From positions 1-38,629 of the forward strand of contig NZ_JAMXOT010000168.1 of NCBI RefSeq assembly GCF_024220515.1: 38,629 nucleotides of DNA, written 5' to 3'. The position numbers and the translations under genes are program-made. Numbering within the stretch: position 1 is the first letter of the stretch; the number at the start of each line of letters is the position of its first letter. The DNA comes from Oscillatoria sp. HE19RPO (GTDB lineage: Bacteria > Cyanobacteriota > Cyanobacteriia > Cyanobacteriales > Laspinemataceae). The notes below the pieces were generated by a model. That model had not been told where the DNA came from. It saw only the letters and a list, made by a program, of their open reading frames with translations, and did not search any database. Of this stretch, positions 1 to 38,629 are shown in pieces.

Positions 1-50
1 ATTGCAACAAATAAATCACCCAAATGCGATGCTTAAGGAACTAAAAAGAC

Positions 51-120
51 GTTCTTAGCCCGCGCAGGCACCGCTTCGTCCTGTGAGCCTCCACCCTTGA
101 GGGTGTGGGTTTTTGGGTAT
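51..120. repeat. Degenerate cyanobacterial intergenic repeat with hairpin
   Basis: The stretch begins TTCTTAGCCCGCGCAGGC and runs into a small hairpin (ACCCT / AGGGT at 93-104) followed by T-rich DNA. The same TTCTTAGCCCGC...AGGC start is found, reversed, at 38438-38460 near the other end of the window. This looks like a decayed copy of a dispersed cyanobacterial repeat. It could also end a transcript arriving from the left of the window. Confidence 0.4.
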
Positions 121-289
121 TTTATTTTTTGGAGTTCCCTTAATGGGCGATCGCCTATTAACTCTCCTCCCTAAAAGCCGATCGCCTTCCTCATTTCCCT
201 CAAAGGGGTCCGGGTCCCTATACCGTTGTTGCTTATCCCAATGGGGTTTCCCCGAACGTCGATCATCGCCAACATCGTGACTGACAGAT
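121..289. other. Intergenic DNA without a recognised gene
   Basis: No convincing reading frame is seen here. The stretch contains GATCGCC-type HIP1 fragments and short pyrimidine-rich runs. Confidence 0.4.
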
Positions 290-295
290 TATAAT
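290..295 (+). promoter_or_regulatory. Candidate -10 element for the small ORF at 338
   Basis: A perfect TATAAT lies 42 bases upstream of the ATG at 338. There is no good -35 hexamer 17 bases further upstream, so this is a weak call based on the -10 and its position alone. Confidence 0.3.
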
Positions 296-337
296 CAAAT
301 AGACCCACTCCCTAAATACCAATGGAGGTCATGGGAC

Positions 338-547
338 ATGAAATTAACAGCGACCGAGCAAGGATTGTTAATCCTCAAGGATATGTTAGGCGAAAACCCA
401 GAATTTGAGCTTACCCAAGAAAAGGATAAAATTATTATTACTGGCATCAAGAAAACCTCTTCTATTTGGGAGCTAGGTTCCAATCCTGTGGACTGTGATA
501 TAAAGGATAGTGCCGTTAACTCCGACAATTATCTATATCAGCCCTGA
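338..547 (+). CDS. Small hypothetical protein (69 aa)
   Basis: I do not recognise this protein. It starts at an ATG with a good ribosome binding site (GGAGG at 324-328) and has a TATAAT box 42 bases upstream, which makes it more credible than most ORFs of this size. The product is soluble-looking: an N-terminal charged helix (KLTATEQGLLILKDMLGENP), then a strand-rich middle, with no membrane segment and no signal peptide. It converges on the HicB-like gene at 609-797, with 61 bases between the two stops. The opposite-strand frame 295-528 overlaps it and has no such signals. It might be a partner of the antitoxin-like gene, but nothing in its sequence resembles HicA. Confidence 0.45.
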   Translation: MKLTATEQGLLILKDMLGENPEFELTQEKDKIIITGIKKTSSIWELGSNPVDCDIKDSAVNSDNYLYQP

Positions 548-608
548 AAAATTTATATTTTTTGGATACTAGCTATATTTGAATTTTAGAAATCATAAAT
601 TACTCTCC

Positions 609-797
609 TCACCCTAATCGACGCTCAATTTCTGAAGCACTAGCCGTCTCGAAAAAGAGTTCTAAGGCTTCAATTAAATTAGAACGAGCTTGTTCCACTG
701 TGTCACCTTGAATCGCCAAATCTAGTTTGGGACATAAAGACACATATCCATTACCTTCTCGTTCAATGATGGCGGTAAATTGTTGAGTTTGTTTCAT
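609..797 (-). CDS. HicB-like antitoxin (type II toxin-antitoxin family), solitary
   Basis: The 62-aa protein has the HicB-fold pattern: an N-terminal strand (QFTAIIEREGNGYVSLCPKL), then LDLAIQGDTVEQARSNLIEAL and a terminal LFFETASASEIERRL. This partial RNase-H-like domain normally neutralises a HicA mRNA interferase. Cyanobacterial relatives usually continue for about 15-20 residues after the ERRL segment; this one stops at ERRLG, so it is short at its C-terminus. No HicA-like frame is found on either side. It may be an orphan antitoxin, a remnant of a decayed pair, or a free-standing HicB-fold regulator. The family call is firm; its activity is unknown. Confidence 0.8.
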   Translation of the reverse strand: MKQTQQFTAIIEREGNGYVSLCPKLDLAIQGDTVEQARSNLIEALELFFETASASEIERRLG

Positions 798-858
798 CTG
801 CTTTTTTTGGAAAAATTTTAGAGTAATTATGTCCTAAATTTAGCATATTTTTATTAAA

Positions 859-864
859 ATTATA
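859..864 (-). promoter_or_regulatory. Candidate -10 element of the hicB-like gene
   Basis: Read on the minus strand this is a perfect TATAAT, 61 bases upstream of the ATG at 797, in AT-rich DNA. No clear -35 hexamer was found at the usual spacing. Confidence 0.35.
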
Positions 865-1455
865 GCACATTCCAATTAAGGATTAATAAGGTAGAAGGTG
901 AACCGAGGTTCGGCATTTGCAAGTCAGTCGGTTAGGAGACTCAAGCCGATCGCCTCTAATACCCGACGCATCTCCCTTTCCTCATTCCCCATTCCCCGGG
1001 ACTGGATGAACCAAACCCCCTGAAGTCGGCCCTGTACCGGAATGGGACACAAGACCCGCCTAAAACGCCCAAACCCTCGCCAAATCAAGATTTTCGGGAT
1101 TTTTTCCGGAATCGCCAGGGGGAGGGTTTTTGTGGGGAGGTTTCATGGTATGGTTTGGATCAGCAAAATCAGCGTACCCAGTCTAAACGACCTACCCATT
1201 TTCAAGAAAGAGCTAATCATGTCCCTGTTCGTCAGTGTTTCTCCGTCTAGGTTTCAGCTAACTTGTCCACCGTAAGCGGTGGAGATGCTCTGCAATGGAT
1301 GCTCGAACCTGGAGGGTTAAGGCACGGTGGGATATGGATTAATGGGGTTTGAGGCTAAAAATTATCAGGATTAATCCGATTGAGTCAGTTTGATTCTGGC
1401 TATGTTTACGGCGTGATTCAGCCGCAATTCTTTTGATGATGTTAACGGAGGAAAC
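865..1455. other. Intergenic region upstream of the carbon-uptake operon
   Basis: No supported gene. The 77-aa frame at 1042-1275 has no ribosome binding site and no recognisable domain. The region contains a hairpin (CCACCG TAAG CGGTGG, 1267-1282) and a 10-base palindrome GGATTAATCC at about 1369-1378. The palindrome lies about 80 bases before the SulP start and is a possible operator for the downstream genes. Confidence 0.4.
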
Positions 1456-2979
1456 TTGAACAGTCGCAGACTCAGGCAAGAGTGGTTTTCAAATGTGCGC
1501 GCTGATTTGTTGGCGGGTGCAGTGGTGGGTTTGGCGTTGATTCCCGAGGCGATCGCCTTTTCAATTATTGCTGGGGTTGATCCCAAAGTCGGACTCTATG
1601 CCTCCTTTATTATTGCCATAATGACGGCCTTTTTAGGGGGTAGACCCGGGTCAATTTCGGCAGCAACGGGGGCGATGGCATTGCTAATGATTGATTTGGT
1701 CAAGGATCATGGATTGCCCTATTTATTTGCCGCCACGTTGCTAACGGGAATTCTGCAAGTTGTGTTTGGTTTTCTTAAACTGGGACGGCAGATGAAATAC
1801 GTTCCCCGGGCGGTGACCATTGGCTATATTAATGCTTTGGCGGTGTTAATATTTCTAGCCCAGTTGCCACAATTGACGAATGTTCCTGTGGCAGTTTATG
1901 TGCTGACGGGTCTGTCTTTGGCGATTATTTATATCCTGCCTCGATTTACGAAAGCGGTGCCTTCTCCGTTGGTAGCGTTGGCGGTGATGACGATCGCCGC
2001 GATCGCCCTCAAATTAGAAGTCCCCAGGGTCGGGGATATGGGAGAGTTACCCACTGCCTTACCCTTCTTTGCACTGCCACAAGTTCCGCTGACCTTAGAA
2101 ACCTTACAGATTATTTTACCCTATTCCCTAACCTTGGCAATTGTCGGGTTATTGGCCTCATTTCTCACCGCGTCCTTGGTGGATGAACTAACGGATACCC
2201 CGAGTGATAAAAACCAAGAAGCTAAAGGACAAGGAATTGCCAATATTGTCACCAGTTTTTTTGGCGGCATGGCTGGGTGTGGGATGATTGGACAATCTGT
2301 GATTAATGTCCAATCCGGGGGACGAGGACGGTTATCAACTCTTGCTTCCGGGGTGTTTCTATTATTTGCCATTCTGGTGTTGCAAGATTGGGTGAAGCAA
2401 ATGCCGATGGCGACTTTGGTTGCCGTGATGATTATGGTCTCTATTGGGACATTCCGTTGGTCATCGTTCAAAAATATTCCCCGAATTCCTCGCAGTGAAA
2501 CTGCTGTGATGTTGACTACCATGTTGGTGACAATTTTTACCAAAAATTTTGCCTTGGGGGTGGTGACGGGAATTGTGATGAGTACGGTGTTTTTCTCCCG
2601 CAAAATTGCCGATTTGGTCTTTGTGGATAAGGTTCTCAGTACCGATGGAACGCACCGGATTTATAAGGTGGCGGGACAGATTTTCTTCTTATCTAAGGAA
2701 GACTTTTTGGCGTCATTTGATTTTAATGAATTGGTCGATCGCGTCACAGTCGATTTGACTCATGCCCATCTTTGGGACCAAGGGTCTGTCGAGATGCTGG
2801 ATAAGATCGTGGTTAAATTCCGTCGCAATGGAACTGAGGTGGAATTAATCGGTTTAAATCAAGCCAGTGCAACGCTGTACGATAAATTGGCAACCTACAA
2901 ACAACCGGATCTATCCCCCAAATCTGACCAATTGAAAGAACAGAACGAAGCAGAATATCCATCCCATCATTCCCAGTAA
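1456..2979 (+). CDS. SulP-family inorganic anion permease with STAS domain
   Basis: The 507-aa integral membrane protein has the SLC26/SulP architecture. The N-terminal half begins with the family signature ([21 protein letters not shown], then VGLYASF), followed by about 10-12 hydrophobic helices to roughly residue 395. A cytoplasmic STAS domain follows (about 400-485, with [19 protein letters not shown]). The family moves sulfate, bicarbonate or other anions; the substrate here cannot be read from sequence. The start is a TTG with GGAGG at 1447-1451; no ATG is available nearby, and the in-frame GTG at residue 13 is the only alternative. The universal stress gene begins 1 base after its stop, and bicA follows, so it is probably the first gene of a carbon-uptake operon. 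It is clearly different from BicA at 3896. Confidence 0.9.
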
Positions 2980-2980
2980 C

Positions 2981-3844
2981 ATGAAAAAGATTTTGATTTG
3001 CACTGATGGATCGCTGTTTGCAGAAACTATCTATCGTTATGGCGCTGATCTGGCTACCAAAATAGAGGCAGAAATTGATGTATTGTCTGTGACGGATATT
3101 CGCAGTAAACAGGCGATTTCAACTGGAAACTTTAGCGGAAGTATTGGGATTGATGCGTCGGAAAATTTGCTGAATCGCTTGGTGGAGTTGGAACATGAAA
3201 AAGCCAAAATTAACCACCAACGGGCCAAGCTGATTTTACAAACTGCTGCGAGTCGTCTCAAATCGGAAGGAGTCGATCGCATCAACCTGATCCATAAAAC
3301 CGGCTTTTTGGTGGATTGCTTGGATGAATTTGAGGCAAGTTCTGATTTAATTGTACTAGGGAAACGAGGAGAAGCGGCGAGTTTTGCTTCGAGTCATTTA
3401 GGGGCGAATTTAGAACGGATTGTCCGAAGTAGTCGGAAACCTTGCCTGGTAGTTCCCCTGGAATACCAACCGATTGACCGAGTATTGTTGGCCTATGATG
3501 GCAGTTCCACAGCGAAAAAAATGCTGCAATTTATCGGAGAATCCCCATTATTTAAGGGGGTGGACCTGCATATTGTGAAGGTGGCTACAAGTAAGGACAG
3601 TCCCACGGTAAATTCCCGATTGCAGGAAGCAGAACAAGCCTTGCAAGGGTCTGGATTTAAGCCGGTGATTTGCCGTTTAGAAGGGGAACCGGAAAAGGCG
3701 ATCGCCTCCTATATTACCGAACAAAATATTAGCTTGTTACTCATGGGGGCTTATGGTCATAGTCGGATTCGTCATTTAGTCATCGGCAGTACCACTGCCC
3801 AAATGTTGAGAAGTAGCAAAATTCCGGTATTGTTATTTCGTTAG
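2981..3844 (+). CDS. Universal stress protein, tandem UspA domains
   Basis: The 287-aa cytoplasmic protein consists of two UspA domains in series (about 1-155 and 165-287). Both carry the nucleotide-binding pattern of ATP-binding Usps (GxxG, nine residues, G[ST/A]). In the first it begins at GKRG near residue 127; in the second it is GAYGHSRIRHLVIGSTT near residue 256. The ATG lies 1 base behind the SulP stop, so translation is probably coupled, and bicA starts 51 bases later. UspA domains next to or fused to anion permeases are usually taken to be regulatory nucleotide sensors. A role in gating one of the two SulP proteins is inference from position only. Confidence 0.92.
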   Translation: MKKILICTDGSLFAETIYRYGADLATKIEAEIDVLSVTDIRSKQAISTGNFSGSIGIDASENLLNRLVELEHEKAKINHQRAKLILQTAASRLKSEGVDRINLIHKTGFLVDCLDEFEASSDLIVLGKRGEAASFASSHLGANLERIVRSSRKPCLVVPLEYQPIDRVLLAYDGSSTAKKMLQFIGESPLFKGVDLHIVKVATSKDSPTVNSRLQEAEQALQGSGFKPVICRLEGEPEKAIASYITEQNISLLLMGAYGHSRIRHLVIGSTTAQMLRSSKIPVLLFR

Positions 3845-3895
3845 TCTAATTTTGTAAAAAATTTAGAGTCATTTTTGAATCGAGGAAATTTCTTT

Positions 3896-5608
3896 ATGCA
3901 GATAACCAATACCATCCATTTTCGTAACCTCAAAGGCGATATTTTTGGCGGATTAACCGCTGCAGTAGTTGCCTTACCGATGGCCCTCGCTTTCGGGATT
4001 GCTTCAGGAGCTGGCGCTTCTGCTGGATTATGGGGGGCGATATTAGTCGGCTTTTTCGCCGCTGTATTTGGGGGTACACCCAGCCTGATTTCTGAACCCA
4101 CAGGACCGATGACGGTTATTGTTACCGCAGTCATTGCCGAATTGATGGCAAATAACCCAGAAAATGGGCTGGCAATGGCATTTACGGTGGTGATGATGGG
4201 GGGGGTTTTCCAAATTCTCTTTGGGGTATTGCGATTAGGGAAGTATATTACAATGCTTCCGTATAACGTGATTTCCGGCTTTATGACGGGAATTGGAGTG
4301 ATTCTAATTTTCCTGCAAATTGCTCCCTTTATTGGTCAAAGAACGCCTGTGGGGGGGGTGATTGGCGTTATCAAGAATTTCCCGAATCTCATTGCAAATA
4401 TTAATCCTTGGGAAACGATTTTAGGGATAACAACTCTTGCCATTCTATTCCTTTACCCGGCTAAACTGAAGCGTTTTATGCCTCCGCAACTGGTGGCTTT
4501 AGTCATTGGAACGGGAATTTCTTTGATTTTCTTTCGCGGGATGGAGATTCGCACGATTGCCACGATTGGAGAAATCACACCGGGATTACCCACACTCCAG
4601 ATGCCGACATTTACTGCGGACAATTTGCGGTTAATGTTTGTGAATGCGATGGTTTTGGGGATTGTAGGTTCGATTGATTGTCTGTTAACTTGTTTGGTAG
4701 CTGACAGCTTGACCCGGACCGAACATAAATCGAATAAGGAATTAATTGCTCAAGGGGTTGCGAATTTAATTAGTGGATTATGCGGTGGGATTGCCGGTTC
4801 TGGGGCCACGACGGCAACGGTGGTGAGTATTCAAGCGGGGGGAAGAACTGCATTAGCCGGAATTAGTCGGGCGTTAGTGCTGTTGATTGTGGTGTTGTGG
4901 GCGGCCCCTTTAACTTCAGTTATTCCCCTGGCGGTGTTAGCCGGAATTGTCCTCAAGGTCGGGATTAATATTATTGATTGGGGGTTCCTGAAGCGGGTTC
5001 ATAAAATCTCCTGGAAAGCGGCGGGGATTGTTTATAGTGTGGTGTTACTCACGGTTTTTGTTGATTTAATGGTCGCGGTGGCGGTTGGGGTATTTATCGC
5101 GAATATTTTGACGATTGAGCGCTTGGATGAACTGCAATCTCAATCGGTAAAAGCGATTACTGATGCCGATGACCAAATTGTGTTGACGGAGGAGGAAAAA
5201 CAGGTTTTAGATTTAGCAAATGGACGGGTTTTACTGTTCCATTTGAGTGGACCGATGATTTTTGGGGTGGCGAAAGCGATCGCCCGGGAACATCATGCGA
5301 TCGCCAATTATGATGTGCTGATTGTGGATTTGGGTGAAGTGCCGATTTTAGGGGTGACTTCTTCCCTGGCGATTGAAAATGCCATCCAAGAGGCGATCGA
5401 TGCGGGACGGGATGTGATTGTTGTCGGTGCAACGGGTAAAGTGAAGCGACGGTTAGAAAAATTGGGGATTGCTGGGTTGATTCCTGGGAACCACTGGATG
5501 GGCGATCGCCTGACGGCCCTCAAAGAAGGGTTATCAATGGTTCGAGAGAAACAAAGCGTTAGCTATAATGAACTTCAGCAACCCTTTTCACCCATTTCTG
5601 ACTCCTAA
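3896..5608 (+). CDS. bicA: BicA-type sodium-dependent bicarbonate transporter
   Basis: The 570-aa SulP protein closely follows cyanobacterial BicA along its length, as I recall that protein. It opens MQITNTIHFRNLKGDIFGGL and contains SLISEPTGPMTV, TRTEHKSNKEL and the C-terminal STAS domain (about 435-545, with GRVLLFHLSGPMIFGVAKAI). BicA imports HCO3- with Na+ across the plasma membrane and feeds the carboxysome. Asp261 and Thr265 (SIDCLLT) match the Asp/Thr pair reported as sodium ligands in the BicA structure. I chose the ATG at 3896, with GAGGA nine bases before it, over the in-frame TTG at 3875; this gives the usual BicA N-terminus and length. It follows the SulP and Usp genes and precedes prfC by 29 bases. 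The medium-size C-terminal tail ends in FSPISDS. Confidence 0.93.
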   Translation: MQITNTIHFRNLKGDIFGGLTAAVVALPMALAFGIASGAGASAGLWGAILVGFFAAVFGGTPSLISEPTGPMTVIVTAVIAELMANNPENGLAMAFTVVMMGGVFQILFGVLRLGKYITMLPYNVISGFMTGIGVILIFLQIAPFIGQRTPVGGVIGVIKNFPNLIANINPWETILGITTLAILFLYPAKLKRFMPPQLVALVIGTGISLIFFRGMEIRTIATIGEITPGLPTLQMPTFTADNLRLMFVNAMVLGIVGSIDCLLTCLVADSLTRTEHKSNKELIAQGVANLISGLCGGIAGSGATTATVVSIQAGGRTALAGISRALVLLIVVLWAAPLTSVIPLAVLAGIVLKVGINIIDWGFLKRVHKISWKAAGIVYSVVLLTVFVDLMVAVAVGVFIANILTIERLDELQSQSVKAITDADDQIVLTEEEKQVLDLANGRVLLFHLSGPMIFGVAKAIAREHHAIANYDVLIVDLGEVPILGVTSSLAIENAIQEAIDAGRDVIVVGATGKVKRRLEKLGIAGLIPGNHWMGDRLTALKEGLSMVREKQSVSYNELQQPFSPISDS

Positions 5609-5637
5609 CCCTGAACGCCATTTGAGGAACGACTGTC

Positions 5638-7278
5638 ATGCAACTAGAGATGCAATCTGAACAAACTGAAAGTAATTCCCCAGACGATCGCCTCAATTGG
5701 GAAGTGAATCGTCGCCGAAATTTTGCCATCATTTCTCACCCTGACGCGGGTAAAACTACCCTCACAGAGAAACTCTTGCTGTATGGAGGGGCAATCCAAG
5801 AAGCGGGGGCAGTTAAAGCAAAACGGGCGCAACGTAGCGCCACCTCGGACTGGATGGCAATGGAACAACAGCGGGGAATTTCGATTACTTCCACGGTTCT
5901 GCAATTCCAGTATCAAAAACACTTACTGAACTTGTTGGATACCCCGGGACACCAAGATTTTAGTGAGGATACTTATCGGACCCTGGCAGCAGCAGATAAT
6001 GCAGTCATGCTGATTGATGCTGCCAAAGGGTTAGAGACTCAAACTCGAAAATTGTTTGAAGTCTGCCGGATGCGGCAACTGCCGATTTTTACCTTCATTA
6101 ATAAACTCGATCGCCCGAGTTTATCGCCCTTGGAGTTGATTGATGAAATTGAGCAGGAACTCGGGTTAAGCACCTATGTGGTGAATTGGCCGATCGGGAC
6201 TGGCGATCGCTTCCGGGGTGTGGTCGATCGCCGTCAACAGAAAATTCACCTGTTTGAAAAAAGTGCCTCCCACGGTAGCAAGAAAGCGACCGATACCGTC
6301 ATTCCCATAGGTGACCCCCGACTAGAATCCTTGCTAGAACTGGAGTTGTATCAGCAACTTCAAGAGGATTTAGAATTGCTGGATGGAGTCAGTCCGGAAC
6401 TGGATTTAGAGGCAATTCATCAAGGTCAATTAACGCCGGTGTTCTTTGGTAGCGCCATGAATAACTTTGGGGTGGAATTATTTTTGGAGGCGTTTTTAGA
6501 CTATGCGATCGCCCCGGCCCCCCATGACAGTGACCAGGGAGAAATTCCCCCAACTTATCCAGAGTTTTCCGGATTTGTGTTCAAATTGCAGGCGAACATG
6601 GACCCGAAACATCGCGATCGGGTCGCCTTTTTGCGCGTTTGTTCCGGTCAGTTTGAAAAAGACATGGTGGTAACCCATACTCGCACAGGTAAGACCATTC
6701 GCCTCTCCCGTCCGCAGAAATTATTTGCCCAGGACCGGGAAACCGTAGAAGTCGCTTATGCCGGAGATGTCGTCGGATTAAATAACCCAGGCAGCTTTGC
6801 GATCGGGGACACAGTTTGCATGGGAAAACCCATTCGCTATCCAGAAATTCCCTCCTTCTCCCCCGAACTGTTTGCCTTCCTGAAAAATGCTGACCCAACG
6901 AAGTATAAAAACTTCAATAAAGGCGTCTCAGAATTGCAAGAAGAAGGGGCAGTTCAAATCCTCAACTCCACCGATGAAAGTAAGCGCGACCCGATTTTAG
7001 CCGCCGTTGGACAACTCCAGTTTGAAGTCGTCCAATTCCGGTTAATCAATGAATATGGCGTAGAAACCCGACTGGAAATCTTACCCTATTCCGTCGCCCG
7101 ATGGGTGGTTGGGGGTTGGGAAACCTTGGAAAAAGTCGGTCGGCTGTTTAATACTTTTATTGCCAAAGACCGCTGGGGTCGTCCTGTTTTATTGTTTAAT
7201 AATCAATGGAACTTGGACCAAAACTTGGCCGATCATCCTGAACTCAAAGTCAGCCCGATCGCCCTTCCTCCCTCCTAA
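5638..7278 (+). CDS. prfC: Peptide chain release factor 3 (RF3)
   Basis: The 546-aa translational GTPase recycles class I release factors RF1/RF2 from the ribosome after termination. All G motifs are visible: the RF3-type P-loop [10 protein letters not shown] (residues 33-42), the switch II motif DTPGHQDF, and NKLD. The phrase [19 protein letters not shown] is typical of RF3. Length matches the family. The ATG at 5638 has GAGG 10 bases upstream; a second in-frame ATG four codons later is less well placed. It begins 29 bases after bicA without an obvious terminator between them, so co-transcription with the carbon-uptake genes is possible although there is no functional link. No missing motif was seen. 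Confidence 0.96.
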
Positions 7279-7307
7279 TCCTTTTCAGGAGAGTTTAAAT
7301 TTTCGCC

Positions 7308-7359
7308 GGTGTGTCAGATGCTCAGGTAATTGTTTTAATTAAAAGCACGCTGACGCACC
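7308..7359 (+). repeat. Inverted repeat in the rca leader
   Basis: GGTGTGTCAG (7308-7317) pairs with CTGACGCACC (7350-7359) with one G-T pair, around an AT-rich loop containing TTAATTAA. It lies 46 bases upstream of the rca ATG. The arms resemble a dispersed cyanobacterial repeat ending in GACGCACC. It could terminate prfC transcripts or structure the rca leader. Confidence 0.45.
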
Positions 7360-7404
7360 CGTTCTCTACCCTTCCTTTTATCTTGTCCGATTCACTCTAA
7401 TCTC

Positions 7405-8712
7405 ATGACTTACTATATCGCCCCCAGATTCCTCAATAAATTAGCCGTTCATATTACCAAGAATTTTCTCGATTTACCCGGCATTAACGCCCCGCTAATT
7501 TTAGGGATTCATGGTCATAAAGGAGAAGGAAAATCCTTCCAATGTGAATTAGTTTTCAAACGGATGAAAGTCCAAGCGATTCATCTATCCGCCGGTGAAT
7601 TAGAAAGTCCAGATGCGGGAGACCCTTCTAGGTTAGTGCGCTTTAGGTATCGAGAAGCAGCGGATATTATTAGCAAACATGGCAAATTAGCCGTGTTAAT
7701 GATTAATGATATTGATGCCGGTGCAGGACGAGTGGATAGCGGCACGCAATACACCGTGAATACGCAATTAGTCAATGCCACCTTGATGAATATTGCCGAT
7801 AATCCCACCAATGTTCAGCTTCCCGGTAGCTACGATAGCGAACCCTTGCCTCGGGTGCCGATTATTGTCACAGGGAATGACTTTGGGACCCTGTATGCGC
7901 CCTTGGTTCGTGATGGACGCATGGACAAATTCTATTGGGAACCGAATCGAGAGGACCGATTAGAAATTGTCAATGGAATTTTTACCCCCGATGGACTAAA
8001 CCGAGGGCAAATTGAACAACTGGTGTCTAAATTTGAAAGCCAATCCATTGACTTTTTTAGTGCCTTGCGAGCCAGTATTTATGATGAGCAAATTTTGGCT
8101 TTTATTGAACAAACCGGCTTTGATAAAATTGGTCTAAAAGTTGCCAATAGTACGGAAAAGCATAGCTTTATTAAACCCGACTTTCGCCTGGAACACCTGA
8201 TGGAAAAAGGGGAACAAATGGTGAAGGAACAGCAACATATTCAAGAGTTGCGATTGGTAGCAGCTTATAACCGTTCTTTGGCTGAAAGTAACACGGCACA
8301 ACGCTATGGGTTTATGCCGGGACAACCCCCTGCCTCGGGGAATGGAATCCGTCAGGAAAATCAGGGTTATAACGCTCAACCGACTGTATCTAATGGTTCT
8401 CCCTCTGCGGAGGTGTCTCGTCCCCAAAACCAATCTAAATCTGCTACAGCAACCTTAGATTTGGATGCGTTGAAACAACTCAGACATTTAGTATCACAAG
8501 GTTATCCGATTGGCATCGAGCACGTCGATCGCCGTCGCTTTAGAACCGGGTCCTGGCAAAGTTGTGGATGCATTCAAACCGGGAATGAATCCGAGGCGAT
8601 CGCCTCCTTAGAATCCTGTTTAGCAAACTATGCCGGGGAATATGTGCGCCTATTTGGAATTGATGCAAATAAGCGCCGAGTCATGGAAACCATCATTCAA
8701 CGTCCTGATTAG
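7405..8712 (+). CDS. rca: Rubisco activase with C-terminal small-subunit-like domain
   Basis: The 435-aa AAA+ protein remodels inhibited Rubisco so that sugar-phosphate inhibitors are released. The P-loop is GHKGEGKS (37-44), Walker B lies in VLMINDIDAGAG, and further AAA+ elements include VTGNDFGTLYAPLVRDGRMDK. After a Gln/Asn/Ser-rich linker (about 300-350), the last 85 residues (LDLDALKQLRHLVSQGYPIG through YVRLFGID) are a Rubisco small-subunit-like (SSUL) module. In beta-cyanobacterial Rca this module tethers the activase inside carboxysomes. No clear Shine-Dalgarno sequence precedes the ATG. It follows the SulP/usp/bicA/prfC genes after a 126-base leader containing an inverted repeat, and ends in a strong hairpin. 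The identification is firm. Confidence 0.95.
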   Translation: MTYYIAPRFLNKLAVHITKNFLDLPGINAPLILGIHGHKGEGKSFQCELVFKRMKVQAIHLSAGELESPDAGDPSRLVRFRYREAADIISKHGKLAVLMINDIDAGAGRVDSGTQYTVNTQLVNATLMNIADNPTNVQLPGSYDSEPLPRVPIIVTGNDFGTLYAPLVRDGRMDKFYWEPNREDRLEIVNGIFTPDGLNRGQIEQLVSKFESQSIDFFSALRASIYDEQILAFIEQTGFDKIGLKVANSTEKHSFIKPDFRLEHLMEKGEQMVKEQQHIQELRLVAAYNRSLAESNTAQRYGFMPGQPPASGNGIRQENQGYNAQPTVSNGSPSAEVSRPQNQSKSATATLDLDALKQLRHLVSQGYPIGIEHVDRRRFRTGSWQSCGCIQTGNESEAIASLESCLANYAGEYVRLFGIDANKRRVMETIIQRPD

Positions 8713-8731
8713 TCAGGATTTATAGAAAACT

Positions 8732-8768
8732 TTGCTCCAATCTATTTAAAAAGGATAGATTGGAGCAA
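8732..8768 (+). terminator. Strong hairpin after rca
   Basis: A perfect 14-base-pair stem (TTGCTCCAATCTAT / ATAGATTGGAGCAA) with a 9-base loop lies 20 bases after the rca stop. Only a weak T-rich stretch (CATTTT) follows, so it may act as a terminator or as a 3' stabilising structure. Confidence 0.65.
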
Positions 8769-8894
8769 CAATCATTTTCCTCACATCAAGACAAGTTAGA
8801 TTACAATGAGAGTCATAAATTAGGGACTTTTCAAGAAATGTTATAATCAACTTCACCAATTTTTATCACAACCTAGATAGACATTCAATGATTT

Positions 8895-10187
8895 ATGCTA
8901 AAAAAAATACGCCTAAAAAACTTTAAAAATTTTAAAGATGCGGAACTCATCCTCGGTCCTTTTACATTGTTAATCGGAACCAATGCCTCGGGGAAAAGTA
9001 ATATTAGAGATGCTTTGCGGTTTTTGCATGGCATTGCTCGTGGCTATAATCTCGCCGAAATCATGGGCGAAAAATATGTAGAAGGGGGCGTTTTGCAATG
9101 GCGCGGCATTCGCGGAGGACCGCGAGAAATTACGTTTCAGAATTCTGAAACGTTTACATTGGAAGTGGAATTTACAGTTGACTATCAAGAGGAACAGCAA
9201 GAAGCTATATATAGCATTACCGTAAATCCGGGTACAAGTGGCAGAAGTCCACAAATTTGTCAAGAAAAACTTCAAATTAAAAATTTCCCTGCTCCGCTTT
9301 TTGAATACATTTTACCCAAAGATAGTTTAACCCCCTATCTACAGACTCAGACGGATGATGGAAGGCTTTATAGAGTAAATATTTTATTTTTTGGTACACC
9401 TTTGGTTTCAGAATTTGTAGATAAAAAATCTTCTCTCTTATCTACTGATATTGTTGAAAGGGAGGTTTTTTCAAAACAATATTATTACGTTCAATTTATC
9501 TCAGAACAATGTTTAAATGCTCTCAATGATATACAATTCCTGGACCTCAATCCAGAAGCGATCCGGATGCCATCGGTTCCAGGACAAACTATTTTAGGCG
9601 ATCGCGGCGAAAACCTCTCCTCTGTCTTGTTTGATATTTGTCAAGACCCCCACAAAAAGGCCATCCTGCTGGAGTGGATACAGGAACTCACCCCAATGGA
9701 TGCTCAAGACTTTGAGTTTCCATCAGATTTTACGGGGAAAATTTTATTGACCCTAGTCGAAGAGAGTGGGCAAAAAATATCCGCCTACAGTGCCTCTGAT
9801 GGAACTCTGAGATTTCTAGCCATGATAGCTGCATTACTGGGTTCATCTCCGGCAAAACTCTACTTTTTTGAAGAATTAGATAATGGCATCCATCCCACTC
9901 GGTTACATCTCTTACTGCAATTGATTGAACGGCAAGTTTCTCAAGGCAAAATCCAAATGATTGCCACCACTCATTCCTCCCAGTTACTGAGACTTTTAAG
10001 TCCTAATCTCTTAGAGTCTGTCTCGTTAACCTACCGTTTAGAAAATAGACCCGATGCGAAAATTATCCGGATTTTAGATATCCCGAATGCTCAAGAAGTT
10101 CTGGAAAAACAAACCCTCGCCCACCTCCACGAATCCGCTTGGTTAGAGAATGTGATGGAATTTATGAGTGATGAGGGGGAAGAATGA
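8895..10187 (+). CDS. AAA/ABC-type ATPase of the RecF/OLD-like (AAA_15/AAA_21) group
   Basis: The 430-aa protein has an SMC/RecF-like head. It starts LKKIRLKNFKNFKDAEL with Walker A GTNASGKSN (28-36), then an ABC-signature-like SDGTLRF (301-307), Walker B YFFEELDN (323-330) and an H-loop His360 in ATTHSSQ. The middle (about 90-250) is variable, with no long coiled coil, and the start has no strong ribosome binding site. Its stop overlaps the start of the next gene by 4 bases (ATGA), so the two proteins are made together. Such ATPases paired with a small nuclease-like protein occur in anti-phage modules such as OLD- or PARIS-type systems. The pairing is seen here; the defence role is inferred. 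Confidence 0.88.
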   Translation: MLKKIRLKNFKNFKDAELILGPFTLLIGTNASGKSNIRDALRFLHGIARGYNLAEIMGEKYVEGGVLQWRGIRGGPREITFQNSETFTLEVEFTVDYQEEQQEAIYSITVNPGTSGRSPQICQEKLQIKNFPAPLFEYILPKDSLTPYLQTQTDDGRLYRVNILFFGTPLVSEFVDKKSSLLSTDIVEREVFSKQYYYVQFISEQCLNALNDIQFLDLNPEAIRMPSVPGQTILGDRGENLSSVLFDICQDPHKKAILLEWIQELTPMDAQDFEFPSDFTGKILLTLVEESGQKISAYSASDGTLRFLAMIAALLGSSPAKLYFFEELDNGIHPTRLHLLLQLIERQVSQGKIQMIATTHSSQLLRLLSPNLLESVSLTYRLENRPDAKIIRILDIPNAQEVLEKQTLAHLHESAWLENVMEFMSDEGEE

Positions 10188-10768
10188 GGGTCTTAGTCAT
10201 TCCCGAAGATTTTCGCAAGGATCAATATATGCTCAAACCTATTATCACTGCCTTGATGAAAAGTCTGGGTAAACCTAGCGCTAAAATAAGGATTTGCCAA
10301 GACCCTCTCTTGGGAGGTGTCAGCGAAGCATTAAAATGGGACAATATTGAAAGTATTATTAATCAATATCCGATGGTCGATCTGTTTTTGCTTTGTGTCG
10401 ATCGCGATGGCAAAGAAGGGCGCAAAGTTGCCCTCGATAAACTAGAAACGAAAGCTCATCAGATTTTAGGAAATCGCCGGTTATTTTTGGCTGAAAATGC
10501 TTGGCAAGAAATCGAAGTGTGGGTTTTAGCGGGTCAAGATTTACCACAGGATTATAATTGGCAGGTCATTCGCCAAGAAGTCAATCCTAAAGAAACTTAC
10601 TTTTTGCCCTTTTCTCAACAGCGCAGGTTATTAGATGCACCGGGAGAAGGGCGCAAACCCCTCGCGGAAGAAGCGGCGCGCCGGTATGACCGAATTCACA
10701 AACTTTGTCCCGAAGATATTGGTAACTTAGAAGATAGAATCAAGACTTGGATCAGCGATAATTCCTAA
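10184..10768 (+). CDS. DUF4276/TOPRIM-like protein, partner of the upstream ATPase
   Basis: The 194-aa soluble protein starts within the stop of the ATPase gene. The pattern is TOPRIM-like: a first strand with an acidic residue (RVLVIPED, Glu8), then a hydrophobic strand ending in a DxD motif (DLFLLCVDRDG, Asp73 and Asp75). A later ENAWQEIEVWVLA segment (104-116) resembles the conserved E...W.LA stretch of DUF4276 proteins. The metal-binding acidic residues suggest a nuclease or phosphotransfer activity gated by the ATPase. I place it in the DUF4276/DUF4435/TOPRIM neighbourhood from these motifs, not from a database hit. A palindromic element 33 bases after its stop probably ends the transcript. 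Confidence 0.7.
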   Translation: MRVLVIPEDFRKDQYMLKPIITALMKSLGKPSAKIRICQDPLLGGVSEALKWDNIESIINQYPMVDLFLLCVDRDGKEGRKVALDKLETKAHQILGNRRLFLAENAWQEIEVWVLAGQDLPQDYNWQVIRQEVNPKETYFLPFSQQRRLLDAPGEGRKPLAEEAARRYDRIHKLCPEDIGNLEDRIKTWISDNS

Positions 10769-10800
10769 TCACGCACCAATCCTGAGATGGAGAATTCAGC

Positions 10801-10840
10801 CTAAATGTAGGGGCGATTCGCGAATCGCCTCTACATTTAG
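10801..10840. repeat. 40-base near-perfect palindrome between convergent genes
   Basis: CTAAATGTAGGGGCGATTCG pairs with CGAATCGCCTCTACATTTAG with one imperfect pair. It sits between the stop of the TOPRIM-like gene and the stop of the convergent glycosyltransferase, so it can act as a bidirectional terminator. The GTAGGGGCGATTCGCGAATC core resembles a dispersed cyanobacterial repeat; a related GGGGCAGT element lies at 33531-33556. Confidence 0.7.
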
Positions 10841-10853
10841 ATGTTTATGCCGA

Positions 10854-12095
10854 TTAAACCGTGAAACTTTTGTTGTTTAAAACACCACTGGCGACATCTT
10901 CAATCAGTTGAATATGGCGCTTGAGTAACATTGGCATGGCATACCGTTCGATCGCCGTTTCCCGGGCTTTTTTGCGAATCTCTGCCATGCGAGTCGGATG
11001 ATTGAATACTTCATCCACGCGACTGGCTATTTGTTTAGGAGAGAAAAAGTCTACGAGTAATCCATTGTCCCCATCTGTGATGACTTCTCGTACAGGTTGA
11101 GTATCGGAACCCAAGACTAAGCAACCTGTGGACATCGATTCAATCATGGACCAAGATAACACAAAAGGTCGCGTGAGATAAATATGCACGTCTGACGCTT
11201 GAATGACTTTTAAATATAATCCATAAGGCAAGGACCCGACAAAGTGAACCCGGGTTAAATCGAGGGGGACTTTTTTGAGCATATAGTCTTTGTAGGTTTC
11301 CCCATTGGGGAGAGATTTGCCGTAGCAAACGCGATCGGAACCGACGACAACAACATGACAATTCGGACGGCGTTCCTGAATATAACCGACAGCTTCGATA
11401 AATTCAGGAAATCCACGATAGGGTTCCATGCCTCGCGCCACATAGGTGACAAGTTCATCGACATGGGATAAATCTAGGTTGGGAAGAACTAATTTTGCCC
11501 CCGGGTTAGGTTTGAAAAATTCCGTATCGACGCCATCATGAACGACGGAGATTTTGCTATGAAATTCCGGGGGAAATTGCGATCGCTGCCAATAAGTCGG
11601 AGAGACTCCCCAATCGCAAGAGGCTAAATCAATTAAAATGGGCGCATTTTTGACGCGAATTCGAGCTACATCATCCGCATTTAAGGGGTCATTAGGGTCA
11701 AAGTTGGCATCAGACCCGTAGGCATGATAATACCATTCAAAGTAACACATTAACGGGGTTTCCGGATAGATATCCTTGGCAAATGTTGTCGGACCCCAAC
11801 CGGAATGACCATAAATTACATCGGGGACAAATCCTTGGGTTTTGAGTTGTTCCGCCATGCGATAAACCGCTTGTCCATAAATCACGGCACTTTCTAGGGG
11901 ACGAACATAATGGTGAGTGCCCGGATGGGGGTCGCGACTGGGGGAAAACAAGGCTTTTTTGACCCCAGGAATCACCCATTCAGGGCGTTCGTTTTTGGTA
12001 CCAAAAACAACTTGATTGTTAGGATTGCTGCCTAATACGGTGGCTAAATGACGAAACTGGGCCGGAAAGTTAGGATGCAGAAAGAGAATTCGCAT
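10854..12095 (-). CDS. Glycosyltransferase, GT4/GT-B fold
   Basis: The 413-aa cytoplasmic enzyme probably adds a sugar from a nucleotide-sugar donor to a growing surface glycan. The N-terminal acceptor half begins MRILFLHPNFPAQFRHL. The C-terminal donor half (about 205-390) has the conserved glycosyltransferase-1 acidic stretch SMIESMSTGCLVLGSDTQ followed by PVREVI. The start gives a canonical Rossmann N-terminus; no membrane segments are present. It is the last gene of the minus-strand glycan locus. A 16-base-pair hairpin separates it from the upstream methyltransferase, so it may have its own promoter. Sugar and linkage cannot be read from the sequence. Confidence 0.9.
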   Translation of the reverse strand: MRILFLHPNFPAQFRHLATVLGSNPNNQVVFGTKNERPEWVIPGVKKALFSPSRDPHPGTHHYVRPLESAVIYGQAVYRMAEQLKTQGFVPDVIYGHSGWGPTTFAKDIYPETPLMCYFEWYYHAYGSDANFDPNDPLNADDVARIRVKNAPILIDLASCDWGVSPTYWQRSQFPPEFHSKISVVHDGVDTEFFKPNPGAKLVLPNLDLSHVDELVTYVARGMEPYRGFPEFIEAVGYIQERRPNCHVVVVGSDRVCYGKSLPNGETYKDYMLKKVPLDLTRVHFVGSLPYGLYLKVIQASDVHIYLTRPFVLSWSMIESMSTGCLVLGSDTQPVREVITDGDNGLLVDFFSPKQIASRVDEVFNHPTRMAEIRKKARETAIERYAMPMLLKRHIQLIEDVASGVLNNKSFTV

Positions 12096-12145
12096 GAGCT
12101 ATAATTGCAAGGGTTATGGTAAACAATAAATAAGGGGCAAAAATT

Positions 12146-12188
12146 AAGATTAGGAACAAAAAGTTAACCACCTTTTGTTCCTAATCTT
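12146..12188 (-). terminator. 16-bp hairpin downstream of the methyltransferase
   Basis: AAGATTAGGAACAAAA (12146-12161) pairs perfectly with TTTTGTTCCTAATCTT (12173-12188) around an 11-base loop. On the minus strand it lies 13 bases after the methyltransferase stop and about 50 bases before the GT4 start. It is likely an intrinsic terminator or an intercistronic processing site. Confidence 0.6.
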
Positions 12189-12201
12189 ACGGGGGGAGAC
12201 G

Positions 12202-12912
12202 TTAAACGATTGGGGCTTTGCAGACCCAAACGCAATCTCGGGGAACCGACTGAGTGTCTTTGACTAAAATTTCATAATTGAGATGGGTGAGAAATTTTTC
12301 CATGATGCGATCGCTCATCACAGAAAAGGCTGAACCATGCCGTTGTCCTTTTAAATTGAGATGCCATTCACTCAAAAACTTTTGCCAACCTAACTCGCTG
12401 AGAATGTTGGTATGGTGAAAGACACAAAGACGATCGCCTCGCAGTAAGGCCGGAATTTGCGTCAAATAATTGAAAATATCGCGAGGTTCCAAATGCACCA
12501 TTGTATCGTAACAGAAACAGATATCAACAGAATGGGGTTCGATCGCCTTGAGAGTCAGTCCATCGAGTTTGAGATAGCTAACGCGATCGTCCCCGAGGTG
12601 CGATCGCGTGGCCTCTAGCATTTTACTAGAAATATCCGCACAGATGAGCGTTTTGCAGTGTTTAAGCAACAATCCGCCAGTTTTGCCACCCCCCACGCCG
12701 ATTTCTAATACCCGATGTTCCTGCCCGATATAAGGCTGAATGAAGCGCTGTTCAATCAGGGTTTCATATTCCGCTAGGGTACTAGCAGCCCCCGCCCCTT
12801 TGCCAATCCATTCATCGCCAATGCGATCGAGTTCAGGATGCAACTCTTGCCACATTTCGGCATAAGCATCCCAGGTCCCTTCATAGTCAATGCCGTGATT
12901 GGGTTTTTCCAT
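12202..12912 (-). CDS. Class I SAM-dependent methyltransferase
   Basis: This Rossmann-fold enzyme has the SAM-binding motif VLEIGVGGGKTGG (about 68-80 from the chosen start). A motif II-like stretch follows (ICFCYDTMVHLEPRDIF), then a motif III region (LLRGDRLCVFHHTN). It probably methylates a sugar or a protein in glycan assembly. I chose the ATG at 12912 (MEKPNHGID, 236 aa), which has GGGAGG upstream with a rather long spacer. An upstream in-frame ATG at 12969 would add 19 residues, but has only a GAAGG directly against it. It lies 121 bases after the sulfotransferase in the same direction and is followed by a hairpin. Its substrate is not known. Confidence 0.82.
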   Translation of the reverse strand: MEKPNHGIDYEGTWDAYAEMWQELHPELDRIGDEWIGKGAGAASTLAEYETLIEQRFIQPYIGQEHRVLEIGVGGGKTGGLLLKHCKTLICADISSKMLEATRSHLGDDRVSYLKLDGLTLKAIEPHSVDICFCYDTMVHLEPRDIFNYLTQIPALLRGDRLCVFHHTNILSELGWQKFLSEWHLNLKGQRHGSAFSVMSDRIMEKFLTHLNYEILVKDTQSVPRDCVWVCKAPIV

Positions 12913-13033
12913 TGCGGTGGCATCTACCTCCCTTATGAGACAACATTCAAGCGAACTTTGATGATTCATCCTTCACCCCGGTGTTCTACCGAGATGACCA
13001 TCCCCCCGCATTCTTTTACCACATTTTGGTGAT

Positions 13034-13810
13034 TTAATCCCAAGAAAAATTGAGAGAAAATTCATCCACAAGCTGCTGGTTATGCGGCTGAAAATATTGA
13101 TTCAAGGTGGATTGGAGTCCCTCCGGCAGGGTCGCATATTCTCCCGCATTGTATTTGGGATAGTCGGCAATTTCCATTGGAGGTAACCCTAAAAATGCCA
13201 AAGTTTCAGCAAGGGTGGCCGCCGGATTGGCATAAAAGGCTTCACTTGAAAGGATTAAGAATTGCTCTTGGGGGAAAAGTTCCATCCAACTTTTGAGTTG
13301 AGTCGCATAAATTCCCCGGGATAAATAGGTGTAATGTTGATGATTGTAACTATAATAGTTGGGGTCAGCCCACATTTTTTCCACTTCCCCAGCGAGTCGG
13401 GCCGGTTCTTGAGCGATCGCCTCCGCAAAAGAAAGGGTCTCAAATCCCAATCGCACTTCATGATTATAATGAGACCAGGCTCTTTGTACAGGATTTCTCA
13501 GCAACACAATCAGCTTAACCAGGGGAAATAAATCCTTCACCCGCTGGGGAACTAAGGGATGAAATAGATAATAAGGAGTCGCTTCTCCCGTTAGCATCCC
13601 TGCGCGGGATTCTTGGGGTGGAAATTGTTGGAAATACCAGTCAATTTCATGATGAAAATTGAGGTCAAAAAAATGAACTTCTTTTTGAACAGCGGGGAGA
13701 ATTTGGGGATGTTGCGTTAAGTAATGATAGAGAGAAGTTGTCCCTCCTTTTTGGGTTCCAATAATCAAAAAATCTGGCATAGTTGAGAGGAAATGAACTC
13801 GATTAATCAC
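13034..13810 (-). CDS. Heparan-type sulfotransferase (PAPS-dependent)
   Basis: The 258-aa enzyme transfers sulfate from PAPS, most likely to a hydroxyl of a polysaccharide. The 5'-phosphosulfate loop is IGTQKGGTTSLY (17-28), and the 3'-phosphate site is RNPVQRAWSHYNHE (105-118). EVHFFD and the YLSRGIYATQLKSW segment are typical of the family. The start is a GTG at 13810 that overlaps the preceding methyltransferase stop by 4 bases. The in-frame ATG at 13780 (MPDFLIIGTQ) matches the usual family N-terminus but has no ribosome binding site, so both remain possible. It is the second of two sulfotransferases in this locus. Length is normal for bacterial members. Confidence 0.9.
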   Translation of the reverse strand: MINRVHFLSTMPDFLIIGTQKGGTTSLYHYLTQHPQILPAVQKEVHFFDLNFHHEIDWYFQQFPPQESRAGMLTGEATPYYLFHPLVPQRVKDLFPLVKLIVLLRNPVQRAWSHYNHEVRLGFETLSFAEAIAQEPARLAGEVEKMWADPNYYSYNHQHYTYLSRGIYATQLKSWMELFPQEQFLILSSEAFYANPAATLAETLAFLGLPPMEIADYPKYNAGEYATLPEGLQSTLNQYFQPHNQQLVDEFSLNFSWD

Positions 13811-15108
13811 AAAGCCTTTTTAGCAATCAAATAGTTACAAGAGGCTAACTCTTCATTGGTTTTGGGATGGAGAAACGTCACAAAATCTCGATCCATATAA
13901 TTGTTGGGATGTGCTAAGAAATCCCCAATTTTCATCTCTTTGAACGATTCAGCAATGGGTTGAGGTAACCCTTGGACATAAGAGTTGAGAAACCAAGTTA
14001 AAGCAGCAATGGGTAATCCCGGCAGTTCTACGGTACATTTTAGGTCTTCTAACTCGCTAAATAAATTCTTTAGCCCACTGCTGGTCATGTTATAGTAATG
14101 GTCGGGATAGCCATGAAACGGTTGGAGAAAAGGAACAGCTGCATACAGTGTTCCCCCGGGTTTGAGTACCCGAGTAATTTCTTTGGCACATTCAAAAGGA
14201 TTTTTAACGTGTTCTAACACAGCGAGGGAAAACACGGCATCAAATGAATTGGATTTAAATGGCAGTTTTTCCCCGATACTGATGACATCGCTGGTCGGAT
14301 AATCTACAATATCTAAATTGACGACATTGGGATAATAAAGATTTCTCAACCCGCAGCCATTATCCAAAATTAAGCCACTGGAAAATTGTTCAATTAACTT
14401 GAGGCTAATGGGGTCATAATCATTGGCGGAAATAGAAGCGGTTGAGGTGACCTTTCCATATTCGGTTAATTGGCGATTTAGGAAGTTATAGTGGTTGGAA
14501 TTGATCTGAAATTCTGAACCACAGTTAGGACAGAAGAGAACCGAGTTGTGTTCTTCTAGGCGATCGCTGCCACAAACCGGACATTGCAAAATCGGTCGAA
14601 TTTTGGCTAACTTAGCTTGTTTTTGCTGCGAAAAATTCTCGCACAACTCTCCCGATATAAACAAATCAATGGGGAAACGATAGAGTTGTTCATCCATCCA
14701 AAACTGAATAAACCAAGAGGTTCCTCGGGTAAGCTGACGGGTTAAAAGAAAGCCCTGAAACCCGACTCCAGTCCGATTGGGATAGGCGGATTGCACATCC
14801 GGGCGATCGACCCGGGTTAACGGGAAAACATCATCGGTTTCATTACAGAGAATGACATCTTCAATCGGACTGGATTCACGCCCCACAATCCACCCACTGA
14901 CAATCACAAACGCTGGTGATATAGCTGATTGAGACTGAGGAGAATCAATGCAGTACAAAAAAGGTTCCGAGGGTGGAGTGATACTGGGTACAGGCAAATC
15001 TTTTCTACCTAACAAGGCTTTGGCAAAAGACTTGAAATTGGAAGTATTAAACGTTTTCATCGCTGCGGTTACATCCTGATGCTCATGGATTTCTGAACTC
15101 AAACCCAA
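13807..15108 (-). CDS. Methyltransferase with N-terminal glycan-locus domain and zinc ribbon
   Basis: The 433-aa protein has three parts. A beta-rich N-terminal domain (about 50-150) has GWIVG and RPDVQSAYP landmarks. A zinc ribbon follows with Cys176/179 and Cys193/196 (CPVC...CPNC). The last part is a class I SAM methyltransferase (motif ILDNGCGLR at 247-255, then FDAVFSLAVLEHVKNP and VLKPGGTLYAAVPF). The N-terminal domain resembles that of the methyltransferase at 22443. The TTG at 15108 lies 5 bases after the previous stop. The ATG at 15060 (MKTFNTSNF, 417 aa) is the more likely start on codon grounds, but neither has a strong ribosome binding site. Its stop overlaps the sulfotransferase start. 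The substrate is probably a sugar of the exported glycan. Confidence 0.85.
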   Translation of the reverse strand: MGLSSEIHEHQDVTAAMKTFNTSNFKSFAKALLGRKDLPVPSITPPSEPFLYCIDSPQSQSAISPAFVIVSGWIVGRESSPIEDVILCNETDDVFPLTRVDRPDVQSAYPNRTGVGFQGFLLTRQLTRGTSWFIQFWMDEQLYRFPIDLFISGELCENFSQQKQAKLAKIRPILQCPVCGSDRLEEHNSVLFCPNCGSEFQINSNHYNFLNRQLTEYGKVTSTASISANDYDPISLKLIEQFSSGLILDNGCGLRNLYYPNVVNLDIVDYPTSDVISIGEKLPFKSNSFDAVFSLAVLEHVKNPFECAKEITRVLKPGGTLYAAVPFLQPFHGYPDHYYNMTSSGLKNLFSELEDLKCTVELPGLPIAALTWFLNSYVQGLPQPIAESFKEMKIGDFLAHPNNYMDRDFVTFLHPKTNEELASCNYLIAKKAL

Positions 15109-15113
15109 CTGGA

Positions 15114-16991
15114 TTAAATCCCGATGCTATAATCTTCGCGATCGCGAGTTAAATTCGGACTATAGCATGGATCGTGCTTAATGATCGTTTTCCAGCGATT
15201 CCGCATATAGTCAATCTCTTTAGAAAACCGAGCAATTTTTTCCGGCGTATCCTCAAATCCCCGACTTTTTGATTCATAGTGATACAAAACCACATGAGGC
15301 AAATAGAGATTGCGATATCCTTTTTCCACCATTTTCAAACACAAATCCACATCATTAAAGGCAATACTCAAATCTTCCTCATTAAACCCTCCCACGGATT
15401 CAAACACCTCCCGACGACACATCAAACAAGCGGCAGTGACTGCGGAATAATTATTCACCGTCTTCAGTTGATAGTAATATCCTGGAACTTGGGATGGAAA
15501 ATGCTTATGACTGTGACCCGCTACTCCCCCTAATCCAATCACCACTCCGGCGTGTTGGATGCTATCATCCGGGTACAACAACAACGCCCCAACGGCCCCA
15601 ATACTCGGACGTTGGACCTGTTCTACCATCGCCGTCATCCAGTCCCCATCCAGCACTTCGGTATCGTTATTTAAAAATAGCAAATACTGGCCTTCGGCTT
15701 GGGTTACGGCATAGTTATTAATCTTAGAAAAATTAAAGGGAACGTCGTATTGAATGCAGCGAAATCGGTCCGGTTCTTTGGCTTGCCATTTACTGAATAA
15801 CTCCAAGGTTTCCGGTTCATCACTGCCATTATCAATCACTAACACTTCATAATTGGGATAGGTGGTTTTCTCAAAAATTGAAGTCAGGCAGGTGTTGAGA
15901 ATTGACCCTAAATTGCGGGTGGGAATAATCACCGTAACCCGCTGATAATCCTGGATATGATAGCGAACAATCCAGTGCCCTCCGGGAGTGGGGAGGACTC
16001 GTCCCGGTTCTCCCCGGCGGATTAAGGCTTCAGTGAGGGCTTTTTCAGCGGCATCAACAGCATAGTTTTTAGTTTCTAACTCGCTGGCGGTGGATTGCGG
16101 ATGAATGCGCCAGTGGTAGAGAATTTTAGGAATATGATAAATTTTATCGGTTTTTTCCGTAAATCTTAAGACAAAATCATAGTCTTGGGAGCCTTCATAA
16201 CCGATTCTAAATCCGCCAATTTCCTCTACGATCGCCCGACGATACAATCCCAAGTGGCAAGTGTACATCCGCGACAGAAAAGAATCAGGACACCAGTCCG
16301 GTTTAAAGAACGGGTCCCGCAGCATATTGTTGTCATCCACTTTATCTTCATCGCTATAAATCATATCCGCATCGGGATACAGATTTAGCCATAAAGCCAT
16401 TTCATATAAAGCATCGGCATTGAGCATATCATCATGGTCCAACAGGGCAATATAGTCCCCAGTTGCCAAGGCGATCGCTGAATTAGATGCCGCCGAAATA
16501 TGACCATTTTTCTCGCGAAATACTAACTTAATCCGCGCATCTCGTTCCGCATATTCTTTTAAAAGAGGCCGGATATAGTCAGCGGTGGAAGCATCATCGG
16601 CGATACAGAGTTCCCAATGGGGATAAATCTGAGAGGTCACCGAATCTAGTGCCATTCTCAAATAGAATTCCGGGGTATTATAAACCGGCATGACAATGCT
16701 AATTAACGGCTGATATTGAAACACCTGTAACGTTTGTGCTTTGTGCCGCAAATCTGCTGCCCGAGATGAATTTTGACCTAACCAAAAATGATAATCCGCA
16801 TAAGGATGAGTGACTTCCGGCGCGCCGGGACCGGGCAGCGGATTATCATCGAGTTTAAAATAAAGTTTCCGAAATAATCGCGCCAAAGCATAACGGACAC
16901 CTTGGGTTTTTACTTTTTCGTAAAACCGTTTAGATAACCGCTGGGCGCGGGATAAGTTGCCGAGGGTTCGGGACAGAGGATGGTTTCGCAT
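15114..16991 (-). CDS. Bifunctional glycosyltransferase with two GT2 domains
   Basis: The 625-aa protein holds two GT-A fold catalytic domains. The first (about 96-320) has ISIVMPVYNTP, ADDAST and a DHDD metal site (185-188). The second (about 350-590) has VTVIIPTRN, IDNGSDE and a LNNDTE metal site (440-445), with a Rhamnan-synthesis-like YPDDSIQHAGVVIGLGG stretch. The N-terminal 95 residues are a basic helical region without membrane segments. Two active sites suggest it adds two successive sugars, or alternates linkages in a repeat unit. It follows the next GT2 gene after a 137-base gap that holds a small hairpin (17041-17068), and is followed closely by the methyltransferase. Start MRNHPLSRT is the only good ATG. 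Confidence 0.92.
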   Translation of the reverse strand: MRNHPLSRTLGNLSRAQRLSKRFYEKVKTQGVRYALARLFRKLYFKLDDNPLPGPGAPEVTHPYADYHFWLGQNSSRAADLRHKAQTLQVFQYQPLISIVMPVYNTPEFYLRMALDSVTSQIYPHWELCIADDASTADYIRPLLKEYAERDARIKLVFREKNGHISAASNSAIALATGDYIALLDHDDMLNADALYEMALWLNLYPDADMIYSDEDKVDDNNMLRDPFFKPDWCPDSFLSRMYTCHLGLYRRAIVEEIGGFRIGYEGSQDYDFVLRFTEKTDKIYHIPKILYHWRIHPQSTASELETKNYAVDAAEKALTEALIRRGEPGRVLPTPGGHWIVRYHIQDYQRVTVIIPTRNLGSILNTCLTSIFEKTTYPNYEVLVIDNGSDEPETLELFSKWQAKEPDRFRCIQYDVPFNFSKINNYAVTQAEGQYLLFLNNDTEVLDGDWMTAMVEQVQRPSIGAVGALLLYPDDSIQHAGVVIGLGGVAGHSHKHFPSQVPGYYYQLKTVNNYSAVTAACLMCRREVFESVGGFNEEDLSIAFNDVDLCLKMVEKGYRNLYLPHVVLYHYESKSRGFEDTPEKIARFSKEIDYMRNRWKTIIKHDPCYSPNLTRDREDYSIGI

Positions 16992-17040
16992 TCGTTCTTG
17001 ATTTTACAAGGGTGAATAGGTTTTCAAAAATCAGGGTGGG

Positions 17041-17068
17041 AGAGGAAAAAAGATTAAAAATTTCCTCT
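17041..17068 (-). terminator. Small AT-loop hairpin between GT2 genes
   Basis: AGAGGAAA (17041-17048) pairs with TTTCCTCT (17061-17068) across an A/T-rich loop in the 137-base gap between two minus-strand glycosyltransferase genes. It is a weak candidate attenuator. Confidence 0.3.
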
Positions 17069-17128
17069 AAACTGGAGCAGGACTTTTATGAATTTATGTT
17101 CCATCTCTGCGTTTTGAACTAACATTCA

Positions 17129-18511
17129 TCATCCCTTGACCGGATTGGTCATCCGGAAAGCTTGTTTTAGCTTAAACCATTGGGCCCGTAATTTCCAGAA
17201 TTTACTGGTATGCATGGCGGCAATTTCCTGTTGAGCTTGTTCCAGGGTGGCCTGAGTCTGTAAAATCTGGGATTGGAGTTGATGGTGGAGGCGATCGCGC
17301 TCCTGAAGTTGGCCCTCCCACTCCGCCTGAAGTTGGGCAGTCTGCTGTTGGGACTGGTGGGTGAGTTCATCCAGTTGTGCTTGCATCTGGGTCCGGGTTT
17401 GTTCGAGTTCCTGCTGTTGCAGTTGAGACGACTGCAATGCTTCCTCCCGTTGCACCTCAAAATCAGCGCGAGATTGCGCCAACTGCTGCTGTAAATCCTG
17501 GATTTGAGACGCTAACGATTGGTTTTCCCCCTGCGATCGCCCCAGTTCCCCTTGCAAGTCCTGGAGTTCCTCCTCCAACTCAGCTATTTTGGCCCTCGGG
17601 TCCCATGCCTCCGTTTCTTTTACTCGTGATCTGAGGACTTGTAACTCGGTTTCCGTTTCTTCCAATTGCGATCGCAAAACCGCTAATTTCACCTCGGTTT
17701 TGCTCAAATTGGCCGCAATTTCCTCGTTTTTCTCCTGTTCTTCTAACCGTTCGCACTCTTTTTGAGCAAAAATATTCGCGAAATTTGTCGCATATAACCC
17801 AATATGTTTGCTACAAATATAGCGAAATAATTCCCGCCGATTCTCAGGAATATTACAAGCACTCACCATTGAATTCGCCCGAAAACGATACTCATACATC
17901 ACTTCAGAAACATGGTGAAATTGCCAGCCTTTCTCCGCAACCCCTAACCAAAAATCCCAATCTTCATAGCCTAACTTTTGGGGAATCTGGGAATCATATC
18001 CCCCACAGTCCTGCCAAACCGTTCTTCTAAACACCGCACAGGCATCAATATAATTTCCCGCCACCAGGCGATTGATATCAAAGTCCGGAACCTCGACAAT
18101 CCCGGTCTTTTCTCCAAATAATTCCGCATTGCCATAAACCACCCCCACTTCCGGCTGTTCGTCTAAAATTTCGACAGCTTCGGTAATATAGGCGGGTTTA
18201 ATTTTATTGTCAGCATCCAAGGGTAAAATATAACGACCCTGGGCCTTTTTGATGCCGGTATTTCGGGCAGCAGCCAGTCCTTGATTGGATTGGTTAATCA
18301 CCTGATAGCCCTTTTCTTGGAGATAATTCAGCACCTTTTGGGTTACCGGCGAGGTGGAACCATCATTAACAATTAAAATTTCATAAACCGGGTCTTGACA
18401 GCTTTCGACACTGGCGATCGCCTCTAAAACAAACTCTCCTTGGTTGTAACAAGGAATAATCACCGATACGGCTATCTTGGACATTGCATAGACTGCTGCC
18501 GATTCCGACAT
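17129..18511 (-). CDS. GT2 glycosyltransferase with long C-terminal coiled coil and TSKFWKL tail
   Basis: The 460-aa protein begins with a GT2 domain (about 13-240): VSVIIPCYNQGEF, IVNDGS, and an LDAD metal motif (98-101), then YGNAELFGEKTG and CGGYDSQIPQKLGYEDWDF. Residues about 245-430 are a Glu/Gln-rich coiled coil. The last 26 residues carry TSKFWKLRAQWFKLKQAFR, a basic amphipathic tail that also ends the neighbouring sulfotransferase. The coiled coil probably oligomerises the enzyme or docks it to the membrane complex. Start 18511 has AGGG close upstream; the ATG at 18484 (MSKIAVSV) is an alternative. It lies 12 bases after the sulfotransferase stop, so the two are coupled. Confidence 0.9.
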   Translation of the reverse strand: MSESAAVYAMSKIAVSVIIPCYNQGEFVLEAIASVESCQDPVYEILIVNDGSTSPVTQKVLNYLQEKGYQVINQSNQGLAAARNTGIKKAQGRYILPLDADNKIKPAYITEAVEILDEQPEVGVVYGNAELFGEKTGIVEVPDFDINRLVAGNYIDACAVFRRTVWQDCGGYDSQIPQKLGYEDWDFWLGVAEKGWQFHHVSEVMYEYRFRANSMVSACNIPENRRELFRYICSKHIGLYATNFANIFAQKECERLEEQEKNEEIAANLSKTEVKLAVLRSQLEETETELQVLRSRVKETEAWDPRAKIAELEEELQDLQGELGRSQGENQSLASQIQDLQQQLAQSRADFEVQREEALQSSQLQQQELEQTRTQMQAQLDELTHQSQQQTAQLQAEWEGQLQERDRLHHQLQSQILQTQATLEQAQQEIAAMHTSKFWKLRAQWFKLKQAFRMTNPVKG

Positions 18512-18523
18512 ATTACCCTGGTC

Positions 18524-19570
18524 CTATAATTGGCTGGATTTGAGATGGATAGTGCGGGCAACTGCCCCTTTCAATTCAGACCATTTTACCTTGAGTTTCC
18601 AGAACTTCGAGGTTTCCATCCAAGCAATTTGGTCTCGGAGGCGATCGCATTCCCCTTGAAGCTCACCCACCCTCGCCGCCTCATTCGCCCGAGTTTCAAG
18701 CTGGACTCTAGCTTGGACCGCTTCATGATGTAACCAGAGGGGATAAATTTCTAAAGGGAACGAATCGGACTGGGGCTGTGGAGTAAAATGACTGGGCAGA
18801 TCCGCCGTCCAATCCAGTTCTTCTAAAAGAGAAAGGTAGGGCAGTTCCGGATGTTGGAGAAACCGAACTAAGGGGCGGTCATTGGGCAATTGTTGAAACA
18901 AATTTGGGTCATAAATCGTTTGGAACCTTGAGTCATCTAACCCCAATTTTACGGAAAGATTTAACTTGGTTTCTAACAGCTTGACCAGTTTAGTCGGTTG
19001 TGCTAAAAGCGCATTAATATTCACCAACAGACAGCGATCGGGATAGCGGCGATAGAAGTCCAAAATATGGCGATTATAATAGGCCCAACTGCGGATGGCA
19101 TAATCGGGACGCTGGGAAAAAATCCCACTATTGAGACGCAGAATGGAATCCACCACATCCCAGGGGAGACGATACACGAATAAATAACGCGCCTCGGGGA
19201 GTAATTCTTGCCAAAAATCCAGCATTAGGGAGGTCCGGGGGTCCTTCCACCCCCAGAGTCCTCCTTGAGCATTTCGCGAGTCAATTAACCCTTGTGCCGT
19301 TGCCAAACCCGTTTTAAAGTGGTCAACATTGAGGGATTCTTGTTCCGTCCAACCCCAATCCGGCCAACCGGGGTCTCCCGGGGGACAACTGTCTTGGAGA
19401 AGCGATCGCTGAAACTCCAGAAAATCCAGGTCCTCGAAATACCCCTTGACATTAAAACAGTCTGCTTGATAGAGGCGATCGCCAAGTTCCACCCCGATGA
19501 CTTTCATCAACGAAGCGATTAGAGAAGTTCCCGAACGGTGCATTCCGGTGACAATCAGGGGCAACGACAT
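18524..19570 (-). CDS. Sulfotransferase-family protein with TSKFWKL tail
   Basis: From the chosen ATG the protein has 348 aa. The P-loop-like PAPS motif TGMHRSGTSLIASLM lies at the start (about 10-24). GWKDPRTSLML and YLFVYRLPWDVVDSI, the 3'-phosphate region, follow. The last 30 residues (WMETSKFWKLKVKWSELKG) match the tail of the next gene's glycosyltransferase, after a short helical segment (RVQLETRANEAARVGELQGE). It probably sulfates the glycan made here, or a glycolipid intermediate. The ATG at 19570 (MSLPLIVTG) has AAGGA just upstream and a family-like N-terminus. The in-frame TTG at 19591 would add 7 residues and has no ribosome binding site. Substrate is unknown. Confidence 0.86.
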   Translation of the reverse strand: MSLPLIVTGMHRSGTSLIASLMKVIGVELGDRLYQADCFNVKGYFEDLDFLEFQRSLLQDSCPPGDPGWPDWGWTEQESLNVDHFKTGLATAQGLIDSRNAQGGLWGWKDPRTSLMLDFWQELLPEARYLFVYRLPWDVVDSILRLNSGIFSQRPDYAIRSWAYYNRHILDFYRRYPDRCLLVNINALLAQPTKLVKLLETKLNLSVKLGLDDSRFQTIYDPNLFQQLPNDRPLVRFLQHPELPYLSLLEELDWTADLPSHFTPQPQSDSFPLEIYPLWLHHEAVQARVQLETRANEAARVGELQGECDRLRDQIAWMETSKFWKLKVKWSELKGAVARTIHLKSSQL

Positions 19571-19697
19571 GATTCCTTGTATCCGTATCAATGAAAGGAC
19601 ATCTCCACAGTCCCATCCTCCCCCCTGAATCCGGGTTCATGAGGGGAGGTGGGTGGAAATTTTGGGGTCATTCAGTCACCAGTCCAATCAAATTAAA

Positions 19698-21104
19698 TCA
19701 AATTAATTCAATTTCTTTGACCAGTTCCGGGACCTCGGTCTCAACCGTAACCGTGGGTTTAACCAGTAAGTCTACAATGCCGGTGGCAGATAAACTTTGT
19801 TCCTGTTGAACTCGAAACATTGCCACATCAATACAACGGGCTAAATAGGTAAAATCCCCATTGACAATCCCTGAAACCCCAGCATTTAAAAAATAGACTC
19901 CGGGATTGAGCAAACATTTAAACCGGAATTTTACAACAACTTTCGTCCCCGCTTCAACTGTTTGCAGAGACTGTTCAGAAAAGGAATGGGATGCCCCACC
20001 CAAGTCTAACCCGCTAATGGTTTTCACCAACATTCCACAGCGAATTTGAGAAGCGGACTCCAAAAATTCCACCGTATAGGTGTAAACATATTCGTGACGA
20101 CCCACCAGGTTATTCACTTTTTTTCCCGTGGGGGTCAGAATATGGGGGTCAATAATTTTCGCCCCCCGTGATTCGTAGTGTAGGGTATTGCTGGGTTGCA
20201 GGTCCTCATCATAATAAGCCCGCGCGGCCTGTTCCACCGGACCCGACGAGGCGGGGAGGGCAAATTCACTGGAATGAGGAGTAAACACGGGGAGTTTTTC
20301 CGAGTCTTCTGGCTCATCTTTTTCCTGATTGAGCTTGCGAATCTCGTCGCATAACGCCTCTACTTTATGGGGGGGAGAGTAAATCAATTTTTGATATTTA
20401 TCCACCACAATTTTGGGCGTATGATAGAGCAGCAATTCCCCATCATGCATGAAAATTGCCGAATCACATAATTCAATAACCATCGCAGCAGCATGGGAGA
20501 CAAATAAAATCGTCCCGCCGCGTTCTTGGATGGTTTCAATCCGGGCAAAGCACTTGCGTTGAAAGGCTTCATCTCCCACAGAAAGGGCTTCATCCACAAT
20601 CAGAATATCCGGGTCAACGCTGGTGGCGACGGCAAAGGCTAACCGGACAAACATCCCGCTGGAGTAGGTTTTGACGGGTTGATCCAGGAAATCGCCGATA
20701 TCTGCAAAGGCGACTATTTCATCGAATCTGTTCTCAACTTCTTGTTGAGAGAGACCGAGTAATTGAGCATTAAAAAAGACATTTTGCCGTCCGGTAAATT
20801 CCGGATTAAACCCGCTGCCGAGTTCAAGGAGGGCGGAAATTCTGCCTTTGACTTCAACTTGTCCACTGGTGGGAGATAGAGTGCCGACAATGGTTTGAAG
20901 GAGGGTACTTTTTCCCGACCCATTGCGACCGACAACGCCGAGGGTTTTGCCTTTAGGAAGTTCTAGGGAGATATCGCGTAAGGCCCAGAATTCATCCGAT
21001 CGGACTTTGCCGGGGAGGAGAATTTCTTTGAGGCGATCGGCAGGATGCCGATAGCGTTTGAAGCATTTGGAAACATTTTTTAGCGAAATTGCAATTTCAC
21101 CCAT
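19698..21104 (-). CDS. wzt: Polysaccharide ABC exporter ATPase (Wzt-like)
   Basis: The 468-aa ATPase energises export of a completed polysaccharide across the plasma membrane. It has Walker A GRNGSGKST (59-67), the signature YSSGM (147-151) typical of Wzt/TagH proteins, Walker B ILIVDE (167-172) and H-loop His204. LLELGSGFNPEFTGRQN is a subfamily hallmark. The extended C-terminus (about 300-455) is a beta-sandwich of the Wzt_C type, which in O-antigen systems binds the chain end and sets specificity. The glycan may therefore carry a terminal cap, possibly the methyl or sulfate added by neighbours. Its Wzm partner lies 244 bases upstream, across a minisatellite/palindrome element instead of in tight overlap. 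The symbol is used by family resemblance. Confidence 0.92.
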   Translation of the reverse strand: MGEIAISLKNVSKCFKRYRHPADRLKEILLPGKVRSDEFWALRDISLELPKGKTLGVVGRNGSGKSTLLQTIVGTLSPTSGQVEVKGRISALLELGSGFNPEFTGRQNVFFNAQLLGLSQQEVENRFDEIVAFADIGDFLDQPVKTYSSGMFVRLAFAVATSVDPDILIVDEALSVGDEAFQRKCFARIETIQERGGTILFVSHAAAMVIELCDSAIFMHDGELLLYHTPKIVVDKYQKLIYSPPHKVEALCDEIRKLNQEKDEPEDSEKLPVFTPHSSEFALPASSGPVEQAARAYYDEDLQPSNTLHYESRGAKIIDPHILTPTGKKVNNLVGRHEYVYTYTVEFLESASQIRCGMLVKTISGLDLGGASHSFSEQSLQTVEAGTKVVVKFRFKCLLNPGVYFLNAGVSGIVNGDFTYLARCIDVAMFRVQQEQSLSATGIVDLLVKPTVTVETEVPELVKEIELI

Positions 21105-21139
21105 GAGTTTACTGGTGTATGAAACGGCCTGTCAATTTG

Positions 21140-21240
21140 TGGAGGAGAGCAGGAGAGGGATGGGGGAGATGGGGAGGATGGGGGAGATGGGGGAGATGGG
21201 GAGGATGGGGGAGATGGGGAGATGAGGAGGATGGGGTGGA
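21140..21240. repeat. G-rich minisatellite (GGGGAGGAT/GGGGGAGAT units)
   Basis: About 100 bases of near-tandem 9-base units such as GGGGGAGAT and GGGGAGGAT lie between wzm and wzt. The same units flank the palindromic elements at 37317-37613. The 77-aa frame across it is low-complexity and not a gene. Confidence 0.85.
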
Positions 21241-21259
21241 GAAATTAGTAACAACAGTT

Positions 21260-21340
21260 TGTAGTAACGACTTCAGTCGTTATCTCCCCCATCCTTCATC
21301 CTTCATCCTTCATCCTTCATCCCCCATCCTTCATCCTTTA
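21260..21340. repeat. GTAGTAACGACTTCAGTCGTTA palindrome plus ATCCTTC tandem repeats
   Basis: TAACGACTTCAGTCGTTA (21265-21282) forms an AACGAC/GTCGTT hairpin. It is followed by CTCCCCC and about seven 7-base ATCCTTC units. The palindrome and its GTTTGTAG lead-in match the elements at 37387-37412 and 37531-37561. Together with the G-rich minisatellite this forms a third, partial copy of that element. Confidence 0.8.
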
Positions 21341-21348
21341 TTCTTAAT

Positions 21349-22206
21349 TTAGATAACATCAGCAAAGGCGGGCCGTAAGCGACGGTAGGACCAGAAACCG
21401 AGTCCAAAAATGATTAAAGAAATCAAGGTAGCAACGGCCCATTCTCCGGGGTGGTTGATTTCGCCAACGAGGATGATATCTCGATAGGTTTCTGCGATCG
21501 CCGCCATTGGATTCAACCAAAATACTAACTCGCGCCATTGCTCAGGAATCACCGTTGCTGGATAGCAAATGGGGGTTAAATAAAACCACAAATTCACCAA
21601 GACAATCAGGGTTTGGGGAATGTCTCGCAAAAACACGGTGAATCCCGAAGTTAAATATCCCAATCCGGCAGTAAATAGCAGTTGGGTCACCCACACCAAG
21701 GGGAGGAGGAACAGGGTGGGATGGAGTGTATCGGAAGAAATTGCCAACATGAAAATTAAGGCCATTAGTCCCAAGGTACTTTCAATAAAGGCCGAGAGGA
21801 CCGGGACTAAGGGCAGTAAACTTAGGGGAAAAACCACTTTTTTGACTAAATTGGGCTGTCCCACCACCACATTGGCCGCTTGCATAAAGCCACTGGTAAA
21901 GGCAATCCAGGGAACCAATCCGGCAAACAACCATAAACCAAAGGTAAAGCTATTTTCCGGTAAGTTATTTGCCGGAAGCTTGACCTTTAATATAATAGAG
22001 AAGACATAAGTGTAAATCAGCAGTTGGGAAAGCTGATTGAGCAACGGCCATAAATTGCCCAAAACTGAGCCTTTATAACGGGCGGCTAAGTCTCGTTGAA
22101 CTAGGGTTTTGAGCAGGTTGAGCTTGATTAACAGTTGTTCATCAAGCAATGACCTTTGGGAAATGGGGTTTGCCTTGCGAAAGGCTCCTTTGATTGTTCT
22201 GACCAA
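21349..22206 (-). CDS. wzm: Polysaccharide ABC exporter permease (Wzm-like)
   Basis: The 285-aa ABC-2-type permease forms the channel for the Wzt ATPase. The N-terminal cytoplasmic part (about 1-50) has RDLAARYKGSVLGNLWPLL, the family's coupling region. Six hydrophobic helices follow between roughly residues 58 and 275, including LLIYTYVFSIILKVKL and LWFYLTPICYPATVIPEQW, the conserved periplasmic re-entrant segment. Length is normal. It starts in 236 bases of intergenic DNA downstream of the methyltransferase gene, whose end is marked by a hairpin, so it may head a transcript containing wzt and the downstream transferases. The symbol is used by family resemblance. Confidence 0.92.
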   Translation of the reverse strand: MVRTIKGAFRKANPISQRSLLDEQLLIKLNLLKTLVQRDLAARYKGSVLGNLWPLLNQLSQLLIYTYVFSIILKVKLPANNLPENSFTFGLWLFAGLVPWIAFTSGFMQAANVVVGQPNLVKKVVFPLSLLPLVPVLSAFIESTLGLMALIFMLAISSDTLHPTLFLLPLVWVTQLLFTAGLGYLTSGFTVFLRDIPQTLIVLVNLWFYLTPICYPATVIPEQWRELVFWLNPMAAIAETYRDIILVGEINHPGEWAVATLISLIIFGLGFWSYRRLRPAFADVI

Positions 22207-22397
22207 TTTTCACATCCTCACCCACAACTACAGATAGGGGGCTTCATGGGTGCGATTGCTGTGGCAACACTTGGCCGATCGCCTGAATGGGGAGCGTCCA
22301 ACACCATGAGCCGGAATAAACTAGACTTAGAGGCGATCGCCGGAATGGAGGGTTCCCCTCTCCAATGGCGATCGCCTTAAAGGTTAGGATAACCAAT

Positions 22398-22422
22398 CCC
22401 CAGTTAGAATAGTCTAACGGGG
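22398..22422 (-). terminator. Hairpin after the methyltransferase gene
   Basis: CCCC-A-GTTAGA pairs with TCTAAC-GGGG around a 4-base loop with one bulged A. It lies 21 bases after the stop of the minus-strand methyltransferase at 22443. No T-run follows, so termination strength is uncertain. Confidence 0.45.
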
Positions 22423-22442
22423 ACAGTGATAAGCATATTTTC

Positions 22443-23525
22443 TTAGTCTTTTTGCAAAACCAGTATATCCTGATAGCTCGTCAGATATGGGCGTCCACAC
22501 CATCCGCCATAATATTTCCCGACGACACTAAATCCGCGTTTAGAGATCCACTCTAACAGCAGGGGTTCCTTAAACCCGATCGCCTGTTCCGGGACCTCCA
22601 GGGTACTGGTAAAACACTCTTCTAATTTATGAACAATATTCTGGGAGCTTTTCCCCCGGCGAATATAAGATTCTGACTCAGGATTGAGCAAAAAACAGGT
22701 CATCACGCACCGACTCCCCGGTTTCATCACCCGGTGAATCTCATTGAGATACTGACGGACCTCGGGGGCTCTCATGTGGGTAAACACCGAGGTCAAAAAC
22801 ACAAAATTAAACCGCTCATTGGGATAGGGAAAGCGATACTGGGCCGCTTGTACGGGACCGTCGGGGTTGTACATCGGGTTGTAGATATCCGCGTGTTCAA
22901 AGCGAAAGTTCCGACAGCGATCGCCAAAGGTTTGAGCCGCCACCTCAATCAGGGGTTCATGAATATCAAACCCTTCATAACTTCCGTGCTCATTAAGATA
23001 ATAGGCCAAAGTGTAGGCCATCCGACCAATTCCACAGCCCACATCCAAGACGCGACTGCTCGGGTTTAATCCACCCCGCTGGATGAAATAGCCCAAAAAC
23101 TCTAACCCAATATTCGTAAAACCGCCCCCAATATATTGGATGTACTCCTCCGGAGGCAGGGGTAGGGTGGGTTCTATCAGGGTCAGCAGCATCGTCCCCG
23201 GTTCCCCATTGACCAAGGGAGTGGCAGTAATCAACACATCCTGCTGCTGCTGTTGCTGTTCCCGGGTGAGGGTCGCACGAATCTCAAACCGAGCTTTGTC
23301 AGCCCCTTTTAAGTCGGGATAAACCTTTTTCACATCCTCAGAAGGCATCCCGAGGGTGCAGTTTAAATTGCTCAATGGCTCATGAGCAAAGGTGACTTGA
23401 AATTGGTCCACCGGGCAGTCGCCTTGAATCGGGGCCACCCATCCTTGCAGGACCAACTCATCGTTAACGATCGCCGCGCGGTCCAGATAGCCCCTTGTGG
23501 GGTAAATGTCGATTGATTTCATCAA
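22443..23525 (-). CDS. Methyltransferase with N-terminal glycan-locus domain
   Basis: The 360-aa protein couples a beta-rich N-terminal domain (about 5-120) to a class I SAM methyltransferase (motif VLDVGCGIGRMAY at 159-171, then FVFLTSVFTHM and IHRVMKPGSRCVMTCF). Landmarks of the N-terminal domain are GWVAP and PSEDVKKVYP. These are laid out like GWIVG and RPDVQSAYP in the methyltransferase at 13807, so the two share an accessory module, perhaps for glycan binding. A run of six Gln (90-95) is encoded by a CTG/TTG repeat. The annotated TTG at 23525 is immediately followed by an ATG at 23522, which may be the true start. It lies 15 bases after the conserved unknown gene upstream and is probably co-transcribed with it. 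Confidence 0.88.
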   Translation of the reverse strand: MMKSIDIYPTRGYLDRAAIVNDELVLQGWVAPIQGDCPVDQFQVTFAHEPLSNLNCTLGMPSEDVKKVYPDLKGADKARFEIRATLTREQQQQQQDVLITATPLVNGEPGTMLLTLIEPTLPLPPEEYIQYIGGGFTNIGLEFLGYFIQRGGLNPSSRVLDVGCGIGRMAYTLAYYLNEHGSYEGFDIHEPLIEVAAQTFGDRCRNFRFEHADIYNPMYNPDGPVQAAQYRFPYPNERFNFVFLTSVFTHMRAPEVRQYLNEIHRVMKPGSRCVMTCFLLNPESESYIRRGKSSQNIVHKLEECFTSTLEVPEQAIGFKEPLLLEWISKRGFSVVGKYYGGWCGRPYLTSYQDILVLQKD

Positions 23526-23540
23526 AAGTGGTGTTTTTTC

Positions 23541-24077
23541 CTATAAAACAGCTTGCAACGCCTTGGCGATGGCCGCTTTTTGTTCGGCATCGTACTTCCA
23601 GCGTTCTAAAAATGACTGGTAACGTCCCGTTCCGGTGCGGATTGTTTCTAATAGAGATTCAATCCCCTGTTGCATCTTCGGCAAAGCTAGAGTTTGAATA
23701 ATCTGGGTGCTGCGATCGCGCACGCGCTCAGAACCTTGGGCCATCGTTTCATCCCCGGAACGCCGATGAGCAATTACCATTGCCGAAGACATGGCGAGAT
23801 TTTTCACCATCAGTTCCGAAACAATCTCCTCGGAGGACCCTAATCCCTGGAAAATTCCCGGAGAGGGGCAGTCGGGCAAGGGACTCTCATCGCTTAAATA
23901 GGTCACGAAAAACCCCCGCGCCCCATTTTGAGTCCGCACTAGATTTTCCGTTACCTGAGCAATCTGAGCTTCCGAAAGCGCCCCTGTCGCCATTTGCTCT
24001 AAGAACGATTGGGTCAGGGCGATCGCCTCCGCGAAGCTGACTGAATCCGGTACGGTTAAAGAAGATAAATTAGTCAT
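23541..24077 (-). CDS. Conserved hypothetical protein, helical (178 aa)
   Basis: I do not recognise a named family. The protein is predicted to be mostly helical and soluble, with no membrane segment or signal. It has a Leu/Ala-rich N-terminus (SFAEAIALTQSFLEQMATG), a central GARGFFVTYLSDESPLPDCP and a C-terminal ESLLETIRTGTGRYQSFLER stretch. The composition and absence of low-complexity regions fit a real gene. It lies 15 bases before the methyltransferase in the same direction and is divergent from ruvB with 102 bases between. It may be unrelated to the glycan locus despite being at its head. Confidence 0.75.
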   Translation of the reverse strand: MTNLSSLTVPDSVSFAEAIALTQSFLEQMATGALSEAQIAQVTENLVRTQNGARGFFVTYLSDESPLPDCPSPGIFQGLGSSEEIVSELMVKNLAMSSAMVIAHRRSGDETMAQGSERVRDRSTQIIQTLALPKMQQGIESLLETIRTGTGRYQSFLERWKYDAEQKAAIAKALQAVL

Positions 24078-24179
24078 AACTCATAAAAATAGCCTGTTTA
24101 AATCCGTTGGAGCATCCTGACTAAAAATGGCACGAAGCGCCATTCGCATTCGCACTATTGTCTACGAACAAAGGCACTC

Positions 24180-25292
24180 ATGGCAATCATCTCTTCCCAT
24201 AACCCCACCGATCCACCGAAGAAAGAGCGCAAAACTGCTGAAAAAGGGGCAACCTCCAATCCTTCAAACCCCGGACTCCTCGAACCTCAAGCCACCCCGG
24301 AAGAACAAACCAACATTCAGCAGGAAGAAAGCATTCGCCCCCACCGATTGGCTGATTATATCGGACAAAAAGACCTGAAAGAAGTCCTGGATATTGCCAT
24401 CAAAGCGGCCCAATCGCGATCGGAAGCCCTGGATCATTTATTACTCTATGGTCCCCCGGGTTTGGGTAAAACCACAATGGCCCTGATTTTATCTAGCGAA
24501 ATGAAAGTGGGCTGTAAAATCACCTCAGCCCCTGCTTTAGAACGCCCCCGAGATATCGTCGGGTTACTGGTGAATCTGCAACCGGGGGATGTGCTGTTCA
24601 TCGATGAAATTCATCGCCTGAGTCGGATGAGTGAAGAAATTCTCTATCCGGCATTGGAAGATTTTCGAGTGGATATTACTATTGGCAAAGGACAAAGTGC
24701 CAGAACTCGGAGTATTCCCCTGCAACGGTTTACCCTGGTGGGAGCCACCACCCGCATTGGCAATCTCTCCTCCCCCCTGCGCGATCGCTTTGGGTTGATT
24801 CAACGGTTGCGCTTCTACGAGGTGGATGAATTAACGGCGATCGTTCAACGCACTGCCGAACTCCTGCAAACCCCCATCACCCCGGATGGATGCGAAGAAA
24901 TTGCCCGTCGTTCTAGGGGAACTCCCCGCATCGCCAACCGCCTGCTCAAACGAGTGCGCGACTACGCCCAAGTCAAGGAATGCGGAGATATTAACGCCTC
25001 CGTCGCCAATCTAGCCTTAGAATTGTTTAACGTAGACCCGATCGGTCTGGATTGGACCGACCAACGTTTATTAAAAATGTTGATTGAAAACTTCAACGGC
25101 GGCCCCGTGGGATTGGAAACCCTCGCTGCGGCAACCGGAGAGGATTCTCAAACCATTGAGGAGGTTTATGAGCCTTATTTATTGCAAATCGGCTATTTGA
25201 ATCGCACCCATCGCGGCAGAACCGCCACCCCAGCCGCTTGGCGGCATTTCGGTTACAATCCACCCCCAGAACAATTGTCTTTAAGGATTTAG
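24180..25292 (+). CDS. ruvB: Holliday junction branch-migration helicase RuvB
   Basis: The 370-aa AAA+ motor works with RuvA at Holliday junctions. Visible motifs are Walker A GPPGLGKT (91-98), Walker [10 protein letters not shown], the sensor 1 stretch GATTRIG and the arginine-finger region LRDRFGLI. The C-terminal winged-helix domain is [18 protein letters not shown]. The first roughly 55 residues are a Pro/Asn/Lys-rich extension before [12 protein letters not shown], as is usual in cyanobacteria. AAAGG lies 6 bases before the ATG. RuvA is not adjacent, which is normal in cyanobacteria. It is divergent from the conserved unknown gene at 24077. Confidence 0.97.
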
Positions 25293-25339
25293 ATTCCCAA
25301 ATAAAAATCCGCACCTTTGAGGATTCTGTTGGCTAATAA

Positions 25340-25360
25340 CATAGGGGGTCTGACCTCCTA
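25340..25360 (+). terminator. Possible hairpin after ruvB
   Basis: ATAGGGGGTC and GACCTCCTAT are complementary with one G-T pair and lie 48 bases after the ruvB stop. No T-run follows, so this is a weak terminator candidate. Confidence 0.3.
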
Positions 25361-25456
25361 TTTACCCAGGAGAGGCCCGTTAAAATAGTACCCAAGAAAA
25401 ACTCATGGCGGTTTAGGGACCCTACCCTCTTTCTCTCCTAATTTATGGAGTGAATC

Positions 25457-25658
25457 ATGACCCTTCATCCTCAAGAATCATGTATGAAGAAGTTAGGAAG
25501 ACTCTACACCGATCCAGACTTTCTTGAGCTTTACCCGAACTGTGGTCAGTTAGCCCGGTCTCCGGCCTATGAGCGCTTTGGTGACCTTAATGCAGTTTGC
25601 CGAGGGACTAACCGATGTCAAAGGGAAAACCGACTATTACCAACCGGATTGGGTATAA
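25457..25658 (+). pseudogene. Frameshifted N-terminal remnant of a DDE transposase (IS1182-like)
   Basis: The frame from the ATG reads MTLHPQ...LYTDPDFLELYPNCGQLARSP and then loses sense near 25575. A one-base shift restores ALVTLMQFAEGLTD (from 25575), which then runs to a stop at 25656. Both pieces match, in the right order, the start of IS1182/IS5-type transposases as I remember them (DELFP..GQPAE.P..LALVT.MQFAEGL.D). The DDE catalytic region is absent and no terminal inverted repeats are seen. The apparent 127-aa frame to 25840 is the unshifted frame and not a real gene. Family assignment is from motif memory. Confidence 0.55.
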
Positions 25659-25694
25659 CACGGGTTAAGCTTAGACTCTTTAGCCGTATGACTT

Positions 25695-25726
25695 ATGGAC
25701 GGGTTTTATGCCGGTCCATTTTTTTT
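25695..25726 (+). terminator. Rho-independent terminator-like hairpin
   Basis: ATGGAC (25695-25700) pairs with GTCCAT (25714-25719), extended by GG/CC after one mismatch, and is followed at once by eight T residues. It lies about 400 bases after ruvB, beyond the transposase remnant. It could end a longer ruvB transcript or an unrecognised small RNA. Confidence 0.55.
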
Positions 25727-25811
25727 GAGGCCCATAGAGCGACGGACTTGGGGTTATACAGAACTTTTCACGGTCCAGGTTACTACGAATTTAAGAAAGA
25801 AAGCATATTGA

Positions 25812-26528
25812 TTATTCGTGGATGCGACCGTCTGGCATGATGGCTCCGGTTAATTTGGTGCCGATTAGCTTGACGAAGAGGCGGTCTTTTGTACCCATTT
25901 TAGCGCCGCGTAGGTCAGCGCCGGTTAAATCGGCTCCGCTTAAATCGGCTCCGATTAAATTAACATTTTGTAAGTTGGCATAGGTGAGATTGGCTTGCAA
26001 TAAATTGGCGCGGAATAAGTTGGCTCCTTGCAAGTTGGCTCCGGATAAATTAATTTTGTGTAAAAAGCCATCACTCAGGTCAGCTTGACTGAGGTTCGCA
26101 TGGCTTAAATTTCTGCCGGATAGGTCTTTTTCCCGCAGGTTTTGACCCCGCAAGTCGGCTCCGGTTAGGTCGGGATTGTGCGGTTTGTGCGATCGCCAGT
26201 GACCCTGACCCTGAGCATGAGAACTGGTCCGATCGCCTGGATGGGGAGGATTGGAATAGGTGTAACCGGCGCTGGATTTGTGGGTTTGATATCCTGAGGA
26301 GGGCCGATTGCTGGGGTGGGGGTTTTTGGGAGTTGAGCGCAGGCGATCGCGGGCTTCGTTAATTTGTTTTAATTTATCTTGGGCTTTGGAAACCAAACGG
26401 GCATTATCTTTGGGTATGCGATCGGGATGCCAAATAAACGCCAAATCTTTATACGCCTGGTTCACTTCCTCTAGTGATGCTCCAGGCTCTAACCCCAGTT
26501 CTCGATAGTATTGATCCAGCTCGTTCAT
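25812..26528 (-). CDS. J-domain protein with pentapeptide repeats
   Basis: The 238-aa protein starts with a J domain (about 4-65: DQYYRELGLEPGASLEEVNQ, with the HPD tripeptide in WHPDRIPKDN) that should stimulate an Hsp70 (DnaK) ATPase. A Ser/His/Pro/Gly-rich linker (about 68-118) follows. The second half (about 120-230) is an array of pentapeptide repeats of the A(D/N)LxG type (LTGADLRGQNLREKDLSGRN and so on), which folds as a right-handed beta-helix. The likely role is as a co-chaperone whose beta-helix selects or positions a client. Its C-terminal 29 codons overlap the unshifted frame of the transposase remnant on the other strand. The fusion occurs in cyanobacteria; the client is unknown. 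Confidence 0.9.
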   Translation of the reverse strand: MNELDQYYRELGLEPGASLEEVNQAYKDLAFIWHPDRIPKDNARLVSKAQDKLKQINEARDRLRSTPKNPHPSNRPSSGYQTHKSSAGYTYSNPPHPGDRTSSHAQGQGHWRSHKPHNPDLTGADLRGQNLREKDLSGRNLSHANLSQADLSDGFLHKINLSGANLQGANLFRANLLQANLTYANLQNVNLIGADLSGADLTGADLRGAKMGTKDRLFVKLIGTKLTGAIMPDGRIHE

Positions 26529-27038
26529 TGGCGATCGCTCTACGCTCTTAATAGGAAGAAGTGGCGTGATTGGCTCCGAACTCTGAAAAAAATACTCCCT
26601 CGGTTCGGGTTAACCGTTTCCAGGGTAACACCTGAATGGAAGGTTTGGCCTGTGATTCTCTCCCCTGGCTCGTCAAGACTGAGATCCAGCATCCCTTTTT
26701 TGACCCGCCTGGTTTCGCTGCGGGAGCAAGGGATGCTAGACTAGCAAGGCTTTTGGGCGTCACAACCCAGGCATCCTGTCAGGATGCACTCACCCCTTAA
26801 AAGAGGCAACTCTCCGAGATCCCCGCATCCCGTTCCCGAGGGAATTGACGAGGTGACTGGTTTAAAATTAAACACTAATCTCAAATTGGGGTTAATCCCA
26901 ATCCTTAGACTTCCTGGGTTGAGCGGACTCGGTTAAAAACTAGCCCGAGTCAAATCAATCCGACAGACTAGGCCCGTTTAATTTCTATTTAATCAACTCA
27001 AATCCGCTAAAATTTTTAGACTATTTAGTTACAATTTA
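26529..27038. other. Gene-free stretch with nested inverted repeats
   Basis: No supported gene. It holds AGCATCCCTT (26688-26697) paired with AAGGGATGCT (26728-26737), with a CCCGC/GCGGG stem inside the loop. A second hairpin, GCATCCTG T CAGGATGC (26771-26787), follows. The fold could belong to a structured RNA or to a decayed mobile element. Confidence 0.5.
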
Positions 27039-27068
27039 TTGACGCCAAATAATCGGTTCTGATATAAC
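27039..27068 (+). promoter_or_regulatory. Candidate sigma70-type promoter of the chemoreceptor gene
   Basis: TTGACG (27039-27044) and TATAAC (27063-27068) are separated by 18 bases, about 96 bases before the ATG at 27165. The surroundings are AT-rich. Confidence 0.45.
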
Positions 27069-27164
27069 AGGGCCAACGCTGCGGCGGTTTCATTAAAACT
27101 CACCCAGCAATTATTCCCGAATGATTCGGCTGCTTTCACCCCCCTGATTTAGGTAAAAAAGTCC

Positions 27165-28823
27165 ATGTATGAACAGTCCCGTCAGATTCCACAGATTCCA
27201 TTTGCTGCTAATGAGCGATCGGTTCTGGTATCCATTTCTCGGATAGCCAGCATTACCGTTATTTTGATTGGCTGTATGGTCATCTTAGGATGGATGTTTG
27301 ATATCCCCACCCTCAAAAGTGTCTTCCCGGGATTAGTGACCATGAAAGCTAATACCGCGATTGGTTTTATCTTGGGAGGAACTTGTATTAGCTTGTGGCA
27401 TCGTGGGTCCAGAGACACTCAGAGTAGGCGGACTGCTTTAATTTGCGCCCTCTTGGTTGTGGCTGTAGGGCTGTTGACTTTGATGCAGTATGGGTTTGGC
27501 GTAAATTTAGGCATTGATGAACTGTTTTTTAAAGAATCTGTGGATGCTGTGGCGACGGCGACTCCCGGACGGATGGCACCCAATAGCGCCTTGAATTTTC
27601 TGTTATTGGGTTCGGCTTTGGTGCTGATTTGTATTCCTAGACCGAACTATTTGGCGGCACAATGTTTGACGATTTTAGGATTTTTAATTGCATTTTTTGG
27701 GTTTTTGGGTTATTTGTATGGCAATGCCTTTTTTTATCGCTTAGATAAAGCGTTTACCGCGATGGCATTGCATACGGCGGTGGGATTTATCGTGCTGTGC
27801 TTGGCGATGCTGTTTGCGCGTCTTGATGCGGGAATTATGGCCCCGATCGCCAGTCCCACTGCCGGGGGATTGATGGCAAGAAGGTTTTATCCGGCAGCGA
27901 TTGGTATCCCTCCGTTGTTATGTTGGATCATTTTAATCGGCTGGCGGGGAGAGTTATACACGGCGGAAATGGGCATTTCGCTCCTGGGGATATTAAATGT
28001 GATGGTTTTTTCCGGGTTGATTTGGTGGAATGCCTGGACCCTGGGACATATCGATATCCAGCGACTTCAAGCAGAAACTGGACTGAAAGAGGCATTTGAA
28101 TCCCTAGAATACCGGGCGAAGATGCAAAAAACTCTGTCTACGGAGTTGGCAAGCGCTTTTTCTCAAATTAGAGCAACGATGAATGAATTGGAGGTGTCAG
28201 CCAGTGCTACGGCAGAGCAAGCCAAGGCGGCAGATGCTCAAGCTCATCGATCGCGATCGCTTTCATCTGGGGGAAAGGCGGCGGTGGAACGGACTCAAAC
28301 CGGGATGAATACGTTAGAGCAGAAGGTAGGCGCGATCGCTGCTGAGATTACCCGCACTCAACAGCAAGCGGCGCAAATTGGGGATATTTCTCGGTTGGTC
28401 AGTCATTTAGCCACTCAGACCAATATTCTGGCGTTGAATGCGGCGATCGAAGCGAGTCGTGCGGGGGAGCAAGGGAAGGGATTTGGGGTGGTTGCCAGCG
28501 AAATTCGGTCTTTAGCGGACCAAAGTAAGGTACTCGCACAAAAGATTAGTAATTTAATTAATGATATCCAGGCGGCAGTCTCCTCTACGGTGATGGTAAC
28601 GGAAGAGGGTCTCGAAACGGTACAAACTGGGGTGGCGATCGTTCAAGAAATGGCTGAGGCATTTGATGGGGTTGCTCAAGCGATCGACAAGATTTTTGTT
28701 AACAATCAAAATATTGCCCTCACCGCGCAACAGCAAGCATCGGCGATCGCTCAGGTGGTGAATGTCATGAATGCGATCGACCTCAACCCTCATGAAACCC
28801 TATCCAAATCCCGGGATATTTGA
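27165..28823 (+). CDS. Membrane methyl-accepting chemotaxis-like signal transducer
   Basis: The 552-aa protein has an N-terminal block of about seven hydrophobic helices (roughly 22-290), including [19 protein letters not shown] and [18 protein letters not shown]. This membrane sensor module is also common in front of cyanobacterial kinases; no large periplasmic domain is present. A helical region (about 300-370) leads to an MCP signalling domain whose hairpin tip is intact ([20 protein letters not shown], then [15 protein letters not shown]). No HAMP domain is seen, and the protein stops soon after the second long helix ([17 protein letters not shown]), shorter than usual. No cheA, cheW or cheY lies nearby, so it must signal to a distant array, perhaps for motility or pilus control. 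A sigma70-like promoter precedes it. Confidence 0.88.
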
Positions 28824-29410
28824 AGGGGTGGAATAACTTCCATGACCGGCAGAAATCAGGCTTGAACGCGATGGGTTTTCTCCAGAGTCGGGGGCTGAAT
28901 CATTCAGGGTTTCAGCGATTAAATCTCTATCGGTCATCGTGATTTCTGAAACTCTCTCTTCCCTTTCGGTTAACCCAGACTCAAGTAATTCCGGTGTTTC
29001 CCTTAATTTTATCAATTTATAGTTTGATTTCAAATCCTTCCTGAAATCGAGAATGAGGAAACTCCGGCATTGCCTTCTTCCAGAATGAGGCAATTGATTT
29101 AGGACGGCTATATCATACTCTAGTGGGGATGGATGCCAGCTCAAATCAGTCTGTCTTGACCGATGGGGAAGCAAATTAACCCCTTTTGAGGATTGATTTT
29201 TATCTGGATAGAGTCGGTAAAAATCCCTGAAATCTTTGCGAGGCAAGAGTTTAAATGAAGGGTGGGAGAGGAAAATTATAGAAAAATTAAGATTTATTTT
29301 TGATTTCGGTTGACAGAATCTGGTAAAATCAATCATAATTAAATATTGATGCCCCTTTTAACAATGAGTCTAGCTCAAGGTTTTACAATCAAATAAACCC
29401 CTAGACGCTC
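28824..29410. other. Gene-free stretch between chemoreceptor and exoprotein genes
   Basis: The only long frame is a 178-aa minus-strand ORF (28800-29336) that overlaps the chemoreceptor stop. It has no domain that I recognise and no strong start signal. No terminator with a clear T-run was seen directly after the chemoreceptor. Confidence 0.35.
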
Positions 29411-29437
29411 CACGAAATGTAACCCACGAAATGTAAC
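29411..29437 (+). repeat. Direct repeat CACGAAATGTAAC upstream of the exoprotein gene
   Basis: Two identical 13-base copies (29411-29423 and 29425-29437), 14 bases apart, lie 24 bases before the ATG at 29461. The position suits an operator read by a regulator binding on one face of the helix. A related ATGAAATGTAA occurs at 36516-36526, upstream of the lipoprotein gene. Confidence 0.5.
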
Positions 29438-29460
29438 GCCCAAATAGGGTGAGGTAAATT

Positions 29461-30867
29461 ATGGCAATCAACTTATTGGATGCGGATTTTTATCGCGCTG
29501 TTAATCCAGATTTGCGAGGATTAAATAATCAGCAAGCTTTGGACCATTTAGTAAATTTTGGTCTAAATGAAGGACGGGTATTTTCCCCCGTAGTGGATTT
29601 AGACTTTTACCGGCGGAATAATCCCGGGTTAACTGCTGCTGGGTTGACGACCCGCAGGCAACTTTACGATCATCTTTCTAACTTTGGGGTCCGAGAAAAT
29701 CGCCCCTTTTCATTAGTTTTCAATCCAGCTTTTTATGCCAGTGCCAATCCTGGGCTGACGTCGGCAGGGGTTGTGGGGAGTGAAGCCCTGTTGAATCATT
29801 ACCAAAACTTTGGGATTAACGAGGGTCGTGCTTCTGCGATCGCCTTCGATCCCAACTTTTACCGAACGGTCAACCCAGACTTACAACAATTAAATAACCG
29901 GCAGTTAGTCGAACACTTTCAATTTATTGGGGTGAATGAAGGACGGACTTCCTCTCCCAACTTTAATGTTCGCTTCTATTTAGGCGCTAATCCAGATTTA
30001 CAGCAAGCATTTGGGTTCAACTTCCGGCAGGCATTTGAACATTATTTATCCAATGGAATACAAGAAGGACGGATTGCGACTCCCGGAGGAACACCCCTGC
30101 CACCGTTACCTCCTCCGCCACCACCTCCTGTCCCAGTAGGACCTGGGAACACCCCGGAAACGGCGTTAAATGCCGGGGTACTCACGGGAACTCAAATTTT
30201 TAATCAGTCAATTTCGAGTACCAATCCGAATGACTACTACCGCTTTAACTTGAGTGGACCCACTAACTTAAATGTGGTCATCAATGGCATGACTCAAGAT
30301 GCCAATTTAGAACTCTTTTTTGATAGTAATAATGATGGAACTGTCAATGCCACGGAACGGGTTGGCTTGTCCACACAACCGGGAACCCTGCAAGATTCTA
30401 TCACGGGATTTTTCACATCAGGTAACTATTTTGTGAATGTTTCCCAAGGGGTTGCTGGGGCTGAAACGCCGTACAATTTGAATTTGATTGCTACCCCAGT
30501 CACTGGAGATATTGGGGGGAATAGCGCGAATACTGCGACTAATCTGGGGATTTTGTCTGGGACGCGCCGAATCGATGAGTTTGTGGGGGATCCGGACCCG
30601 CAAGACTATTTCCGGTTTGTCCTCAATGATGTGAGAAACGTTAATTTATTACTCACGGGTCTCAATGATGATGCAGACTTAAGACTGTATCAAACGGTGA
30701 ATAATAATGGGGCAGTCGAGCAAGGGAACTTGATTGCTCAATCCATTCAAAGTGGGACAACACCAGAAGCGCTCAGTCGCACCTTAACACCCGGGGATTA
30801 CTTAGTTCTAGTCTCTCCTGGGTTCCAGGGTGTGAATACAAATTACAGTCTAACTCTGTCTACATAA
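29461..30867 (+). CDS. NPDV-repeat protein with two PPC domains, non-catalytic
   Basis: The 468-aa protein begins with five repeats of about 40 residues (about 1-200) of the type FYxxxNPDLxxxxxxxALxHFxxxGxxEGR. A Pro-rich linker (PLPPLPPPPPPPVPVG, about 207-228) leads to two bacterial pre-peptidase C-terminal (PPC) domains (about 230-345 and 350-468, with DYYRFNLSG and QDYFRFVLN). PPC domains are usually found on secreted proteases and bind ligands or calcium; here no catalytic domain exists. There is no Sec signal peptide. GAGG lies 6 bases before the ATG, and a strong hairpin follows the stop. The next two genes carry the same modules attached to proteases, so this may be their scaffold or adhesin partner. 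Confidence 0.88.
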   Translation: MAINLLDADFYRAVNPDLRGLNNQQALDHLVNFGLNEGRVFSPVVDLDFYRRNNPGLTAAGLTTRRQLYDHLSNFGVRENRPFSLVFNPAFYASANPGLTSAGVVGSEALLNHYQNFGINEGRASAIAFDPNFYRTVNPDLQQLNNRQLVEHFQFIGVNEGRTSSPNFNVRFYLGANPDLQQAFGFNFRQAFEHYLSNGIQEGRIATPGGTPLPPLPPPPPPPVPVGPGNTPETALNAGVLTGTQIFNQSISSTNPNDYYRFNLSGPTNLNVVINGMTQDANLELFFDSNNDGTVNATERVGLSTQPGTLQDSITGFFTSGNYFVNVSQGVAGAETPYNLNLIATPVTGDIGGNSANTATNLGILSGTRRIDEFVGDPDPQDYFRFVLNDVRNVNLLLTGLNDDADLRLYQTVNNNGAVEQGNLIAQSIQSGTTPEALSRTLTPGDYLVLVSPGFQGVNTNYSLTLST

Positions 30868-30898
30868 GACGCTACAATCCGCCTAGTTTATCCAGCAT

Positions 30899-30942
30899 AA
30901 AAGCCTCTCAAAAGCAAGGTTTCCAGCTTTTGAGAGGCTTTT
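30899..30942 (+). terminator. Strong hairpin after the PPC-domain gene
   Basis: A perfect 17-base-pair stem (AAAAGCCTCTCAAAAGC / GCTTTTGAGAGGCTTTT) with a 10-base loop lies 32 bases after the stop. A-rich and T-rich ends on the stem let it terminate on either strand. Confidence 0.85.
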
Positions 30943-31863
30943 ATTCTGGCCGTGTTATGCAGATTGTTGATGTTTATTCTTTTGAACACTTCCAGAGGTT
31001 TAGATTTTCTGATTTACTCTATTGCCTCCAATTCGCTGGGTCGCGCCCCTCTAAATTTGTCGGACAAAGAACCCGAGCAATTCTATTGGCAAGATTTTAA
31101 TTTTTGGAGGACCCTTAAATCCGGTTATTGGTCCCACCACCAGATGGGTTCAGGATTGATTGGGACTTTTTTCAAGGGATAAATTAAGTAACCAGGAGGC
31201 TGGGTTTCCGGGTTCTGCTTGATCTGTCAATCCCCTCGCAGAGGGATATTTTGCTTGTTTTTCAATATTTTTTTAATCTAGGTGATTATTTTAGCTCAGA
31301 TTGGGGGTACTCTGGAACCAGAAACAGTTTAGGGCGATCGCCAATTCATTTAAGGAGTTGAATTTTAGCCCACTGACTGAAAAGATGTAGCCATTCAGTC
31401 CGCTCAGTCTATCTAAACTTGAAGTTTGTTAAAGGGGTCTGTGGTTTGAATAAAAATTCTTTATACCCACTAGAAAAACCCGGCTATTCTCCGGTATCAT
31501 CCAGTAAAATCAGCGTAAGTCTTGAGAGGGAGAAGCTTTTTTGTGGCAACAGAGTATTTAAAGAAACAGCACAGGAGCAAGGATTTTACTCTCTCTAAAT
31601 CAACGGGTTCAATGATAGCTTAATGCTGGTTTATCTCGATTAAATTTCTCATTTTGAGAGAGTAATCTTGGATTTAAACCGGACCCAACGGGTGAACGGG
31701 TTGGCCCTATTTGCCTCCCCAAATTGGGGAAACTCAAAGGGCGATCGCTGTTTAGCCCGGTGACCCCGAAAAATTCTGACTCAAGATATGAGCCGATCGG
31801 CGGTTATCCGCATTTCGGTGGCCGATTGTGCTGTCAAAATATCGGTTCAGATTGATTTGAATT
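30943..31863. other. Long gene-free stretch upstream of the metalloprotease gene
   Basis: No supported gene in about 920 bases; the 76-aa frame at 30952-31182 has no ribosome binding site or domain. It contains TTACTCTCTC (31586-31595) paired with GAGAGAGTAA (31656-31665) and a CCCCAAATTGGGG palindrome (31717-31729). It probably holds the promoter and a long leader of the protease gene. Confidence 0.4.
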
Positions 31864-31893
31864 TTGTTCTACATTGCTTCAAAACTTTGCCTC

Positions 31894-33489
31894 ATGTTAG
31901 AAAGTAGTGAGTTATTTCACCCGAAGTCTGCCCTCGGCCAACATAGCGAACCCTTCACCGGGATTGCTTCGGATCCATTCAATGAAGATTTCCCGGGGGC
32001 GATCGCACCCGGAGTCCATCCCAGTCAACCCAGTGCCTTACAGAACCCTGAATCTATTCCCCCAGAATTATCCCTTCGGGAAACTGCCATTCTGGAAGAC
32101 TTCACCCGGTTTTTCCCAGAGTTCTCACGGCAATCTCACCCGCCCACAGACCCCCTGGAAACCCTCGGGCTGCAAATGCTCCAAGTGAGGAGGACAGAAT
32201 CCCCTAATCCGGCAGATACCGACTTTCTGACCGATGATTACCCGGTTCTCTCCGTCACCCGCGATCGCCTCACCGATTGGAATGGCGGCAACTCTCACTC
32301 GACCCCCAGCTTAACGGGCAATCCTGAAAATCCCTTACAGACAGCAGAACCCATCAACCCGGAACCCGGTCCTGGGGATACTCTCGCTACCGCCATTCCC
32401 ATTGCGATCGCCGGATTAGAAACCAGCGATCGCACCCTTGGGTTTCAACCGAATCAGACCGTTGTCGGACAAGTGAGTGCCAACAATCCCGAAGACTTCT
32501 ATCGCTTCACCCTTGCTCACTCCGGGATTTTCACCGCTGAACTGACAAACTTGACGGGAGATGCCGACTTACGCCTAGTTCGAGATTTCAACGGCAATGG
32601 CATCATTGATCCAGTCGCTGATCGCAATGCTAATGGCATGATCGATACTGAAGAAATCGAAATCATCCCATGGCAACCCAATCGCGGTCCCACTGATGAA
32701 TCCATCCGCCAATTTTTAGATCCAGGCACTTATACCCTCCAGGCGATCGCCTTCAATCACAACACCGCCAATTACACCCTCAACAGTAACTTTACCCCTA
32801 GCCCCACGGACCCGCAAGCCTTTTCCCTGGAACTCAATTTCGGACCCGGTACCGAAACCCTTACGGATTCCCATCGGCATACCATCCGCAAAGCTGCCGA
32901 TCGCATCGAACAACTGGTTACCCAAAGTCCCTTTAATGCTCCCCATACCATCACTGTCGATATCGAATCTGGGGATTTCGGACCGGGATTCGTCGCATCC
33001 GCCGGACCGACTAGAGTGCGACGCCTGGAAACAGCCCCCATCCCAATCCACGGTGAAGTAGTCTTCAACACCAACCCTCAGAGTGACCTTCTGGACCATC
33101 CCCGCTACCTATACGATACAATGGTTCACGAACTCACTCACGTTGTCGGATTCGGCACGTTATGGCCAGACAAGAACCTAATCGCTGATTCTACACAGGG
33201 TTTATACGATGCCAATACCTTTGCTGGACAGGTATATGGAGAAATGCGCGGTACATTCCTTCCCACTCCAGTCGAACTCACCGTTAACGTGGGGGAAGGG
33301 TCTGACTTGGGTCACTGGCGCAAAAATCCCACCTTTGACAACGAAATTGGGGTAGAAGCTGGACATCCCAATGAGCAGCAAGTCACCAGTGCCTTAACCA
33401 TCGCCTCCTTAAGAGATCTCGGTTGGGCTGTTAACTACGGCGCTGCAGAAGACTACATTTTGCCACAATTTAGGAGCGAATTAACTTAA
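31894..33489 (+). CDS. Leishmanolysin-like metalloprotease with PPC domain
   Basis: From the ATG at 31894 the protein has 531 aa. After a disordered Pro/Ser-rich N-terminal 150 residues lies one PPC-like domain (about 160-300), with DFYRFTLAHSGIFTAEL and a DFNGNGIIDP calcium-loop-like stretch. The catalytic domain follows, with the zinc motif HELTHVVGFGTLW (His412, Glu413, His416) and a later GHW His474 as probable third ligand. The TIASLRDLGWAVNY ending is typical of leishmanolysin-like bacterial proteins. The longer frame starts at a TTG (31864); neither start has a ribosome binding site. No signal peptide is seen. A GGGGCAGT hairpin follows the stop. It sits between a PPC scaffold protein and a PPC subtilase. 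Confidence 0.85.
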   Translation: MLESSELFHPKSALGQHSEPFTGIASDPFNEDFPGAIAPGVHPSQPSALQNPESIPPELSLRETAILEDFTRFFPEFSRQSHPPTDPLETLGLQMLQVRRTESPNPADTDFLTDDYPVLSVTRDRLTDWNGGNSHSTPSLTGNPENPLQTAEPINPEPGPGDTLATAIPIAIAGLETSDRTLGFQPNQTVVGQVSANNPEDFYRFTLAHSGIFTAELTNLTGDADLRLVRDFNGNGIIDPVADRNANGMIDTEEIEIIPWQPNRGPTDESIRQFLDPGTYTLQAIAFNHNTANYTLNSNFTPSPTDPQAFSLELNFGPGTETLTDSHRHTIRKAADRIEQLVTQSPFNAPHTITVDIESGDFGPGFVASAGPTRVRRLETAPIPIHGEVVFNTNPQSDLLDHPRYLYDTMVHELTHVVGFGTLWPDKNLIADSTQGLYDANTFAGQVYGEMRGTFLPTPVELTVNVGEGSDLGHWRKNPTFDNEIGVEAGHPNEQQVTSALTIASLRDLGWAVNYGAAEDYILPQFRSELT

Positions 33490-33530
33490 TCCGGACTTCA
33501 CCCTCATCCTGGGGAAGGCAACCCAATCTT

Positions 33531-33556
33531 TAGGGGCAGTTTATTGACTGCCCCTA
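33531..33556 (+). terminator. Hairpin after the metalloprotease gene
   Basis: TAGGGGCAGT (33531-33540) pairs perfectly with ACTGCCCCTA (33547-33556) around TTATTG, 41 bases after the stop. The GTAGGGGC-type arms belong to a dispersed cyanobacterial repeat related to the palindrome at 10801. No T-run follows. Confidence 0.55.
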
Positions 33557-33724
33557 CAATCGAGAGTTAGCATCCCGAAATTGTGTCACTTCTGCCAAAG
33601 AAAAATATGATAAGATTAGTAAGATTAGGGCGAACTGCTAATTCAGCGATCGCCCGATTCAAACCCCTGAAAGCGAGCAATCGCCAAAAACAGGACCCTG
33701 TTGCTTAGACGAGAAAAGTAGATT

Positions 33725-36034
33725 GTGTTAGACGCCACCAGCTTATTTAACGAAAGCTATTACCTCAGCCACAATCCCGACGTGATGGCAGCCGTTAGTG
33801 CGGGGATTTTCCCCAGTGGATTACAACACTTTATCGATGCGGGTCAATTTGAAAATCGCCAACCCAGCGCTTGGTTTGACCCTGATTTTTATTTAGCTTT
33901 ATATCCCGATGTCAGGACGGCAGTGAGTGGGGGAGAAACTACGGCCCTACAACACTTCATTGATGCGGGGCAATTTGAAAATCGCGATCCGATCACAGAA
34001 TTTTTTACGGATATTTATCTCGATCGCAACCCGGATATTGCTACCGCAGTCACAGGGGATTTACTCACCGCTTACGAACATTTTGTCAAGTCGGGACAAC
34101 AGGAGGGACGGTCTCCTGGACCGAACTTTGATGCGACCTTTTATTTAACCCATCATCCTGATGTTGCTGCATTCGTGAGAACAGGAAAAATCAGTGCGGT
34201 GGAACATTACCTCCGATTTGGCGCATCCGAGGGACGTGCCGCAACAGAAAATAACTTACCCCTCGCCCTCAACGAAACCCTGGAACTGGGGGTACTGGGG
34301 ACCCGAAACCTAACCGGGGCGACTTCCCCAGAAACCTCCTTGCAACAGTATCGGTTTCGCGTAGATAGCCCCAGTCAAGTGAGTTTACTCCTGAGTAGAC
34401 TGAGTGATGAGATTGAACTCACTCTGTATCAGGATGACAACGGCGACCGAGTCTTCGACTTCACCGAGGCGATCGCCTCAGATACAGAACCGGGAACCCG
34501 CGCCAAACTCCTGAATCGGGTCTTAAATCCGGGGGATTACTCCTTGGCGATCGCTGCCCCCAACGAAGAAACATCCTATCATCTGAGTCTGGCGACCCTT
34601 GCGCTATCCAACTCCTACCCCAACCTGACCGGAAACCAGGACTTATACCCCCAGAACCTCGGGGTCCTCTCCTCAGACATCCTCCTGAGTAACGTCTTAG
34701 CATCCAACAACGCCGCAGACATTTACCAATTCACCCTAGAGACAACCACCCCAGTTCAGATCGAACTGAATGGATTAACCGCTGATGTAGACTTATTTTT
34801 AGTTGAGGACTCCCCGGAAACCGCCCAAATTCTCGCCGAATCTATCACCCCAGGCAATCAACCGGAAACAATTACCCAAAGTGCCTTAGAACCCGGAACC
34901 TATTCCGTCTGGGTCAAACCTGTAGAAGGAGAGACGAATTATCACCTGAGTCTCTCCCCGGATAACGCCACGGCGTCAGAAACCCGGGTTCTGGACCTCC
35001 CACCCCCGATGTTTGACCCGAACTTTGGGTTTGGGTTAGTGGATGCTGGTGCTGCCGTGGCGCGGGTCCTGGGAGAACCGACTCCGTTTCCCCAAGTTAC
35101 CAATCCCATCGCCAATAATTATGCCTTAGATGCGATCAATGCACCTGCGGTTTGGAATCAAGGATATACCGGCGAGGGCGTCGTTGTCGCGGTTTTGGAT
35201 ACGGGAATCGATCTCACTCATCGGGACCTCCAGGGGAATCTCTGGGTGAATGTGGGTGAAATTATCGGCGACGGGGTAGATAATGATGGCAATGGGTTGA
35301 TTGATGACTTTCACGGCTATGATTTCGTGGATGGGGATGGGAATCCCTCCTTTTCTTACTCAACCGACCGTCACGCCACCCACCTAGCGGGGATTATTGG
35401 TGCACAGAGAAATGGAATTGATGGGATTTTCAATGGGGGAATTCCGTTTGATGTGACCGGCGTGGCATACAATGCGACATTAATGCCGGTGCGTGTTCTG
35501 GACGCTCGCCAGTCCTTCGACCAATTTGAAATCGCTGTAGCAAACGGAATTCGCTATGCCGTGGAGAATGGTGCACAGATCTTGAATTTGAGCTTAGGGA
35601 ATTTGCCCGGAGAACCGCCTACCGAACGGATTGCTGAAGCCTTGCGCTTTGCACGCGATCGCGGAGTCGTCGCCGTCTTTGCCTCGGGAAATGAAGGATC
35701 CGCAAGGGCAACTCAACCGGCAGATCCGGCCATTCGCGCCACCGCAGGACTGGGAATTGCCGTGGGTGCAGTCGATCGCGATCTCCGAGTCGCCCCCTTC
35801 TCCAATCCAGCAGGTTCCGCCTTTGGTCCTTATCCTTTCCTGGTGTCACCCGGAGTCGGCATCCGTTCCACCACCCCTAATCAGAACTATTTTACCTTAG
35901 ATGGCACCTCAATGGCTGCGCCATATCTTTCTGGCGTGGTTGCCTTGATGTTGCAAGCGAATCCGAATTTAACCCCGGTTCAAGTCGAACGCATTCTCAT
36001 CGAAACGGCCAACCCTTCTAGCGTCTGGGTCTAA
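33725..36034 (+). CDS. Subtilisin-like serine protease with NPDV repeats and PPC domains
   Basis: The 769-aa protein starts with four NPDV repeats (about 5-175, e.g. YYLSHNPDVMAAVSAG and HFIDAGQFENR). Two PPC domains follow (about 180-290 and 300-420), then the S8 catalytic domain. The triad is Asp492 (AVLDTGID), His550 (RHATHLAGI) and Ser729 (DGTSMAAPYLSG), with the oxyanion Asn in LNLSLGN. A segment FGFGLVDAGAAVARVLG, usually found at the end of subtilases, lies before the catalytic domain. Start is a GTG with a weak GAGAAAAG upstream. There is no classical signal peptide, so export or use is unclear. It shares repeats and PPC domains with the gene at 29461, and all triad residues are present. 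Confidence 0.92.
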   Translation: MLDATSLFNESYYLSHNPDVMAAVSAGIFPSGLQHFIDAGQFENRQPSAWFDPDFYLALYPDVRTAVSGGETTALQHFIDAGQFENRDPITEFFTDIYLDRNPDIATAVTGDLLTAYEHFVKSGQQEGRSPGPNFDATFYLTHHPDVAAFVRTGKISAVEHYLRFGASEGRAATENNLPLALNETLELGVLGTRNLTGATSPETSLQQYRFRVDSPSQVSLLLSRLSDEIELTLYQDDNGDRVFDFTEAIASDTEPGTRAKLLNRVLNPGDYSLAIAAPNEETSYHLSLATLALSNSYPNLTGNQDLYPQNLGVLSSDILLSNVLASNNAADIYQFTLETTTPVQIELNGLTADVDLFLVEDSPETAQILAESITPGNQPETITQSALEPGTYSVWVKPVEGETNYHLSLSPDNATASETRVLDLPPPMFDPNFGFGLVDAGAAVARVLGEPTPFPQVTNPIANNYALDAINAPAVWNQGYTGEGVVVAVLDTGIDLTHRDLQGNLWVNVGEIIGDGVDNDGNGLIDDFHGYDFVDGDGNPSFSYSTDRHATHLAGIIGAQRNGIDGIFNGGIPFDVTGVAYNATLMPVRVLDARQSFDQFEIAVANGIRYAVENGAQILNLSLGNLPGEPPTERIAEALRFARDRGVVAVFASGNEGSARATQPADPAIRATAGLGIAVGAVDRDLRVAPFSNPAGSAFGPYPFLVSPGVGIRSTTPNQNYFTLDGTSMAAPYLSGVVALMLQANPNLTPVQVERILIETANPSSVWV

Positions 36035-36059
36035 CCCAGTGAAATCGCCACCGAAACAG

Positions 36060-36139
36060 TAGACCTCTTGCAAAATTCTTTAAAGCCCCCCTTCTTAAGG
36101 GGGGTTGGGGGGATCAATCCTTTTTTTGCAAGAGGTCTA
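36060..36139. repeat. MITE-like element with 16-base terminal inverted repeats
   Basis: TAGACCTCTTGCAAAA (36060-36075) and TTTTGCAAGAGGTCTA (36124-36139) are perfect inverted repeats. They enclose a C-rich/G-rich core with a CCCCCTTCTTAAGGGGG hairpin. The 80-base unit lies 25 bases after the subtilase stop and codes for nothing. It resembles the small non-autonomous elements common in cyanobacterial genomes. Confidence 0.75.
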
Positions 36140-36500
36140 GTAAACATCAACGGTTCTAGCCTCTTCTTTATAACAAACGGTACGCAACATCAAGGCTATA
36201 TAGTGAAGCTTGCAGGAATTTGACAGTTGGTGTAATGACCTCCAAGCTTCATGTTGCTCAAGCTGACGGTTATTCATTACGGGAGGCTAGTGACATCCCC
36301 CCAAAAGGGTAAATTTTTTGATTCATCCGACTAGCGATTTAGCAATCGGGCAATGGATTGTCGCTACTTTTGCAGCCTTGGGGAAATCGGTAAAAAATGA
36401 TACTTTCGGTAGAGGTTGCGATCGCCACTGGCACTCTAAGCTGGAAGTCATTGAGGAAAATTTAACTTTCTCAAAATAACAATCATAGAAGTATGCAACA
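36140..36500. other. Gene-free stretch upstream of the lipoprotein gene
   Basis: No supported gene; the minus-strand 78-aa frame at 36323-36559 has no recognisable feature. AAGCTTGCAGG and a later CCAAGCTTCATG suggest local repeat decay. Confidence 0.35.
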
Positions 36501-36538
36501 GCCGCTTTTACCCCATGAAATGTAAGGCAAAAAGCGGC
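36501..36538 (+). promoter_or_regulatory. Hairpin in the lipoprotein leader
   Basis: GCCGCTTTT (36501-36509) pairs with AAAAGCGGC (36530-36538). The structure ends 32 bases before the ATG, leaving the AAGGAG ribosome binding site free. It may stabilise or control the mRNA leader. Confidence 0.4.
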
Positions 36539-36570
36539 AACAATGCTACTCAAATTCAAAGGAGTTTTGT

Positions 36571-37200
36571 ATGAAACAGATGATTAATTGGCTGAAAAAT
36601 ATTAGCCTTCGACAAATTTTAACCGGAATGATGGCTGGACTGCTACTCTTCGTCGGGACTGCTTGTAGCAATACCCCGTCTGTCATGGCCAAAACTTCGG
36701 ACCAGGTGAGAGAAGAAATGCCCTCCAAGTACGTCAACTCCACCTATGAAGGGGGGATGAACGAGTATCCAGATACGGACCCCCGACAAGAGGCGACGAA
36801 CCGCGCTGAATCCAAAGCCAAAGCCCTCAGAGATAGCGCCGAACGTCGGATTAAAGACGATTCCCGGACCTATCCGGACAAAGACCTTGGCGAGATCCTC
36901 GAAGAAGTCCCCGGACAAGTCTCTAAAATTGGCGATCGCGCTGAAAATGCCGCAGACGAACTGGGCAAACACGCCAAAGCCGGGGCCAATTTAGCCGAAG
37001 AAACTGGGGAAACTGCCGCTGAAAATACCCGAAACACGATTAACAAAGGTGCTCAAAAAGCAGCCCGGGAAGCAGATAAACTCGGCAATAAAGCCCAAAA
37101 CACCGCAGAAAACGCCACCGACGCGGTTAAATCTAAAGTGAAGACCGACCTGGATCGTTCCGGTAAAGCCCTAGAACGGACAGCCGATTCTATTGACTAG
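36571..37200 (+). CDS. Small DUF6658-like lipoprotein, helical and LEA-like
   Basis: The 209-aa protein has a signal region (ISLRQILTGMMAGLLLFVGT) ending at Cys32 in GTAC, a loose lipobox, so it is probably lipid-anchored outside the plasma membrane. TSDQVREEMPSKYVNSTYEG and GMNEYPDTDPRQEATNRAES resemble the cyanobacterial DUF6658 family as I recall it. The second half (about 85-209) is very Ala/Lys/Glu/Asn-rich amphipathic helix (AENAADELGKHAKAGANLAE), like late-embryogenesis-abundant stress proteins. AAGGAG lies 6 bases before the ATG, a hairpin sits in the leader and a strong terminator follows, so it is probably a highly expressed single-gene unit. The role is likely stress or envelope protection, by composition only. 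Confidence 0.82.
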   Translation: MKQMINWLKNISLRQILTGMMAGLLLFVGTACSNTPSVMAKTSDQVREEMPSKYVNSTYEGGMNEYPDTDPRQEATNRAESKAKALRDSAERRIKDDSRTYPDKDLGEILEEVPGQVSKIGDRAENAADELGKHAKAGANLAEETGETAAENTRNTINKGAQKAAREADKLGNKAQNTAENATDAVKSKVKTDLDRSGKALERTADSID

Positions 37201-37264
37201 ACTCTAACCTTATATGTTAGAGCAACTGGCAGTTCAGGCTAAATCAGCCTAACTCGCCATCCCC

Positions 37265-37293
37265 AGAGGCACAGCAGTGCCTCTATTTTTTTT
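37265..37293 (+). terminator. Rho-independent terminator of the lipoprotein gene
   Basis: AGAGGCAC AGCA GTGCCTCT is followed by A and eight T residues, 65 bases after the stop. A second hairpin, CTCTAAC/GTTAGAG (37202-37222), lies directly behind the stop. Confidence 0.88.
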
Positions 37294-37316
37294 GAAAACA
37301 TCGTTTGAGGAGGATG

Positions 37317-37613
37317 GGGGTTTCGGGAGGATGGGGGAGATGGGAGAGATGGGGAGGATGGGGAGGATGGGGAGGATGGGGGAGATTGTTTGTAGTAACG
37401 ACTTCAGTCGTTGCTCTCGTGTCATGGCGATCGCCATGACACGCACCATGAGCGGCTTTAAGCTCTAGTCCCCAAACAGGCAGGTGGTAGAGCCTACAAT
37501 TGCTCGTGTTATGGCTTTAGCCATAACACGAGAGCAACGACTGAAGTCGTTACTACAAACAATCTCCCCCATCCTCCCCATCCTCCCCATCTCTCCCATC
37601 CTCCCAAAACCCC
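37317..37613. repeat. Inverted pair of palindrome/minisatellite elements
   Basis: The left arm (37317-37443) consists of 9-base G-rich minisatellite units, a GTAGTAACGACTTCAGTCGT palindrome and a 26-base perfect palindrome (CGTGTCATGGC / GCCATGACACG, centred on GCGATCGC). The right arm (37505-37613) is the same in reverse, with CGTGTTATGGC / GCCATAACACG as its hairpin. A 61-base spacer separates them. The arms differ by minisatellite unit number (about 18 bases) and by a compensated base pair in the hairpin. No coding capacity is seen; Pro/Leu-rich frames across it are artefacts. Confidence 0.9.
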
Positions 37614-37661
37614 TTTCCTTGCCTGTTAAGGATAAATGACATTTATGGTAAAATACGGTTT

Positions 37662-38405
37662 ATGTACGACCGTGACCTAAGCGCACTAAATCTCGATGAT
37701 GAGCTAGATAGCCCTCTGGATCATTTGGATGAGGCACCTGCCCCCAAGCCGGATCCTGAGAAAATGTTGCTATTGTTAGCGTCATCTGTTCCCGAACAGC
37801 GAATGATCGCGACGCGGGCATTCTGTGAAATCCAGGATGAACGCGCCATCCCCCACCTGATCCAACTGTTGAGCGACCCTTGCCCCCTCGTGCGGGTGAG
37901 TGCCGCCTACGCCCTTGGACGCAATACCAGTCCCGATGCCGTCGAACCCTTAATCGACCGGCTAAATTTGGATTGGAACGGCTACGTTAGAAAGGGTGTC
38001 GTTTGGGCATTGGGAAATTGTGCCGATCGCCGCGCCCTCGAACCCCTCCTCGAAGCCCTGAAAACCGACATTTCCGCCGTCCGCCTCTGGGCTGCCAGTT
38101 CCCTAGGTCAACTGGCGAATGTCGGCTACGAGCTCGTTATTTCGGCCATTCCCCCCCTCATTTACAGCCTGCGAACCGACCCCATTGCCGCAGTCCGAAG
38201 TAACTGCGCCTGGGCGATCGGGCAACTCTGCCGCGAACTCCCCTCGAATGTGGTGTATGCCGGGGCGATCGACTCCCTAATCGAAGTCCTAGAAGAAGAC
38301 GAAGACATGGGGGTTCGGGAAGATGCCAAAGCCTCCTTACTCCGAGTCGGAGACCCTCGCGGATTACAAATCATCGAGGAATTAGAACTCGATGGTTTAT
38401 TGTAA
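37662..38405 (+). CDS. HEAT-repeat protein (PBS-lyase-like repeats)
   Basis: The 247-aa soluble protein starts with an acidic leader (about 1-40, LNLDDELDSPLDHLDEAPAP). About six HEAT-like helical repeats follow (about 45-235), such as DERAIPHLIQLLSDPCPLVR, VSAAYALGRNTSPDAVEPLI and VRKGVVWALGNCADRRALEP. This repeat type occurs in phycobilin lyase subunits (CpcE-like) and in many scaffold proteins. No CpcF-like partner or phycobiliprotein gene is nearby, so a lyase role is not supported. A general protein-interaction role is the safest call. The ATG at 37662 has no clear ribosome binding site. A hairpin follows 33 bases after the stop. Confidence 0.88.
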   Translation: MYDRDLSALNLDDELDSPLDHLDEAPAPKPDPEKMLLLLASSVPEQRMIATRAFCEIQDERAIPHLIQLLSDPCPLVRVSAAYALGRNTSPDAVEPLIDRLNLDWNGYVRKGVVWALGNCADRRALEPLLEALKTDISAVRLWAASSLGQLANVGYELVISAIPPLIYSLRTDPIAAVRSNCAWAIGQLCRELPSNVVYAGAIDSLIEVLEEDEDMGVREDAKASLLRVGDPRGLQIIEELELDGLL

Positions 38406-38437
38406 ATCCCCATCAAAGCGGAAAGGTCATCAAACAA

Positions 38438-38455
38438 AGCCCGCCTCTGCGGGCT
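38438..38455. terminator. Hairpin AGCCCGC-CTCT-GCGGGCT
   Basis: A perfect 7-base-pair GC-rich stem lies 32 bases after the HEAT-repeat gene. No T-run follows on the plus strand; on the minus strand it is followed by TTTGTTTG. It is the same repeat type as the degenerate copy at 51-120. Confidence 0.55.
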
Positions 38456-38490
38456 AAGAAACTTTACTCATAAAATTTAGCATCAGTCAT

Positions 38491-38629
38491 CACAATCAAG
38501 AACACTTCCGGTCCCCTCCCCTTGCCAAGGGGAGGGTTAGGGTGGGGTCCTCACAATCAAGAACACTTCCGGTCCCCTCCCCTTGCCAAGGGGAGGGTTA
38601 GGGTGGGGTCCTCACAATCAAGAACACTT
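38491..38629. repeat. 61-base tandem repeat, truncated by the window edge
   Basis: Units begin at 38491, 38552 and 38613 and are identical as far as visible (two full copies and 17 bases of a third). Each contains CACAATCAAGAACACTTCCG, then a CCCTCCCC/GGGGAGGG hairpin and GGTTAGGGTGGGGTCCT. The array continues beyond the window. Confidence 0.92.

What the first reader, a model, noticed from the sequence alone, without database searches (positions are those of the whole stretch)
37317..37613. Inverted palindrome/minisatellite pair with a compensated base change
Two copies of one composite element face each other across 61 bases. Each has 9-base G-rich units, an AACGAC/GTCGTT palindrome and a 26-base hairpin. 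In one copy the hairpin arm reads CGTGTCATGGC and in the other CGTGTTATGGC, and the opposite arm changes with it (ATGAC versus ATAAC). The fold is therefore kept while the sequence drifts, which suggests selection on structure or palindrome-restoring repair. One copy is centred on a HIP1 octamer.
Basis: seen in the sequence. Interest (0 to 1): 0.65.

Follow-up and report, generated by a model that had tools for sequence, protein, structure and literature searches.

The report
REP-pair mobile repeat with flipping hairpins
This is one of many copies of a small repeated DNA element in a cyanobacterium, probably spread by a separate transposase; its two inner hairpins keep matching arms while their tips flip back and forth between related genomes, which makes it a natural test bed for how palindromes are kept up.

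Summary
The element is a head-to-head pair of GTAG-tagged REP palindromes with a ~120-base spacer carrying two hairpins: a REPIN-type element. The exact REP pattern occurs 1123 times in this genome. The same REPs flank a REP-associated tyrosine transposase (RAYT) gene here and in G003, and sit beside it in G006. Within the genus (Laspinema, inferred), REP number follows that gene in 7 of 8 genomes.

The compensated change generalises: in 39 copies, 13 of 33 tested pairs change on both sides; 0 of 500 shuffles reach that. But the window's two hairpins are two different half-types, not one element drifting.

New here: hairpin loops invert. In 88 comparisons of orthologous hairpins, 16 loops are identical, 16 exact reverse complements, none merely reversed or complemented; 10 are identical and self-complementary, 46 unrelated. 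Two inversions accompany a two-sided stem change. REP loops rarely flip (2 of 202); two non-REP hairpins flip.

Best reading: a RAYT-linked REPIN whose hairpins are kept palindromic largely by strand-switch copying. Selection on the fold and exchange between copies are not excluded.

The parts
37325..37386 (+). G-rich 9-base minisatellite reading into the left REP
   Evidence: Tandem Repeats Finder period 9. Among 109 dimers such arrays lie on both sides in 50, one side in 32, neither in 27; none has the C-rich strand reading into the REP.
37388..37412 (+). left REP: GTTTGTAGT tag plus AACGAC-TTCA-GTCGTT hairpin
   Evidence: pattern GTTYGTAGTAACGACTTNAGTCGTT has 1123 matches in the genome
37418..37443 (+). 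inner hairpin in the X slot, loop GATC (HIP1-centred)
   Evidence: stem covariation over 39 copies
37444..37504 (+). 61-base linker; holds the family's asymmetric centre CTAGTCCCCAAACAGG at 37465-37480
37505..37530 (+). inner hairpin in the Y slot, loop TTTA (stem extends to 37503-37532)
   Evidence: stem covariation over 39 copies
37536..37560 (-). right REP, inverted, tag outside
37562..37605 (-). inverse copy of the G-rich array
21257..21281 (+). solo REP of the same family elsewhere in the window

Best explanation
A REPIN-type non-autonomous element: two GTAG-tagged REPs in inverted, tags-outside orientation with a spacer holding two hairpins and an asymmetric linker. Its REPs are those of a RAYT (Y1/HUH-type transposase) encoded elsewhere in the genome, which most likely spread it through single-stranded DNA (REP-RAYT association shown; spreading inferred). 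The inner hairpins are kept palindromic mainly at the DNA level: during replication, copying switches between hairpin arms or strands, rewrites one arm from the other and can turn the loop round (loop inversion shown; the molecular step inferred). REP loops hardly flip, probably because the RAYT reads them and because their stems are shorter (inferred). Exchange between copies or re-insertion sometimes swaps a whole hairpin (replacement shown; cause inferred).
For: REP arrays on both sides of the RAYT gene in G000 and G003 and on the side held in G006; the G000 protein passes the NCBIfam REP_Tyr_transpos cut-off, 94.9 against 80 bits. REP counts 1123, 876 and 603 in the three genomes with the ortholog, 106, 102, 33 and 27 in four without. 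Two-sided stem changes in 13 of 33 pairs, 78 cells, 0 of 500 shuffles. Loops: 522 reverse-complement pairs against 9 reverse-only and 18 complement-only. Orthologs: 16 identical, 16 inverted, 0 in each control class; 2.7 inversions expected from the loop pool. Inversion with a two-sided stem change in L044/L106 and L043/L154. Two distinct non-REP hairpins inverted. Inversions also seen against G004, assembled in 3 contigs.
Against: 46 of 88 ortholog loops are neither same nor inverted, and of 18 comparisons with only two-sided stem changes 14 have unrelated loops, 3 the same self-complementary loop and 1 an inverted loop, so copy exchange may explain many paired changes. G005 has 910 REPs with no close RAYT ortholog found (87% complete). 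Tandem REP neighbours (116) outnumber head-to-head ones (48) in the fetched loci. No excision or insertion event was seen, and no clean empty site. Ortholog comparisons are not independent (29 sets, 48 slots).
Confidence: 0.65

Rival explanations
1. Selection on structure: the inner hairpins act as RNA or single-stranded DNA structures, and paired changes arise one side at a time while selection removes mismatches.
For: Strong covariation; all but a few stem cells paired; one-sided changes do exist between orthologs.
Against: Loops are free to invert and change, there is no Rfam match over the element (window and five loci), and non-REP hairpins invert too. None of this excludes selection on the stem alone.
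Confidence: 0.2
2. Exchange between copies: gene conversion or re-insertion replaces whole hairpins, so paired differences only reflect older half-types and no local palindrome repair is needed.
For: L113 and L148 share 96.5-98.3% identical flanks but have unrelated X hairpins. The window locus holds dissimilar dimers in G000, G003 and G005 (spacer identity 0.53-0.61). Most two-sided changes go with unrelated loops.
Against: Inverted loops at orthologous slots exceed what a draw from the pool gives (16 against 2.7), and orthologous spacers are mostly one insertion (median identity 0.83 against 0.59 for other pairs).
Confidence: 0.12
3. A single recent inverted duplication of no wider meaning.
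For: Long inverted arms; the 12 bases outside the two REPs match in the window copy, as in 7 of 108 dimers (1.8 expected).
Against: 186 BLAST matches in the same genome and dimers in 7 of 8 genus genomes.
Confidence: 0.01

Closest known systems
REPIN (REP doublet forming hairpin) and RAYT, Bertels and Rainey 2011 (PMC3116915; passages read)
   Same: Two inverted REPs, conserved REP ends, less conserved spacer, long single-strand hairpin, specific RAYT nearby.
   Different: Here the spacer is longer, with two hairpins that covary and invert; tandem REP neighbours outnumber inverted ones in the fetched loci.
GTAG-tagged REPs, HH dimers and REPtrons, Di Nocera and others 2013 (PMC3733652; passages and sections 12 and 16 read)
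   Same: GTAG end, hairpin, tags-outside dimers, dimer spacers with hairpins, REPs flanking RAYT genes, cyanobacterial families.
   Different: Cyanobacteria monitored in section 12 are Anabaena, Nostoc and Cyanothece, not this genus; loop inversion is not in the passages I saw. I could not compare with their figure consensus sequences.
Template-switch mutations in hairpins, PNAS 2022 (PMC8794818; passages read)
   Same: Instantaneous compensated changes and loop inversions. They name compensation with loop inversion as the strongest support and list 6 such cases, plus 69 loop inversions only.
   Different: They studied RNA genes, whose loops are conserved; here hairpins are in a repeated non-coding element and inverted loops are as common as unchanged ones between orthologs (self-complementary and unrelated loops set aside).
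Hairpin-linked small inversions in chloroplast DNA (PMC2903610; passages read)
   Same: A loop flanked by inverted repeats flips recurrently, even within species.
   Different: Long loops in single plastid spacers; here 4-base loops in many dispersed bacterial copies.
Small dispersed repeats of Nostoc, Elhai and others 2008 (seen only as a reference; content recalled)
   Same: Recalled: tiny cyanobacterial elements with compensatory changes, often embedded in heptamer tandem repeats or HIP1.
   Different: Recalled as 21-27 nt; not compared by sequence here.

Membership tests
REPIN / GTAG-REP HH dimer | two REPs in inverted orientation, tags outside | tested here: met
   Window copy; 42 head-to-head pairs with gaps of 60-160 in the fetched G000 loci, 39 of them oriented by a shared centre.
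REPIN / GTAG-REP HH dimer | GTAG tag next to a short hairpin | tested here: met
   225 of 251 REP copies carry GTAG at the tag position.
REPIN / GTAG-REP HH dimer | same REP flanks a RAYT gene | tested here: met
   Both sides in G000 and G003, the side held in G006.
REPIN / GTAG-REP HH dimer | inverted doublets predominate over tandem pairs | tested here: not met
   Neighbours closer than 200 bases: 116 tandem, 48 head-to-head, 19 tail-to-tail, in loci chosen for dimers. So I call it REPIN-type: the dimers are REPINs in structure, but the family also forms tandem arrays.
REPIN / GTAG-REP HH dimer | excision or transposition of the doublet | not testable with these tools
   Needs population sequencing.
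REPIN / GTAG-REP HH dimer | presence or absence at orthologous sites | tested here: inconclusive
   Window locus in 8 genomes: different dimers, a single REP, other inserts, or a short site with a C-rich remnant; similar at L063.
RAYT | REP-associated tyrosine transposase model | tested here: met
   NF047646 94.9 bits against cut-off 80; PF01797 27.3 against 23.
Template-switch hairpin evolution | exact loop inversion with intact stem | tested here: met
   16 of 88 ortholog comparisons, 9 with identical stems.
Template-switch hairpin evolution | loop inversion together with a compensated stem change | tested here: met
   L044/L106, and L043/L154 which also has a one-sided change: 2 of 88.
Known structured RNA | Rfam match over the element | tested here: not met
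   Window and L002, L004-L007: one hit only, CRISPR-DR28 in L002:1792-1815, outside the dimer at 1581-1731.

The most novel reading that the evidence does not exclude
The dimer is a self-rewriting palindrome: an activity tied to the element (RAYT nicking at the flanking REPs, or forks stalled by the REP pair) drives strand switching inside its hairpins, so that stems are re-copied and loops inverted much faster than point mutation, while REP loops stay fixed by RAYT recognition.
Probability: 0.15. Interest if true: 0.8.

Novelty: new variant of a known kind. Interest (0 to 1): 0.55.

Why it matters
Whether paired stem changes come from selection or from copying one arm off the other is an old question in RNA and palindrome evolution. 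PMC8794818 named compensation plus loop inversion the strongest evidence and found it very rare in RNA genes (passages). This element offers many hairpins per genome with little-constrained loops and with internal controls: REP loops that hardly flip, and non-REP hairpins that flip sometimes. Since inverted loops are as common as unchanged ones between orthologs, the process could be measured directly in population sequence data or a reporter.

Tried and rejected
Rejected: a unique recent duplication; a known Rfam RNA (window and five loci); HIP1 as the defining centre (25 of 197 hairpins); homogenisation of the whole outer palindrome, because the left and right letters of GTTYGTAG look uncorrelated (30 TT, 30 CT, 26 CC, 22 TC of 108) and outer flanks match only slightly better within a dimer than between dimers; insertion of a dimer inside a continuous G-rich array, because no dimer of 109 has the C-rich strand reading into a REP.

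Led nowhere: target-site duplications, as no clean empty site was found. At the window locus G001 is short (167 against 463 bp) but keeps a C-rich remnant; at the L063 locus G001 has a single symmetric REP. A search for the 2008 paper on small cyanobacterial repeats found only papers citing it.

Limits: dimers were fetched because they matched a REP-pair pattern or BLAST, so they are not a random sample, and not every copy was fetched. Of 42 head-to-head pairs, three were left out of the alignment (two with 77-base gaps, one, L047, not oriented). In the ortholog test 16 of 104 slots were dropped (13 weak stems, 3 loops not of 4 bases). In one search, 26 of 66 non-REP hairpins were not found in the relative; four rows read inverted, of which two are one hairpin seen twice and one I take for the neighbouring dimer's hairpin, leaving two distinct cases; one more loop is one base from inverted. 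In one search I checked 47 of 80 RAYT loci, with no shuffle control. The binomial P treats related comparisons as independent.

Full report
WHAT IS THERE. The finding is accurate. From the left the window element is: G-rich 9-mers, GTTTGTAGT, AACGAC-TTCA-GTCGTT, a 26-base hairpin, a 61-base linker, a second 26-base hairpin, then the inverse REP and inverse array. The core 37386-37562 folds far better than shuffles as DNA and as RNA (z -15.06 and -16.89). It lies between an ORF ending at 37200 and an ORF starting at 37662.

FAMILY. The 361-bp region gives 186 matches in its own genome. The exact GTAG-tagged REP pattern has 1123 matches there, both strands together. Of 291 genomes drawn from the order, 12 hold the pattern: 8 of 8 in the genus, and 4 of 283 outside it with one or two copies each. 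The REP-pair pattern occurs in 7 of 59 genomes searched (own genome included), all in the genus (7 of 8), and in 0 of 51 outside; some matches of this pattern are overlapping tandem REPs and not dimers. The G003 contig with the RAYT (364,837 bases) has the length of a named contig of Laspinema palackyanum D2a with the same match, so the genus is inferred to be Laspinema.

TRANSPOSASE LINK. Six Y1_Tnp matches are in the genome. One, at C104, is flanked on both sides by arrays of this palindrome, and its protein passes the NCBI model for REP-associated tyrosine transposase. Its orthologs (95% and 94% identity) sit between REP arrays in G003, and beside an array on the side held in G006. Genomes with the ortholog have 1123, 876 and 603 exact REPs. 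Four without it have 106, 102, 33 and 27. G005 is the exception: 910 REPs and no close ortholog found, in an 87% complete draft. Of 80 related RAYT loci fetched I checked 47: 31 have a GTAG-tagged hairpin within 450 bases, many with a loop of the form TTNA (or its inverse) closed by C-G (no shuffle control). So the REP belongs with that RAYT. That the RAYT moves the dimer is inferred from related systems (PMC3116915, PMC3733652, passages).

ANATOMY OF THE DIMER. Of 42 head-to-head pairs in the fetched G000 loci, 39 could be oriented by a shared asymmetric centre resembling CCAGTCCCCAAACAGG. The X half often has a GTKACTTGGC hairpin, the Y half a GTGTCATGGC, GTGTTATGGC or GTGTGATGGC hairpin, with other types too. 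The window copy has GTGTCATGGC in the X slot and GTGTTATGGC in the Y slot; so do L041, L104 and L141, and nearly L103 (L041, L103 and L141 are one orthologous site).

COVARIATION. On the 39-copy alignment the 33 stated pairs are 96.3% standard. Thirteen pairs and 78 cells change on both sides (shuffled means 6.6 and 21.8; 0 of 500 shuffles reach either), and sliding partners by 1-3 columns lowers every measure. All two-sided changes are in the two inner hairpins. The REP stems barely vary and say nothing either way. The structure was read from these sequences, which favours it over the slid versions.

LOOP INVERSION. In 109 dimers from six genomes, the 182 four-base loops with stems of at least 9 of 10 pairs form 522 reverse-complement pairs, against 9 reverse-only and 18 complement-only. 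For 52 orthologous dimer pairs, 88 slot comparisons give 16 identical, 16 inverted, 10 identical self-complementary and 46 other loops, and none in the reverse-only or complement-only classes. Loops drawn from the pool would give 2.7 inversions (binomial P about 1e-8 if comparisons were independent, which they are not). Ten of 48 slots in 29 ortholog sets carry an inversion. Two inversions come with a two-sided stem change: L044/L106, where GTTACATGGC-TGAA corresponds to GTGACATGGC-TTCA with the opposite arm following, and L043/L154, which also has a one-sided change. Among identical, not self-complementary loops, none of 16 goes with a two-sided change. Inversions are also seen against G004, assembled in three contigs, which speaks against assembly error but does not exclude it.

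CONTROLS. REP loops read TTCA, TTTA or TTGA in 200 of 202 GTAG-tagged copies and TGAA or TAAA in 2. REP stems are shorter, so RAYT recognition and geometry may both contribute. Non-REP hairpins in the flanks gave 18 unchanged loops, 2 unchanged self-complementary, 16 changed otherwise, and two distinct inverted loops, one of 7 bases. Inversion is therefore not confined to the element. The outer palindrome is not homogenised as a whole, though the window copy is one of 7 of 108 dimers whose outer 12 bases match at 11 or more positions (1.8 expected).

MINISATELLITE. G-rich arrays read into the REP on both sides in 50 of 109 dimers, on one side in 32, on neither in 27; the opposite strand never does. 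Among 201 REPs of the G000 loci, 56 have the G-rich and 2 the C-rich strand reading in. Of 149 such arrays 56 lie within 150 bases of a REP, so the arrays are a repeat of their own with a polar association. At the L060 site G004 has TTGGTCA-type heptamers instead. I have no tested explanation for the polarity.

OTHER PROCESSES. Orthologous spacers are mostly one insertion (median identity 0.83 against 0.59 for other pairs). Some hairpins were replaced outright (L113/L148, flanks 96.5 and 98.3% identical), and the window locus holds dissimilar dimers or other inserts in different genomes. Of 18 comparisons with only two-sided stem changes, 14 have unrelated loops, 3 the same self-complementary loop and 1 an inverted loop. 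This points to a mix of copy exchange and strand-switch copying, whose shares are not settled.

MECHANISM. Shown: REP-RAYT association, family structure, covariation, loop inversion between orthologs. Inferred: mobility by the RAYT; strand switching or hairpin-mediated inversion in replication as the cause; RAYT recognition as the brake on REP loop flipping. Selection for the fold remains possible and could act alongside. What the inner hairpins do for the element, if anything, is unknown; my guess is that they are passengers of the spacer that persist because they are easily re-copied.

NOVELTY. REPINs, dimer spacers with hairpins, hairpin-linked small inversions and template switching are known separately (PMC3116915, PMC3733652, PMC2903610, PMC8794818; passages or named sections read, none in full). 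My searches showed no report of loop inversion in REP elements, but they cover only an open-licence library and I saw mostly listings. I rate it a new variant of a known kind.

Noticed in passing
L012:881-1293 and L012:1929-2121: The RAYT has GTAG-tagged REPs on one side and, on the other, REPs with the same hairpin but a GTTCAACGTC tag (CGTC-like). PMC3733652 section 16 says CGTC repeats are not associated with transposase genes.
   Followed up: partly
window 21159-21345: Solo REP at 21257-21281 with G-rich 9-mers on its left and CATCCTT heptamers on its right.
   Followed up: partly
window 38486-38629: A 61-base tandem repeat (2.4 copies, 98% matches) running into the contig end.
   Followed up: no
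L092-L102, the site orthologous to window 37200-37662: The same intergenic slot holds different inserts in eight genomes: different dimers, REP arrays, a single REP, or nearly nothing.
   Followed up: partly
L060 site compared with L192 (G004): Flanking arrays are G-rich 9-mers in one genome and TTGGTCA-type heptamers in the other, inverted on the two sides in both.
   Followed up: no
L011, L013, L014: Three other Y1_Tnp genes lie beside other repeated palindromes (AGAAACCCGGTTTCT, GGGCGATTCGAGAATCGCCC and GTAGGGGCGCAATGC types), probably their own REP families.
   Followed up: no
L002:1792-1815: An Rfam CRISPR-DR28 match just above threshold (36.4 against 35 bits) near a dimer; not examined.
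   Followed up: no
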